64,000 nt of DNA. Origin: Dehalococcoidia bacterium (GTDB taxonomy: Bacteria; Chloroflexota; Dehalococcoidia; UBA2979). The notes under the pieces were generated by a model. It did no database searches. It was not told where the DNA came from and saw only the letters and a program-made list of their open reading frames with translations. The stretch covers positions 39,725 through 103,724 of the forward strand of contig JAQWMB010000012.1 in NCBI GenBank assembly GCA_029246995.1. The letters are read 5' to 3'. How positions within the stretch are numbered: the first letter of the stretch is position 1; each line of letters starts with the position of its first letter. Position numbers and translations under genes: made by a program. Positions 1 to 64,000 of this stretch are shown here, piece after piece.

Positions 1-1
1 A

Positions 2-1543
2 TTGGAACAAACTCATCTTTCTTATGTTTTACTTGCTGGTAATTTTGTTTATAAGATAAAAAAATCAGTAGATTTCCCCTTCGTTCATCAATCTGAACTC
101 AGCCAAAGATATAATTTTTGCGTACAAGAAGTTGAACAAAATAAAAGATTGGCAAAAGAAGTTTATATTAAAGTAGTAAAAATTATACGTAATGAGTCTG
201 GTAAATATGAAATAGTTGAGGGTGAAGTTGATCCATGTAGTGAAATTATTGAATATGCAGTAAAAATGCGAAGATTAAAAGTTGATGATAATTTGGAGAA
301 TATAATCATGGATAATGCTCTTCCAGTAGATATTGCTGAACGAATAGTTAATTGTCTAATTCCTTTTCATCAAAATGCAGAAATATTTTCTGAAGGATTA
401 GATGCAGGAGGCTTTCAGGCTGAACGCAAATGGTGTAATGAAGAATTAAGTCAGCAAGCTCAACATATTAACAAAACTTTAAAACCAAAATCTGCTCAAA
501 TTATTAATCAATACATGCAAGAATCTTTATTGAAATTTGAAAAAATTTTTGATCTTAGATATTTGCAAAATAAGATTATCTTCGGCCATGGTGATTTACA
601 AATCAAGCATTTTTACCTAGATGCTTTTTATGAGGAAACATTATTAATAATAGATTGCATTGAATTTTCTACAGATTTTCATTTTAAGTACGTTGATCAA
701 GGTTATGATTTAGCATTCTTAACTATGGGATTAGATTTTCATAATCAAAGTATTCTTGCTGATGTAATATCCGGATTGTATATTGCATCAGCTGGTGATA
801 AATATCTAAGCTTATTGCATAATTATCACAAGTTTTTACGAGCTTTAATTAGAGGCAAGGTTGAAGGTCTTGCTGTTGGTTCAGAATCAATAAATGAACA
901 TACTAAGAAAAAAAATAAATTAAACTCTGAAATTTTTTTTAATCTCGCTGAAAAATATGCTTTAAAAAGTACTACTCCATTTATCTGTAGTATCGGCGGT
1001 CTGTCTGGTTCTGGAAAGTCTGTAATTGGAGGTGCAATTGCAAGTAGAATTGGTGCAGTATATTTATCTTCAGATGTAATTAGAAAAGAATTATTTAAAA
1101 TTCCCTTACATGAACATTTAAAAGATAATAGTGATATTACAATATATGATTATGAAGCAAATATTTCTGTTTATACTGAATTACGTAAGCAAGCAACTGA
1201 ATATGTTAAACAAGGATTTTCAGTAGTCATTGATGCTGCTCATCTCTTACGTGATGAGCGAGAAGAAACTATGATAATGATGGAATCTTTATCAATAAAC
1301 TGTTGTTTCTTATGGATTGAATCAACTGCAGAACTCATAAAACAAAGAATTAATAAAAGAATGAATAGTGCATATTATATTTCTGATGCAGATTTTAATA
1401 TTTATAAAAATCAGTTAGATTATGTTGAGGATATTCAGGACAATGAAAATATTATTAGTATTAGTAATACTGGTAGTATACAGAAAGTCATTGCTAATCT
1501 ACCTAAAATTGCCAAAGTATTAAGAGACAGATTTGAGTATTGA
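2..1543 (+). CDS. Bifunctional aminoglycoside phosphotransferase-like / AAA P-loop kinase protein (5' end probably truncated by window edge)
   Basis: P-loop GGLSGSGKS; APH-like HGDLQIKHFY; reading frame is open to the window start. Confidence 0.75.
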   Translation: MEQTHLSYVLLAGNFVYKIKKSVDFPFVHQSELSQRYNFCVQEVEQNKRLAKEVYIKVVKIIRNESGKYEIVEGEVDPCSEIIEYAVKMRRLKVDDNLENIIMDNALPVDIAERIVNCLIPFHQNAEIFSEGLDAGGFQAERKWCNEELSQQAQHINKTLKPKSAQIINQYMQESLLKFEKIFDLRYLQNKIIFGHGDLQIKHFYLDAFYEETLLIIDCIEFSTDFHFKYVDQGYDLAFLTMGLDFHNQSILADVISGLYIASAGDKYLSLLHNYHKFLRALIRGKVEGLAVGSESINEHTKKKNKLNSEIFFNLAEKYALKSTTPFICSIGGLSGSGKSVIGGAIASRIGAVYLSSDVIRKELFKIPLHEHLKDNSDITIYDYEANISVYTELRKQATEYVKQGFSVVIDAAHLLRDEREETMIMMESLSINCCFLWIESTAELIKQRINKRMNSAYYISDADFNIYKNQLDYVEDIQDNENIISISNTGSIQKVIANLPKIAKVLRDRFEY

Positions 1544-1557
1544 TGCTATAATTTTTT

Positions 1558-1646
1558 TGTTCCGCAAGGGGAGCATCTGCTGAGAGGAATTATTCCAACC
1601 CTTCGAACCTGAACATGCTAAATCATGCGTAGGAATGCGGTTTTTT
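1558..1646 (+). promoter_or_regulatory. TPP riboswitch (THI element)
   Basis: CCGCAAGGGGAGC..CTGAGAGG..ACCCTTCGAACCTGAACATG..CATGCGTAGGAATGCGG matches the conserved TPP aptamer blocks; lies immediately upstream of an ABC transporter operon. Confidence 0.93.
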
Positions 1647-1684
1647 ATTTATCACCTCTTTCACTATGCTTAACTGTTATTTAT

Positions 1685-2719
1685 TTGAAAGGTGATGTAA
1701 TTACACGTTTTATATCTGTACTATTTTGTTCTTTAGTAATTGTTTTGCTCAGTTGTGGCAACAGCGATAATGTGGCTGGAACATTGAAAATTATTACGCA
1801 TGATTCCTTTGATGTGAAACAGCAATTGATAGATGATTTTTCTAAGATAAATGATATTCATGTTGAAGTCATAAAAGCAGGTGATGCTAATCAAATTCTA
1901 ACCAGGAGCATTTTGAATGCTGGTAATCCTGAAGGAGATTTAATATTTGGAATTGATAATATTGCTTATAAAAGAATTAATAATTTTTCTGAATTATTAA
2001 TTCCATACGTGTCACCAAATAGAAAGCAAATTCCAAAAGAAATTTTAAATGCTTTTGATGATATTCCATATTTTACTCCAATTGATTATGGTTATGTGAG
2101 TATTAACTACGACCAAAAATTCAATCAACAAGACCCTCCTAAGAAGTTAGAAGAGCTATTATTACCTATTTGGAATAATCAATTTATTGTTCTAGATCCA
2201 GCTATTTCTTCTCCGGGTCTTCAGTTTCTTATTTCAACTATTGCTTATTTTGGTCCAGATTCTTGGTTAGATTTTTGGAAGGGATTAAAACAAAATAATG
2301 TCCTAGTAACTGATTCTTGGACGAGCGGCTATTATACGCATTTTTCTCAAAATGGAGGAGAAAGGCCATTAGTTGTTTCTTATACATCAAGTCCTGCCGC
2401 CGAGGCATTTTTTGGTGGACTAGATCGGCCACCAACACAAAATATTATTTTTGATAATTTATTTAGGCAAGTTGAGTCAGTCAGTATTTTGAAAGGTTCA
2501 GAAAATATTGTCAATGCAAAAAAATTCATTGATTTTATGCTAACAGATCCTTTTCAACAACAAATTCCTGAAACCATGTTTGTTTATCCAGTAAAACAAG
2601 ATTTAAAGCTTCCAGAATGGTGGAGCATGAATCCCGAAATTACTGAAATACAAAATTTTAGGTTTAGCAATAAAGAACTACAAGTTTGGATTACAGAGTG
2701 GTCAAAAGCTATGCGTTAA
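1685..2719 (+). CDS. thiB: Thiamine ABC transporter substrate-binding lipoprotein (ORF listed from 1625, but that ATG is inside the riboswitch)
   Basis: Lipobox-like VLLSCG; SBP architecture; riboswitch upstream and permease/ATPase downstream. Start codon uncertain (TTG 1685 or nearby). Confidence 0.8.
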   Translation: MKGDVITRFISVLFCSLVIVLLSCGNSDNVAGTLKIITHDSFDVKQQLIDDFSKINDIHVEVIKAGDANQILTRSILNAGNPEGDLIFGIDNIAYKRINNFSELLIPYVSPNRKQIPKEILNAFDDIPYFTPIDYGYVSINYDQKFNQQDPPKKLEELLLPIWNNQFIVLDPAISSPGLQFLISTIAYFGPDSWLDFWKGLKQNNVLVTDSWTSGYYTHFSQNGGERPLVVSYTSSPAAEAFFGGLDRPPTQNIIFDNLFRQVESVSILKGSENIVNAKKFIDFMLTDPFQQQIPETMFVYPVKQDLKLPEWWSMNPEITEIQNFRFSNKELQVWITEWSKAMR

Positions 2720-2730
2720 TTTCATATATT

Positions 2731-4389
2731 ATGCAGAGATTCACAACTTTGCATTTTAATATTTTTTTTTCATTACTTGGTATAAGCTTGGTTATTTTCT
2801 TTATTCTATTACCAATTTTAAATCTTACTAATTTAGTATTTGATTCAAATAATTTTGATAGTTTTTTTGATTCTTTATTGAGTGTATTTAATAGTTATTA
2901 TCTAAAAATTGTTATAGTAACTTGTTATCAGGCTCTTTTATCTACGGTTGTAGCTTTATTCATCGGTTTACCAGCAGCTTTTATTTTATATCAGATTAAT
3001 TTTCCTGGTCGAAAGATATTATTAACATTGTGTACAATTCCTTTTATTTTACCAGTTGTAGTAGTTGCTTTATCCTTTAGAGATCTATTTAGTAATACAG
3101 GTTTTGTAAGTCAAATATTATCAATTTCTGGCATGCAATTCAGTCAAAGTATTTGGATCATCATCATTGCTCATGCTTATTATAACATGTCAATTATCAT
3201 ACGGATTGTTGGACCTTACTGGGAAAAGATTAGCATGCAATTTGAAGAAGCAAGCAATCTACTAGGTGCTAGAGATTTACAAAAAATGTTTTATGTATAT
3301 TTACCATTATTAATGCCAGTTATTTTTGCAGCATCGATGCTTGTTTTTTTATTTTGTTTTACTTCTTTTGGCTTAATTTTAATTTTAGGTACATCTGGAT
3401 TTGATACCTTAGAATTGGTAATTTATCGCTTAACAAATGGTCTTTATGGATTACAGGAAGCAGTAATTCTTTCATTTTTACAAATTATTTTCTGCGCAAT
3501 TATTTTTATAGTTTATTTAAAAGCTATTCAGTATTCTAGCCTTAATTTTGTATCTCAAATATCGATCAATAAAAATTTTAGGGAATTAAGAATAATTGAA
3601 AAAATTGCATCATTAATATTTTTGTGTTTTATTGCCTTTTTTTCTATTGTACCAATTGCGGTACTATTTATTCGTGCTTTTACTTTTCCTGACATACAAA
3701 GCTTTACGTTGCAGAATTTTAATCAAATATTTATAAACACTGGTAACCTGTCATATATTAATCCATTAGATGCAATTATTAATAGTCTTACATTGGCCTC
3801 GGGAACTTCTTTTTTAGTGATGTTAATTGGTTTTTTTACTGCTTGCTTCATTGAAAGTCAAAAATTTTTTTTAAAACGAATAGTTGACATTTTATTTTTA
3901 ATGCCAATTATAGTGCCTGTTATAACTTTATCTTTTGGCATAATAATCACATTTAACCGATCTTTCCTTGATTTAAGGCATTCTTTTATACTTATTTTTA
4001 TTGTGCATATTTTGCTTGGTCTACCCTTTGCATATTATTTATCTTCTTTAGCAATAGCTTCAGTTTCAAAGCAAATTAAGGAGGCAAGCTTGCTGTTAGG
4101 ATGCGCAAAAAAACTATTATGGCAAAAAATTTATTTGCCTTTAGTGAGAAACTATTTATTGACTGGAATAATTTTTTCTTTTGCGATATCTTTAGGAGAG
4201 TTTGGTTCAGTATCAATGCTTCGTGGTAGTGATTTTTATACTATTCCTTTAGTCATTTACCAGTATTTAAATCGACCAAGTGGTTATTTTTTAGGGCATG
4301 GGTATGCATTATCAGTTATTTTAGTGATTATCTCTTTTATTACTTTTTATTTAATAGAGAGATTGAATATTAATATATTGAAAAAATAG
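2731..4389 (+). CDS. thiP: Thiamine ABC transporter permease (double-length, ThiP-like)
   Basis: ~12 hydrophobic segments, two permease modules with EAxxLLG-type loops (FEEASNLLGA, IKEASLLLGC); start moved to ATG 2731. Confidence 0.85.
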   Translation: MQRFTTLHFNIFFSLLGISLVIFFILLPILNLTNLVFDSNNFDSFFDSLLSVFNSYYLKIVIVTCYQALLSTVVALFIGLPAAFILYQINFPGRKILLTLCTIPFILPVVVVALSFRDLFSNTGFVSQILSISGMQFSQSIWIIIIAHAYYNMSIIIRIVGPYWEKISMQFEEASNLLGARDLQKMFYVYLPLLMPVIFAASMLVFLFCFTSFGLILILGTSGFDTLELVIYRLTNGLYGLQEAVILSFLQIIFCAIIFIVYLKAIQYSSLNFVSQISINKNFRELRIIEKIASLIFLCFIAFFSIVPIAVLFIRAFTFPDIQSFTLQNFNQIFINTGNLSYINPLDAIINSLTLASGTSFLVMLIGFFTACFIESQKFFLKRIVDILFLMPIIVPVITLSFGIIITFNRSFLDLRHSFILIFIVHILLGLPFAYYLSSLAIASVSKQIKEASLLLGCAKKLLWQKIYLPLVRNYLLTGIIFSFAISLGEFGSVSMLRGSDFYTIPLVIYQYLNRPSGYFLGHGYALSVILVIISFITFYLIERLNINILKK

Positions 4390-4404
4390 AAAGCTTTTAG
4401 GTTT

Positions 4405-5448
4405 ATGGAATTATTAAATATTAGCAATCTTTGTTATAACTATGGTGAAGATTTTTATCTTAAAGATATTGCATTTTCATTAGAGCATAATAAATCAGTA
4501 GGTCTATTTGGCCCCTCTGGGTCTGGTAAGTCAACTATTCTTAGATTGATTTCCGGACTTTCGAAACCACAATCTGGTGAAATTTTGTTAGATGGCCAAT
4601 CAATAATTAATCAAGAATCTCATACGCGTTCAATTGGGATGATTTTTCAACATCACGCTCTTTTTCCACATTTAAATGTTTATGATAATATTGCTTTTGG
4701 TTTAAAGATGCAGCAACTTGATAGAGATAACATTGATATCCAAGTGAACAGCTTATTAAATGTTTTTAAAATTAGTAAGCTAAAAAATCGTAAAATCAGT
4801 GAATTATCTGTTGGTGAGTCACAACGTGTGGCAATTGCAAGATCTCTAGCACCAAAACCAAAATTACTCTTAATGGACGAACCATTTAGTTCATTAGATT
4901 ATGCTTTAAAAGTCCAGTTAAGATTAGAAATTTCTGAAATTTTACATGATATGAATATTGCATCAATTGTGGTTTCGCATGATATCCAAGATATTGTTCC
5001 ATTTTCTGATCATATTTTATTATTGAAAGATGGAAAGATGCTTTTTGATAGCCATCTCCCAGAATTATATTCTGACCCTAAATTAAAAGATGTTGGATCG
5101 ATGCTTGGTTTTTTTAGTCTTAAAGATTTTCTTGCTGGTATAAAAGATTTAAATACAATTGTCCCTGATAAACTGAAGGATGTTGACTATGATCATCTAG
5201 ATTTTATTATTCACCCCGATAATCTTTTTGTTTACCAAAAACCTAATCCTGATATGTTTGCTGTTGAATGTAGAATAGAGAAAATTTTTTATTCAGGTCC
5301 AAATCCTCAAGTCATTTTACAAAGAGTAGCTAATGGGGATAGTGCTTTTATATCGGCTATTTGGAGAGAAAATATAAAACCAGATGAAGTCAATACTGTC
5401 TATCTCTGTTTTCAAAATGAAGATTTGAAATGCCTTAGACAAAATTAG
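4405..5448 (+). CDS. thiQ: ABC transporter ATP-binding protein (ThiQ/PotA-like)
   Basis: Walker A GPSGSGKST, signature LSVGESQRVAIARSL, Walker B LLLMDEP. Confidence 0.85.
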   Translation: MELLNISNLCYNYGEDFYLKDIAFSLEHNKSVGLFGPSGSGKSTILRLISGLSKPQSGEILLDGQSIINQESHTRSIGMIFQHHALFPHLNVYDNIAFGLKMQQLDRDNIDIQVNSLLNVFKISKLKNRKISELSVGESQRVAIARSLAPKPKLLLMDEPFSSLDYALKVQLRLEISEILHDMNIASIVVSHDIQDIVPFSDHILLLKDGKMLFDSHLPELYSDPKLKDVGSMLGFFSLKDFLAGIKDLNTIVPDKLKDVDYDHLDFIIHPDNLFVYQKPNPDMFAVECRIEKIFYSGPNPQVILQRVANGDSAFISAIWRENIKPDEVNTVYLCFQNEDLKCLRQN

Positions 5449-5921
5449 GGCAGTAAAACTGAATCACCTATTTTAATGTTATGATTGCTAAACCATTTTT
5501 CTGGTGCTTCTATAGCATAATTAAAGCTAAATTTTGAGGTATAAATAGTTTGATTGTGAGCTTTCATTTCTTGAATATCAACGATGATTTTTTTAGAATC
5601 AATAAATGCTATAGATAAATTAATTTTTGTACTTTTCATTGAAAATCCTCTATATTTATTTTGACTCTCAAATTTGAAAAGCATACCATGATTTTTGAGT
5701 TCATCTTTATTTGATAAGCCTATGCCATATTCTTCTTGATGAGGTACTTCAACTAGTAAAGATACATATTGATTTGTATTAGGTTTAAAAAATTGTACCT
5801 CTTTTAATTCATTACTTTTTTTATCTAACTCTAGATTAAACATATTAGTGATAGGAATTATAAAAAATGAAATTAATAATAAGAGAGATAAAAGAATTTT
5901 TTTGTTTTTGATTGAATCCAT
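5445..5921 (-). CDS. DUF192 family protein
   Basis: GMLFKFESQNKYRGFSMKSTKINLSIAFID..A.NQTIYTSKFSFNYAIEAPEKWFSNHNIKIGDSV resembles DUF192; N-terminal hydrophobic signal. Confidence 0.75.
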   Translation of the reverse strand: MDSIKNKKILLSLLLLISFFIIPITNMFNLELDKKSNELKEVQFFKPNTNQYVSLLVEVPHQEEYGIGLSNKDELKNHGMLFKFESQNKYRGFSMKSTKINLSIAFIDSKKIIVDIQEMKAHNQTIYTSKFSFNYAIEAPEKWFSNHNIKIGDSVLLP

Positions 5922-5986
5922 CTAGTTGCCTTCAATAGATTGTATATAATGAAAATGAACTAATAAAGACTATAAAGAAAAGAACA

Positions 5987-6730
5987 ATGCAAAATACAGA
6001 ATTAATTAATTCCATTCAAAATTCTTGGATTCAAATAAGAGACAAAGGTGCTCTTGATAAGTTAGACATTTTAGATAATTTAATGGGTAGGATTGGTCTA
6101 GAAGGTGCTCCAGGATATGACTGTGGCATTAGAGATACTTTCTCTATTTTTTCTATAGATGACGATGCTGTAATTTATTTACCCACTGGTGAAGTCACGC
6201 ATTCTGATGAAGAAGCAAGATTTATAGCAAATATTTATGCAATTAGATTATTTCTTGCAGCTGGGCTTGGTTTTGAGGCAAAAATCATTAATGCTCTTGC
6301 TGCTACGTATGCAATGTCTTGGGCTAAAAAAAGTGGTAATAATTATGGTCATTCAGCTTTAACGCTTACTACCTCAATATGGCTGATTGCATTAGAGCCA
6401 AAACCTGAATCTGATGAGCCCTTCCCCATTAATTGGGATCTTCCATGTTTTGATAATCCAGAAATTTGGAACTTTGAATTTAATTTACATTCTAGATATG
6501 ATATTCGTGAGCGAGTACTTGATTGGTGTATTTTCATTGTTAATAATGTAGAGTTGATAAACGATGTTTCAATTTTTTCAATTCTAGAGCCAATTTTGTA
6601 TATGAAAAATGATTCGCGTGCAAAATTATTTCTGGATAAATTTAGCGAATTACAGGATCACCATCAAAGTTCTTCAGCAAGTGCTTTGATGGAGAAAAAA
6701 CGCATTGTTGATGTAATAAATAATTCTTAG
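5987..6730 (+). CDS. Hypothetical protein
   Basis: Long ORF, no family recognised. Confidence 0.65.
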   Translation: MQNTELINSIQNSWIQIRDKGALDKLDILDNLMGRIGLEGAPGYDCGIRDTFSIFSIDDDAVIYLPTGEVTHSDEEARFIANIYAIRLFLAAGLGFEAKIINALAATYAMSWAKKSGNNYGHSALTLTTSIWLIALEPKPESDEPFPINWDLPCFDNPEIWNFEFNLHSRYDIRERVLDWCIFIVNNVELINDVSIFSILEPILYMKNDSRAKLFLDKFSELQDHHQSSSASALMEKKRIVDVINNS

Positions 6731-6750
6731 ATAAAATGTTTTATATACTC

Positions 6751-7131
6751 TTAATTATCTTTTTTGATATTTTGAATATCTTCTAGAACCTTTATTAGTT
6801 CTTGATCATCTTCAGTAGCTATATCAGGAATATGATATCCTCCAAATACTTGCACAACTGATTCATGATCATCTATAACATAATCAACGCTTACATTTAC
6901 GCCAAGTTTTGGCAGTCTTGCACGATGGTCATAAAGTGGTTTAATAAAATAATCTTTGACGTATTTATCTAAATCAACTTTTTCTATTTCTTTTTTCCTT
7001 ATTCCTATGCCTGACCAGATATAAATTGTATGCCCGTCTTCTATAATTTTTTTAAAGACATCTTCAGCATTATTACGAAGCTTGCCATCCCACATAATAA
7101 GAGTGTTATCAACATCGAAAAAGATATTCAT
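6751..7131 (-). CDS. HAD-superfamily hydrolase-like protein
   Basis: N-terminal FFDVDNTLIMWDG and later DYVIDDHE. Confidence 0.8.
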   Translation of the reverse strand: MNIFFDVDNTLIMWDGKLRNNAEDVFKKIIEDGHTIYIWSGIGIRKKEIEKVDLDKYVKDYFIKPLYDHRARLPKLGVNVSVDYVIDDHESVVQVFGGYHIPDIATEDDQELIKVLEDIQNIKKDN

Positions 7132-7311
7132 TTTTTAGCCTAAGTTAATTTTTTTGAACTTTATCAATTATAATCAAGAAATAAATATGAACAAATACAA
7201 TCGTCAATTCTTTTTAATACACATTTTTTATTGTCACTTTTAAATTTTTATTCAATATGTTTTTTTTTCTAATTAGTGCAATAATTATTTAATTAAATAA
7301 GAAAGCTTTCT

Positions 7312-8478
7312 ATGGATATAGAATTATTCACTGCAGGTATATTAAAGCAGATTGCCCCGCCTTCTAAGATGTCGAGTGCATTGTTTGACTTGAGCGTTGG
7401 AGCTCCAGATGAGGATTCATTGCCTAATGAAGCTTTGTTGAATGCTTTGCAAGAAACTTTATACCATGATCCAGTTAACTCTCTCATATATGCAGGGACT
7501 AGTGGATATATTGATTTAAGATCTTGGATTGCAACAACTCATGCAAGCACAGGTAATAATTTTAATTCTGATAATGTTTCCTTAGTTTCTGGCAGTGCAC
7601 ATGGCCTAGATAATATTGCAAGAACATTTTTAGAGCCAAATGATTTTGTTTTAATGAGTTCACCAACTTATCCAGGTGCTATTCGTACATTTCAATCATG
7701 TGGTGCAAAAATTGTTGATATTCCTTCTGATCAGTTCGGAATTGATTTAAATCACTTAGAAGATTTATTATCTGACTATAATCATAAAAATAAAAAGATT
7801 AAAATCCTTTATGTTGTTTCTAGTTATAATAATCCCAGTGGGATGAGTATTAATAATAATCAAAAAAAATCTTTAGTAAAATTATGCGAGAAATATTCTG
7901 TTCTCATCGTTGATGATAGGGCATACAGCATGATTACCTTTGAGCGTAATCCTGATCCAAGCCTATCTACTATTTGCCCTAGTGAAAATATTATTGAAGT
8001 AGGAACATTCTCAAAAACGATTGCTACTGGTATTAGAGTCGCTTGGATAATGGCTAGTAAATCTATTATAAATAATCTGAATTTAATGAGGTTTGATAAT
8101 GGCGGTTCTAGCTTGATGCAAAGAATGGTATTTAGTTTTGTTAATTCGTCGCATTATCCTAAGCATTTGGCTAGCGTCAATCAAATTTATAAACGTAAAA
8201 GAAATATTGTTTCTGATGCACTTACAAAATATTGCTCTGATCATGTTGAATTTCATATTCCTCAAGGTGGGTTTTATCATTGGGTAAAAATTAAAAATGG
8301 TTTAAAAAATTCTAAATTAGCAGAAAATGCGCTGAAGCAAGGTGTTGGTATTAATGTTGGTAATATTTATTTTGTTAATCGTGAGGATACTGAACATGTA
8401 AGAATTGTTTATTCAAAATTGAAGGAAAGTGATTTAGTAGATGCAGTTAAAATTTTATCTACTTGCTTCAAAAATTAG
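7312..8478 (+). CDS. PLP-dependent aminotransferase class I/II (2-aminoadipate/MocR-type aminotransferase domain)
   Basis: SGSAHGLDNIARTFL, YVVSSYNNPSGMS, VDDRAY, GTFSKTIATGIRVAW. Confidence 0.85.
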   Translation: MDIELFTAGILKQIAPPSKMSSALFDLSVGAPDEDSLPNEALLNALQETLYHDPVNSLIYAGTSGYIDLRSWIATTHASTGNNFNSDNVSLVSGSAHGLDNIARTFLEPNDFVLMSSPTYPGAIRTFQSCGAKIVDIPSDQFGIDLNHLEDLLSDYNHKNKKIKILYVVSSYNNPSGMSINNNQKKSLVKLCEKYSVLIVDDRAYSMITFERNPDPSLSTICPSENIIEVGTFSKTIATGIRVAWIMASKSIINNLNLMRFDNGGSSLMQRMVFSFVNSSHYPKHLASVNQIYKRKRNIVSDALTKYCSDHVEFHIPQGGFYHWVKIKNGLKNSKLAENALKQGVGINVGNIYFVNREDTEHVRIVYSKLKESDLVDAVKILSTCFKN

Positions 8479-8501
8479 TTAAAAATAGAGATTGGACCTT
8501 T

Positions 8502-9278
8502 ATGTATAACTCATTAAAAAATAACCAAGCATTGATTATTGGTGGGACTAAAGGTATTGGAAAAGCAATTGCTCTGCGACTTGCTTCCGAAGGAGTGAAT
8601 TTATTAATAAATTATCATAGTTCTGATGATTTAGCAGAACAAACAGCTGATGAATGCAAAAAATCTGGCGTCCAAGTTGAATTAATTAAAGCTGACATTA
8701 GTGCAACAAATGGTATTGATGTTATTACTCAAAAGATTGATAGTATGAGTCGATTGGATATTCTTATTTTAAATGCTGCAAAAGGGCTAGAGAGGCCCAG
8801 GATGGCTATTGAACAAAAATCTGGTCATATTCAATCAACTTTGGATACGAATTTGATTGCTCCATGGGAAATTATTAAATCATCAAGTAAGATAATGAAA
8901 AAAAATAGCCAGGGCTCAATTGTAGGTCTTTTGACACCTGGTACAAAATTTTACATAGAAGGCTATTCTGCTGTCGCTATTTCTAAAGGAGCATTTGAAG
9001 CATTAATTAAATATACTGCTGTTGAATTAGCTGGTTACAATATTCAGGTCAATGGAGTTATGGCTGGCCTAGTTGAAGAAACAGTTGGAAGTAAGTCATT
9101 TGATAAAATTTTAAATAAAATTAAAAATGTTATTCCAGCAGGCAGAAATGTTCACACTGAGGATGTTGCCAATTTAGTTATTTGGCTATGCTCCGATCAG
9201 TCAAATATGATTATTGGTCAGAACATTAATGTTGATGGTGGTTTTTCATTAGCTTCGTGGAAAACACTTCAGGATTAA
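8502..9278 (+). CDS. SDR family oxidoreductase (FabG/FabL-like)
   Basis: [46 protein letters not shown]; start likely ATG 8502. Confidence 0.85.
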
Positions 9279-10948
9279 CTTGTGACTGCACCTTTTGCGG
9301 CACTTGAAACATTCTTTGCATATTTTGCAAAAACTCCTCTTTCATAATTTGGTTTATTTTGTTCCCATTTTTTTCTTCTGCTTATAATTTCTTGATTGTC
9401 GATTCCAATATCTAATTTTCTATTTGGGATATCGAGAATGATTTCATCTTTTTCTTCCACGAGAGCTATTGGGCCACCAACTGCTGCCTCCGGGGCTACA
9501 TGGCCAGCCATTAATCCTCTAGTAGCACCACTAAATCTTCCATCTGTTAATAATGCTACTGAATCATCAAGCCCTGCTCCAACAAGAGCAGCAGTTACAC
9601 TAAGCATTTCACGCATACCAGGACCACCTTTAGGACCTTCATTTCGAATTACTAATACATCACCTTTATCAATCTGATTTTCTAATACGGCTTGCATCGC
9701 ATCTTCTTCTTTTTCAAAGATTCTTGCTGGACCTTTATGGATTAATCTTTCGTGGCCAGCAACTTTTATGACACAACCTTCTGGTGCTAGATTGCCCTTT
9801 AGAATTACTAAGCCTCCAGTGGGCTTTATTGCGTTCTGAATATCGAGAATGACTTTTTGACCTTTAGTTTCTTGTGCATCTGCAGATTCTTCAGCTAATG
9901 TTTTACCAGTAACTGTAGGAATGTCACCATTTATTTTATTACCTGCTAGTAATTTTTGTGCCAATAATTTTGTCCCACCTGCATTATCCCAATCTAAGGC
10001 AACATACTTGCCTCCTGGTCTTAAATCTCCAATTAAAGGTGTTGCAGAGCTAATTTTATCAAAATCATCTATATCTAATCTGATACCTGCTTCATGCGCA
10101 ATAGCTAAAAGATGCAATACAACATTTGTAGACCCTCCAGTTGCAGCTGCACAGGCAATCCCATTCTTAATTGATTCTTTGGTTATGATATCTCGCGGTA
10201 ATATACCATTTGCGAGCACATCCATTATTAATTTGCCAGATTCATATGCAACATCTTTTTTTCTTTTATCAGTGGCACCAACTGTTGAAGAACCCATAGG
10301 AGAAATGCCAATAAATTCTAATACTGTTGCCATTGTATTTGCAGTATATTGTGCACCGCATGAACCAGCTCCCGGGCATGCTGCATCTTCAAGCTCAGTT
10401 AATTCTTTTTCACTCAGATTACCAGCAGAATGTTGCCCAACTGCTTCAAAGACATCTTGTATCGTTACATCATGTCCTTTAAAGTTACCAGGAGCTATTG
10501 AGCCACTATAGACAATGATTGTTGGAATGTTTAGTCTAGCTGCTACCATAGCACCTGCTGGGATAGTTTTATCACATCCAACGATAATAACTGCAGCATC
10601 AAATGAATATCCTACTGCAGATAGTTCTATGGAATCTGCAATTAATTCACGGCTAACTAATGATGCCTTCATTCCTTCCGTGCCCATTGATATTCCATCA
10701 CTAATAGAAATTGTATTGACTTCCATCGGTGTACCACCACTATTTGCTATGCCAGCCATTACATCTTGTGCTAATTCTCTATGGCTAAAATTACATGGCA
10801 TTGTCCCAATCCAACTATGAGCAACCATGACTAATGGTTTTTTTAAATCTGCTGAGTTGTAGCCAACAGACTTAAAGTAAGATCTGGCTGGTGCTCTTTC
10901 AGGTCCATCTACTAATTTTTTGCTTTTGTGTCTTGGATCAAATGACAT
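9275..10948 (-). CDS. ilvD: Dihydroxy-acid dehydratase
   Basis: [58 protein letters not shown]. Confidence 0.97.
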
Positions 10949-10986
10949 TTTCTCACCTTAAAAATACTTTACTTTCATATTTGTGT

Positions 10987-11514
10987 TTAAATTAATTTTG
11001 GTATATCTGCATCCTTTGAATGTCCATTTTTTTTTGGGCAAAAATTGCAGTTACCATTTTCATCTACTACTTCATGACATAAGGGGCACGTTGGTCTTCC
11101 TGAAGCTGATAATTCTCTTGTTTGATTAATAAAATTATGTATTAACTTTCGTTCAATTTCTATTCTGAGTTTTGGGCTTTCTCCATTTTCAATAGATTCT
11201 TGATCATCAAATATAACAACAATTCTATTAGATGCTGTTAGGTAATCAACTCCAATCCTTATCACATTCATTTCTAAATCAGGATTATCAGGTAATTCAA
11301 TAGTATTATCGGCATGTTGTCCACTTTTTTCAATTTTATTTATATGATCAGATAATAATTTAGAGCAAGCACGACCTAATGAAATCAGTTGATCTTTTTC
11401 AATCCATAAAAGATAATCATCGCTTTTTTTACTTACTACAATATAGAATCTTCTATTGCCGGGTTCGCCAATATAGTCAGCATTAATACGATCAATTATT
11501 TTTTCATCATTCAT
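10987..11514 (-). CDS. DUF3090 family protein
   Basis: GEPGNRRFYIV..LWIEKDQ, C-terminal RPTCPLCHEVVDENGNCNFCPKKNGH zinc-knuckle-like. Confidence 0.75.
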   Translation of the reverse strand: MNDEKIIDRINADYIGEPGNRRFYIVVSKKSDDYLLWIEKDQLISLGRACSKLLSDHINKIEKSGQHADNTIELPDNPDLEMNVIRIGVDYLTASNRIVVIFDDQESIENGESPKLRIEIERKLIHNFINQTRELSASGRPTCPLCHEVVDENGNCNFCPKKNGHSKDADIPKLI

Positions 11515-11597
11515 AGTTATTTTCCATTAATTAAGAATCTTAAAGATTCAATACTTATTTGTTAACAAAGGATGTTTAGATAAACTATCATAGCATT

Positions 11598-12545
11598 ATG
11601 AGTAAGTCAGATCATCCTAATTTGTCATCACATTCACATATTATTCATGATGAATCAATGAAGAGTTATACCTATATGAATATTGGAGGTAAAGCTAAAT
11701 TACTTTGTAAAATCGGTAGCATAGATGATTTATGTAAATCTTTAGATTGGGCGCATTCACGATCTTTAGATATCAAAATTTTGGGTGGCTGTTCAAATGT
11801 ACTTATTGATGATAATGGTTGGGATGGAATGATTATTTTATTAAGAGACAACATGAATAATGTCGATATTAAAAATAATTTAGTCACTGCAGAATCTGGA
11901 GTAATGCTTCCAAAACTTTCAAAGATGGCTGCCCAGTCTCATCTAAGCGGCCTTGAGTTTGCAATAGGAATACCTGGCACACTTGGTGGCGCTTTGTACA
12001 GCAATGCTGGTATCAATGATGGTGGCAATATTGGCTCAATTACAAAAAGTGTTACTGTTTTAAGGGAAAGCAATTTACATATTTTAGAATCCTCGCAATT
12101 ACAATTTAGTTATCGGTCATCAAACTTAAAAGATAATAATGAAATAATTATTTCAGCGACGTTACTTTTGAATCATGAAGAACCAAGTGCAATTGCAAAG
12201 ACGATGAGTTCTATAATTAATTATCGCAAATTAACGCAACCTGCATCTTCAAAAAATGCCGGATCAATTTTTAAAAATCCTCCTGATTCTACTGCTGGCG
12301 AACTTATTGAAAAAGCAGATTTGAAAGGATACAGATATGGTGGCGCATCTGTTAGTGGAATCCATGCTAATTTTATTGTCAATGATGATAATGCGAGTGC
12401 ACAAGATGTTGCTGCTTTAATGTTAGAAATTCAGTCGAAGGTTTATATAAGTTCTGGGATTTTATTAGAACCTGAGGTAGAATGGATAAGTGATAAAGAT
12501 ATTCCTAAAATTTTTTATCAAAAATCTTCGAATAAAATTGTATAA
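11598..12545 (+). CDS. murB: UDP-N-acetylmuramate dehydrogenase
   Basis: TYMNIGGKA, LGGCSNVLI, AIGIPGTLGGALYSNAG, SAGSIFKNP. Confidence 0.93.
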   Translation: MSKSDHPNLSSHSHIIHDESMKSYTYMNIGGKAKLLCKIGSIDDLCKSLDWAHSRSLDIKILGGCSNVLIDDNGWDGMIILLRDNMNNVDIKNNLVTAESGVMLPKLSKMAAQSHLSGLEFAIGIPGTLGGALYSNAGINDGGNIGSITKSVTVLRESNLHILESSQLQFSYRSSNLKDNNEIIISATLLLNHEEPSAIAKTMSSIINYRKLTQPASSKNAGSIFKNPPDSTAGELIEKADLKGYRYGGASVSGIHANFIVNDDNASAQDVAALMLEIQSKVYISSGILLEPEVEWISDKDIPKIFYQKSSNKIV

Positions 12546-12561
12546 GGATTGGATCTATCTG

Positions 12562-13131
12562 ATGGGCAAAACATATGATTCTGAAAAAGAGGTTTCAAAT
12601 GAAATCTCTGAACAATTAAAAAATGAAATCTTTTTATTTATTAGAAATTGGAAAAAATCTAGAGCTTGGTTAATGACTCGTAGAAAAGATTCTCGAGAGA
12701 TTATGCGACCCGTTGGTTCTTTTATCAATCAAGATTGGTCAGTTGGGACTATTACTCAAGATTTACATCTTAAAACTAAGCATGTACAAAATGATTCGAT
12801 AACTGGCTATCTTTGGATTGAAGTTGATAAACCTAGATATGGTAGATTAGATTTTCCAAGAAATGTTTGGATGCAAGGTCAAGCTGAGGTACTTGAGGAT
12901 GAGGATTCAGTCAATGAATTTTTTTCTAAACGATCTGCTGCTACTGGGAGAGGCGATGCACATCCTCAAGATAATACTTACAAGAGAATGTTAATAAATA
13001 CTCAGCCGCAGTATTTACGAGCAGAAGGTTTTTTTAAGGATGAACCTATGCGGGCAGTTATTATAAGAGATTTTACTGAACCAATTTTATTATCTGAAGA
13101 GGATATTGCAAATCGTTTAAATCAAAAATAA
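12562..13131 (+). CDS. Pyridoxamine 5'-phosphate oxidase (PPOX) family protein
   Basis: Split-barrel flavoprotein-like motifs; paralogous to the next ORF; start likely ATG 12562. Confidence 0.7.
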   Translation: MGKTYDSEKEVSNEISEQLKNEIFLFIRNWKKSRAWLMTRRKDSREIMRPVGSFINQDWSVGTITQDLHLKTKHVQNDSITGYLWIEVDKPRYGRLDFPRNVWMQGQAEVLEDEDSVNEFFSKRSAATGRGDAHPQDNTYKRMLINTQPQYLRAEGFFKDEPMRAVIIRDFTEPILLSEEDIANRLNQK

Positions 13132-13156
13132 TTAATATTATATAAGGAGGTATATT

Positions 13157-13666
13157 ATGGGAGAAGTTTGGGATAAAGAAAAGCAAATAGATCCTAATGA
13201 TGCAGAGCAATTTCGTTCTGAGATACTTGATTTTATTTCTAAGTATCACTCTTCAACTCTTTCTTATTTATTAACAATTAGAAAGAATGGTCAGCCAGTA
13301 ATGAGGCCAGTCTCTACTTTTGTTGAAGATTGGACTATATATACAATTAGCCAGCATCATCAAATCAAAGTACAACATGTTAAGAATAATCCTAATGTTG
13401 GTTACTTATTCACTGATAATGGAGGACCAGCATATATGCCGCTTGGCTATACCAAAAATGTCTGGGTATCAGGATTATGTGAAATTTCAAATAATCAAGA
13501 CGAAATAAGTGATTTTTTTAAGCGACGTGAGTCTGTAACTGGTCAGGGTGACGCACATCCTCATGATGATAGTTATACTAGGATATTATTTAAAACTAAG
13601 CTGAATTATTTACGTGCTGAAGGTTTTGCAGAGCATGCTAGGCCTATTGTATATAAGAGCTTTTAA
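13157..13666 (+). CDS. PPOX family protein (tandem paralog)
   Basis: GQPVMRPVSTF..KVQHVKNNPNVGYLF; shares TGxGDAHPxD..Y.R with the upstream ORF. Confidence 0.75.
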   Translation: MGEVWDKEKQIDPNDAEQFRSEILDFISKYHSSTLSYLLTIRKNGQPVMRPVSTFVEDWTIYTISQHHQIKVQHVKNNPNVGYLFTDNGGPAYMPLGYTKNVWVSGLCEISNNQDEISDFFKRRESVTGQGDAHPHDDSYTRILFKTKLNYLRAEGFAEHARPIVYKSF

Positions 13667-13669
13667 GTT

Positions 13670-14029
13670 ATGGATGAAAAAAAAGAACTTGTTGGTGTAA
13701 TTATTTGGACTCAAAACTTTGACATTATGTCAAAATTTTATTTAAACACACTCATGCTAGAACCAAAAACAATTAGAAATGATTTTATTAATTTTAAGTG
13801 GGGTAAAATGAAGTTATCTCTTGCAGTTCATGAAGATATTCAAGGAAAATCTAAGGATAAAAATAGAATCATGTTAAACTTTGAAGTCAAAAACATTCAA
13901 AGAATTTATGAGCAATTACTAATTAAAAAAGTAGAATTTATCAGAAAACCTGAAGATGAGGGATGGGGTAAAGTTTCGAGTTTTCTCGATCCAGATGAGA
14001 ATATTTTACAGCTTCTAGAGATATATTAA
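13670..14029 (+). CDS. VOC/glyoxalase-like protein
   Basis: VGVIIWTQNFDIMSKFYLNTL..GWGKVSSFLDPDENILQLLE. Confidence 0.75.
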   Translation: MDEKKELVGVIIWTQNFDIMSKFYLNTLMLEPKTIRNDFINFKWGKMKLSLAVHEDIQGKSKDKNRIMLNFEVKNIQRIYEQLLIKKVEFIRKPEDEGWGKVSSFLDPDENILQLLEIY

Positions 14030-14108
14030 AATTAATTTTTTATGAAGTTAGATTTTTCTTGTCTAGACAATTAAATTATTGAGAATAAAATTACTATAGG
14101 GGATATTA

Positions 14109-14366
14109 ATGGTACAAATATTTTTTTGGTTGTTGTCTTTTGCATTAATTTTTTTCATGGGCTTTCTAGGCTTTCGTTCATTTGTTGGAAATGCAAGTGC
14201 GGGTAAGCATACTATTTATGCTGGAAATGCAAATCTTAAAAATTTATTAACTCAATTCACTCAACGTGATGTTTTAAATAAATTAGTTGTTTATGGTGGG
14301 GCATTAACTTTGCTGTTATTAAATTTATTACTTATTTTAGGTATTATATTTTTCCCTTCACATTAA
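14109..14366 (+). CDS. Small membrane protein, hypothetical
   Basis: 85 aa with two hydrophobic helices. Confidence 0.6.
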   Translation: MVQIFFWLLSFALIFFMGFLGFRSFVGNASAGKHTIYAGNANLKNLLTQFTQRDVLNKLVVYGGALTLLLLNLLLILGIIFFPSH

Positions 14367-14380
14367 TTTGAGAGATTATA

Positions 14381-15106
14381 TTGATTAACATTGCGCACAG
14401 AGGCCTATCTGCTAAAGCACCAGAAAACACTTTATTTTCATTTGATTGTGCTATTGAACAGGGCATGTTCCATTTAGAGTTCGATGTCCAGTTGACTTCA
14501 GATGACATTCCAGTTGTGATACATGATGAAACCGTGGACAGAACTACAGATTCTAATGGTTTAGTGAGTAGTTTTAGTTCTAACGAGATAGCAGGTTTAA
14601 ATGCATTAAACAACTTTAAAAATATGGATAGTATCGATCCTGATTTATTATGCATACCTAGATTGCAAGATGTTTTACTCAGATATCTTGGTCAAGCACA
14701 CTATTATATCGAATTGAAATCATCTGAATCTCATTTAGCTAGCATAGTAGCTGAAACTCTGAAAGAGTGTGATGCATTACAATATTCTTCTTTAGCTCCA
14801 CAATCTGCGCCAGGTTTAACAATTATCTCTTTTTCTTTAGAACAGGTTATGCGCTCTCAAATGCTTTTACCTGAAGTACGTCATGGTTGGCTAAGATATG
14901 AGTTTAATGAGATCGATATTGATTTAGTCGTTAAGAATAATCTTCATGGCATTTATCCATATATGCAATTTATTCAAAAAGATCTTGTGCAGTATGCTAT
15001 TAAGCAAGGTATAGGTGTGGGTGTATGGGGAATTGAAAAAGAATCTGAATACAGGTCTCTATTAGGAATGGGAGTTCATGGTGCAACAGTGAACTGGCTG
15101 CCTTGA
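14381..15106 (+). CDS. Glycerophosphodiester phosphodiesterase
   Basis: IAHRGLSAKAPENTLFSFDCAIEQG..E.DVQLTSDDIPVVIHDETVDRTT; TTG start. Confidence 0.92.
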   Translation: MINIAHRGLSAKAPENTLFSFDCAIEQGMFHLEFDVQLTSDDIPVVIHDETVDRTTDSNGLVSSFSSNEIAGLNALNNFKNMDSIDPDLLCIPRLQDVLLRYLGQAHYYIELKSSESHLASIVAETLKECDALQYSSLAPQSAPGLTIISFSLEQVMRSQMLLPEVRHGWLRYEFNEIDIDLVVKNNLHGIYPYMQFIQKDLVQYAIKQGIGVGVWGIEKESEYRSLLGMGVHGATVNWLP

Positions 15107-15107
15107 A

Positions 15108-16757
15108 CTACTTTTCAGCCATTTTTCTACCTTTTTCAATATTGACAAATTTTAGCAAAAAGATTCCAATTATCATTAATATTAATAGTGACAGGATAGC
15201 GATTTTACTATCCCATTTGGAAGCAAATATAGCATAGCTGAGGGGTCCAATAATTGTAGCCGTTCTACCAATTAAAGCAAAGAATCCAAAAAATTCTGCA
15301 CTTTCTTGTTTCGGTACCATGTAAGCAAAGATACTTCTTGCTAATGCTTGACTGCCTCCCATAAAAATTCCTAAACAGCTACCTAAGATTAGCCATTGAA
15401 TATCGATATTAATGCCAAAAGGAATCCATACGTTATTTCGAATAAAGTTTGACCACCAGCTTAGTTTGTATCTGTCTATATTCGAAGGATGCAATTCTCC
15501 GATTCTTTTTTCATTTATTGAGCCTGAAATTGCAATGCTAGCTTTATAATTGCTATTATTTATTTCGCGCAATAGGACATTAATATCTGATTTAGATAGT
15601 TCTAAGTTTATGATCATTTTTTTATTTAGTAATGATTCTAATTTTTTTTGTTCGGCATCTGAAATGTTTTCAAATTCTTGGAGAGTAAAAGTGCCTATAT
15701 TTGATTCTGTAATCTGAATATCAAATTCATTAAATTCTTGGGGAACCATTGGAGCAAACGATAATGCAAAAATAGTTAAAGCGATCCACCCCATTAAAGC
15801 AACAATAAGAGCTTTTTTTGCTGAAATTATGTCTGCTAATTTAGAAAAAAGTAATGCACCTGGAGCAGCAATAAATTGGACAATTAAAATTGTTGCCATA
15901 TTCGATAATAATGAAACACCTAATACGTCAGCACCAAATGCTCCTGCAACTGATAATACTGTAGCAATACCATCCGTAAAAAAGAAATATGCAATAAGAT
16001 AAATGCCAAGCATTTTATAGCGGCTAATATTTTTAATAGTTTTTAAAACTTTTTTAAAAGATTCACTAATCATATTTTCATTGACTGTCTTATTGTTCTC
16101 ACGAAATTCTGGTACTAATTTGAAGGTTAATATCGACCAACCGATCCACCAGAATCCAACAGATGCAATACAAGCACGAGTTATAAGATCGAGTGAATCA
16201 GAATTAGTGTATGTAACAACAATAGCGAGGTGAATTAGTAAGAGTAAGCCTCCTCCTATGTATCCATATGCAAATCCACGTGCACTGACTTTATCAAGAA
16301 ATTGAGGCGCAACAACATGAGGGAGCAATGCATTATAAAATGCCGTTCCTCCAATAAATCCTACATTTGCAGTCACAAAACAACCCAGAAACCATGCCCA
16401 AGGATTAGAAAAATATGGCGCAAAGAACATAAGCATCGTCGCTATAGAACCTATGGCAGTATAAATGACAAGCATTTTCTTCTTTGTAGATGTTTTATCT
16501 GCCAATGCACCTAATATAGGACCGGTAAGCATTATAATTGCTGCAGACAATGCAATAGCAAGGCTCCACATAGAGCTTCCTGATAAATTTAACCCAAGAA
16601 AATTTACTGTGTCGCCGAATTTATCTTGAAATAGTGCAATGAAATAAATTGGGACGATTGCAACAATCGTTGTTGCAAATCCAGAATTTGCCCAATCATA
16701 CATACACCAGCCATGAATAATCTTTTTTCGTTCTTTTGATAAATTTTGAAATTCCAT
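15108..16757 (-). CDS. MFS transporter, UMF1/Atg22-like
   Basis: GWCMYDWANSGFATTI N-terminus and GGSQALARSIFAYMVPKQESAEFFGFF. Confidence 0.85.
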   Translation of the reverse strand: MEFQNLSKERKKIIHGWCMYDWANSGFATTIVAIVPIYFIALFQDKFGDTVNFLGLNLSGSSMWSLAIALSAAIIMLTGPILGALADKTSTKKKMLVIYTAIGSIATMLMFFAPYFSNPWAWFLGCFVTANVGFIGGTAFYNALLPHVVAPQFLDKVSARGFAYGYIGGGLLLLIHLAIVVTYTNSDSLDLITRACIASVGFWWIGWSILTFKLVPEFRENNKTVNENMISESFKKVLKTIKNISRYKMLGIYLIAYFFFTDGIATVLSVAGAFGADVLGVSLLSNMATILIVQFIAAPGALLFSKLADIISAKKALIVALMGWIALTIFALSFAPMVPQEFNEFDIQITESNIGTFTLQEFENISDAEQKKLESLLNKKMIINLELSKSDINVLLREINNSNYKASIAISGSINEKRIGELHPSNIDRYKLSWWSNFIRNNVWIPFGINIDIQWLILGSCLGIFMGGSQALARSIFAYMVPKQESAEFFGFFALIGRTATIIGPLSYAIFASKWDSKIAILSLLILMIIGIFLLKFVNIEKGRKMAEK

Positions 16758-16802
16758 TTTTTTTCTTTCTAGGTTGATGCATTATTTGATACTATTTTTT
16801 TT

Positions 16803-17540
16803 ATGGAAATAGTTCTTATAGGTATCATATGTTTTTGCGGGGCATTTGTCCAAGCCTTAATTGGGTTTGGCTATGCAGTTTTTGTTACGCCATTAGTAGC
16901 AATTATTCTTGGACCTAAAATTGCAATTGCATTTTCTATTGTAACTAGCACGTTTGCATCGTATTTATTATTTTTTCAACGTGGGGCATATCATGAACTA
17001 AGAAATGTTAGTTTGCTAGCATTTACTGCAGTTATTGGGACACCAATCGGTATTTATTTCTTGTTGTACTTGAATGAAGATCTGATTAGATTTTTAATTT
17101 CAGTAGCAATCTTTATTAGTGCATTTGTTTCTTTAAGAAAAAAAAATAATGAACAACATGGTGAGAGTGTATTTTTTAAGACTATTGTCGGACTTTTATC
17201 GGGTATCATGAGGGGCACTGTCTCAATGGGTGGCCCACCTGTAGTTATTTATCAAAATTGGATTGGTGGTACTCCAGATATTATTAGAAACAGAATGTAT
17301 GCATTTTTTGTATGGATAAGTCCTGTTGGGATTATATTGTTGTTGCCATCTGGATTAATTAATATTGATTTAGTTAAGTTGCTCCCTTTTTCCATACTAT
17401 CTATTTTTTCGGGTATTTTTGTCGGTGCAAAATATCGTGTAAGAATTTCTACGAGCATCTTTCATTTTCTTTCCATGTCTTTATTATTTTTTATAAGTGT
17501 TATTGGCATAATTAATAGTATATTAATTTGGGTAAATTAA
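16803..17540 (+). CDS. TauE/SafE (TSUP) family permease
   Basis: GFGYAVFVTPLVAIILGPK, MGGPPVVIYQ. Confidence 0.85.
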   Translation: MEIVLIGIICFCGAFVQALIGFGYAVFVTPLVAIILGPKIAIAFSIVTSTFASYLLFFQRGAYHELRNVSLLAFTAVIGTPIGIYFLLYLNEDLIRFLISVAIFISAFVSLRKKNNEQHGESVFFKTIVGLLSGIMRGTVSMGGPPVVIYQNWIGGTPDIIRNRMYAFFVWISPVGIILLLPSGLINIDLVKLLPFSILSIFSGIFVGAKYRVRISTSIFHFLSMSLLFFISVIGIINSILIWVN

Positions 17541-17558
17541 TTTTTATTGGAGGATTAA

Positions 17559-17843
17559 ATGCATGCCTTAACTATAGAACAAATTAATGAAGGATTAGAG
17601 CAGTTATCCGATTGGGTTTATGAAGATAACAATATTGTCAAAAAAATTGAAACAATTGATTTTATTCAAGCTATTGGTGTAATAGTCAGAATTGCTTTAG
17701 AAGCAGAAAAAATGAATCATCATCCAACTATAGAAAATACTTATAATAAAATTATCATAAGACTGTCTACTCATGACGCATCCGGTATTACTGAAAAAGA
17801 TTTTGCTTTAGCAAAAAAAATTGATAATTTAGTATCTGAATAA
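17559..17843 (+). CDS. 4a-hydroxytetrahydrobiopterin dehydratase
   Basis: AEKMNHHPTIENTYNKIIIRLSTHDASGITEKDFALAKKID. Confidence 0.9.
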   Translation: MHALTIEQINEGLEQLSDWVYEDNNIVKKIETIDFIQAIGVIVRIALEAEKMNHHPTIENTYNKIIIRLSTHDASGITEKDFALAKKIDNLVSE

Positions 17844-17867
17844 TTTATTAAAATTACTGGTAAGCTG

Positions 17868-19259
17868 ATGAGACAGTTAGATCTGAAAAAAAATTTAAAT
17901 AATGTTGGTGATTGCATTATCTATATAATGAGTCGTGATCAACGTATTAATGATAATCATGCTTTACTTTATGCACAAAAGCTTAGTCTTGAGAAAGCAC
18001 TGCCTATTGTTATTTTATTTAATTTTACACCGAATGTTGGGGTGAGGGCACGTGAACATTATTCCTTTATGATAAATGGACTTAAAGAAATTGAAAAAAA
18101 ATGTGAGCGTAAAAAGATTTCTTTTGTACTTACAATTGGTGAACCCATTACGCAAATATCTTCAATGCTTAATAGATTAAATCCTCAAGAGGTAATTTTT
18201 GATTTTAGTCCATTAAAGAATATACAAAAAACACAAAAGAAAATCGTCAACACCAATGAATGCTCATTTACGATTATTGATACTCATAATATTATTCCAA
18301 CATGGTTATTGTCTGACAAAGAAGAGTATGCTGCGCATACAATTAGAAGAAAAGTTCATAAACAACTAGCAAATTGGTTAATAGAACCAGAAAAGATTAT
18401 GACTAATCCTTATCAATTAAAATGTAAAATACCAAAAAATAATTGGAGGAAAGTAGATATTTTAATCAATTCGATTAAATCAAATGGATCTAAAATCGAA
18501 TATGTTGCTGGTGAACAAGCTGCTCAATTAGGATTAAAAAATTTTATATTATATCGACTTGATGCTTATGCCACCCAGCGAAACTTACCTACAAATAATG
18601 GTCAGAGCAATTTAAGTCCTTATTTACATTTTGGTCATCTTTCATCGCTTCGAATTACATTAAATATATTAAATTCAAGTCAAGAAAGCCCTTTGCTTTT
18701 TAAAGAAGGCAAATTACCTTCAATTGATGGTGAGCCTTCTAGGCAAGATAGCATCAATATATTTCTTGAAGAATTAATTGTACGGAAAGAGTTGGCAGAT
18801 AATTTTTGTTATTTCAATAATAGTTATGATTCATTAATAGGTGCTAAAAATTGGGCCCAAGAATCTTTAAGTAGACATAATAATGATGTGCGTGATTATA
18901 ACTACGAACTTAAAGATTGGATCAATGCAAGTACTCATGATTTAGCATGGAATGCATCACAACAAGAATTGATGCGTACTGGTAAAATGCATGGTTACAT
19001 GCGTATGTATTGGGCAAAAAAAATTCTCGAATGGTCTGAGACGCCAGAATTAGCTATTCAAACGGCTATTTTTTTGAATGATCATTATTCAATAGATGGC
19101 GGGGATCCAAATGGATATACAGGAATAATGTGGTCAATTGCTGGAGTACACGATCGACCGTGGTTTGAACGTAAAGTTTTTGGCAAAATTCGCTACATGA
19201 ATTTAAATGGCCTTAAGCGTCGCTTTGATGTAGAAAAATATATCAATCAATGGAAATAA
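17868..19259 (+). CDS. phr: Deoxyribodipyrimidine photo-lyase / cryptochrome
   Basis: N-terminal RDQRINDNHAL; C-terminal HGYMRMYWAKKILEWSETP, LNDHYSIDGGDPNGYTGIMWSIAGVHDRPWFERKVFGKIRYM. Confidence 0.93.
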   Translation: MRQLDLKKNLNNVGDCIIYIMSRDQRINDNHALLYAQKLSLEKALPIVILFNFTPNVGVRAREHYSFMINGLKEIEKKCERKKISFVLTIGEPITQISSMLNRLNPQEVIFDFSPLKNIQKTQKKIVNTNECSFTIIDTHNIIPTWLLSDKEEYAAHTIRRKVHKQLANWLIEPEKIMTNPYQLKCKIPKNNWRKVDILINSIKSNGSKIEYVAGEQAAQLGLKNFILYRLDAYATQRNLPTNNGQSNLSPYLHFGHLSSLRITLNILNSSQESPLLFKEGKLPSIDGEPSRQDSINIFLEELIVRKELADNFCYFNNSYDSLIGAKNWAQESLSRHNNDVRDYNYELKDWINASTHDLAWNASQQELMRTGKMHGYMRMYWAKKILEWSETPELAIQTAIFLNDHYSIDGGDPNGYTGIMWSIAGVHDRPWFERKVFGKIRYMNLNGLKRRFDVEKYINQWK

Positions 19260-19270
19260 GACTAGAATAA

Positions 19271-19345
19271 TGGTGAGCCCGGGGAGAATCGAACTCCCGA
19301 CCGAATGCTTAAAAGGCATCTGCTCTACCGCTGAGCTACGGGCCC
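19271..19345 (-). tRNA. tRNA-Lys(TTT)
   Basis: Reverse complement GGGCCCGTAGCTCAGCGGTAGAGCAGATGCCTTTTAAGCATTCGGTCGGGAGTTCGATTCTCCCCGGGCTCACCA folds as a complete cloverleaf; loop CTTTTAA; CCA encoded. Confidence 0.97.
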
Positions 19346-19454
19346 AGATCTATGTTCCTGAAAAACAACAATACTGTCAACCGATAAATTTCTAATCTGT
19401 TAGCATTGTGAACTAGGGGAGTGTTTTTTCATTATTACTCTAGGAATTAATTGT
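19309..19454. repeat. 146-bp direct repeat, left copy (att-like)
   Basis: TTAAAAGGCATCTGCTCTACCGCTGAGCTACGGGCCCAGATCTATGTTCCTG... repeated at 22285. Confidence 0.9.
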
Positions 19455-19478
19455 GTATACAGATAAATATTATGTAAT

Positions 19479-19500
19479 ACCCACCAATAAACCCACCAAA
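19479..19500. repeat. ACCCACCAATAAACCCACCAAA, copy 1
   Basis: 22-bp exact direct repeat with 22157-22178. Confidence 0.9.
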
Positions 19501-19547
19501 CTATAGAATAACGTGTTTTTCAACTTATACTGAGTTCTATGTAAAAC

Positions 19548-19565
19548 CGTACGAATTAATACGAA
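19548..19565 (-). repeat. Iteron site A (TTCGTATTAATTCGTACG on minus strand)
   Basis: Exact reverse complement of sites B and D. Confidence 0.88.
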
Positions 19566-19636
19566 CTAACTAAAGCAAAACACCATCACAGCCGATGCGA
19601 GTAAAAATCATTGCTGTAACAACTGCAATTAATAAT

Positions 19637-19867
19637 CTATGTTTTGCTTTCATTTTTTATAACTTTTTCATACAAGGTTTTAATTCCGAATATAAACCAA
19701 ACTACTACAAAACCCCACCATAAAGCAAAAAACCAATCGTTTTTTGCAGTTCCATTCCACTCTAACCATTCAAATACTATGCCTTCCATAAATAAATCAA
19801 AAGAAAGTAAAGCAAAGAATCCAAACACCCAAATTAAAAAAAATGAAAATGTTTTAATTCTCTTCAT
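19637..19867 (-). CDS. Small two-TM membrane protein
   Basis: 76 aa; ATG immediately follows the stop of the upstream ORF; antisense ORF 19644..19871 less plausible. Confidence 0.65.
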   Translation of the reverse strand: MKRIKTFSFFLIWVFGFFALLSFDLFMEGIVFEWLEWNGTAKNDWFFALWWGFVVVWFIFGIKTLYEKVIKNESKT

Positions 19868-20290
19868 TTAAGTAGCTTCTTTGAAATAGTTGTCAACTTC
19901 AAGAGATCTTCTATCGAATTCAACCTCTGCAGCTCCTGCAACCTCTTCAAGTGGAGAACAAGCCATTTCTGTGCAACCAAGCATACCATTTGAGCAGAAA
20001 CAATTATTACAGTAGTTATTGCCAGCTCCTTTTCCTCGCCAATCATCTTCAACGATCTCACCATTAGTCAGCGTGCAGCTTTTGCCTAGAGACTCTTGCT
20101 GATAAAGAAAAAAACTAACTCCGACCACGGCTGCAATAACAACAATGCCAATTAATGTTGGTACTAATTTGCTTCTTTTTTTTGTTTGTTGTTCAGTAGC
20201 TGGGGTAAGTTGTGAGTCTTGCTTAGAGCCACACTTTGAACAAAATGTGCTTTTGCTATCAATAGGCGAGGAGCATTTTTTGCAATTCAT
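19868..20290 (-). CDS. Zinc-ribbon / single-TM protein with C-terminal pacifastin-like Cys-rich domain
   Basis: MNCKKCSSPIDSKSTFCSKCGSKQ zinc ribbon; TM LVPTLIGIVVIAAVVGVSFFLY; CTLTNG..YCNNCFCSNGMLGCTEMAC. Confidence 0.75.
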   Translation of the reverse strand: MNCKKCSSPIDSKSTFCSKCGSKQDSQLTPATEQQTKKRSKLVPTLIGIVVIAAVVGVSFFLYQQESLGKSCTLTNGEIVEDDWRGKGAGNNYCNNCFCSNGMLGCTEMACSPLEEVAGAAEVEFDRRSLEVDNYFKEAT

Positions 20291-20348
20291 AAATTATAGC
20301 CCTGAATTAATAATGTATTGTATACAATGTGATTATAGCATTAATTAA

Positions 20349-20380
20349 TTCGTATTAATTCGTACGTATTAATTCGTACG
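20349..20380 (+). repeat. Iteron site B (TTCGTATTAATTCGTACGTATTAATTCGTACG)
   Basis: Three TTAATTCGTA-type units. Confidence 0.9.
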
Positions 20381-21616
20381 ATGTAAGTCAAAAAAGTCTA
20401 CGTAGTTAGTAAATGGCCCTGGTTGTGGCTGCCAACCAGGAGGTGGGTCATCTTCCGGATCACCTGAACGTAAGAATGCATTAAAATTATCATAAAACGT
20501 TTGAGTGTCCATGCCTGTGTGTTTTTCAATTGCACCCCAGAACCCTAATTCAAGATTGTAAAAATCTCTTGGAATATCAATCCAAACTGTTTGCCAAGAT
20601 GTCAACGATGCCAAATAAGGAGTAGCCATCATAAACGCTGGGCATTTATCGGCATCAGGAGCACGTTCAGTTTCATATCGTTCTGTCCATGGACCCATAG
20701 TGAAATCGGGGGTACAATCCCTGCCCCTACCCTCTGCAGGGCCTCCCATTATAGCTTGTCGTATTTCTTTGTAAAACCAGGGGTGAGTTACATTGGCAAT
20801 AGAAATATTACCAAGACCATCTTCCCAGGTTTGTCCATCAAAAAAAGAGATATCTTGCCAGTGTTGTCGTAACCAGGCATTTTGAAATGCAATAGCAGCA
20901 CCTTCTACCCACCATGGTGGTGCATATATCGTTGTTTGTGGGTTATCTTGATCCCTTTGATAATCTAACCCTCTGTCCAATGAATGTGCTCGTTGATAAT
21001 GATGAAAGTACTCATGGGCATAATGTAGTGCTAGTCTTGTTAGATTCTTCCATGGCTCATTTTGTAATTCCTCTTGGCTTGAATCACCATATTGATGCCC
21101 ATACCAAGTCAGGTTTTTTAGGTCTTCCAAACAGATGCTAATTGGGTTTGTTGAAGCAGTACGACGTTGACCAGTATTGCTCCCTGTCAAGCAATTACGT
21201 TGATCGTGTACATCTGCTACTGTTTTCAATCTACCATCTTTAAAATCCAAATCTTTCAATTTTTGAAATATCGGTTCATTGTCTTCATTTGAAAGGTCTT
21301 TGTTATAGACAACGTAAAAATAATTTGGATAGCTTCCAACTACTTGATTAATGTTTGTATGAACCTCATTAAAAAATTGACGGTGTTCTTCAGGAAATCC
21401 TTTATGCGTAACCAGCTGTTGTTTAAATTCTTTACTTGGCACATTAAAATCAATACTGATTAATTTATCTAGTGCAGGTCCTCCCCATTGATAAGAGTCA
21501 CTGTCTTGTTTCTTATCGGAAGATTGCTTTTGATCAGAAGAAGATTGATTATTTATTGAATCACCACCACAGCCTATAATTACTATACAAAGAATTATAG
21601 AAATAACTTTTTTCAT
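20369..21616 (-). CDS. Lipoprotein with zincin metallopeptidase-like motif
   Basis: Lipobox VIIGCGG; HEYFHHYQ (HExxH) and PWWVEGAAIAFQ (downstream Glu). Confidence 0.75.
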   Translation of the reverse strand: MKKVISIILCIVIIGCGGDSINNQSSSDQKQSSDKKQDSDSYQWGGPALDKLISIDFNVPSKEFKQQLVTHKGFPEEHRQFFNEVHTNINQVVGSYPNYFYVVYNKDLSNEDNEPIFQKLKDLDFKDGRLKTVADVHDQRNCLTGSNTGQRRTASTNPISICLEDLKNLTWYGHQYGDSSQEELQNEPWKNLTRLALHYAHEYFHHYQRAHSLDRGLDYQRDQDNPQTTIYAPPWWVEGAAIAFQNAWLRQHWQDISFFDGQTWEDGLGNISIANVTHPWFYKEIRQAIMGGPAEGRGRDCTPDFTMGPWTERYETERAPDADKCPAFMMATPYLASLTSWQTVWIDIPRDFYNLELGFWGAIEKHTGMDTQTFYDNFNAFLRSGDPEDDPPPGWQPQPGPFTNYVDFFDLHRTN

Positions 21617-21710
21617 TGATGATTCCTAACAATTACAATTACAATTACATTATAACTATAAACACAACAACATATATCAACATAAGCAAGATATAGATAA
21701 AAACAATTAA

Positions 21711-21727
21711 TTCGTATTAATTCGTAC
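21711..21727 (+). repeat. Iteron site C (TTCGTATTAATTCGTAC)
   Basis: 17/18 match to sites B and D. Confidence 0.88.
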
Positions 21728-21822
21728 AGATGTAAGTCAAAAAGTCTACGAAGAATATTTAGCCAAGCACCGCAATAAGTGACCACAGCCTTAATTTAAT
21801 AAAATATTATTGGGCAAATTCA

Positions 21823-22053
21823 TTATATTTCAAATGAAAATTTAACTGCACCAGTAAAACTTATAGCAAATAGCACAAGAAGTAATACTAAAATAATTGT
21901 GCCAGTCTTGTTGTATGTGCGTCGTAATTTAATTGAAGCGTAAATCATCAAAGAGAGCAAACTAAAAAAGATTAATTGGTTTATTAGCATAAAAAAACGC
22001 ACCTGAAATAAGTGCGATGATCTATTATAGCATGTTTTTAAAAGCATATTCAA
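21823..22053 (-). CDS. Small membrane protein, hypothetical
   Basis: 76 aa, two hydrophobic segments; start likely internal (MLINQLIFF). Confidence 0.5.
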   Translation of the reverse strand: MNMLLKTCYNRSSHLFQVRFFMLINQLIFFSLLSLMIYASIKLRRTYNKTGTIILVLLLVLFAISFTGAVKFSFEI

Positions 22054-22070
22054 TATACAGCACTACTTAA

Positions 22071-22088
22071 TTCGTATTAATTCGTACG
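22071..22088 (+). repeat. Iteron site D (TTCGTATTAATTCGTACG)
   Basis: Exact match to site B core. Confidence 0.9.
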
Positions 22089-22113
22089 TTTCTGCATAAA
22101 AGCTGAAATAACC

Positions 22114-22133
22114 CTCCCAGCGTCTCCCAGCGT
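22114..22133. repeat. Tandem 10-bp repeat CTCCCAGCGT x2
   Basis: Exact tandem duplication. Confidence 0.85.
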
Positions 22134-22156
22134 TAGGTATTTTATCCTCATGAAAA

Positions 22157-22178
22157 ACCCACCAATAAACCCACCAAA
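22157..22178. repeat. ACCCACCAATAAACCCACCAAA, copy 2
   Basis: 22-bp exact direct repeat with 19479-19500. Confidence 0.9.
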
Positions 22179-22284
22179 GATCAATATCAGTACATATTAA
22201 GGCATTACATAGAATATTAATAATATATCAATTAACAGATATAGAGAGTGTTATAAATTGTCTGGTATATTAGGTGGATTTGTA

Positions 22285-22321
22285 TTAAAAGGCATCTGCT
22301 CTACCGCTGAGCTACGGGCCC
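22285..22321 (-). pseudogene. tRNA-Lys 5'-half fragment
   Basis: Identical to the tRNA-Lys 5' half through the anticodon loop; no 3' half follows. Confidence 0.9.
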
Positions 22322-22430
22322 AGATCTATGTTCCTGAAAAACACCAATACTGTCAACCGATATATTCCTAATCTGTTAGCATTGTGCACTAGATAAGAGT
22401 TTTTTCATTATTATCATAGGAATTAATTGT
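22285..22430. repeat. 146-bp direct repeat, right copy (att-like)
   Basis: Same length as the left copy, no gaps, ~92% identity by eye. Confidence 0.9.
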
Positions 22431-22466
22431 TTTTTATCTGTATATATCGCTTACGAATAATATTAT

Positions 22467-23855
22467 GTGTTTATGAAAAAAAATTTCTATATCAGATCAA
22501 AAATTTCTATCATGCTTGTAGTCTTGTCTGCCTCACTTGCAGCTTGTTCAAATGGAAAATCTGATCAAAATACTGCTCTAACTAATCAATTGAATTCTTC
22601 GCAAGCTGAAAGTACTCAGCAACATAAAGAAAGTAAAGAAGTATTACAAAAAGAACAATCTCTTCCAAATATAACTTATTTTGCAAAAAATAAAAGTGAT
22701 AGATTTTTTATTGACTTTGAAGATATTATTGCAGGACATCCTTATGTTGGAACAAGAAGTCCTAGGCCTCATAATGATGCTCAAGTATATTTTTCAAACA
22801 CAGATCAAAGGTGGATTGATGCGAAAAAACCTTCTGATTACCCTCCTATCTATGCTGTAGCTGATGGTTATGTGGCTCTACCTCAATCATCATTCTATAA
22901 TGTGGTTGACCACTCAAATGCAGATCCTCCTTGGTGGCATGTAGCGTACAATTTTACTTTAAGAATAGCCAAAGACGGCAATAGTTATATAGAATTCTTG
23001 TATCAAATGGAGCCTTATATGATACCTGATATTACGGATAAACCAAAAGATTTCTATAAACAATTCATCTTAGTTACAGATGGTCAATATGTAAAGAAAG
23101 GAGATGTATTAGCGTATATGTATGTCCCGTCTTTTAGCGAAATGACTGGAAGTAAAGGAGCATCTTCCCATATTGCTTTCTCTTTAATTAAACAACCAAG
23201 AACGGTGTATGCACCTGCTATTTTTTCTGAAGAAGTAGTTGCAAAATTTGGTGAAATTTATAGACATCCTAAAGAAGGATGGGAGAGTAAAAGTTTCGGG
23301 TTTGATTGGAATAGAGGAAGAGGCCTTCCAAATGGGATGGGTTGGATGATTAGTGATGAAGAAAACCCATTTGGTGATAATCCTCTAGATGTATTATTAT
23401 TTGATGGAATTAAAGATGCAGAATTAGATCCTAAAGCAATGGCATATCCGAAAGACTTAGGATTTAAATCTTCAAATTTGTTATATAGCCAGTATGGATG
23501 GGGAGGCACAATTATAGAAAATATTAAAATTGAAGAAGATTGGCAGTTGCTATTTGCTGGTATTGGTGGCCCAATGAAGGTTGTTTTCAAATTAGAAGAA
23601 AATGGTCAATACAGAGAAAGTAAAGTGCTTGAATTACGATCAGGACAAAATTTTAATCTGACTCATAAAAATAATTTTTTAGGAAATGCATCAAAATTTT
23701 CTATATTAATTACAGATCCAAATAATTGGGGATGGAGCTTGGCTTTTGCAAATAAAGAAGCTACATTCATTGCTCCTGGAAGCACAAAAGATATATCTCC
23801 TCAATGTCCACCCGGATGCCCACCTAGTCCAAATCCTTATAAACTTAATAGGTGA
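22467..23855 (+). CDS. Lipoprotein with M23-like (degenerate) fold
   Basis: Lipobox LAACSNG; YAVADGYVALP..VTDGQYVKKGDVLAYMYVP..SSHIAFSL resembles M23 layout but lacks the clear HxxxD/HxH set. Confidence 0.6.
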   Translation: MFMKKNFYIRSKISIMLVVLSASLAACSNGKSDQNTALTNQLNSSQAESTQQHKESKEVLQKEQSLPNITYFAKNKSDRFFIDFEDIIAGHPYVGTRSPRPHNDAQVYFSNTDQRWIDAKKPSDYPPIYAVADGYVALPQSSFYNVVDHSNADPPWWHVAYNFTLRIAKDGNSYIEFLYQMEPYMIPDITDKPKDFYKQFILVTDGQYVKKGDVLAYMYVPSFSEMTGSKGASSHIAFSLIKQPRTVYAPAIFSEEVVAKFGEIYRHPKEGWESKSFGFDWNRGRGLPNGMGWMISDEENPFGDNPLDVLLFDGIKDAELDPKAMAYPKDLGFKSSNLLYSQYGWGGTIIENIKIEEDWQLLFAGIGGPMKVVFKLEENGQYRESKVLELRSGQNFNLTHKNNFLGNASKFSILITDPNNWGWSLAFANKEATFIAPGSTKDISPQCPPGCPPSPNPYKLNR

Positions 23856-23912
23856 TGGCCACAATAATTTAGTACAGCACAAAAAAATATATTTAGAGAG
23901 AGAAAAAAGAAA

Positions 23913-24059
23913 ATGGCAAACGTAAGAAATGAAAATGGAAGTTGTAAATGCGGCAGATCTCCAACTGGTGATTGTATTGGCTGGCATAGTTTAACGCCTG
24001 CGGAATATGATGCGAAAACTGAAGCGGAAAAAGAAGCAACATTTGGTGACTCTAAATAA
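23913..24059 (+). CDS. 48-aa protein with CxCGRSPTGxCxGWH motif (absent from ORF track)
   Basis: MANVRNENGSCKCGRSPTGDCIGWHSLTPAEYDAKTEAEKEATFGDSK, read directly from sequence. Confidence 0.75.
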   Translation: MANVRNENGSCKCGRSPTGDCIGWHSLTPAEYDAKTEAEKEATFGDSK

Positions 24060-24061
24060 TA

Positions 24062-24223
24062 ATGCTCAATCAGTTTGTTGAAGATTTTACAGCATCACTA
24101 TTAACAGCAGATAAAACCTCTGAGCCTGCGTTGGTAAAACATACAGTCCTGGAATAAGACAGTACTATAAAACAGAAGCAGTCAGGCTGTTTATTGAGAA
24201 AGAAGTTGTAATTGTGGTATAAG
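24062..24223 (+). pseudogene. Frameshifted ORF remnant
   Basis: MLNQFVEDFTASLLTADKTSEPALV continues in another frame as KTYSPGIRQYYKTEAVRLFIEKEVVIVV*; shift falls at an AAAA run. Confidence 0.45.
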
Positions 24224-24226
24224 ACT

Positions 24227-24267
24227 AAGGGGGGGCCTACTTATGTCTGAGTGGCTCTCCCCTTTTT
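24227..24267 (+). terminator. Intrinsic terminator
   Basis: AAGGGGGGGCC ... GGCTCTCCCCTTTTT. Confidence 0.6.
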
Positions 24268-24290
24268 GTATGCGTTGTAAAAATACGTAT

Positions 24291-24306
24291 ATTAATACGA
24301 ATTAAT
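24291..24306 (-). repeat. Iteron site E, partial (ATTAATTCGTATTAAT on minus strand)
   Basis: Partial match to sites A-D, outside the att-like repeats. Confidence 0.6.
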
Positions 24307-24347
24307 TAGTTATATTATGCGAGGTAAGCTTAGTAACTTGAGTATTA

Positions 24348-25142
24348 TTAATAATTACAGAGCTTAGGTTTCTTAGATCCCTTATACAAACGATCTGCCC
24401 AGTTTTGTGACTTGCTCACTAAGTCCGAACTTTTTACTGTTGTCATGAATTCAGCAGGACAGAGCCATTCTTCACTCCCACGATTATTTTTTTTCAATGA
24501 CATGTGGACATGGGCCCATTCATCTTGACCATATAGATAACCTATTAACTGACCTTGACGCACAGTATCTCCAGCTTTTATTGTCATCGATTGTAGCATT
24601 TTATTGGCAAGAGTTTTTTGTTCAGCAATTTTTGTCGCGTTGGCAGGCCCAGCAGATGGCTCAAGGCTGTATACAATGATTTGGCCATTAGGAATTTGCC
24701 ACGCCAGATTAATTTGAAATGCGCCATCGGGAGGTCTTTCAAATATTTGAACGAACATGACTTGGCCATCTGAAATTGCTTGAAGCGCAACTTCTTTTTG
24801 ATTTGTAAAGTAATCAAGACCATTATGAAATTGAATGCCCAGCTGATTCTCTTGAACGGCAAAAGGCTGAACTCCCCAGTAATCGACAGGGTCCATAAAA
24901 GGAGAAACCAAGAGACTTAAAGGCTCAGATGACGAAGTTAGAGTTTGTTTAGTAAGTCTTTGCTTTGTGGGGGTGGTTGTTTGATTCTGAACAGGAATGC
25001 TTGTTGTCTGTGCAGTTTTAGTTACATTATTCACTCTGGGAGATGTCGGTTCCTCTGATGCACAACCAAGCACGACTATGCTGAAAAAGGATACTGCCAC
25101 AATTATTTTTTTGAAACCCACTTGAAGCTCCATTTCGCCCAT
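24348..25142 (-). CDS. M23 family metallopeptidase-like lipoprotein
   Basis: Lipobox VLGCAS; FHNGLDYF (HxxxD) and AHVHMSL (HxH); GDTVRQGQLIGYLY. Confidence 0.78.
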   Translation of the reverse strand: MGEMELQVGFKKIIVAVSFFSIVVLGCASEEPTSPRVNNVTKTAQTTSIPVQNQTTTPTKQRLTKQTLTSSSEPLSLLVSPFMDPVDYWGVQPFAVQENQLGIQFHNGLDYFTNQKEVALQAISDGQVMFVQIFERPPDGAFQINLAWQIPNGQIIVYSLEPSAGPANATKIAEQKTLANKMLQSMTIKAGDTVRQGQLIGYLYGQDEWAHVHMSLKKNNRGSEEWLCPAEFMTTVKSSDLVSKSQNWADRLYKGSKKPKLCNY

Positions 25143-25146
25143 CGAT

Positions 25147-25365
25147 TATGAACTAGCATCTAGGCAAGATAGCATATTTTTCAAAAAATATTCAACAGAT
25201 TCCATTAGTAAATTAGATATTGGCTTAACTTTAATCATTACTGATAAAGATTTAACTACAAAAGAAGTGGGTATTTTATGATTCTCAGTCAAAAGGTTTT
25301 TTTAGAAAGACTTTACTTGGGAAACCAATAATAAAGACACAGTTAATTTAAGTCAAGCATTGAAT
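25147..25365 (+). pseudogene. Possible frameshifted gene remnant
   Basis: DYELASRQDSIFFKKYSTDSISKLDIGLTLIITDKDLTTKEVGIL then in another frame YDSQSKGFFRKTLLGKPIIKTQLI*. Confidence 0.3.
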
Positions 25366-25427
25366 TCAAATATTCTAATATCCTTTATGGCTTCTTTATA
25401 AAAGCACATTCAATGCTTGTGTGGTAT

Positions 25428-25473
25428 AAAAATAAATGGGGGACCAAACGTAGCTGGTCCCCCATTTATTTTT
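25428..25473 (-). terminator. Strong intrinsic terminator (near-symmetric)
   Basis: AAAAATAAATGGGGGACCA-AACGTAGC-TGGTCCCCCATTTATTTTT, perfect 19-bp stem. Confidence 0.92.
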
Positions 25474-25487
25474 ATATTGAATAATGG

Positions 25488-25676
25488 CTAGGTTGTCCAA
25501 TTGGAACAATCTACATTGATTTCCATTGTTGTTTCACTAGTAATTTTTACTGATTTATAATCTGTGCTATGTTTTTTATTGTATTCTCTATGTTTATTAT
25601 CACAATACGGCAATGTTTTACTTAAACCACATGAGCAAATACTATATTTTTCATTTTTTTGTAGGTTTATTTTCAT
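25488..25676 (-). CDS. CDGSH-type iron-sulfur domain protein
   Basis: CSCGLSKTLPYCDNKH. Confidence 0.8.
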   Translation of the reverse strand: MKINLQKNEKYSICSCGLSKTLPYCDNKHREYNKKHSTDYKSVKITSETTMEINVDCSNWTT

Positions 25677-25679
25677 TTA

Positions 25680-26243
25680 TTAGGTCACTTTTAAAGGAAT
25701 ATTATCATTGCAAAGCGGACATTCATTTGCTTCATAGTTTTGCAATGTAATTTTTACTAATGATTTTGATGGTAGATTAAAGTCAATTGGCTGCATTGAT
25801 CTATCAGCAATAATTGCTACGCCCACTACAGTTCCATTTGCATTTTTTACTGCATCAATTGTTTCAAAAATTGACTGTCCACTTGTAAGGATATCATCCA
25901 CAACAAGTACTTTTTCATTAGGTTGAATTAAGTAGTCTCTACCTATAGCTCGACCATTTTCTACTTTTTCAGCAATAATGCTTCGAACGCGATAGTTGCG
26001 TGCTACTTCATATGCAATGATAGCACCACCAGTTGTTGGCCCAACAATTAAATCAGGCTGTAAATCCTTAGTCAGCTCATAGATATCTTTACAAATTAAC
26101 TCTGTAAGATCTGGCCATTGCAATAAATTAAATTTCTCTAAATATGTATCGGAATGGACACCTGAATTGAGTTTAAAATGCCCACTTTGAATGACTTTAG
26201 CATCAATTAGCAATGATCTAATTTCTTCTTGATTCTTTACCAT
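25680..26243 (-). CDS. pyrE: Orotate phosphoribosyltransferase
   Basis: SGHFKLNSGVHSDTYLEKF, VLVVDDILTSGQS. Confidence 0.92.
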   Translation of the reverse strand: MVKNQEEIRSLLIDAKVIQSGHFKLNSGVHSDTYLEKFNLLQWPDLTELICKDIYELTKDLQPDLIVGPTTGGAIIAYEVARNYRVRSIIAEKVENGRAIGRDYLIQPNEKVLVVDDILTSGQSIFETIDAVKNANGTVVGVAIIADRSMQPIDFNLPSKSLVKITLQNYEANECPLCNDNIPLKVT

Positions 26244-26247
26244 AATT

Positions 26248-27090
26248 TTATTTTCCTAAATTATATTTTATACCATGTTCTAAGTTATTTATTCTATCTC
26301 GCGGCCAGTAAATTAATTGTGTCTTTCCTATAATGTCATGCATCTCTATGAACCCTAAGTATCTTGAGTCATTAGAAGCATATTTATTATCACCTAGGAC
26401 AAATACTTTTCCTTCCGGTACAATTATTTTTTCTAAATATAATTTAGGCATTCTTAGGAGGGAAGGTGCTTGTGCGTCAAATTCTTGAATTGGAGTGCCA
26501 TCTACAGTAATTATGCCATCTTGCATTTGTACAATTTGTCCTGGCATAGCTGCAATACGTTTTACTAAGTTTCTTTTGTATTCTCCACCCTGAGCGAATA
26601 CAATAATATCTCCAATTTTAAGAGTATTTCTAATCTCCAAACTTTCTCTATCAAGAAATGGTATCCATGTAGTATTGATTGATTTGTATGTTAATTTATT
26701 CACAATCAGATAATCATTATTATAAAATGTAGGCTCCATGGAAATACCACTTACAACATAGTTTTGAAATGCTTGTCTACTAAAGATAAATACTATGAAT
26801 GCAATTATAAATATCTTAGAAATTTCTTTAATTGCAGATTGAATATTTTGCAGACTACTTGATTCTGCATCTAAAGCGATAGGTTGTGCTTCGGATACTA
26901 AAGTATATTCATAAATAACATCAGCAATTTTTTGATTCAGCATAATTTTTCTATAAATATATTTTGAATTATCTGGAACCTCTAATGTACTATCAGGAAA
27001 ATGACGTAGCCCAAGGTTTTTTGAGTCAATATTTTTTGTATATCGCTCATCTGGTAATACGACTTGTTTATGAAAATTGATATGATGCAT
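26248..27090 (-). CDS. lepB: Signal peptidase I
   Basis: VSGISMEPTFYNNDYLIVNK, KRNLVKRIAAMPGQ, VFVLGDNKYASNDSRYLG. Confidence 0.93.
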   Translation of the reverse strand: MHHINFHKQVVLPDERYTKNIDSKNLGLRHFPDSTLEVPDNSKYIYRKIMLNQKIADVIYEYTLVSEAQPIALDAESSSLQNIQSAIKEISKIFIIAFIVFIFSRQAFQNYVVSGISMEPTFYNNDYLIVNKLTYKSINTTWIPFLDRESLEIRNTLKIGDIIVFAQGGEYKRNLVKRIAAMPGQIVQMQDGIITVDGTPIQEFDAQAPSLLRMPKLYLEKIIVPEGKVFVLGDNKYASNDSRYLGFIEMHDIIGKTQLIYWPRDRINNLEHGIKYNLGK

Positions 27091-27106
27091 GCTTTGCCTT
27101 ATTAAT

Positions 27107-27961
27107 TTAGTAACTAGTATACTGATTTTTGGAATTTAAGTCATTGCAAATTAGCTGTACGTATCTTGTCAATTCTTTTTTATTATTGCCTAAAGAAAAG
27201 TTTTCTGAATTATGATTCTTATAAAAAATATTGTGGATAGCTGTTCCGAAGTTAATTTTTTTTACCCCATGTTGATTTAATTTAGAGAATGATTTTTTGT
27301 TAATTCCAGAACCACCATGAATCACTAATGGCTTATTAACATTAATTTGTATTTTATTAAGTAAGTTATAATTAATTTTTCCAGCAATGCCATGCCTTGC
27401 ACCAATGGCAATCGCTAGTGAGTCTACTTGTGTTTTTTCTACAAAATAGCTTGCTTCATCAGGATCGGTATACAAACTTTCTGTAAATGTTGCATCACCA
27501 ATTAGTTCGGATTGCCCACCTATAACGCCGAGTTCTCCTTCAAGACCATTAGCACTTACATTAATGGTATTAATGATTACTTTGATTTTATTTATGTTTT
27601 CTTCTAGTGGAAGAGTTGAATAATCTAACATGAATGATGAATAATGGTTACTCTTAGCTTCTTGGACTTCTTCTAAGGTATTTGCATGATCTAGGTGAAG
27701 TGCAACTGGAATGGGGTGTTTTTGTACTAGATCATTAATTGCCTTACCTGCTTTTTTGATGGTTAAAAAAGATTGAATGTTCTTTTGGTTTGTTTGTAAA
27801 AAAATTGGTGATTTAGCTAGTTTTGACCCGTCGAGTATTGCTTGAGCCATATCTACAGATGATACATTAAAGGCAGGTAAAATATAATTATTATGTGATG
27901 CATGATTGAGCAGTGAGATGCCAGATACTCTTACCACTATTGCATCCTTCCTTGGTAGCAA
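27107..27961 (-). CDS. Class II fructose-bisphosphate (ketose) aldolase family protein
   Basis: PAFNVSSVDMAQAIL, VALHLDHA, VIHGGSGI. Confidence 0.88.
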   Translation of the reverse strand: MLPRKDAIVVRVSGISLLNHASHNNYILPAFNVSSVDMAQAILDGSKLAKSPIFLQTNQKNIQSFLTIKKAGKAINDLVQKHPIPVALHLDHANTLEEVQEAKSNHYSSFMLDYSTLPLEENINKIKVIINTINVSANGLEGELGVIGGQSELIGDATFTESLYTDPDEASYFVEKTQVDSLAIAIGARHGIAGKINYNLLNKIQINVNKPLVIHGGSGINKKSFSKLNQHGVKKINFGTAIHNIFYKNHNSENFSLGNNKKELTRYVQLICNDLNSKNQYTSY

Positions 27962-28005
27962 TAAAAATTGTATAATTATTTACACATAAAAAGTTAGGAA
28001 GTTTC

Positions 28006-28818
28006 TTGAATATTTTGAATTATCGCTCTTTTGTGCTTGTTATGGTCATAGCTATTTTCTTTGGCAATTTAGTTCTTATACTTGATAGTAGGAATGGTCA
28101 AGATTCTATAATGCAAGATGCTGATAATCAAATGAAAAATTCCTCTTCTCGTACTGCATCGAATAACACGATTATTGAAGCTACTAAACGGTCAATTCAG
28201 GTCACCGGATTGGGCAGTGTAAGCCTTGAACCCGATATAGCAACTTTTTCAATCAATGTTCTCACACAAAGAGAGAGTGCCTCCATAGCAAGAGAAGATT
28301 CTGCCCGTAAACTTAATCAAATATTTGCATCACTCAAACGTTTTGGTATTGATCAAAAAGATATCAGAACAACGAATTATTCTCTCTATCCTGAATATGT
28401 GTATGAGAAAAATAAAATGAGAAGAATTGAAGCATTTAATGTGTCTAATAATTTAAATGTGAAAGTTCGACAACTAGAACAAGTTGGCTCCATTATTGAT
28501 GGGATAATCAAATTGGATTCTGGCGATATACGAATTAACAATATAGCTTTTGATATTGATGATTCAGGTTCTTATGAAGATCAAGCCAGGGAGTCTGCAA
28601 TCAAGAATGCAATTGCGAAAGCATCAAAAATTGCAAAAAGTGCCAATGTGCAACTTGGTACTCCTTCAATTATCATAGATATAGAACCATTTTCTAATGG
28701 TAATCCTATTGGTGTGCAGCGTTCGATGATGGCAGAGATGGAATCTACTCCTACAACTATTGCAACTGGACAAATTGTTATTGAATCAAAAGTACAAGTT
28801 ACTTTTGCAATCAAATAA
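28006..28818 (+). CDS. SIMPL domain (DUF541) protein
   Basis: VTGLGSVSLEPDIATFSINVLTQRESASIAREDSARKLNQIFASLKRFGIDQKDIRTTNYSLYPEY. Confidence 0.88.
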   Translation: MNILNYRSFVLVMVIAIFFGNLVLILDSRNGQDSIMQDADNQMKNSSSRTASNNTIIEATKRSIQVTGLGSVSLEPDIATFSINVLTQRESASIAREDSARKLNQIFASLKRFGIDQKDIRTTNYSLYPEYVYEKNKMRRIEAFNVSNNLNVKVRQLEQVGSIIDGIIKLDSGDIRINNIAFDIDDSGSYEDQARESAIKNAIAKASKIAKSANVQLGTPSIIIDIEPFSNGNPIGVQRSMMAEMESTPTTIATGQIVIESKVQVTFAIK

Positions 28819-28907
28819 ATTTATTGTGTTTGAATCCTTATGATTATAATTATGCTGTGCTAAAATTGTGCTACTATTTAACATGATTAATTTTGATTGG
28901 AAATAAA

Positions 28908-29471
28908 GTGGTACTTAGTGATAGATCTATTAAAGAAGCTTTAGATTCGGGTAGAATAATTGTTAGCCCTATAGGAGAAAATGCGATCCAACCAGCATCA
29001 TTGGATATTAGATTGGATCGAGAATTTAGAGTTTTCAGAAATCATCGTGATTCTTTTATTGATATTCGTTCTCCGATGGAATCACTTACTGAAATAGAAA
29101 CCATTGATGACGATCAAGCATTTGTGCTACACCCCAATGAATTTGTTTTAGGTTCTACTATTGAACTTGTGGAGCTTCCTAACGATATCGTTGCTCGTGT
29201 TGAAGGAAAGTCATCTTTAGGTAGGCTAGGCTTATTAGTTCATGCCACTGCTGGTTATGTAGATCCTGGTTGGCAAGGAAAGCTCACGATGGAACTATCT
29301 AACGTTTCTAATTTACCAATTAAGTTATATTACAATATGAAAATTGGCCAACTTTCGTTCTTTGAATTATCAACACCTTCAGATAATCCATATGGGTCTG
29401 GTGCTATTAAATCAAAATATCAAAATCAGGAAGGTCCTACAGCAAGTAAGGGTTATTCAGACTATGAATAA
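28908..29471 (+). CDS. dcd: dCTP deaminase
   Basis: LSDRSIKEALDSG, PASLDIRLDREFRVF, VEGKSSLGRLGLLVHATAGYVDPGWQG; start likely GTG 28908. Confidence 0.93.
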   Translation: MVLSDRSIKEALDSGRIIVSPIGENAIQPASLDIRLDREFRVFRNHRDSFIDIRSPMESLTEIETIDDDQAFVLHPNEFVLGSTIELVELPNDIVARVEGKSSLGRLGLLVHATAGYVDPGWQGKLTMELSNVSNLPIKLYYNMKIGQLSFFELSTPSDNPYGSGAIKSKYQNQEGPTASKGYSDYE

Positions 29472-29488
29472 AATGCATTAAAAAAATC

Positions 29489-30601
29489 ATGAGCCACGAA
29501 TCAATTTCTCATTTTATGTCAGAAGCAATGAAGTTAGCAGAACAATCTATACCTTTTTCTTCACCTAATCCAGCTGTTGGGGCAGTCATTGTAAAAAATG
29601 GAAAAATAATTGGGAAGGGTAAAACGAGTCCTTTTGGAGGGCGACATGCTGAAGCGAACGCAATTAGAAGTGTCCATGATAAAAATTATTTAAAAGGAGC
29701 AACGCTTTATTGTACGCTGGAGCCATGTTCACATTCTGGTAAGACTCCACCATGTACTACGGCTATTATTGAATCAAAATTTAAAAATGTCATAATTGCT
29801 TTGAAAGACCCAGATAGTCAGGTTAATGGAAAAGGAATTAAGCAACTGAGAAAAGCGAATATCCAAGTTATAATTGGAGATGGAAGCAATGAGGTGAACA
29901 ATCAATTAATGTCATATATATACCATCGTAAAACTGGTTTGCCATTTTTTTCTGCTAAGTTGGCATCTACGTTAGATGGTAAAATAGCAACGATGAAAAA
30001 TGATTCAAAATGGATTTCAAATAATGCTAGTAGAAATAGAGTGCATAAATTTAGAAGCAAAGTCGATGCAATTTTAGTTGGTTCAAAGACAGTCATTATT
30101 GACAATCCTTTTTTAACTGCGAGGCGTAATGGTAAGTTGCTTAAAAATCAACCATTAAGAATTGTTATTGATTCTAAGGGTCAACTATCAACGAACTATA
30201 ATATATTTAATAATGATGCAGAAACTTTAGTTGTTACAACTGATGCTTCCTCAAAAAAATGGCGGAAACAAATAGAAAAAGCAGGCCATAGTTTCATTAT
30301 TATTGACGACAAATTAAAACAGGTAGATTTATTAAAATTTGCGCAATCAATGAGTGAATTAGGCATTATGCATATTCATGTCGAGGGTGGTGGGCAATTA
30401 ATTGGAGCACTGATGCATCACCAACTTATAATTAAATTATATTTATTTATCGCACCAAAAATTATTGGTAATCAGAAAGCTATTAACATGATTGATGGTT
30501 TAAATATAGAAAAGGTTTCTGAGGCATTAAAGTTAATTAATACTTCCTATGAATTCATTAAGCAGGATATACTTATTGCTGGAGAAGTTGACTATAAATA
30601 G
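29489..30601 (+). CDS. ribD: Bifunctional riboflavin deaminase/reductase RibD
   Basis: HAEANAIRSV..GATLYCTLEPCSHSGKTPPCTTAII; C-terminal reductase VEGGGQLIGAL. Confidence 0.95.
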   Translation: MSHESISHFMSEAMKLAEQSIPFSSPNPAVGAVIVKNGKIIGKGKTSPFGGRHAEANAIRSVHDKNYLKGATLYCTLEPCSHSGKTPPCTTAIIESKFKNVIIALKDPDSQVNGKGIKQLRKANIQVIIGDGSNEVNNQLMSYIYHRKTGLPFFSAKLASTLDGKIATMKNDSKWISNNASRNRVHKFRSKVDAILVGSKTVIIDNPFLTARRNGKLLKNQPLRIVIDSKGQLSTNYNIFNNDAETLVVTTDASSKKWRKQIEKAGHSFIIIDDKLKQVDLLKFAQSMSELGIMHIHVEGGGQLIGALMHHQLIIKLYLFIAPKIIGNQKAINMIDGLNIEKVSEALKLINTSYEFIKQDILIAGEVDYK

Positions 30602-30616
30602 TTTTAAGGAAATTCT

Positions 30617-31195
30617 TTGTTTACTGGAATTATTGAAGAAATCGGTTTGGTAACTAAAAATCAATCTGGCGAGCTAAAGGTTTCTTGCATGAAATTATTA
30701 AGCGATGCGCAATATGGTGATTCCATTGCAGTAAATGGTGTTGATTTAACGATAAGTGGAATTTATGATAATGAGCTAGGTTTCAATGTAATGCCTGAGA
30801 CATTTAGGAAGTCTAATTTATTAGATGCTATTAAGGGAACTAAAGTCAATTTGGAACGTTCTTTAACATTACAAACTAAATTATCCGGTCATATTGTTCG
30901 CGGTGTTGTGGAGACAACCTGTCAGTTGATTTCTTTAGAAGATGAAAATAATGCCATCATAGCTACATATGAAGTTGACCCAATATTTTTGAAGTATATT
31001 TTGATTAAAGGGCCCGTAACTTTGGATGGAGCCTCTTTAACTATAATTTCTAAAAATGAAAATTCCTTTGCAGTTTCTTTAGTTGAGTGGACGCAACAAA
31101 ATACAAATTTAATTGAATCAAAAATTGGCAAACTAGTTAACTTAGAAACAGATATCTTTGCTCGTTATATTGATCAACTAATTGATCGTGAATAA
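30617..31195 (+). CDS. ribE: Riboflavin synthase, alpha chain
   Basis: MFTGIIEEIG; internal duplication; SGHIVRGVVE; TTG start. Confidence 0.93.
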   Translation: MFTGIIEEIGLVTKNQSGELKVSCMKLLSDAQYGDSIAVNGVDLTISGIYDNELGFNVMPETFRKSNLLDAIKGTKVNLERSLTLQTKLSGHIVRGVVETTCQLISLEDENNAIIATYEVDPIFLKYILIKGPVTLDGASLTIISKNENSFAVSLVEWTQQNTNLIESKIGKLVNLETDIFARYIDQLIDRE

Positions 31196-31225
31196 TTTAC
31201 TAGTATCATCATAGAAGGAGTTAAA

Positions 31226-32458
31226 ATGGAAAAATCAAAAAAATCTCTACATGTCGATGCTGAACAAGCAATTTTAATGTTTAAAGAAGGAAGTCCTTTA
31301 ATTATCGTCGATGATGAGGATCGTGAAAATGAAGGGGATGTAGCAATTCCTGCACAGTTTTGTACATCTGGGATGGTCAACTTTATGGCAAAAGAGGCCA
31401 GAGGCCTTATATGTACGCCATTAGATACACCTATAGCGGAAAAATTAAATTTAAATTTAATGACAGGTTCAGAAGGAGATACAATAGAAAGTACTGCTTT
31501 TACAGTAACAGTTGAAGCGGCAAATGGTATAACCACAGGAATATCTGCTCAAGATAGAGCAAAAACAATTAGTGTTCTAGCAGATAAAAATAGCACTTCA
31601 AGAGATCTTGTTAAGCCAGGACATGTTTTTCCTCTTAAAGCACGAGAGGGAGGAGTTTTAGTTCGAGCAGGACAAACTGAAGCATCAGTAGATTTATGTA
31701 AAATGGCCGGTCTTTATCCAGTTGCAGTGATTTGTGAAATTATGAAAGATGATGGTGAAATGGCTCGCATGGGTGATCTTGAAGAGTTTGCACAGAAACA
31801 CAAAATGAAAATAGTAACCGTGGAAGCACTTATTAGTTATAGAATGTCTGAAGAAAGATTAATCACCAGAGTTACTGAAACCGCATTACCTACTGTTTAT
31901 GGTGAATTTAAGGCTATAGCCTATCATACAAAAATTGATAGCAAAGAACATGTTGCATTAGTCATGGGTGACGTAACTAAAGACGACGCATGTTTAGTCA
32001 GAGTACATGATCAGTGTTTAACTGGTGATGTTTTTGGTTCTAAAAGATGTGATTGTGGCGAACAATTAGATGCTGCGATGAAAATAGTTGCTCAAAATGG
32101 TAACGGTGTTATTGTATATATGGATCAAGAGGGAAGAGGTATTGGTTTACACAACAAATTAAAGGCTTACAGTTTGCAAGATCAAGGATTGGATACTGTT
32201 GAAGCAAATGAAGCATTAGGTTTTTCTGCAGATAAAAGAGATTATGGAATAGGTTGCCAAATACTGGTTGATTTAGGTATTAAAAAATTACGATTAATTA
32301 CTAATAATCCAATGAAAAGGTCAGGATTAGAGGGTTTTGGGTTGCGAGTTGTTGATAGAGTTCCAATTGAAGTTGAGCCAAATAAACATAATTTAAAATA
32401 TCTTACAACCAAACGGGATAAAATGGGTCATTTGCTAAATTTGGATGAGGGCGCATGA
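31226..32458 (+). CDS. ribBA: DHBP synthase / GTP cyclohydrolase II fusion
   Basis: IIVDDEDRENEGD and VHDQCLTGDVFGSKRCDCGEQL, DQEGRGIGLHNKLKAY. Confidence 0.96.
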   Translation: MEKSKKSLHVDAEQAILMFKEGSPLIIVDDEDRENEGDVAIPAQFCTSGMVNFMAKEARGLICTPLDTPIAEKLNLNLMTGSEGDTIESTAFTVTVEAANGITTGISAQDRAKTISVLADKNSTSRDLVKPGHVFPLKAREGGVLVRAGQTEASVDLCKMAGLYPVAVICEIMKDDGEMARMGDLEEFAQKHKMKIVTVEALISYRMSEERLITRVTETALPTVYGEFKAIAYHTKIDSKEHVALVMGDVTKDDACLVRVHDQCLTGDVFGSKRCDCGEQLDAAMKIVAQNGNGVIVYMDQEGRGIGLHNKLKAYSLQDQGLDTVEANEALGFSADKRDYGIGCQILVDLGIKKLRLITNNPMKRSGLEGFGLRVVDRVPIEVEPNKHNLKYLTTKRDKMGHLLNLDEGA

Positions 32459-32892
32459 GTAATACCAATGAGCATTTCGAAGATAATATCGCTGTAGTAA
32501 TTTCAGAATTTAATAAAGATATTTCTACGAAATTATTAGATATTTTTTTGACTCATGCTAATACTGTAAATTTTCCACAAAAAAACATAGAAATTCATCA
32601 TGTTCCTGGTGCTTTTGAAATACCACTAATTGCAAAACAATTGGCTATGATGGACAATATTGATGCAATAGTTTGTCTTGGATCTGTAATTAGAGGTGAG
32701 ACAATCCACTTTGAATTAATTGCTCATCAACTTGCTCAAGGAATTCGAGAGATATCTCAAGAACATCTTACACCTATAATTTTTGGGGTTTTAACTGTCG
32801 AAAATTTAGAACAAGCTCATGCAAGATTACATAAAGCATCAGAATTTCTTGATACAGCCTTAAGCATGATTGCTCGTAATCGTTCATTTTAA
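32455..32892 (+). CDS. ribH: 6,7-dimethyl-8-ribityllumazine synthase
   Basis: VPGAFEIPLIAKQLA, CLGSVIRGETIHFELIAHQLAQGI. Confidence 0.94.
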   Translation: MSNTNEHFEDNIAVVISEFNKDISTKLLDIFLTHANTVNFPQKNIEIHHVPGAFEIPLIAKQLAMMDNIDAIVCLGSVIRGETIHFELIAHQLAQGIREISQEHLTPIIFGVLTVENLEQAHARLHKASEFLDTALSMIARNRSF

Positions 32893-32907
32893 GTCTTGGA
32901 GCTTGCA

Positions 32908-33198
32908 ATGAGTATTTGGTATAAAAAAAGTGATCCTTCTGGAGGTGAAGGGATTGATCCAAGCTCAATATCATCAATAAAAGTTGCTTATAAACTAATT
33001 AAGAAATTTCCCAATCTTCAGAAGAAACATAAAGTTGTAGCAGGCGGAATGGCAATTTCATCTGCTTTAATTATTCTAGCTAGTATTGCAATAGTAAAGC
33101 GTTTACAAAAAGGCCAATCTTTAAAAAAAGCACTTAATGAGATTTCTGAAGAAGAAATAGAAGCTATTCACATTAATAAAAAGCAAAAAAAACAATAA
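32908..33198 (+). CDS. Small hypothetical membrane-associated protein
   Basis: ~96 aa with one hydrophobic segment; ATG 32908. Confidence 0.55.
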   Translation: MSIWYKKSDPSGGEGIDPSSISSIKVAYKLIKKFPNLQKKHKVVAGGMAISSALIILASIAIVKRLQKGQSLKKALNEISEEEIEAIHINKKQKKQ

Positions 33199-33205
33199 TT
33201 GACAT

Positions 33206-33240
33206 AAAATTTCTAAAATTATTTTATTTTTAGAAATTTT
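33206..33240 (+). terminator. AT-rich hairpin, putative terminator of the rib operon
   Basis: AAAATTTCTAAAA-TTATTTTAT-TTTTAGAAATTTT perfect 13-bp stem. Confidence 0.5.
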
Positions 33241-33334
33241 CCTTTCAAGTTGCCCGATAAGATTTGAACCCGTATACTTTTGGTGCTAATGTGTTAACTC
33301 ACTTTAGCAAATAAGTTGTTCATTTGAGGATATT

Positions 33335-34468
33335 ATGAAGTTTACTTGCGAGCAAGATAAATTACAAAAGGCACTTAGCGCTGTATCAAGGGCAATACCA
33401 AATCGTTCTTCTTTACCTATTACTAATCATATACTTCTAGAATCTACTACAGACGCAATTGTTATTTCTGCTACAGACGCAGAAACTCTAGCCATCACAT
33501 ATACTGTTCCTGCAAATGTTGGCGAACAAGGTTCATTAGCATTACCGTCTAGGTTATTAACTGATTTTGTGACTTCTCTACCACCAGATATGATTGATTT
33601 TGGTCAAGAAGATGAATCATATAGAGCGCAATTAAAATGTGCAAAGAACAAGTCATCGATAGAGGGCCTTGATCCTGGTGAATTCCCACCGATTCCCAAA
33701 AATTCTGGATCTACTGAGTATAAATTATCAGCTAAGGTATTTAAAAGTGCACTTGATAAGGTGGTTTTTTCTGCTGCTAGTGATGATTCTAGACCAATTT
33801 TAACGGGGGTTCAATTTGCGATTGCAGATGGCCAAATCATCCTAGCTGCAGCTGATGGTTTTCGGTTATCAGTATGTAAAATTAATATTGATACAAAAGA
33901 TAACGTGCCGTCATTTGTTGTGCCATCAAGGGCATTAGGTGAATTATCTAGACTACTAAACGAATTGGGAGATACTAATTTTAGTATGACTTTAAATGAG
34001 CAAAATACACAAGTTGAATTTGATCTTGGCTATTCAAGAATGGTTGCTCAGTTATTACAGGGCACGTTCCCTAATTATGATCAATTAATTCCTGATGAGT
34101 GGAAAACAAAAATTTCTATTTCTTCTAAAGAACTTATACGTGAAACAAAAATTGCATCGATTTTTGCCAGAGATGGCAGTGGGATTATTCGATTGAGTGC
34201 AAAATCTGCGCCAGATAAATCAGGCAAGTTAGTTATTACTGCGAAGGCCGATGAGCTAGGTACTAATGAGGGAGAAATCGATGCTACTATTGAAGGTGAT
34301 GACTTACAAATTGCATTTAACAGTAGATATTTGATGGATATTTTACAAATTTTAGAAAATGAGGGTTTAATTATTGAGGGTTCTTCTTCTCAGAGCCCAG
34401 GTGTCATTAAATCATCTTCAGATGATAATTTTATACATGTTGTAATGCCAATGTTTGTGCAGTGGTAA
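33335..34468 (+). CDS. dnaN: DNA polymerase III subunit beta (sliding clamp)
   Basis: MKFTCEQDKLQKALSAVSRAIPNRSSLPITNHILLES; GVQFAIADGQIILAAADGFRLS; VMPMFVQW. Confidence 0.95.
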   Translation: MKFTCEQDKLQKALSAVSRAIPNRSSLPITNHILLESTTDAIVISATDAETLAITYTVPANVGEQGSLALPSRLLTDFVTSLPPDMIDFGQEDESYRAQLKCAKNKSSIEGLDPGEFPPIPKNSGSTEYKLSAKVFKSALDKVVFSAASDDSRPILTGVQFAIADGQIILAAADGFRLSVCKINIDTKDNVPSFVVPSRALGELSRLLNELGDTNFSMTLNEQNTQVEFDLGYSRMVAQLLQGTFPNYDQLIPDEWKTKISISSKELIRETKIASIFARDGSGIIRLSAKSAPDKSGKLVITAKADELGTNEGEIDATIEGDDLQIAFNSRYLMDILQILENEGLIIEGSSSQSPGVIKSSSDDNFIHVVMPMFVQW

Positions 34469-34513
34469 TTTAAAAGGCGGGCTAATTTTTTTTTAATAAA
34501 TTAAGTTGCTCTT

Positions 34514-35962
34514 ATGGATAGAAGAAATTTTTTAAAATCAGCATCGCTTACAAGCTTTGGGTTATTCCTTGACCCTAATGGTATATTTAGGAAATCAACT
34601 AATATAAAATTGCAGGATTCTTTTCAAACTTTAATAAAGCATGAAGGTCCGCATGATCGTCCATCTATTACTAATCAGAAGAACTTAATTTGGGTATGGC
34701 AATTTAGCGAAGATGGTACTAAGTATGCTATTAGAGATCATCTTGCTAAATATAATCTTGGAGTTGTAATGAAAACGCATGATGGCACTGACTGGATGTC
34801 AGAATTTGATCCATCTGTCGATGCTATTGATGGTCCAGAAAAAATCCATGAACTTGCACAATTTTTTGAATCTAGTGGCGTCCCTTTTCACACCTGGTCT
34901 GTTCCCAATGGTATTAATCCATTAAAAGAAGCAGAAATGACTATATTAGCATATGAAGCAGGGCCGCGAAGTATTTTTCTAGATGTTGAGCATACAATAG
35001 GATTTTGGAGAGGCACAAATCAGGCTGCATATGTTTTTGGAGAGAAGCTTAGGAATTTTTCTAGCGACATGAGCATTACGACAAGTATTGATGGACGACC
35101 TTGGAATATCGATGCAATTCCTATTGATGCTTTTGCAGAGTTTAGCGATGTATTAGCACCTCAACTTTATTGGGATACATTTAGTACTTGGGGAAATAGG
35201 TATCATTATAATGACCATGGCTATTTCGTTCCAAATAGTGGAATTTCGCCAAGTTTTATTATACAAAGTGTATTTAAAAAATTAGCTAAGTATAAAATTC
35301 CAATCCAACCTGTTGGAGAAGGAAGTGTCAGTAATACAGCTGAGTGGAGTGAATTTATTCAGTCTGCATTGGCATATAATTCGAAAACTGTTTCTGCATG
35401 GCGATACGGTACTACAAGTACACGTATTATGCATCTCATGTCAGATAGTGATTCTTTGCCTAAATTTTATACAGTTTTGTCTGGAGATTCCCTATATGCC
35501 TTGAGTAGCAAATGGGGCGTTAGCACAAACACTATTCTTAATTGGAACCCTGATTTGAATAATCCTGATGTTTTATCTATTGGTCAAATACTTCGGATTC
35601 CAGATGGGGACTATCCAATGCAAAGAGAAATTAACCACACTATTCAAAATGGAGAAAATCTTTCAATTATTGCAGATAATTGGGGCGTAGATATGCAAAA
35701 TATTATTGACTATAATCAAATTTTAAATCCTAATCAAATATATGTTGGTGATAGTATTAAAATTCCAATTAATGATTATAAAAGCAGAAATGTCTCTTCC
35801 GTTCGGGCAGTTATTTCTAATCAGACACATAAGGTGGTTCCTGGTGATAATCTTTGGGATTTATCACAACGATGGAATGTTTCTATTCAGAAGATAATAG
35901 ATTATAATGGATTATCGAATTCTAATTTAATTAGAATAGGGACAATATTAAAAAAGCCATAG
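34514..35962 (+). CDS. LysM-repeat secreted protein with N-terminal GH-like domain
   Basis: MDRRNFLKSAS Tat-like signal; three LysM repeats (YTVLSGDSLYALS, HTIQNGENLSIIA, HKVVPGDNLWDLS). Confidence 0.85.
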   Translation: MDRRNFLKSASLTSFGLFLDPNGIFRKSTNIKLQDSFQTLIKHEGPHDRPSITNQKNLIWVWQFSEDGTKYAIRDHLAKYNLGVVMKTHDGTDWMSEFDPSVDAIDGPEKIHELAQFFESSGVPFHTWSVPNGINPLKEAEMTILAYEAGPRSIFLDVEHTIGFWRGTNQAAYVFGEKLRNFSSDMSITTSIDGRPWNIDAIPIDAFAEFSDVLAPQLYWDTFSTWGNRYHYNDHGYFVPNSGISPSFIIQSVFKKLAKYKIPIQPVGEGSVSNTAEWSEFIQSALAYNSKTVSAWRYGTTSTRIMHLMSDSDSLPKFYTVLSGDSLYALSSKWGVSTNTILNWNPDLNNPDVLSIGQILRIPDGDYPMQREINHTIQNGENLSIIADNWGVDMQNIIDYNQILNPNQIYVGDSIKIPINDYKSRNVSSVRAVISNQTHKVVPGDNLWDLSQRWNVSIQKIIDYNGLSNSNLIRIGTILKKP

Positions 35963-35990
35963 ATTCATTTTTATTCAATAGGAGAAAATT

Positions 35991-36755
35991 ATGTGTTTTG
36001 AATTAGATTCTTCACCCCCAATTTACAAGTTACAAGGCGCTTCTGTCAATTTTAAAGATGTCACGCTTACTTCATCTGATACTACAGAGTTTGCTGCATT
36101 TTATGCAGAGAGCGATAAACCTAAAGGACCAGCGATTGTTATCTTACCGGATGTACGCGGCCTTTATAGATTTTATGAAGAATTAGCATTACGATTTGCA
36201 GAGCATGGCTATGATGCCATAGCAATAGATTATTTTGGTAGAACCGCTGGCGTATCTAAAAGAGATGATGATTTTGAATTTATGCAACATGTTGAGCAAA
36301 CAAAAGTCGAGCAAGTGACTAGTGATGTAAGTACAGCTATTAATTATTTAAAAAATCGAGATGATCATGAAAATCGTAGTATATTTACTCTTGGTTTTTG
36401 TTTTGGTGGCAGCTCGTCATGGTTGCAAGCTGCTGGTCAAGAATCACTCAGTGGTGCAATAGGATTTTATGGTCATCCTACTAGAGCAAATAGAGATCAA
36501 ACACCAGGCCCTGTACATTTAGTCGAAAATTTTAAATGTTCAATTTTGGCCTTAATGGGTGGAGCTGACCAGGGCATACCTATTGAAGAAATTAATAAAT
36601 TTGAAAATGCATTAAATAATGCTAAGATCAACAATGAAATTATTATTTATGATGGCGCTCCTCATTCATTTTTTGATAGAAAATTTAAAGAATTTCAAAA
36701 TGAATCAGATGATTCTTGGAGTAGAGTCCTTGCTTTCATTGATAAGAATGCATAA
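35991..36755 (+). CDS. Dienelactone hydrolase family protein
   Basis: VILPDVRGLYRFYEELALRFAEHGYDAIAIDYFGRTAG, GFCFGGSSS, APHSFFDR. Confidence 0.88.
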   Translation: MCFELDSSPPIYKLQGASVNFKDVTLTSSDTTEFAAFYAESDKPKGPAIVILPDVRGLYRFYEELALRFAEHGYDAIAIDYFGRTAGVSKRDDDFEFMQHVEQTKVEQVTSDVSTAINYLKNRDDHENRSIFTLGFCFGGSSSWLQAAGQESLSGAIGFYGHPTRANRDQTPGPVHLVENFKCSILALMGGADQGIPIEEINKFENALNNAKINNEIIIYDGAPHSFFDRKFKEFQNESDDSWSRVLAFIDKNA

Positions 36756-36777
36756 TTGTTAAATTAGAATTGAGTCT

Positions 36778-37680
36778 ATGATGTTATTTAGTGCATGGCC
36801 TGCATCGGGAAATTGGTCAACCATGGTTAAAGAATGGGAGCATCTTGCTAGTCAAGGTTGGTCTGGACTTTGGTCAATGGATCATTTCATGACGACAACT
36901 GATTCACACAATCACCCTGTTACTGAATCTATGACAGCTCTAGCTGCGTTAGGTGCTATGGTTCCAGATTTAAAAATTGGCACAATGGTAGCTGGCAATA
37001 CATATCGTCATCCAGCAATTTTGGCAAAAATGGCTATTAATATTGACCTTATTACTAAAGGTAGATTTATTTTAGGTATTGGATGTGGGTGGCAAGAAAT
37101 TGAACATCGTAGTTTTGGTATCAATTTTCCAAATGTTTCTGAGCGAGTAAGAATGCTGGATGAATCTGCTAGCATTTTAAGCAAACTATTAAAAGGTGAA
37201 GTAGTGAATTTTTCTGGGAAATATTATGAAATTGATAATGTTAAACTTAATCCTGGCTCAATTCAAAATCCAATACCGTTACTAATTGGTGGTGGAGGAG
37301 AGCAAGTAACTCTTAAAACTGTAGCTAAATATGCAGATGCATGGAATATTTGGGCTAATCCAAAGTTATTTGAAAAAAAATCTAAAGTTTTGGAAAATTA
37401 TTGTGATGCTGTAGGACGGGACAGTGCAAAAATTCATAAAACTGTTGCAATCAATATATTATTTTCTGATGATAAGAATTTTGTTAATCAAGAATCTAAA
37501 AATTCATGGTCTTTAATAGGCGGGAATGAAGATGAGATAACTCAAAAAATTGGAGATTTTCAAGATTTAGGAGTAGATGAAATTATTGTTGCTTCTTATG
37601 ATAAATCTACTTACCAAAGCATAGGCATGGAAGAAATGAATCATTTTTCCGAAAGTATTATTAAATTTTTTAATGGTTAG
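36778..37680 (+). CDS. LLM class flavin/F420-dependent oxidoreductase
   Basis: GLWSMDHFM..IGTMVAGNTYRHPAILAKMAINIDLITKGRFILGIGCGWQEIEH. Confidence 0.9.
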   Translation: MMLFSAWPASGNWSTMVKEWEHLASQGWSGLWSMDHFMTTTDSHNHPVTESMTALAALGAMVPDLKIGTMVAGNTYRHPAILAKMAINIDLITKGRFILGIGCGWQEIEHRSFGINFPNVSERVRMLDESASILSKLLKGEVVNFSGKYYEIDNVKLNPGSIQNPIPLLIGGGGEQVTLKTVAKYADAWNIWANPKLFEKKSKVLENYCDAVGRDSAKIHKTVAINILFSDDKNFVNQESKNSWSLIGGNEDEITQKIGDFQDLGVDEIIVASYDKSTYQSIGMEEMNHFSESIIKFFNG

Positions 37681-38951
37681 TTCTTTTTTGAACATAATTT
37701 TTCTGTAATTTTGTACATTATTTTACATCCATTAATAAAATTTTCTTTTGTGATATATTCATCATGATTATGGAATCCAGATCTTTCTTCCAATGAAAAA
37801 ATAGATGGTATGAAACCATAGGCATTAATCCCAATATTACGTAAAAAGCGGTTATCAGTGCCATAAGCTGAAGTTAAAGGGATAGTGATATTATTGGGAT
37901 AGTCATTGTTAAGCACTTCTTTAATAACATGAATCAACTCAGTGTCCCATTCACATTCCAATATAAGATTATCTTCATTCGTTGAAAGATTTTCAAATAA
38001 AATTGCATCATCATTTACTAAATTCTTTATAGTGTGTATAAATTCATTGCTGTCAATATAATTCGGTAACCTGCAATCTAATATTGCTTCTGCTTTAGCA
38101 GGAATTACATTATGCTTATTGCCCGCATTTAGTCTTGTGATATTTAAAGTCGATTGATTCATTGCCACTAGTTCAGGATCGATCACTTCATTCATTATAT
38201 TATTTAAGTCATCATCTTTACTTTGAAAATTTTCATTATAGTTTTCTTGATGCCATGCGATTATTTTATTTAAAGCGTTTGTGATTTTGGCTGTAGCATT
38301 TGTTCCATGTGGCTGACTACCATGTCCAGGTATACCAAATGCAGTTATTTTTATCCAACAAATTTTTTTCTCTCTATATCCAATTCCAAATAAAGGCTGA
38401 TTATTTATTCTAATATCACTAAAACCATAACCGCCCTCATTTAATGAATATTCAATATCCAGTAATTCAGGATGATTGTCTACTAACCAAGACATACCAT
38501 ACTTTGAACCAATTTCTTCATCAGGCACAATACAAAAAATTAAGTCTCTGTTTAATCTAACTTTATGCCTCTTAATGAGTATGAATGCAATGAATTGCAT
38601 AATAGTACAACTTTTCATATCTATTGCACCTCTGCCATAAATTTTATCCTTGATCATTTCTCCACCAAAAGGATTTTTGGTCCATTTTTCTTTTTCAACT
38701 GGCACAACATCTGAATGACTGCACAACATAAGACCTTTATTTGAATCATTGCCTGTGATTTTTGCATAGAGTATATTTCTATTGGGCGCAGTAGTGAATG
38801 TCTGAAATTCTATTTTTTCTTTAAGTAATAAATTTATAAAAAAATCAGTAGCAAGTTTTTCATTACCTGGTGGATTTGAAGTATCAATCGCAAGATATTC
38901 TTGAAATATGCTTATAGCTTCTCGATTAATGTTATTCCAGTTTATGACCAT
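37677..38951 (-). CDS. M20 family metallopeptidase / deacylase
   Basis: DTSNPPGNE, LCSHSDVVPVEKEKWTKNPFGGEMIKDKIYGRGAIDMKS, PDEEIGSKYG. Confidence 0.9.
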   Translation of the reverse strand: MVINWNNINREAISIFQEYLAIDTSNPPGNEKLATDFFINLLLKEKIEFQTFTTAPNRNILYAKITGNDSNKGLMLCSHSDVVPVEKEKWTKNPFGGEMIKDKIYGRGAIDMKSCTIMQFIAFILIKRHKVRLNRDLIFCIVPDEEIGSKYGMSWLVDNHPELLDIEYSLNEGGYGFSDIRINNQPLFGIGYREKKICWIKITAFGIPGHGSQPHGTNATAKITNALNKIIAWHQENYNENFQSKDDDLNNIMNEVIDPELVAMNQSTLNITRLNAGNKHNVIPAKAEAILDCRLPNYIDSNEFIHTIKNLVNDDAILFENLSTNEDNLILECEWDTELIHVIKEVLNNDYPNNITIPLTSAYGTDNRFLRNIGINAYGFIPSIFSLEERSGFHNHDEYITKENFINGCKIMYKITEKLCSKKN

Positions 38952-39018
38952 AAATTAATTATACAATAAATCCTTCAAGGATGTTTCATGTAAGGATTAT
39001 CGATGCGAATATGAACAA

Positions 39019-39405
39019 ATGATTATTGCAAATATTAAAAAAATTTGCTGGATTGGACTTGGAGTAATATGCGTTGCTCTCGGTGCTGTAGGAATTTTTG
39101 TTCCTGGTCTCCCTACGACTGTCTTCATTTTAATTGCATTATGGTCATTTGCTAAATCTTCACCTAGGCTATATAACTGGCTCATTAATAATAAATACGT
39201 AGCTGCTGGAGCAAAAAAATATCTTGAAACAGGTAAAATGACTAAAAAAACAAAATACATAATTATTTCTTGTATTACTTTTTTTACCTCGATTGCTGTT
39301 TTTATATTTTTATCAGGATTAATGCTGTTTATAAGAGGCATCATTTTAATTTTAGGCATTATTGGAATTATATATATTCTACATATACCAGTTTTAAGAA
39401 AATAA
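39019..39405 (+). CDS. YbaN/DUF454 family membrane protein
   Basis: ICVALGAVGIFVPGLPTTVFILIALWSFAKSSPRLYNWL. Confidence 0.85.
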   Translation: MIIANIKKICWIGLGVICVALGAVGIFVPGLPTTVFILIALWSFAKSSPRLYNWLINNKYVAAGAKKYLETGKMTKKTKYIIISCITFFTSIAVFIFLSGLMLFIRGIILILGIIGIIYILHIPVLRK

Positions 39406-39432
39406 TATATTTTGATATAGCATATAGGAAAA

Positions 39433-39508
39433 TGGTACGCTCGGAAGGATTCGAACCTTCGACCTGCGGATTAGAAGTCCGCTGCTCTATCCACTGAGCT
39501 ACGAGCGC
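39433..39508 (-). tRNA. tRNA-Arg(TCT)
   Basis: Reverse complement GCGCTCGTAGCTCAGTGGATAGAGCAGCGGACTTCTAATCCGCAGGTCGAAGGTTCGAATCCTTCCGAGCGTACCA; complete cloverleaf, CCA encoded. Confidence 0.97.
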
Positions 39509-39673
39509 ATGTCTATATTCATAATTAATAAGCTATATGAATATATAATAATTTAACTTTTTTTATGCTTTGCGTCACTGCAATGTTACAAAATCATTAA
39601 AGTTTCAACATAGAGTATTTTTTATTGCTATGGTACATTATTTGAAATAGTAATTAAATTATAGGAAAATTCA

Positions 39674-41209
39674 GTGAACCCAAATAAACCTTTACGCGTT
39701 GCAGTTAAAACTACACCAACAATTTTTGATGTTGAACAACCAGGAGGCTTTGGAGATGATCTAGGTTCTGATTTATTTGGTAGTTTCTATGACCAACTTG
39801 TTGGTCCAAAAACATTTTTTGATGTAAAAAATTATTCACGATACGATTGGCATAATTTAAATAATATTTTATCCGATAAATGGTGGTTTTCTGAGGATAA
39901 ATTATCATGTTATTTCCAGATTAGGAAAAATGTTTTTAGCAAAGATGGCAATGAATTAACCGCCGAGTCAGTATTGTGGGGATGGGAAAGAGCTTTTGGT
40001 CTAAGAGATGTAGGTAAATGGGTTGCAAGACTTGGTTCAGTTCAGGAATTTGAAAATATAGAAATAGTAGATAAGTATTTAATAAAATTTAACCTTACGC
40101 ATCCTAATCCAGCATTACCACGTTTAATGTGTCAAAATGCACCTTCTGTTTATGATATTGAAGCACTTAAAGGTAAGCTGAATGATGATGATCCATGGGG
40201 CACATCAATCATTGGAGCTGAATCATTTGGCTTTGGCCCCTATGTATTAAATGGAGTATCTGAAGATTCAGTTTCAATTAAAGCTCATGAAAATTATTGG
40301 AAACATGATGTTAATATAAAAAATATTGAAATGACTCGCATCGATAATCATGATGATGCAATTGATGCATTAATTAATGGTAAATTTGATATTATGCCTG
40401 GTGTTTTAGATAGTGATTTAAAGAAAATTTCAACCAATAATAATTTGACTGTCAACATGAATGCTATGCATGCTGGTATGTTTCTGCACCTTGATCCAGA
40501 GTTTGCTCCCTTGGATGATATTAAGGTTCGGCAAGCATTAGCACATGCAATTCCAGTTAATGAAATAATTAATGAAATTTATAATAATCAAGTTGAGCGC
40601 TGGCATAGTTTTGTAAAACTAGAGAGCCCTGGTTATGATCATTCAACTTGGCCATATGAATATAATATCGATAAAGCAATTAAGTTATTAAGTGAATCCT
40701 CTGCACCTGATGGATTTGAATCAGATTTCTATGTATTTCCAGGAGATGGTTTTGTTGAATCAGCAGGCATTATCGTTGATGCACTAAGTAAAATTGGCAT
40801 TAAGTTAAATATTTTAGCTAGCGATGATGTTACAGATAGAAATAGACAAATGAGAGAAAATGGTCACGTTGCCCCTATTATGATGCGTGGTAGCACTGAT
40901 GGCAGAGGCATGAGAGTTGCTGAACCAATGTATGCATTTTATCATGATTTTGGTCCTGGTAGGATGCGGTTATTTCCTTTCAGATATAATAATGAGGAAT
41001 TTTTTACTGAATTAAAAAAATTACCTGCGGTAGGCCATGGTAAAAATTGGGAAAATCATGTCAAGAAATTACAAATTATTCATAACAATGATGCTGTCAT
41101 GATTCCGATTTGTAATCAAATTTATAAAATTGCCCATGTGATTGATTTAGAAGGATGTCGACATCTTCCAGACAATAGATTGCCTTTTGGAGATATGCAT
41201 TGGAGATAA
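39674..41209 (+). CDS. ABC transporter substrate-binding protein family 5 (peptide/dipeptide-type), no obvious signal peptide
   Basis: SBP_5-like architecture: FQIRKNVFSKDGNELTAESVLWGWERAF; DIKVRQALAHAIPVNEIINEIY. Confidence 0.85.
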   Translation: MNPNKPLRVAVKTTPTIFDVEQPGGFGDDLGSDLFGSFYDQLVGPKTFFDVKNYSRYDWHNLNNILSDKWWFSEDKLSCYFQIRKNVFSKDGNELTAESVLWGWERAFGLRDVGKWVARLGSVQEFENIEIVDKYLIKFNLTHPNPALPRLMCQNAPSVYDIEALKGKLNDDDPWGTSIIGAESFGFGPYVLNGVSEDSVSIKAHENYWKHDVNIKNIEMTRIDNHDDAIDALINGKFDIMPGVLDSDLKKISTNNNLTVNMNAMHAGMFLHLDPEFAPLDDIKVRQALAHAIPVNEIINEIYNNQVERWHSFVKLESPGYDHSTWPYEYNIDKAIKLLSESSAPDGFESDFYVFPGDGFVESAGIIVDALSKIGIKLNILASDDVTDRNRQMRENGHVAPIMMRGSTDGRGMRVAEPMYAFYHDFGPGRMRLFPFRYNNEEFFTELKKLPAVGHGKNWENHVKKLQIIHNNDAVMIPICNQIYKIAHVIDLEGCRHLPDNRLPFGDMHWR

Positions 41210-41216
41210 GCATGTT

Positions 41217-42011
41217 CTATCCCTCTTTGATTTCCAATTCATGTCGATAAATTTTAGTCCAATATGGTTCAACAAATTTTTCTACAAATAGCTTATGAGC
41301 AGAGCTATTTCTATATTTATCAAGTGCTTGTCTGTTTTTAAATTCAACAATGAGTCCAAAGCGAGGAGCATCGCTAATTTTTTCATAAGGTAATGGACCA
41401 GTCCCTCTAGGTACATATTTATCTTTGTGAACAATTGACTCGCCACCATCTGTGCCTAGGAATTTTCTACCAAATGATAAATATCCAATATCTGGCATAT
41501 TAGATTTAAATTTCTTTAATGATCTAAACATGCTGTCTACTTCTTTTTCAGGTACTTTTTCATCCATATCCCATAAAACCATATGTAAAATAGATCCAGC
41601 TCCAAAAGCACTATTTTTAGTAAATTGGAATGCCGACTCATGTAAAAAATCAGTTGCTAAATACTTTGACCACATTGTTGCACAAACTTGCCAAGCAAAT
41701 CCAGGTTTTGGATGTGTTGCTTGCGGGTTGTCATGCGCTTCAGAAGTTACATAACTACGATAAGCATCCTCATCTTCAAAATCCATTATAAAAAATGATT
41801 GGTAAGGTGCAGCAATTTTTTCAAAGCCGTTATTTTTTTTAAGGAATGTGCCACTTTGTGATTCTTGTTTATTTTCTTCAGCTAATAAATATCCATATGA
41901 TAATTTTTTCATATGTTGTAAATTTTCTTTTTGCATTCTTTTCATGCCTAATTCAATAAATATTCGATCCGCATCTTCTGTTTCATTCCAAAGCAAGATA
42001 TGAAAAAACAT
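41217..42011 (-). CDS. Dabb-like (stress-responsive A/B barrel) domain protein
   Basis: SILHMVLWDMDEKVPEKEVDSMFRSLKKFKSNMPDIGYLSFG..FGLIVEFKNRQALDKYRNSSAHKLFVEKFVEP. Confidence 0.65.
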   Translation of the reverse strand: MFFHILLWNETEDADRIFIELGMKRMQKENLQHMKKLSYGYLLAEENKQESQSGTFLKKNNGFEKIAAPYQSFFIMDFEDEDAYRSYVTSEAHDNPQATHPKPGFAWQVCATMWSKYLATDFLHESAFQFTKNSAFGAGSILHMVLWDMDEKVPEKEVDSMFRSLKKFKSNMPDIGYLSFGRKFLGTDGGESIVHKDKYVPRGTGPLPYEKISDAPRFGLIVEFKNRQALDKYRNSSAHKLFVEKFVEPYWTKIYRHELEIKEG

Positions 42012-42025
42012 AACTTATCCCTTCG

Positions 42026-42388
42026 CTAAACTTTTCTTCCAGGAGGCACGTATTCTTCCAAAAATTGCCCGGTAAAATCATCGATATCTAATTTGCTAAG
42101 ACTGTTTAATTCGAATAGCTGCACGTTAATAGAATTGATCATGCTATATGCTTCCTCTTTAAGTTGATTTTTCCATTCATCACTTTCGAAAAATGCTTTA
42201 TATTGTAATGCTTGTTCCTTTTTATCTTGAAAAATCCTGATCCAAATGAAATCATTATTTTCAAATTTGTGATCTATTATATGCATATTAAGTTGTTTCA
42301 TTATTGGCATTGATTTCTCTTCAAACCATTTTAAAAAATTATCTTTTTCATTCTCCTTTATATTGTAAGTTCTGAATTCAATTAACAT
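42026..42388 (-). CDS. NIPSNAP-like dimeric alpha-beta barrel protein
   Basis: MLIEFRTYNIKENEKDNFLKWFEEK..FIWIRIFQDKKEQALQYKAFFESDEWK. Confidence 0.75.
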   Translation of the reverse strand: MLIEFRTYNIKENEKDNFLKWFEEKSMPIMKQLNMHIIDHKFENNDFIWIRIFQDKKEQALQYKAFFESDEWKNQLKEEAYSMINSINVQLFELNSLSKLDIDDFTGQFLEEYVPPGRKV

Positions 42389-42409
42389 TTTTTTAACTCC
42401 TAAAATAAT

Positions 42410-43240
42410 TTATGAAATAAATTCTACTATTGATTCCATCCAGTTTTTAGGATCTTGATCAGTTGTGAACATTCCTTGTGCTCTTTGCTTATTTGTCGAA
42501 AGCGTTATTAGTTTACTTGATGGTAATGATGAATGGATTGCTTCACCAATATTTAGTAATTTACTTTGGGTACCATATATGAGTAAGGTTGGAATAGTAA
42601 TTTTTGCACTATTTTTAATTGAATCGTAATAACATAGTGCATAAGGACCAGCACCTTCCCATCCCATATTGCCATAAACCTCACAATTTTCTGCTGAGTT
42701 TACTAATAATGTATCAATAAATTTTTGAGTAACCATTTTGATGTTTGCATTTTTAGTATTGCCACCGGATTTATTCCATAGTTTTAAGAGGTGGCTGCCA
42801 TCTGATTGGCTTGGATAATAACTATGTATACGTTGTTGTAATTGGATTCCAGCATCGTTTGCATAATTACCAACTTCATCTAAGATAAGATGCTTAATGC
42901 GATCCTGATTTTGTAAGGCAACTTCAATAGAAATAATACCTCCAGTATGAGTTCCAAAAAGATCAAAGGTTTCTAATTCTAAACCATCAATAAACCATTG
43001 AACTGATTGTGCAAATTCTTTAACAGATGTATATGGTTTTTTTGGTTTTGAAGATTCACCATAACCCATAGTAGTCATAGCAATTAGGCGATAACCGGAT
43101 GGGAAAAAACGAAAATATTCTGCGTAGTATGCTGAGGACACCGGAGTAGCATGCATAAATAGGAGAGGCTTGCCTTCCCCAGCTTCCCTATATTCAATTT
43201 GACCATCAGGAGTATTAACAAATCCTCTTTTAACCTGCAT
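42410..43240 (-). CDS. Alpha/beta hydrolase
   Basis: YREAGEGKPLLFMHATPVSSAYYAEYF, DLFGTHTGGIISIEVAL. Confidence 0.88.
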   Translation of the reverse strand: MQVKRGFVNTPDGQIEYREAGEGKPLLFMHATPVSSAYYAEYFRFFPSGYRLIAMTTMGYGESSKPKKPYTSVKEFAQSVQWFIDGLELETFDLFGTHTGGIISIEVALQNQDRIKHLILDEVGNYANDAGIQLQQRIHSYYPSQSDGSHLLKLWNKSGGNTKNANIKMVTQKFIDTLLVNSAENCEVYGNMGWEGAGPYALCYYDSIKNSAKITIPTLLIYGTQSKLLNIGEAIHSSLPSSKLITLSTNKQRAQGMFTTDQDPKNWMESIVEFIS

Positions 43241-43265
43241 ATCACTTCTTTCTATATAATATTCA

Positions 43266-44441
43266 TTATATCAGAAATTTATTGTCAGGATGTTGTAATG
43301 CATGCTCTGCAATAGTTTCTAATGCTCTCGCTTCAATTGGTGGATTAATAAGGCCAGAACGTGCATCACGAAAAAAACGCTCGAATTGATTTTCTTTTTC
43401 TAAGCCAATTCCACCAACTAATCTCATTACCGAATCTGTTATATAAACAGCTGCTTCTGTCGATTCTCTCTTAGCAGCTATAACATATGGTATTAACTCA
43501 TCTTTATCATTATTTGAATCCCATGCTTCAGATACACTAACTAAAAAATTCATACTTATCATTATTCTAGAGTCAATTCTTCCTAATTCATGCTTAATAA
43601 ACGGAATTGTTGATACTGGCTTTTTGTAGCCAGTTGGTTGTCGACTATTCAAATATTTAATTAGCTGGTCCCTAGCTTCGATTGCAATGCCGAGACTAGT
43701 TGCACCGATAATTAATGGGAACCAAGCATTAAATGGTAATTTTGCATGTCTTTTGGATTGTCCGTGTTCATAAAGTATATCTGATTTTTTAATTGGAACA
43801 TTATTAAAAATGATTTCATGAGATTCGGTAGAACGCATTCCAAGTCCATTCCATTGTTTATTAATTTGTATTTTTTCATTATGCTTATTAACTAGCACCC
43901 TACAAAGTCGACGTGATTCATTATTATAGGCATATACGATCAGATGATCGAGACCCGTTGAAATTGTAGCCCAATTCTTTTTCCCTTTTAACCTTAGTAG
44001 TTTATTTTTATCTCTAAAAATTTTTGTTTGCGGTATTCCTCCACTTTTAGGAGATCCTAATTCTGCTTCGGAGGCTATATTATTAATAAGTGTAGTATTA
44101 GAGATAATATCTTTGAATATGGATTCTCTCTTTTGTTTGGGCCATAAATGATTTTCTGATTCAAATCCACAAACTATCGTGTGCATGCCAATTCCTAGTG
44201 CAGTTGATGCGTCACCTTGAGCAATTTTGATCTGTGATTTTATAATTGAAGGCAAGCTAATTTCTAGGCCTCCCATAATTTTTGGGATTGCAATTTTTAA
44301 GTAATTATTCTCTTTTATTAAATCAAAATTTTTTGTTTGGAATTGTGGATTTTCATCATAGTACATTACTCGCTTTTTCAAATCAGTTGAAATGAGTTCA
44401 GCAATTTTTTCTATGTTGAAACTGTTAGTATTTTTTTTCAA
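43266..44441 (-). CDS. Acyl-CoA dehydrogenase / DszC-like flavin monooxygenase family protein
   Basis: IPKIMGGLEISLPSIIKSQIKIAQGDASTALGIGMH; GLGMRSTESHEIIFNNVPI; VGGIGLEKENQFERFFRDARSG. Confidence 0.8.
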   Translation of the reverse strand: MKKNTNSFNIEKIAELISTDLKKRVMYYDENPQFQTKNFDLIKENNYLKIAIPKIMGGLEISLPSIIKSQIKIAQGDASTALGIGMHTIVCGFESENHLWPKQKRESIFKDIISNTTLINNIASEAELGSPKSGGIPQTKIFRDKNKLLRLKGKKNWATISTGLDHLIVYAYNNESRRLCRVLVNKHNEKIQINKQWNGLGMRSTESHEIIFNNVPIKKSDILYEHGQSKRHAKLPFNAWFPLIIGATSLGIAIEARDQLIKYLNSRQPTGYKKPVSTIPFIKHELGRIDSRIMISMNFLVSVSEAWDSNNDKDELIPYVIAAKRESTEAAVYITDSVMRLVGGIGLEKENQFERFFRDARSGLINPPIEARALETIAEHALQHPDNKFLI

Positions 44442-44567
44442 AGTTTTTATTTTCCTTTAAGATATCTTATTTATTTGCTAAATCGATTATGACATAATTC
44501 ATAGTATGCTGATAATAAACTGATAATAAATTAGTTTGAATATATTAAAGGAAAATGGAAATAATTC

Positions 44568-46388
44568 ATGGAACATTCAATTTTTATTGCAATCATTGTT
44601 ATTGGTTTCTCTTTAGCATTAGTTGATGTTTTTTTGAAAAAAACAGGTTTGCCTGTAATTATTTTTTATCTTGCAATTGGTTTGTTTGTTGGTGTATCTG
44701 GAATAAATATTCTTAATTCAGAAGAATTAGGAGAAATATATTATTTACTTGTTGAACTCCTAGTTGCATTAATTGTTTTTGAAGGTGCTTTTGCGATTGA
44801 TATTCCTTCATTAAAAAGAGTCGGTAGAGTTATTAGAAATCTAATTTCTATAGGCTTATTGCTTACTTTTATATTTTCATTTTCAATAGTATATTTTATG
44901 GATATATTAGAATGGCAGTCAGCTTTAGTTTTTGGTTCGCTGGTAACAGTTTCTGGTCCTACAGTAATTGGCCCATTAATTCGCAGAGCATCATTAAACG
45001 ATAAAATCAAGACAGTTTTACTTGGCGAGTCTATATTAATTGATCCAGTCGGTGCAATTTTTGCAATTTTTGTCCTTGAATTTGTTCTTTCAGGACTGAG
45101 CCCTGATCCAGTTTTTTCAATGTTTTCTAGAATTATAATTGGAGGATTGATTGGTGTTTGCGCAAGTTTTATTTTATGGTGTTGTCTTAAAATTAGTAAA
45201 AATTTTTCAAAAGATGAAGTTTTATTGTTATTCATTGGATCGGCCATTGCTACATTTTCACTAGCTGAAGTGCTCAGTGATGGTGCTGGGCTAATGAGCG
45301 TTGCTTTCTTGGGAGTATCTCTAGCTGGAATGGAAGTACCAACTCGAGATGCAGTAAAAAACACTCAGGATTTATTTGTAAGGATTGCCATTGCTAGCGT
45401 TTTTATATTAGCAAGTGCAGTTGTTGATTTACAAGTTGTTACTGATTTATGGCCGAGTGGCTTTATAGCAATTGCTTTAATTATTTTTCTTATTCGCCCA
45501 GTTGTAGTATTTATATCTACGTATAGTTCAAGTTTATCAATCAGAGAAAAATTATTTATTTCTTTTGTTTCACCAAGGGGCGTTGTTGCTGCTGCATTAG
45601 CTGCATTTGCAGGTGAAAAATTAGGTGGGGATGATGGTACAATTGTTGTTGCTCTGGTATTCTTAGTCATTGTTATTACTGTTGTATTGCAATTTGCTTA
45701 TGCAAGTTTACTAGCAAGATTGTTAGGAGTCGAATCTATGAAGGCTTTAATTTCTGGTCAAGGACCAATTGCTAAAAAAATATCTGATCAACTATCTTCA
45801 AATGGATATGTTGTAAGTGTGATTTTATCAAATGAAGACAAAGATTATTTTCCCCATGATACTGAAAAAGTTAAAACTATTATTGGTTCTCCTACTGATG
45901 AAAAATTGATCCAGTCTATAAATTTACGTGATATGGAGATTGTAGCTGGCATAACAAATAATGATGAAAGTAATTTATTATTTATACAGCTAGTTAAATC
46001 AATAAAGTCTGATATTCAGAGTTATGCACTTGTTAATCATTTAGATTCTATTAAGGCATTTGAATCATCTGGTATTAAAGCTATTAGAAATGTTGATGCA
46101 ACTGCAGGTGCATTATTAGAGTTAATGGGTAACCCAACACTACATACCGCAGTTTCTGGAGGAGAAAATCGTTTGGTTTTAGAAGTCCAAATTGGTTCTG
46201 TAATGAATGGTAAAAAAGTTAAAGACTTATCTTTACCCAGTGGCACTTTAGTTATTTTAATATACAGAAAAGACGATGAAGTTGTTCCAAGAGGAGATAC
46301 AGTATTACAAAATGGAGATCGTTTATTGCTCTTTGGTCGTTCATCAAATGTTAATCTTGCAAGAGATATGTTATTACAATTAAATTAG
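44568..46388 (+). CDS. Cation:proton antiporter (CPA1-like) with C-terminal TrkA-N/TrkA-C-like domains
   Basis: Multiple TM helices, ESILIDPVGAIFAIF, RPVVVF; soluble C-terminal domain ending in LPSGTLVILIYRKDDEVVPRGDTVLQNGDRLLLFG. Confidence 0.85.
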   Translation: MEHSIFIAIIVIGFSLALVDVFLKKTGLPVIIFYLAIGLFVGVSGINILNSEELGEIYYLLVELLVALIVFEGAFAIDIPSLKRVGRVIRNLISIGLLLTFIFSFSIVYFMDILEWQSALVFGSLVTVSGPTVIGPLIRRASLNDKIKTVLLGESILIDPVGAIFAIFVLEFVLSGLSPDPVFSMFSRIIIGGLIGVCASFILWCCLKISKNFSKDEVLLLFIGSAIATFSLAEVLSDGAGLMSVAFLGVSLAGMEVPTRDAVKNTQDLFVRIAIASVFILASAVVDLQVVTDLWPSGFIAIALIIFLIRPVVVFISTYSSSLSIREKLFISFVSPRGVVAAALAAFAGEKLGGDDGTIVVALVFLVIVITVVLQFAYASLLARLLGVESMKALISGQGPIAKKISDQLSSNGYVVSVILSNEDKDYFPHDTEKVKTIIGSPTDEKLIQSINLRDMEIVAGITNNDESNLLFIQLVKSIKSDIQSYALVNHLDSIKAFESSGIKAIRNVDATAGALLELMGNPTLHTAVSGGENRLVLEVQIGSVMNGKKVKDLSLPSGTLVILIYRKDDEVVPRGDTVLQNGDRLLLFGRSSNVNLARDMLLQLN

Positions 46389-46389
46389 G

Positions 46390-47130
46390 GTGAGGGTAAT
46401 GGATCCTAGTTATGTCGATATTAATTTTATAAATAAAAATTCTTCTCGCCCTTATCTTATATCCAATATGATTATTTCTTCTGATGGTAATACTTTATTT
46501 ACAGATGGTGAAAGCTCAGGTTTAGGCTCTGAAATTGATAAAAGATTGATGGGTGAATTACGATATCATGCAGATGTTGTATTGAATGGCGCAGAAACTC
46601 TTAGAATATGTGGCTCATCTTCATTAATTCGTTCTGAATCATTAGTTACTAAGAGAGTATCAAATGGTAAAACTGCACATCCTATTGCTAGCGTTTTAAC
46701 AAATAGCGGTAAATTACCTCTTGATAATCGTTTTTTTACTTCAAATGAGTTTGATTCAATTGTTTTTCTTGATCATGAAGCTGATTCTGCAAAGTTTCAA
46801 AATTTAAAAAAATATTGTAAAGATGTTGTCCCTGTTCCAAAACACGATCGTGCAGTTTATATTTTAGAATATTTAAAAAAAACATATGATGCTAGTGTAG
46901 TCTTATTAGAAGGAGGACCATCTATTAATGGTATTTTTTTTGAGGGTGGCTTAATAGATGAATATTTTATTACAATAAGTCCTCAAATTTTTATTCCAGA
47001 ATTTTCTTTCACTTCTATTAAACCAAATAAATTTGAAGGTATTTTACATCAGAAATTAGATTTGATTGCAGTGCAATCCTCAAAGGAATCAGGCGAAATA
47101 TTTTTACGATATAAAAATAGAAATAATTAA
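46390..47130 (+). CDS. RibD C-terminal / dihydrofolate reductase-like protein
   Basis: RPYLISNMIISSDGNTLF, VVLNGAETLR, VVLLEGGPSINGIFFEGGLIDEYFITISPQI. Confidence 0.8.
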   Translation: MRVMDPSYVDINFINKNSSRPYLISNMIISSDGNTLFTDGESSGLGSEIDKRLMGELRYHADVVLNGAETLRICGSSSLIRSESLVTKRVSNGKTAHPIASVLTNSGKLPLDNRFFTSNEFDSIVFLDHEADSAKFQNLKKYCKDVVPVPKHDRAVYILEYLKKTYDASVVLLEGGPSINGIFFEGGLIDEYFITISPQIFIPEFSFTSIKPNKFEGILHQKLDLIAVQSSKESGEIFLRYKNRNN

Positions 47131-47146
47131 TTAATTTTTATCAGTA

Positions 47147-48562
47147 TTGGAGCTTAAAATGACCACTCAATCTCAGTTAACAAACAATGCTATCTCTTTT
47201 TTTGAGAGTTGTTCATATAGTAATTTTGATAATAGCTTAGTTGAAATGTCTAAAAGATGTTTTATGGATGGCTTAGCAGTTATTATCGCTGGTACTGAGC
47301 AACCAGCTTTGCAGATAATGGAACAAGTATTTACAAGAATTCCTTATCCAAATGAGTCAAGACTACTTGGTAAAGGTTCTATTAGTATGCCAGTAGAACT
47401 CACTGCAAGATGGAATGGTTTAGCAGGTCATGCTATGGATTGGGATGATACTCAATTATCTAAAGGTTCTGATAGATTGTATGGATTGCTTACTCATCCT
47501 ACTATACCTCCTTTGGCAGCTGGACTTGCAATTGCTGACAAGTTGGGTAATGTATCAGGTAAGCAGTTTATTGAATCATTTGTTGCAGGGGTTGAAGTTG
47601 AATGCAAGCTTAATGAAGTGATTAATCCAGATCACTACGTAAAAGGTTTTCATAGTAGCGGTACTTTTGGTACATTTGGTGCTGTTACTACAGCTTCTAA
47701 ACTTTTTAATCTTAATGCAAAGCAATATGCAAATGCGCTTGGTATTGCAGCATCCTTAGCAGCAGGGATTAGGGTTAACTTTGGAACTATGACAAAGCCA
47801 TTACATGTGGGTAGAGCTGCTGAAAATGGTGTTACAGCTGCAATATTAGCTCAATCAGGATTTACAGCAAACGAACAAGCTTTTGACGGACCTTGGGGAT
47901 ATATAAGTGTTGCTGGCCAGACTGGGCAGCCAGATTTTTCACTTGCTACTTTTGCTCAACCTTTTAGCTTAATCGATCCTGGCGTGAGCATTAAACCTTA
48001 TCCATCTGGGGTCCTAACGCATCCAAGCATGGATGCTATGAAGAAAATTATGATTGATCATAATATTCAATCTAATCAAATTAAAAATGTTCGCTTGTTT
48101 GCTGGCAATAATATATTAGGACCTATTAGATATAAAATTGCAAAAACTGAACTCGAAGGCAAATTTTCGATGGCCTTTTTATTATCTGCTATTATTATTT
48201 CTGGAAGAGCAGGAAAAAAGGAATTTACTGATAACTATGTTCAATCTGAAGAAGTGCAAGCAATGCAGAAAAAAATATCTACGCATTATGATCAATCTAT
48301 AGAAGCATTAGGGGTAGATAAAATTCGTTCTCGCATTGAAATTGAGCTTGATGATGGCCAAAATTTTACTATTGATGCAGATGAAAACTACCGTGGTGGA
48401 CCAGATAATCCTTTAACTAATTTAGATATTGAGAATAAATTTGATGTCTGTGCTGAAAATTTGTTTAATGAGGATCAATTAGTTGCAGTAAAATCATTCA
48501 TATGGAATTTAGAGAATGAAGAGCATGTAAGTAAAATTGTTGATCTAGTAAATTATTCATAA
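47147..48562 (+). CDS. MmgE/PrpD family protein
   Basis: DGLAVIIAGT..GLAGHAMDWDDTQ..GFHSSGTFGTFGAVTTASKLFNLNAKQYANALGIAAS. Confidence 0.92.
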   Translation: MELKMTTQSQLTNNAISFFESCSYSNFDNSLVEMSKRCFMDGLAVIIAGTEQPALQIMEQVFTRIPYPNESRLLGKGSISMPVELTARWNGLAGHAMDWDDTQLSKGSDRLYGLLTHPTIPPLAAGLAIADKLGNVSGKQFIESFVAGVEVECKLNEVINPDHYVKGFHSSGTFGTFGAVTTASKLFNLNAKQYANALGIAASLAAGIRVNFGTMTKPLHVGRAAENGVTAAILAQSGFTANEQAFDGPWGYISVAGQTGQPDFSLATFAQPFSLIDPGVSIKPYPSGVLTHPSMDAMKKIMIDHNIQSNQIKNVRLFAGNNILGPIRYKIAKTELEGKFSMAFLLSAIIISGRAGKKEFTDNYVQSEEVQAMQKKISTHYDQSIEALGVDKIRSRIEIELDDGQNFTIDADENYRGGPDNPLTNLDIENKFDVCAENLFNEDQLVAVKSFIWNLENEEHVSKIVDLVNYS

Positions 48563-48573
48563 TAATAGTTATC

Positions 48574-49377
48574 TTAGCTTAATTTCTTCTTCATCAGTTT
48601 CTTTAATTTTTTTGGTGGAGTTGCATTCCAAAAGCCATCCTTTGGTGTTTCTGTTTTTGATAAAATTTTTAATTTTATTGCATCAATGGTTGTCTTCATT
48701 GCATCAATCACTTCAATTCCTTTTGCATTATATATTTGGTTTTTCCATAATAATTCTGCAAGTACCATTTGGCCAGGAATGATTATATCTACTCCATTAT
48801 TTTTGGCTTCTTTCATTTTGCTCATGAACGTACTAATGAGTTTATTTGGGTTTTGAAAAGCATCAATAATGTCATTGTATTCTAGTGGAAGAGATATTGA
48901 TGGTATTGCATTATTTTGAAAGCTAGAGGCTTTAATTTGATAGTCTATAAGTTCTAATAAATTAGGATTAAATGCTAAAACTGCAAATTTCTTACCTGAC
49001 TTACTGGCTTTTAACATAGCAGATTCGCCGTAACCAACCACTGGTATATCTACCAAGCTTCTTGTTTCAATCAATCCTAAATTTTGAATGGTTCCAAGGG
49101 CAAAGCCATTATATCCTTGTTCTTCTGCTTTTAAAGCATTCAATAATATTTGATTGCTGAACACCATACTACTAGATGCATATTTAGTCACTTCTGCTGG
49201 GCTTGTATCTAGAAAAAAATCTTTTGGCATTCCATGAATATTAATTGAAACTCCTTTATTTTGTATTGCTTTAATATGCTCTGTGAGTAGTGCTTGGTAT
49301 TCAGGAAAGGAATTAACTTCTAGGTATCCTTGATACCAAATCGATATTTTTTGTGATTTTTCTATTTTAAGAGCCAC
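48574..49377 (-). CDS. Asp/Glu/hydantoin racemase family protein
   Basis: GYNGFALGTIQNLGLIETRSLVDIPVVGYGESAMLKAS. Confidence 0.75.
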   Translation of the reverse strand: MALKIEKSQKISIWYQGYLEVNSFPEYQALLTEHIKAIQNKGVSINIHGMPKDFFLDTSPAEVTKYASSSMVFSNQILLNALKAEEQGYNGFALGTIQNLGLIETRSLVDIPVVGYGESAMLKASKSGKKFAVLAFNPNLLELIDYQIKASSFQNNAIPSISLPLEYNDIIDAFQNPNKLISTFMSKMKEAKNNGVDIIIPGQMVLAELLWKNQIYNAKGIEVIDAMKTTIDAIKLKILSKTETPKDGFWNATPPKKLKKLMKKKLS

Positions 49378-51793
49378 GAATAGATCCCTTACTAACTAAT
49401 TTATTGATTGTAGCTTTACTATAGCCTAGTTCTAAAAGTATTTTCTTTGTATGCTGTCCAAGACTCATCGGCGGGTTTGCGTATGTTTTAGAATGTGAAA
49501 AATTGATGACTGGGGAATGTCGATTAATTTTACCCCATTTTGTTTTTGTTTCATGTGTTAAATGGTTATCTTTTGAATGTTGATTGTTCATGAGAAAGCT
49601 CCCAAAATTTTCATTATCAGCAACAGTGCAGTTAATTTTATTTTTGATAAAATATTTTTCTAGATTATTTGCTGTAAATTTTAAGAAGAAACTTTCTAAG
49701 TAGCAGTTTGCTAATTTTTTATTTTTAAAATGTTTATTTTCTACAGGGTTTTTTGGGTCTTTTTGCTGAATTAAACTACATAATTTTTTCCATTCTTGAA
49801 AATTTTGGATTATTAATAATATCCATTGATTGTTATTATTTTTTTTAGTTTTGTATAAACGATTAAATGGTGATATTCCCAATAAATTATTATCAAGCTG
49901 TTCCGGTGATTTTCTATTCTTATAGTTGTAAAATTCATGGAATTGAGTATATGAATTAGCACCAAGCATATTCACTTCAATATGCTGACCTTGTTTTGCT
50001 TTTACTTGTGCATATAATCCAAATATCATTGATGTTGCTGCTACTACTGAAGTATTTGGATCTGGGCTTGGCTCATTTGCTGCATGGATTTTTCTAGCAA
50101 GATCAGTGATCTCAGCTGTACTTAATTTATTATAAGCTATTTTATTATTATGAATTTTGATACCAGCTTGTCTAAGAGCACCACCCAAAACAGCTCCAGC
50201 TATTGGGTGTGCTCCAGGTCTGTTAGCGCTTGGACCTAGCGATCCATATGCATTGACCCAAACATAGACTATTTCTTTATTACATTTTTTGACTGACTTA
50301 TAATCAAAATTTAGTCGTTCTGCGACACCTGGTCTATTATTGTGAATAATCAGATTAGATTTTAAAATAAGTTTTTGTAAAATAGAATTTCCAGACTTAC
50401 TTTTTAGATCAATTGCTATACTTTCTTTTCCAGCATTCACTTTTGTTATTGGTATTTCATCCCTGTATGATCTAAATGGATCACCAGTAATCGGTTCAAT
50501 TTTTATCACTCTTGCACCAAGGTCTGCGAGCATTGAACTTGCTAATGGTGCAGCTATTACAGAAGCAATTTCAAGGATAGTTATTCCTTTTAATGGTGCA
50601 TCTTTTGAGTTATTTGTTTTTTTTGTTAGTGTAGAATGCATCTTAAATTTTTTTAAAGTTAATTCTGAATGTTCATTTATTAATGGTGCTGGTTTTTTTA
50701 TTTTTGGTTTTAATTTAGAAAAATTTCCTATAAAGCCTGCTTGTAAAATTTCTCCATAGTGTGGATCTTTGCTTAGAATTATATTTTTATTTATTTTGAT
50801 ATCTTTTTGCTTTAATGAATTCTGAGTTGAAAGATATACTTCAGCAGCTATATTACCATTGTCTCTAAATTTCTTCATCCAAAATGATGCTGGCTTATTT
50901 CTGCCAGATTCTATTATCGTTTTTCTTAATTCTTCTTTAATTTTTAAAAAATCTGGATGATGAAAAGATTGATTACTTTTTGTTATCATCTCTTTATCAA
51001 GTTTCATTTCATTTGCAAATGCTAAAAATAATCTTTCAACTAAATTACCTGTTTGGATCCATTTATTATCTTTAGTTAAAAATGGTTGATATGATAAAGC
51101 AGGATTTTTATCAATAGTTCCAAATTCACTTTTTGGGCCATAAAGTTGAGTATTTTTCTTTTCTAATTGATTTAAAAATAATTCATGAAAATCGTATAGC
51201 ATCAGAGATTTTAATAAGCTAATTTCTATTAGTTGTCCGACATTGTTATTTTGTTTTTCAATCAATGCAGCAACAATACCACTTAATGCATTGAAAACTG
51301 TTGCATGGCTAGCAACCGGTATGATGCTGTAAGAAGGCCCTTCTCTTTTGGATATAGATGCTAAAGTCTGCATTCTTCCAGATACTGCCGAGATGGTTGC
51401 GTCATATCCGGGATAATTTGCAAACTTACCTTTTCTACCAAATCCAGTTATTGAGCAGTAGATTAAATTTTTATTATATATTTTTAGATCTTGGTATTCG
51501 ATAGATAATGCATGTTGTTGTTGAGGGCTTCTTGCGCAAATCACAATATCTGCATTATTTAGTAGTTCATGCAGCTGGGCTTTATCTTTTTTTGTTTTTA
51601 AATTCAATACCAAGCTTTCTTTACCACGCATCCATATAGGAGACGAACCCATTGTACGGAATTTATCACCTCCAGGTTTTTCTATTGATAAAACTGTTGC
51701 TCCAAAATCAGCTAACACCATTGAAGTTAGACCTGCCACAGGACCAACTCCTAAGTCAATTACGTTTAGTCCATGAAAAATAGATGATTTCAT
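49367..51793 (-). CDS. Two-domain CaiB/BaiF CoA-transferase fusion
   Basis: Two CoA-transferase III N-domains: GLNVIDLGVGPVAGLTSMVLADFGATVLSIEKPGGD and GITILEIASVIAAPLASSMLADLGARVIKIEPITGDPFR. Confidence 0.9.
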   Translation of the reverse strand: MKSSIFHGLNVIDLGVGPVAGLTSMVLADFGATVLSIEKPGGDKFRTMGSSPIWMRGKESLVLNLKTKKDKAQLHELLNNADIVICARSPQQQHALSIEYQDLKIYNKNLIYCSITGFGRKGKFANYPGYDATISAVSGRMQTLASISKREGPSYSIIPVASHATVFNALSGIVAALIEKQNNNVGQLIEISLLKSLMLYDFHELFLNQLEKKNTQLYGPKSEFGTIDKNPALSYQPFLTKDNKWIQTGNLVERLFLAFANEMKLDKEMITKSNQSFHHPDFLKIKEELRKTIIESGRNKPASFWMKKFRDNGNIAAEVYLSTQNSLKQKDIKINKNIILSKDPHYGEILQAGFIGNFSKLKPKIKKPAPLINEHSELTLKKFKMHSTLTKKTNNSKDAPLKGITILEIASVIAAPLASSMLADLGARVIKIEPITGDPFRSYRDEIPITKVNAGKESIAIDLKSKSGNSILQKLILKSNLIIHNNRPGVAERLNFDYKSVKKCNKEIVYVWVNAYGSLGPSANRPGAHPIAGAVLGGALRQAGIKIHNNKIAYNKLSTAEITDLARKIHAANEPSPDPNTSVVAATSMIFGLYAQVKAKQGQHIEVNMLGANSYTQFHEFYNYKNRKSPEQLDNNLLGISPFNRLYKTKKNNNNQWILLIIQNFQEWKKLCSLIQQKDPKNPVENKHFKNKKLANCYLESFFLKFTANNLEKYFIKNKINCTVADNENFGSFLMNNQHSKDNHLTHETKTKWGKINRHSPVINFSHSKTYANPPMSLGQHTKKILLELGYSKATINKLVSKGSIRGS

Positions 51794-51924
51794 TTCTGCC
51801 TCAAAATTACGAAAATCAGTTGTGATTTAAATACATTTACATAATTATTATTGTTAATATTTATGATACTGTTTTGATTGAAAAATTTCAGCAATAAAAT
51901 ACTACTTAGGAATGGGAGATAAAA

Positions 51925-52734
51925 ATGTCACTAAAGTGGGATCATGAAAAAATTCTATATGAGAAAGATAGTCATGTAGCGATAATTACTAAGAATAGAC
52001 CTGATAAATTAAATGCTATGGATCAAGAAATGATGAATGCTTATTATGAAGCGATTGAAGATGCTGAAAACGACGACGACATAAGAGTTATTGTCATTAC
52101 AGGTGTAGGTAAAGGGTGGCATCCAGGAGCTGATCCAGAGATGTTCCGAAAAGGCACAGCATCTATGAAAAAAGGGAATTTACCAGCTTGGACAAGGCCT
52201 CCAGCAAGTAATCCTCAGTTAAATACACTTCGAAATTCTGGAAAAATATTTATAGCAGCAATTAATGGATATGCTTATGGTGCTGGTTTTGGTGATGCGC
52301 TTTGGTGTGATTTGAGAATTATTGCACAAAGTGCAAAGCTTGGTCCAGTATGGGCAAAATTCGCTGCTCCATTAGAAAATGCGACAAGTGCCACTTTAAC
52401 AAGCCTTGTTGGTCCAGCTAAAGCACTGGAACTTTATTTGTTACGAGAACCCATTGAAGCAGACTATGCATTAAAACTTGGTTTGGCAAATTGGGTAGTA
52501 CCTGATGATGAATTGAAGGACTTTACTATAGATATGGCTAAAAGAATTGCTAAGAATTCGCCTTATGCAACTGCATTGTCTAAGTGGATGATATATAAGC
52601 AGGCCTCACCAAATGTTAGTGAGCATGTAGAATTGTATAGAATTGCTGAAAGCATAACTAGTATAACTGATGATTCTAAAGAAGGTGGTACTGCATTTCG
52701 AGAAAGAAGAGAGCCAGATTTTAAAGGAAGCTAA
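51925..52734 (+). CDS. Enoyl-CoA hydratase/isomerase family protein
   Basis: RPDKLNAMDQEM, VIVITGVGKGWHPGADPEMF, NGYAYGAGFGDALWCDLRI. Confidence 0.9.
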   Translation: MSLKWDHEKILYEKDSHVAIITKNRPDKLNAMDQEMMNAYYEAIEDAENDDDIRVIVITGVGKGWHPGADPEMFRKGTASMKKGNLPAWTRPPASNPQLNTLRNSGKIFIAAINGYAYGAGFGDALWCDLRIIAQSAKLGPVWAKFAAPLENATSATLTSLVGPAKALELYLLREPIEADYALKLGLANWVVPDDELKDFTIDMAKRIAKNSPYATALSKWMIYKQASPNVSEHVELYRIAESITSITDDSKEGGTAFRERREPDFKGS

Positions 52735-52735
52735 A

Positions 52736-53200
52736 TTGGTAGATGAGTTTTATTTGAAAACTGTAGATAGCTATAATGACTTAGAGCTATCTAATGAGAT
52801 TAGAAAAATAGTTTTTGTAAATGAACAGGGCGTATTGCCTCAATTAGAAGATGATGGCTTAGACGGGATTGAAAATATTTATTCTAAAACTGCCATTGTA
52901 GTTGTAGGTTATTTAAATGAAGAACCAATTGGTACTGCACGAATGGTCTTATATAAAGAAGATAAAAAAGTCTGGAAAGTTGGGAGAGTTTCTGTTCTTA
53001 AAAAATTTAGAGGCATGGGTTATGGTAAATTAATTATGAAATTTATACACAAATTAGCAAAAGAAAATCAGGTCAATCAACTTGTTTTGCATGCACAATT
53101 AGATGTCGTTCCCTTTTATCTTGGTTTAAGTTATGCTGTAGATGGTATGGATTTTTTGGAAGCTAATATTTGGCATAAAAAAATGTTTTTGAAATTATGA
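52736..53200 (+). CDS. GNAT family N-acetyltransferase
   Basis: IRKIVFVNEQGVLPQLEDDGLD, PIGTARMVLY, VGRVSVLKKFRGMGYGKLIMKFI; start probably TTG 52736. Confidence 0.88.
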   Translation: MVDEFYLKTVDSYNDLELSNEIRKIVFVNEQGVLPQLEDDGLDGIENIYSKTAIVVVGYLNEEPIGTARMVLYKEDKKVWKVGRVSVLKKFRGMGYGKLIMKFIHKLAKENQVNQLVLHAQLDVVPFYLGLSYAVDGMDFLEANIWHKKMFLKL

Positions 53201-53216
53201 TGATAGGTGATGCAAT

Positions 53217-54275
53217 ATGACAATACAAAATAAACGAGGAATATCTCTAGCTTATTCTGACTTAGAAGTTAAATCACAATTGGCTCATGATGCTGAGAAA
53301 GCTGGATTTGATATCATTTGGAATTCTGGAGAAAGCATTCCATTATTTGGTTCAATTGCTAAAACTACACAATCTACTCCTTTTGGATCTGGAGTGATCC
53401 GTGCATTTGCTCATGATATAAGAGAATTAGCACAGTCTAGTGTTGATTTACAAAGATTGTCAGGGAATCGCTTTATCTTAGGTCTTGGCGGTGGGACAAA
53501 GCGAATGAATATTAATCAGCTTGGACAAGAATTCGATAGGCCAGCAACACGCTTGAGAGAAATGATTAAAGGTTTGAAAATTGCATGGTCAAAAGCATAT
53601 GATGAAGATATCGATTTTCAAGGTACTTATTACTCGATGAGTGGTAAAGGGTTACGAGGAGTTAAGTCTGATTCTGGATTAGCAGGATTTAAGGGTGATT
53701 CATCTAATTCTCCACCAAGACCTGCCTTGATATATCTTGCTGCAGTTAATAAAGCAATGTTTAGATTGGCCGGAGATCTTTGTGATGGATTATGTGGTCA
53801 TCCTATTGCATCTGTAAAATTTATTAATGAAACTGCTTGGCCATCGATTGATGAGGGATTAAAAAGAAGCAATAGAACAAGAAGTGATTTTGATCACAAT
53901 GCTTGGATAGTTACTGCTATTTCTTCTGATGTAAAACAAGCTGAGCGTGAAGCTAAGTATCATATTGCTCGATTTATGGCTACGAGAAGTTATGGCATCG
54001 TTTTAGATTCACAAGGATATTCAGATATTAAAGAAAACATTCAGAATGAATTTTTTAATAATCCAAATGATCCAGATGCTTTAATAAATGCTGTTCCAGA
54101 TGATATAGCTAAAGAACATTCCATTTATGGTAACATAGACCAGGTACGTGAACAGGCAGAGAAATATGATGGAGTAGTAGATACTTCTACATTTTATTGT
54201 GCTTCTGCATTAATGACTCATGAAAGAATACATGAAAATTTGAAATTAATGATTGAAGCTTTTGGAAAGAATTAA
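53217..54275 (+). CDS. LLM class flavin-dependent oxidoreductase
   Basis: AEKAGFDIIWNSGESIPLFG..GVIRAFAHDIRELAQSSVDLQRLSGNRFILGLGGGTKRMN. Confidence 0.88.
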   Translation: MTIQNKRGISLAYSDLEVKSQLAHDAEKAGFDIIWNSGESIPLFGSIAKTTQSTPFGSGVIRAFAHDIRELAQSSVDLQRLSGNRFILGLGGGTKRMNINQLGQEFDRPATRLREMIKGLKIAWSKAYDEDIDFQGTYYSMSGKGLRGVKSDSGLAGFKGDSSNSPPRPALIYLAAVNKAMFRLAGDLCDGLCGHPIASVKFINETAWPSIDEGLKRSNRTRSDFDHNAWIVTAISSDVKQAEREAKYHIARFMATRSYGIVLDSQGYSDIKENIQNEFFNNPNDPDALINAVPDDIAKEHSIYGNIDQVREQAEKYDGVVDTSTFYCASALMTHERIHENLKLMIEAFGKN

Positions 54276-54282
54276 TTTCAAA

Positions 54283-55566
54283 TTATTGAGTATATTCATT
54301 TCCAATAACTTGATTAGCATTAAATTTTTTTATTTCATTTTTTGAGAAGCCTAAATTTTTTAAAATTAATTCATTGTGTTCACCAAGAAGGCCAGCAGGC
54401 AGATACCATTTTTGTTTATCTGGCTTTATATCCCATAGGAACCCAGACATGAGTCTGTTACCTAGAAATTTATGATCAACGCTTTGCCACCAGTTTCTTG
54501 AAGTGAGCTGTTCATTAGTTAATAAGCCAGGGGCATTTATTACAGGTGCTGTTATGACATTATTTTTAACTAGTAAATCGATAATTTCACTACGCTCCAT
54601 GACTTGAACTTCTTGTTGTATCCATTCATTGATTGCTGTTTTGTTTGATATTCTTCCAATGATACTTGACCATGGATGCTCAATTTTTGCAAAATTTTCT
54701 TTTAATAATGCCTTGCATAAACCTTGCCATTGATTGTCATTTTCAGCAGCAATTACTACCCATTCGTCTGGATTGCTTGTGACAAAACAACCATGTGGTA
54801 CGAAGTCATTCTCCTCATTGCCTAATTGTTTTGGGAGTCTTTTATTCCATTCCCACTCTGACAACATGCCTGGTAAATACCATGCAAATGCTTCAAGATG
54901 AGAAAGGTCAATAAAAGAACCGTTACCAGTTTCCTTTTTTCTATACATTGATGCAATTGTTGCAAACATCACTTCAAGAGGCGCACTTGCATCTGTTTGT
55001 ATTGTTCCTAAAATATCTTCAGTAGGCTTTTTTGAGTTACCCCTTGTTATCACATGCCCAGATGATGCTTCTACTAATGAACCAAGAGCTGTATATCCAG
55101 TATAAGGACCATCTACCCCCCATGCTGGCATAGATATCATGTTTATATTTTTATTGATTTTATGGATCTGTTCCCAACTAAATCCTAGTTTATCAATAAC
55201 ACCTGCAGCATATCCATCAATAATTATATCTGCCCATTTAATTAGTCTTGTAAATATCTCTTTACCATCTTTATCATTTAAATTTAACGATAAGAATAAT
55301 TTATTTCTATTTCCTTGCGTTTGTGGGGCAGTTTTTTCATATGCTGGGCCAGGTCCATCAGCTACTCTTGCATCAACAGATATTGGTCTTGTTAAAGACC
55401 TGCGTGGGAATGATTCTACTTTTATGACTTCTGCTCCCATATCTGCCATTAAAGAAATTCCAAATGGTGCTGCAAAAACTTCTGCAAAGTCAATAATTTT
55501 TATGTCTTTAAGCGCTAAACATCGTTCGGTATCTAATGGTAGATTATTCAACATAGTGATCGCCAA
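54283..55566 (-). CDS. CaiB/BaiF CoA-transferase
   Basis: DIKIIDFAEVFAAPFGISLMADMGAEVIKVESFPRRSLTRP; QTDASAPLEV. Confidence 0.92.
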   Translation of the reverse strand: MAITMLNNLPLDTERCLALKDIKIIDFAEVFAAPFGISLMADMGAEVIKVESFPRRSLTRPISVDARVADGPGPAYEKTAPQTQGNRNKLFLSLNLNDKDGKEIFTRLIKWADIIIDGYAAGVIDKLGFSWEQIHKINKNINMISMPAWGVDGPYTGYTALGSLVEASSGHVITRGNSKKPTEDILGTIQTDASAPLEVMFATIASMYRKKETGNGSFIDLSHLEAFAWYLPGMLSEWEWNKRLPKQLGNEENDFVPHGCFVTSNPDEWVVIAAENDNQWQGLCKALLKENFAKIEHPWSSIIGRISNKTAINEWIQQEVQVMERSEIIDLLVKNNVITAPVINAPGLLTNEQLTSRNWWQSVDHKFLGNRLMSGFLWDIKPDKQKWYLPAGLLGEHNELILKNLGFSKNEIKKFNANQVIGNEYTQ

Positions 55567-56803
55567 TCACTGACTCTTCGTAGAATGTTTCAATTGATTG
55601 GGTATCGTATCCTAATTCTTTTAAGATTTCTTCATTATGCTCGCCTACCTGCTCTGTTCTGAATTCATAGATTGGTGAATCAGGTTCCATATTCCAAAGG
55701 AATCCTGGCATCAGTCTTTCGCCTAAATAAGGCAAATTAATAGCCTTAAACCAATTTCTCTCATGCATTTGTAAATTACTAAACATGCCAGGAGCATCAA
55801 CAACTGGGCTAGCTATAGCTCCATTTTTTTGAATAATATCTACAAGTTTATCGCTATTCATTTTTGAGCAAATTTCTTTTAGTTGACTGTCAATTTCTTT
55901 TCTATACTTAAGCCTGCCTGTAATTGTGCCCCATGCATTTTCTATTAATCCCCATTTAGGTTCATCTAATGCATTGCATAAACCTTGCCATTGCTCATCG
56001 TTCTCTGCAGCAATTGCTACCCATTTGCTATCTAATGTCAGGTAACAATTATGAGGGACTATATGCCTATCAGAATTACCAAGTTGCTGGGCTTCTCTAT
56101 TATTTAATGTCCATTCACCTAATGGTCCAACTAAATGCCATGCAAATGCTTCTGCTTGAGAGAGATCAATAAATGATCCTTTTTTAGTTAATTTTCTTTT
56201 ATTTAATGCTACTAACGAAGCAATTACTACTTGAATTGGCGCAGTTGCATCAGTAATAAAATTACCTGGAATATCAACTGTGTTTTTAGCTGACACTCCT
56301 CTTATAAGTGCATGCCCAACACTTGCTTCTATTCCAGAGCCTAATGCCACATATCCTGCGTATGGACCTTTTACTCCCCAAGCAGGCATTGAAATTACAC
56401 TTATATTCTTATTTATAGCATGAATTTTTTTCCAGCTAAATCCTAGTTTTTCTATAACACCTGCTGCAAAACCCTCAATAATAATATCTGATTTCTCTAT
56501 AAGTTTTTGAAGAATCAACTCGCCCTCTTTATGTTTTACATTAAGAGCGATGTTTCTTTTATTTCTATTGCCTTGTATTTGAGAGGTAGTGCGTTCATAA
56601 GCTGGCCCAGGACCATCTGCAACCCTTGCATCTTCGACTAGCGGCCTTGTTAATGATCTTCTTGGAAATGATTCTATTTTAATTACATCTGCTCCAAGAT
56701 CTCCGAGCAGTGATGCTCCGTAAGGCCCAGCCCATACTTCTGCAAAATCTAGAACTTTGATACCTTTTAGTGATTGAGACTTAACAAATTTTTGTTTTTT
56801 CAT
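55544..56803 (-). CDS. CaiB/BaiF CoA-transferase (paralog of 54283..55566)
   Basis: GIKVLDFAEVWAGPYGASLLGDLGADVIKIESFPRRSLTRP; ITDATAPIQV. Confidence 0.92.
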   Translation of the reverse strand: MKKQKFVKSQSLKGIKVLDFAEVWAGPYGASLLGDLGADVIKIESFPRRSLTRPLVEDARVADGPGPAYERTTSQIQGNRNKRNIALNVKHKEGELILQKLIEKSDIIIEGFAAGVIEKLGFSWKKIHAINKNISVISMPAWGVKGPYAGYVALGSGIEASVGHALIRGVSAKNTVDIPGNFITDATAPIQVVIASLVALNKRKLTKKGSFIDLSQAEAFAWHLVGPLGEWTLNNREAQQLGNSDRHIVPHNCYLTLDSKWVAIAAENDEQWQGLCNALDEPKWGLIENAWGTITGRLKYRKEIDSQLKEICSKMNSDKLVDIIQKNGAIASPVVDAPGMFSNLQMHERNWFKAINLPYLGERLMPGFLWNMEPDSPIYEFRTEQVGEHNEEILKELGYDTQSIETFYEESVIGDHYVE

Positions 56804-56805
56804 AT

Positions 56806-57987
56806 TTATCTAATGGCACCTATTTTAAAAAGTGCTATTTGCTCTTCTTTTGAATAGCTTAACTTTTTTAGTATTTCTGTTGTATGCACTCCAAATTCAG
56901 GTGGTGGCAATGCTTTCCATGAGTCATCCATCTTAAATGGTGCACCATGTATAGTTGTTTTACCAATTTGATTATGTTCAATTTCTACAAAAGAATTACG
57001 TGCAACTGCTTGTTCATCTTCAACCACTTCTGACATATTAACAACTGGTGCTACCATTACTCTAAACTCTTGCATTTCTTTAAATACTTCTTTTTTTGTC
57101 CTAATTGATAGCCATGGATCTAAGTACTTCATAAATGCTTCAAAGTGCTTAGATTTTTCTATTGGATCATTGAATCTTGGATCACTGACAAGCTCTGGAT
57201 GACCAATTGCTTCACATAATCTTGAAAATTGTGGGCCAAGAGTTGCCGCAAACATGACATACCCATCTTTACATTCGTATATACCGATTGGATAGTTATC
57301 AGTGTTTCTGCCCATTCCACTTTTTCGTTGTGTACCTAAAAGCACCCAATCTACATAACCCGTATCAACATTACCAGCTAAAGCTTCTATACTAGATAAA
57401 TCGACGTCTCTTCTTATATTATCATGATCTTGTCCCCATATTATAGACAATCCAACTGCTGCAGCTGTAGCACCAACTTGAATATCAGCAACATGTGGAC
57501 CATATCTTAATGGCTCAGAACCATCATGCCCATGACGTTCCATTCTTGTTGTCCAAGCAAAAATTGACATTTCATTTTCAGTTCTATGACTGTATGGTCC
57601 TTCAAGACCATGAGGACTTATAGCAACAGTGCTTGGGCCAAGTTCTTTATCAATGAGTTGTATAATTTTTTTAGTCTCTTCAACTGGCAGATTAATGATT
57701 ACTAATTGAGAATCTTGACAGATTCTTGAAATGACTTCTTTCCCAGAATTAGAAGTATGATCTATCACTATTGATTTTTTCCCAGTGTCTAATGCAACAT
57801 GAAACGCACCAGTTTCGAGACTTGGATGATCTTTATAGAATGGGGGGGTGCGACGGATTTCTCCACCGTCTGGCAAGTCAATTTTAATGACTTGAGCTCC
57901 AAAGTCTGTAAATTGCTTAGTAGCTGATGCTGCAACAATAGTACCGCCTATTTCAACCACTTTAATTCCAGAGAGAGGTTGCTCCAT
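56806..57987 (-). CDS. CaiB/BaiF CoA-transferase
   Basis: GIKVVEIGGTIVAASATKQFTDFGAQVIKIDLPDGGEIRRTPPF; HVADIQVGATAA. Confidence 0.9.
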   Translation of the reverse strand: MEQPLSGIKVVEIGGTIVAASATKQFTDFGAQVIKIDLPDGGEIRRTPPFYKDHPSLETGAFHVALDTGKKSIVIDHTSNSGKEVISRICQDSQLVIINLPVEETKKIIQLIDKELGPSTVAISPHGLEGPYSHRTENEMSIFAWTTRMERHGHDGSEPLRYGPHVADIQVGATAAAVGLSIIWGQDHDNIRRDVDLSSIEALAGNVDTGYVDWVLLGTQRKSGMGRNTDNYPIGIYECKDGYVMFAATLGPQFSRLCEAIGHPELVSDPRFNDPIEKSKHFEAFMKYLDPWLSIRTKKEVFKEMQEFRVMVAPVVNMSEVVEDEQAVARNSFVEIEHNQIGKTTIHGAPFKMDDSWKALPPPEFGVHTTEILKKLSYSKEEQIALFKIGAIR

Positions 57988-58015
57988 ATATCCTCCAAAT
58001 TGTAAGGGATGTTTA

Positions 58016-59263
58016 TTATACCTTATATATAATTTTTTTTACAAATAAAATTATGATAGAAGCGGTTAATGATAATGTTCCAAAAATTATCCATATACCG
58101 GTATAGTTACCAAAAGAATCAAAATATGCTGAAACTAATAATGGACTACTAGATGAGAGTATGATCATGAATGGCATTACTGCTCCACGTATGCTACCAA
58201 TATGCTTCCTGCCAAATAATAAAGGCCAGACGATTTCTTGAAGTGGAACAACTCCAGAAATACTAATCCCTAAAGTTAAATAACCAATGATAACGATATT
58301 GTAGCTCATGTTTCCAGTTCCTATTAAGACTATGCCAATTCCAACAGGGCAAGCGATAAATGCAAAACAAGAAAGATATCTAATATCAATTTTTTCAGCA
58401 ATTATACCCCAAATGGGTCTAGTTAATAGTCCTGGAAAAGCAAATAGTGATAGCATCGCTGCTGCTCTTGTTCTTTCAAATCCAGCATCAGTTAAAAAAG
58501 GAATTGTATGTGCTCCGACCGCAGGAAAGGTCAAACTTGCTAAAGAATAGGCAATTAGTACTATCCAAAAATTTGAGCTTTTCATTGCCTGTTTTCTTGT
58601 AATGGATTGTTCCTGAATAGTTGGAATATTCTTGTTATCATCAGTAGTATTTTCTTCAATTCCGTCTGGATGCATTCCATAATCTTCTGGCTCTCTCCTC
58701 ATAGTTAGTGCAGCCGGATATAGTAGGCATGCTGTTAGTAATGCCATTATTTGCCATCCTGCACGCCAACCAAATTCATCTACAAAAGGCGTTAATAAAG
58801 AGGGAGTCATAATACCTGTAATTGATAATCCTACAAGAGATATGCCTATAGCCCTACCTCGATATCTTACGAACCATTTTGCGATAGCGGCTTGTACAAC
58901 TAAGAATGTAGCAAGTGCAACTCCTATAGATAATAATATTCCTCTAACCAAATACCATTGCCATAAATTTTCAATTTCTGCCAACAACAATAAGCATATA
59001 ATCATTATTGTTGTGCCAATAAACATCAAAGTTCTGCCGCCATGACGGTCTAGATATCCACCGATAAAAACTGCTATTATTGCTGTTACAATATATGAAA
59101 CTGTTATTGAGCCTATGAACTCTGTTCTTGTCCAATTAAACTCTTCGCTCATTGGTATAAAAAAAACACCTGTGGCATAACCTTGGATAGATCCACCAAT
59201 AAACATCGTTGCCATTGCTGCAAGGACGATGTACCAACCAAAAAAAATTTTTGTTTTTCTCAT
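58016..59263 (-). CDS. MFS transporter (monocarboxylate/oxalate-formate type)
   Basis: FGWYIVLAAMATMFIGGSIQGYATGVFFIPMSEEFNWTRTEFIGSITVSYIVTAI. Confidence 0.9.
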   Translation of the reverse strand: MRKTKIFFGWYIVLAAMATMFIGGSIQGYATGVFFIPMSEEFNWTRTEFIGSITVSYIVTAIIAVFIGGYLDRHGGRTLMFIGTTIMIICLLLLAEIENLWQWYLVRGILLSIGVALATFLVVQAAIAKWFVRYRGRAIGISLVGLSITGIMTPSLLTPFVDEFGWRAGWQIMALLTACLLYPAALTMRREPEDYGMHPDGIEENTTDDNKNIPTIQEQSITRKQAMKSSNFWIVLIAYSLASLTFPAVGAHTIPFLTDAGFERTRAAAMLSLFAFPGLLTRPIWGIIAEKIDIRYLSCFAFIACPVGIGIVLIGTGNMSYNIVIIGYLTLGISISGVVPLQEIVWPLLFGRKHIGSIRGAVMPFMIILSSSSPLLVSAYFDSFGNYTGIWIIFGTLSLTASIIILFVKKIIYKV

Positions 59264-59351
59264 AAAACTAATTTCTTATCTTTAAAACTTTGATATCTTA
59301 TTATTGAATAAAAATTCATGTAGCGATATAAATTTTTCGAAAAGAGGTATT

Positions 59352-59963
59352 ATGGTTGATTCAAATGAATCTGTATCTGTACAAATTGTGCTTACAGGCA
59401 GTGTCATTGATAAATTAAATGATTCAGCAAGTAATTTTCCTGAAAAAATTTCTGGAATTCGTGTATCAATTAATGGGCGAAAAGATGGATTATTTGATCA
59501 TAAATTATCGTTGGTTGATCATGGTCAAGAGGATAATAGCGATCAAGTTCAAGTTATTAATGAGAATCTAAATTTATATATTGAAGGTAAAAATCTAAAT
59601 AATTTAAACGGTTTAAAAATTGATTTTGACTCTAATGATACATTAGCAAATGGCTTTATTTTTGATAATCCTAATCCTATTTGGGACACACCGATCGCAT
59701 TGAAACTTCAAAAGCTTTTTGATGAACAGGTTAATCCTTCTATAGCATCTCATGGTGGCAGTATTAATTTGATTGACATAAAAGGCTCTTCTGCTTATGT
59801 AGAAATGAGCGGTGGTTGTCAGGGCTGTGGTATGGCAAGTGTTACATTGAAGCAAGGAGTCGAAGTCATGGTGCAAGAAGCTATACCTGAAATTACAGAA
59901 TTGATTGATAGTACAGATCATGCAAGTGGGGCAAATCCTTATTTTGCTTCTGAAAAAAAATAG
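59352..59963 (+). CDS. NfuA-like Fe-S biogenesis protein
   Basis: NifU C-domain: FDEQVNPSIASHGGSINLIDIKGSSAYVEMSGGCQGCGMASVTLKQGVE; N-terminal HesB-like region. Confidence 0.85.
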   Translation: MVDSNESVSVQIVLTGSVIDKLNDSASNFPEKISGIRVSINGRKDGLFDHKLSLVDHGQEDNSDQVQVINENLNLYIEGKNLNNLNGLKIDFDSNDTLANGFIFDNPNPIWDTPIALKLQKLFDEQVNPSIASHGGSINLIDIKGSSAYVEMSGGCQGCGMASVTLKQGVEVMVQEAIPEITELIDSTDHASGANPYFASEKK

Positions 59964-59967
59964 TTAG

Positions 59968-61389
59968 ATGAATTCTTCTGTTGTATCAACAAAAGAAATA
60001 AATGTAGTTTTAGTTTCACTATATGACTTAGGACATCAACCATTGTCGATTGCATCTGCAGCAGCTTTGCTTGAAGATATGGAATGTGATGTTAAGATTA
60101 TCGATCTAACGAATTTCCAATCGGACACTACTCCTATTATTAATGCAGATTTAATTTTACTTTCAGTGCCGATGCATACTGCTGCAAGGATGGCCATTAA
60201 CCTTTTGCCTGAGCTAAAAACAATAAATCCGAATAGTCATTTTTCTGTCTTTGGTCTTTATGCGTTGCATTTACAAGATGCCTTAGACGAAAAATTAATT
60301 AATTCAGCTATATCTGGTGAATTTGAATCTAATCTTAAGAAGCTTGTTGCAGACTTAAAAAAATTAAAAAATGATTCTAAAAATATACCAGGTTGGAAAG
60401 AGCCTAAAATAAATTTTGATCGTCAAAAATTTTTAACACCTTCACGTGATCAGTTACCTTCTTTAGAAAAGTATGCAAAAATTATTTTTGAAGATAAACA
60501 GAAAATTACTGGATATGTTGAAACAAGCCATGGCTGCGCTCATGTATGCCCTCATTGTCCCGTAACGGCAGTTTATAAAGGTAAGTTTAGGATTGTTGAT
60601 GTGAGTTCTATTTTATTTGATGTAGATAATTTGGTCAGTAATGGTGCTGAGCATATTACTTTTGGTGACCCAGATTTTTTTAATGCTCCTAAACATTCAT
60701 TGAAAGTCGCATCTTTAATTAAAAAAAAATATCCAAATTTAACTTTTGATGCAATTATTAAAGTCGAACATATCTTGGAATATGAGCCACTTCTTAAAGA
60801 TCTTCATGCTCTAGATTTTTTGTTTATTACTTCAGCTTTTGAATCAATGAATGAGACTGTATTACAAAAATTACAAAAAGGGCACACTGCTGGAGACATG
60901 CAGAAGGCTATTGATTTATGCAGAAAAGCTTGTTTATTAATTAAGCCAACATGGATTCCTTTTACTCCTTGGATGAAATTAGATGATTATTCACATATGC
61001 TGAACTTTATTATCAGTAATAAAATTATTAATATGACCTCATCAGTCCAATTTTCTATAAGGTTACTAATTCCTAAATTTTCAACATTATTACAACAAAT
61101 TGCTGATGATGGTATAAATACAAATTATTCAAAATTAAAACTTACACATGAATGGGAGCATACTGATAAAAGAGTTGAAGATTTATTTGCAGAAATTTCA
61201 CTTCTAGTTAGTCAATGCAAAGGTGATGATTTCTTTACTAAGCTTTGTCAATTAGTAGAAAAAAGTACAGGTCAGAAGATATTAAATTTTGAGTCCAATC
61301 ATAGTTATGCAATTGGTTCTAGCGAAGAATGGTATTGCTGTGCGGAGCCTACAGAAGAGCAAATGATTTTGACTGACTCATTATTTTAG
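59968..61389 (+). CDS. CCAEP-tail radical SAM protein (B12-binding-like N-terminus)
   Basis: CxxxCxxC in SHGCAHVCPHCP; C-terminal tail EEWYCCAEPTEEQ. Confidence 0.85.
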   Translation: MNSSVVSTKEINVVLVSLYDLGHQPLSIASAAALLEDMECDVKIIDLTNFQSDTTPIINADLILLSVPMHTAARMAINLLPELKTINPNSHFSVFGLYALHLQDALDEKLINSAISGEFESNLKKLVADLKKLKNDSKNIPGWKEPKINFDRQKFLTPSRDQLPSLEKYAKIIFEDKQKITGYVETSHGCAHVCPHCPVTAVYKGKFRIVDVSSILFDVDNLVSNGAEHITFGDPDFFNAPKHSLKVASLIKKKYPNLTFDAIIKVEHILEYEPLLKDLHALDFLFITSAFESMNETVLQKLQKGHTAGDMQKAIDLCRKACLLIKPTWIPFTPWMKLDDYSHMLNFIISNKIINMTSSVQFSIRLLIPKFSTLLQQIADDGINTNYSKLKLTHEWEHTDKRVEDLFAEISLLVSQCKGDDFFTKLCQLVEKSTGQKILNFESNHSYAIGSSEEWYCCAEPTEEQMILTDSLF

Positions 61390-62610
61390 CTTAACCGTAA
61401 TATGCTTGTGTGCATTTTGAAGCGCTCTCATCACTTCATTTTTATTATTACCTTTTGCAAAAATAAAACCAAGATAAGTGTTTGCTTTTGGAAGTTTTTT
61501 AATTTCTTTACCTTTATGAACAGCAATCTTTATATGGGTGATAAGTTTGATTTTTTTTGCTCTTTCAATTCCTAAGATTTCTTGCAATGTTCCTTCAGAG
61601 CTAGTTGGTATCATCATTACTCCATGAATGTCCTTATTCATTACTCCATCATATTTTTTACCTAATGAATTTTTTAAAATAATTTCTTCTAAAGTGGTTT
61701 GATTGGGAAATTGTAAAACTTCTGAACAGTATCCGCCAATTGATCTTGCCGCAATATCTACTAAGAAGATGCCATATTTATTTTTTCTAATTTCAATATG
61801 CACTGCTCCTTCATTGAGACCTAATAAATTTATATATTGCTGTGATATTCTTTGAATTTTATTTTTTAAATTTTTTTCTATATTTGGATCCGATATATAA
61901 ATTGATTCTTCGAAAAATGGCCCAGTTAATGGAATTGGTTTCTCGAAAATTGCTAGTAATTTAAACTGCTGGTTTTCTATGATGCCTTCTATGGCATACT
62001 CTTTGCCAGGTATGTATTTTTGAATAATAATATTATCTTTTTCAAAATCATTGAAGCATTCATTTGCAAGTTCATTTGATAATAAATTAAATAATTGGTA
62101 TGTCTTTTGGTCAAATTCATTTTTGTTATTAACTCTCATGACTCCTCTACTTGCTGAAAGTCCAATAGGCTTGATAACAATAGGAAAAGTGAACTTTTTA
62201 ATTTTATGTACGGACTCTTTTCTGTTGAGTAAAAATGTTTCTATAGAATTAATGTCGCTTGATTCAATTAATTTATATAGATGGAACTTATTCCTAGTAA
62301 AATTTACTGATGCAAAGGAATTTTGAGTAAGATTTAACTTTTTTGAAGCTAAGCTTGCTAATAATACACCTTGATCATCTACAGCTAAAATCTTATGAAT
62401 TTTCTTTTTGTTTGCTAAAGTATTAATCTTTTCTATAGAAAGTTTAAGTTCATGAAAATTAAGTGTGATGTATCTTTCTGGTAACTTCTGACTTAGTACT
62501 TGATTTGTATCAGTGCCGATAATTAGTTCGACATTTGCTTTGTTTGCAGCTTGAATAAATGCGTTTGCCCTATATGTATTTCCTGGTAATAGTAAAAGTA
62601 TTCTATGCAT
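61381..62610 (-). CDS. ATP-grasp domain protein
   Basis: FPIVIKPIGLSASRGVMRVNNKNEF, IIQKYIPGKEYAIEGI, GAVHIEIRKNKYGIFLVDIAARSIGGYCSE. Confidence 0.88.
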   Translation of the reverse strand: MHRILLLLPGNTYRANAFIQAANKANVELIIGTDTNQVLSQKLPERYITLNFHELKLSIEKINTLANKKKIHKILAVDDQGVLLASLASKKLNLTQNSFASVNFTRNKFHLYKLIESSDINSIETFLLNRKESVHKIKKFTFPIVIKPIGLSASRGVMRVNNKNEFDQKTYQLFNLLSNELANECFNDFEKDNIIIQKYIPGKEYAIEGIIENQQFKLLAIFEKPIPLTGPFFEESIYISDPNIEKNLKNKIQRISQQYINLLGLNEGAVHIEIRKNKYGIFLVDIAARSIGGYCSEVLQFPNQTTLEEIILKNSLGKKYDGVMNKDIHGVMMIPTSSEGTLQEILGIERAKKIKLITHIKIAVHKGKEIKKLPKANTYLGFIFAKGNNKNEVMRALQNAHKHITVKLK

Positions 62611-62694
62611 ACTTATTCACAATCAACTTACATTTGTTTATAATAAATATCTGCTTTATATGATTGTATCAATGATTAGTATTGGAAAGTAAAA

Positions 62695-63627
62695 ATGAAT
62701 AATTCAAATTCTCAAGTTTTGCCAGCTACTTTTAAATTAAAAGATGGTGATAATGCAAATGCATTTTATGATATACATCCTGGCTCGCTGGGACAGTATC
62801 AAGTGATGTTTACATTAGATGATGTACAAAGATGGACAGGTATTTACGAGGATAATTTTCCTTGGAAACCTAATCAGAATTCTCAATTGACAGATGTTGC
62901 TCCTCCATCAATTTTTTATTATCCTAGCATGAATATACTTGAACCAATTAGGTATTTTGGTGAAAAGCCAGGAGAAGAAAGTCCTAGAGAAACCGGACCA
63001 GGTGGATTGGCAAGGATGTGGATGGAATTGCATGGCCCAATTCCATTAAATAAGCCAATTGAGATTGATGCTCAAGTCACAGATAAATATCAACGAAGAG
63101 GCATTGGTTATACAGAGTGGGGGCTTGATGCATTTGTTGATGGAGAACTGATTCATCGTCATCGTAAAGCATGGGCAACAACCGTAAGTCAGGATGAATT
63201 AGAAAAATGGCCAGAAAAACTAAGTTCTCAGCGTCCACCTGAATTAAATGATGAGAGTAAAATTTTTGGTCCAATTAATTACCATACTTCTCAAGAGCAT
63301 GTTGACGATCTTGAAGGACCTGGAGAAATTAATAATCATACAGATGTAGAAGCTGCACTTGCAAACGGTGATCCTGGACCTCGAGCTCAGGGTGCGCTTG
63401 CATTCGGTCTTCTTTCAAGATTAATGTGTGAACAATTTGGTGATGATTTTTATCACTCAGGCACACTCGATATTAAGTTTGTAAATACTGTTTTTGCTGG
63501 TGATCAACAGTCTGCAAATGGAGCATTTGTTCATAAGGAAAATAATAGAGATATTTATCGTGTCTGGTCTGAAAATCAATCTAATGCTTTGACTGCAATA
63601 GGGACAGCATCTATTAAGACTGACTAA
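62695..63627 (+). CDS. MaoC-like / hot-dog fold hydratase-like protein
   Basis: Two-part hot-dog layout; FGLLSRLMCEQFGDDFYHSGTLDIKFVNTVFAGDQ. Confidence 0.65.
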   Translation: MNNSNSQVLPATFKLKDGDNANAFYDIHPGSLGQYQVMFTLDDVQRWTGIYEDNFPWKPNQNSQLTDVAPPSIFYYPSMNILEPIRYFGEKPGEESPRETGPGGLARMWMELHGPIPLNKPIEIDAQVTDKYQRRGIGYTEWGLDAFVDGELIHRHRKAWATTVSQDELEKWPEKLSSQRPPELNDESKIFGPINYHTSQEHVDDLEGPGEINNHTDVEAALANGDPGPRAQGALAFGLLSRLMCEQFGDDFYHSGTLDIKFVNTVFAGDQQSANGAFVHKENNRDIYRVWSENQSNALTAIGTASIKTD

Positions 63628-63648
63628 TTTTTTCTACGATTGATTATC

Positions 63649-64000
63649 TTATCCTCTAGGTAAACCTAAGCCTCTGGTAGCTATGATATTCCTCTGGATT
63701 TCATTTGATCCACCTGAAATACTTCTTGCTGCATAGTGCATGGAATTTTGTGTAAATCTTGCATCCATTGGAGCCCATTTTGATAGTGAATCCCAGATTT
63801 GTGCATATAAGCCAAAGGTTTTCATTCCTGTTTGTTGTAGTTGTTGTAATGTGGTTACACCAAACACCTTGGAGGTCGATGCTTCATAGTTGGGTATTTG
63901 ATCTGCTGCTTGCATTGAAATAATCCTTAAGGCAAAATTATTTAATACTTCTGCTTCAATGTAGTGGTCAACTATTTTACTCTTGACTGACTCTCTGTCG
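63649..64000 (-). CDS. Acyl-CoA dehydrogenase C-terminus (truncated by window end)
   Basis: MHYAARSISGGSNEIQRNIIATRGLGLPRG; frame stays open through 64000. Confidence 0.88.
   Translation of the reverse strand, partial: DRESVKSKIVDHYIEAEVLNNFALRIISMQAADQIPNYEASTSKVFGVTTLQQLQQTGMKTFGLYAQIWDSLSKWAPMDARFTQNSMHYAARSISGGSNEIQRNIIATRGLGLPRG

Follow-up and report, generated by a model that had tools for sequence, protein, structure and literature searches.

We describe an island of 2,976 bp that was very probably inserted into a tRNA-Lys gene by a tyrosine integrase of the lambda/L5 type acting at the anticodon loop, and that carries no integrase gene of its own. The best reading of this island is a minimal, attP-bounded, integrase-less element of the rare type that restores the 5' part of its target tRNA gene, and it resembles a CIME. 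The genome (1.185 Mb, 31 contigs, 88.9% complete) was searched as a whole, and the window, by which we mean the entire 64,000-nucleotide stretch of DNA that was analyzed, corresponds to positions 39725 to 103724 of its contig C17. The restored, intact tRNA-Lys(UUU) gene lies at positions 19271 to 19345 on the minus strand; an intact gene at this position had been claimed in a first-pass annotation, and ARAGORN called a tRNA-Lys (TTT) there, with a score of 71 bits against Rfam RF00005. The phr/pyrE setting named in the same annotation was also recovered, with a photolyase-family gene at 17868 to 19259, pyrE at 25680 to 26243, and tRNA-Lys between them. Rightward of tRNA-Lys lie M23-type genes, a CDGSH gene, and then pyrE. 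Base composition is a weak marker of the island, given that its GC content is 35% versus 33% for the window and that its trinucleotide distance is surpassed by 8 of 123 sequence windows, 2 of which overlap the island itself.

The boundaries of the island were defined by a direct repeat, found at 19309 to 19454 (copy 1) and 22285 to 22430 (copy 2), which is gapless over 146 bp, 92% identical, and spaced 2,976 bp from start to start. Each copy consists of the first 37 nucleotides of tRNA-Lys and 109 bp of the DNA upstream of them. The mismatches between the copies number 0 in the 37-nucleotide tRNA half, 3 in the next 60 bp, and 8 in the last 49 bp, and this count of 11, with none in the tRNA part, bears out the earlier estimate of a gapless repeat with a perfect 5' half and about 11 mismatches upstream. 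The longest exact run common to both copies is 59 bp. Past the 146 bp, the similarity is lost (35 mismatches in 46 positions), and across the junction the copies agree at 8 of 50 positions, which is the level of chance. The description of a repeat running through the tRNA 5' end and into upstream DNA stands, and only its wording needs adjustment, given that, with the tRNA on the minus strand, what is upstream of the gene is to its right. In a whole-genome DNA search, the tRNA-Lys 5' half occurred in these two places only, the other 2 matches being tRNA-Met and tRNA-Phe.

The position at which the repeat ends is informative about how it arose. The identity covers tRNA nucleotides 1 to 37 and stops at the last nucleotide of the 7-nucleotide anticodon loop, so that the edge of the fragment, previously placed within this loop, falls exactly on its 3' side. 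The anticodon loop, which corresponds to the 7-bp overlap region, is a recognized sublocation for crossover within tRNA genes (PMC4383910; PMC8371274), and we propose the loop CTTTTAA (19309 to 19315, minus strand) as the overlap or crossover region at the attL end. A random duplication is disfavored by this boundary, since it would have no reason to stop there. Copy 2 would represent, on the attR side, the displaced tRNA 5' half together with the native upstream region, as judged from the repeat search and the alignment to a genus-mate. The hexamer TTGACA is kept in both copies, 30 to 35 bp upstream of the tRNA start (19380 to 19375 in copy 1 and 22356 to 22351 in copy 2).

A candidate attP was built by joining the right end of the island to its left end (22284 to 19309). 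The junction reads ...GGATTTGTATTAAAAGGCATCTGCTC..., followed by the copy-1 upstream sequence. Inside each island end there is one copy of a 22-bp word, ACCCACCAATAAACCCACCAAA, that is made up of two CCCACCA units with a 12-bp period. These identical copies lie on the plus strand at 19479 to 19500 and at 22157 to 22178, which places the CCCACCA units at +171/+183 and -127/-115 from the crossover in attP, respectively, all in direct orientation. The word occurs 2 times in the window, where shuffling predicts 0 occurrences, and exactly twice in the whole genome, both times inside the island ends. Exact copies were absent from 43 relatives, and CCCACCA-like matches in 2 class-level genomes had 2 mismatches each and were either single or 385 kb apart. 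When approximately 1,950 pairs of 300-bp segments were drawn at random from the window, the longest word common to both members of a pair measured 14 bp.

From this layout, and by likeness to mycobacteriophage attP sites, we infer that the CCCACCA pairs are putative arm-type integrase sites, and an anticodon-loop core with flanking arm-type repeats is the layout expected of attP, attL, and attR. In the attP of CrimD, pairs of 11-bp repeats around a tmRNA core have been interpreted as arm-type integrase sites, and the attP sites of L5 and Giles contain arm-type repeat pairs in direct orientation (PMC3203893). The candidate attP shares with these three phages the short repeat pairs on both sides of a tRNA or tmRNA core, whereas the phage sites adjoin an integrase gene and differ in repeat sequence and length (11 bp in CrimD versus a 12-bp period in the island). 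Each attP arm also contains one (TTAATTCGTA)2 repeat, at 22066 to 22087 in the left arm (plus strand, -218 in attP) and, inverted relative to the other copies, at 19549 to 19570 (minus strand, +241 in attP); speculatively, these may be accessory sites. Two further copies lie on the plus strand within the island, one an overlapping double copy of (TTAATTCGTA) at 20344 to 20379, at the stop of the lipoprotein gene and beyond it, and the other a (TTAATTCGTA)2 repeat at 21706 to 21727 that is followed by a duplicated lipoprotein gene tail to about 21752. The left attP arm also holds a tandem CCCAGCGTCTCCCAGCG (22116 to 22132, plus strand; tandem CCCAGCGTCT at -169) that could, again speculatively, be an accessory or excisionase site.

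The genus comparison consisted of one genus-mate, G001, in which photolyase, tRNA-Lys, and pyrE occur in the same order, with a single tRNA-Lys and no second half. In place of the island and the M23 genes, G001 carries YdjM-family and DUF805 genes before pyrE. An examination of the phr-pyrE interval in relatives had been proposed in the first-pass annotation, and G001 does provide a single-copy site with other genes, but not an empty site that is exact to the nucleotide, given that its alignment to either copy comprises the tRNA half and approximately 62 bp upstream and that the right flank past copy 2 is unaligned. Over 99 sites, there are 9 differences between copy 1 and G001, 8 between copy 2 and G001, and 3 between the two copies, and 7 of the differences from G001 are common to both copies. 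These shared differences indicate that the copies had a common ancestor later than the split from G001 and that the attP segment originated in this lineage; the segment is thus not in itself proof of arrival from outside. It is the geometry alone that indicates which copy is native. At 28 further loci in the family, no extra tRNA half was present within approximately 1.5 kb of the tRNA gene.

We propose that a tyrosine integrase would have recombined attB, located in the anticodon arm of tRNA-Lys, with attP, the crossover taking place within the 7-bp anticodon loop. The attP would have brought a tRNA 5' half and 109 bp of promoter-containing upstream DNA, and the integrated gene would consist of the element-borne promoter and 5' half (19309-19345, minus strand) joined to the native 3' half (19271-19308, minus strand), as delimited by the ARAGORN call and the repeat boundary. 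The native 5' half and its promoter would have been pushed to the far end, at 22285-22430. The integrase would presumably bind the core in the anticodon loop together with the CCCACCA pair on each side, and for excision or renewed integration it would probably have to be supplied in trans, as none is encoded by the island. Given that the element replaces the promoter-bearing part of the tRNA gene, it must bring a working promoter; the presence of TTGACA in both copies is consistent with this, and the same need would explain why the identity block extends over 146 bp and not a few dozen. Both the site-specific integration at the anticodon loop and the resupply of the 5' half with its promoter, as put forward in the earlier reading, are supported by the exact loop-edge boundary, by arm-type pairs found inside both ends only, and by the single-copy site in G001. 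We infer that the island may be mobile at present, and mobilization in trans is plausible, with decay from a larger element about equally likely.

The earlier statement that the island lacks a recombinase was confirmed by its ORF list and a domain search, in which no recombinase gene was found among its ORFs. The genome-wide check recovered only two tyrosine recombinases (PF00589), in the contexts uvrC-xer-eno-gapA and aroQ-xer-topA, and both look like housekeeping XerC/XerD. Xer-using elements target dif and are not known to target tRNA genes. We considered the Xer recombinases of this genome as the mobilizing enzyme and ruled them out by their housekeeping contexts, with no tRNA nearby. A serine recombinase, as in the ssrA islands of Dehalococcoides (PMC3146451), was also rejected given that PF00239 was absent from both this genome and the genus-mate. 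The integrases that adjoin tRNA genes in relatives from the family (G043:C24, G020:C48, G023:C25, and G009:C11) were set aside, given that none is accompanied by such a tRNA 5'-half repeat. No helper integrase was found in the genome itself, which is 89% complete, so that a helper encoded in the missing 11% or so could have gone unseen.

The cargo is compact (approximately 2.5 kb) and comprises four ORFs, all on the minus strand. The first (19637 to 19867, 76 amino acids) is hydrophobic, likely a small membrane protein, and had no family match. The second (19868 to 20290, 140 amino acids) combines an N-terminal zinc-ribbon-like part, a hydrophobic segment, and a cysteine-rich pacifastin-like stretch, with PF05375 scoring above its cutoff (E value of 5e-7) and PF13240 below its own (3e-4). 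The third (20369 to 21616) encodes a 415-amino-acid putative lipoprotein in which WWVEGAA follows approximately 30 residues beyond HEYFHHYQ, and 2 homologs that belong to a different family within the class have the same H, E, and H and later E in the alignment. This motif layout is as in gluzincin metallopeptidases, a putative function assigned by motif only. Homologs of the lipoprotein were absent from the other 43 genomes of the family and few across the class, there was no match among phages and plasmids, and comparison with the PDB returned nothing convincing; a single-sequence AlphaFold model was unusable (mean pLDDT of 32). The fourth ORF (21823 to 22053) would encode a small membrane protein of at most 76 amino acids, the likelier start being an ATG just below 21998. 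A promoter-like site, TTGAAT-18-TATAAT, leads directly into a hairpin (22016 to 21998) and T7 on the minus strand between 21998 and 22053. The displaced native promoter (TTGACA, 22351 to 22356) is aimed into the island, and the four cargo genes run in the same direction. Read-through from this promoter into the cargo is uncertain, given the hairpin and T7 right behind the promoter-like site. None of the four ORFs shows a mobility function, and no phage-satellite proteins were recognizable among them, the only PHROG matches being weak and of unknown function.

Two accounts of how the island came to lack an integrase divide the preferred explanation between them, and their probabilities are not additional to that of integration itself. 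The first, to which we give not quite an even chance, is that a larger integrase-bearing phage, ICE, or IME integrated here in the same way and was later stripped of its integrase and transfer genes by deletion within the element, leaving an island that would now be immobile or would move solely by accretion with another element, in the manner of a CIME. An out-of-place second copy of the lipoprotein gene's tail next to the TTAATTCGTA repeat (21706 to 21752) hints at internal rearrangement or deletion, integrase-less CIMEs of 1.2 to 13 kb are common in streptococci (PMC7563491), and the repeat copies have diverged (11/146). However, the arm-site pairs are identical at 22 of 22 positions, unlike the diverged 109-bp upstream segments, suggesting that the function of these sites has been kept or that integration was recent, and no integrase or phage fragment was recognized inside the island. 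The second account, also tentative and somewhat below an even chance, is that the island is an attP-only satellite that borrows the integrase of a phage or other element in the same host whose arm and core specificity match its own. The complete two-armed attP, the intact restoration of the tRNA, and the compact cargo with four ORFs on one strand point in this direction, whereas the failure to find a helper in the 89% complete genome and the single instance of the island argue against it. We consider it rather unlikely, if possible, that the island is a minimal satellite that travels with a 3-kb cargo, a two-armed attP, a captured tRNA-Lys promoter, and no movement proteins, is moved by integrases passing through this streamlined lineage, and has its displaced promoter facing cargo in the same direction.

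If the tRNA 5' region had simply been duplicated and unrelated genes had later entered between the copies, with no site-specific recombination, the coalescence of both copies within the lineage would be accounted for; nevertheless, we consider this history improbable, given that the repeat ends precisely at the edge of the anticodon loop, that the arm-type repeats are unique and sit within the two ends, spaced as in an attP site, and that no such duplication was seen in the genus-mate or at the family loci. The ordinary tandem duplication that had been named as the refuting alternative is disfavored accordingly. A misassembly of this metagenome-derived contig, joining strains with and without the island at the tRNA, would fit a fragmented genome (31 contigs) and the tendency of misjoins to occur at repeats, but it is very improbable, given that the longest exact run between the copies is 59 bp, arm sites lie inside both ends, and the composition of the island fits the window.

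Site-specific integration, our preferred reading, has consequences for how such elements are found. A two-armed attP and a restored tRNA without an integrase make a clear, testable mark by which non-autonomous integrative elements could be recognized, and a search for the helper could start from the CCCACCA arm sites, for example from ACCCACCANNAAACCCACCAAA near a tyrosine integrase gene. The 5'-restoring geometry obliges the element to supply a working promoter for the tRNA gene. Although less common than the 3' type, this geometry is documented: the Islander collection of 3919 islands includes 159 with 5' fragments versus 3760 with 3' fragments, has 2083 anticodon-centered sites and size peaks at 13.6 and 39.9 kb, and requires an integrase gene (PMC4383910). 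Our island resembles the 5'-fragment islands in that an intact tRNA lies at one end, a 5' fragment in the same orientation lies upstream, and the crossover is in the anticodon loop. It differs in that no integrase lies between the tRNA and the fragment and in that it is far smaller than either size peak. Because Islander demands an integrase gene, its filter would reject this island, and integrase-requiring finders of this type overlook elements of this kind.

Other known systems share parts of this arrangement. Tycheposons are described as carrying a tyrosine recombinase and as ranging from 4 to 200 kb (PMC10872708; also PMC11389934). Like our island, they are cargo elements bounded by a tRNA and found in aquatic bacteria with streamlined genomes, whereas the island has no tyrosine recombinase of its own and at 2,976 bp is below 4 kb, and their earlier treatment as a conceptual analogue only was appropriate. 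For pTN3-like archaeal integrases, attB is the tRNA 5' half, and the element provides the promoter from which the restored tRNA is transcribed (PMC8371274). The 5'-half attB and the element-borne promoter are common to both, but the pTN3-like elements are archaeal and encode their own integrase, the promoter of which drives the tRNA, whereas what our island supplies is the promoter region of the tRNA itself, in a second copy. CIMEs keep att sites, lack recombination and transfer genes, and measure 1.2 to 13 kb (PMC7563491). They have a 3'-end target, unlike the 5'-restoring tRNA site described here, and the likeness is drawn from att sites and gene content. CIMEs have been detected through their tandem arrangement with an ICE or IME that has the att site in common, although single CIMEs are also expected; for our island, no parental element was found, and the genome contained no tandem ICE or IME partner and no third tRNA-Lys fragment. 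In its retention of flanking att sites, its content of cargo without integrase or transfer genes, and its size of 3 kb, the island nonetheless resembles a CIME.

The (TTAATTCGTA)2 repeats are confined to the island across the whole genome, where they are placed between the cargo modules. One copy lies at 19549-19570 on the minus strand, and further copies are found at 20344-20379, 21706-21727, and 22066-22087. The stop codon of the putative lipoprotein gene (20369-21616) is overlapped by one copy of the repeat, and a duplicated tail of this gene comes after another. We considered that these repeats may serve as accessory sites, iterons, or module borders.

Within the genus, the interval between tRNA-Lys and pyrE varies as a whole; in the window (22467-25676) it carries M23-like lipoproteins and a CDGSH gene, whereas its counterpart in the genus-mate genome G001 (L117:9800-11676) carries YdjM and DUF805 genes. 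Downstream of the CDGSH gene, an inverted repeat (25425-25476) whose 22-bp arms match perfectly around an 8-bp loop is probably a terminator. The photolyase-family protein (17868-19259) had its top matches in Patescibacteria/Saccharimonadia at 53-58% identity, in a search of the genome collection that may have omitted near relatives, and lateral transfer of this gene is possible. At another locus, L120:5610-6032, an ORF resembling ribosomal protein S16 reaches the end of its contig and closes with several successive repeats of the (EAAPEAEAAP) type.

The island and the tRNA-Lys to pyrE interval of G001 have in common about 75 bp in which an extended -10 promoter-like site leads directly into a CGCAC...GTGCG hairpin followed by T7 (window 21998-22053; G001 contig C1, 22276-22320). 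This hairpin pattern occurs once in the island's own genome and twice in G001. The common promoter-hairpin site may hint that a related element was present in the tRNA-Lys to pyrE interval of G001 as well.
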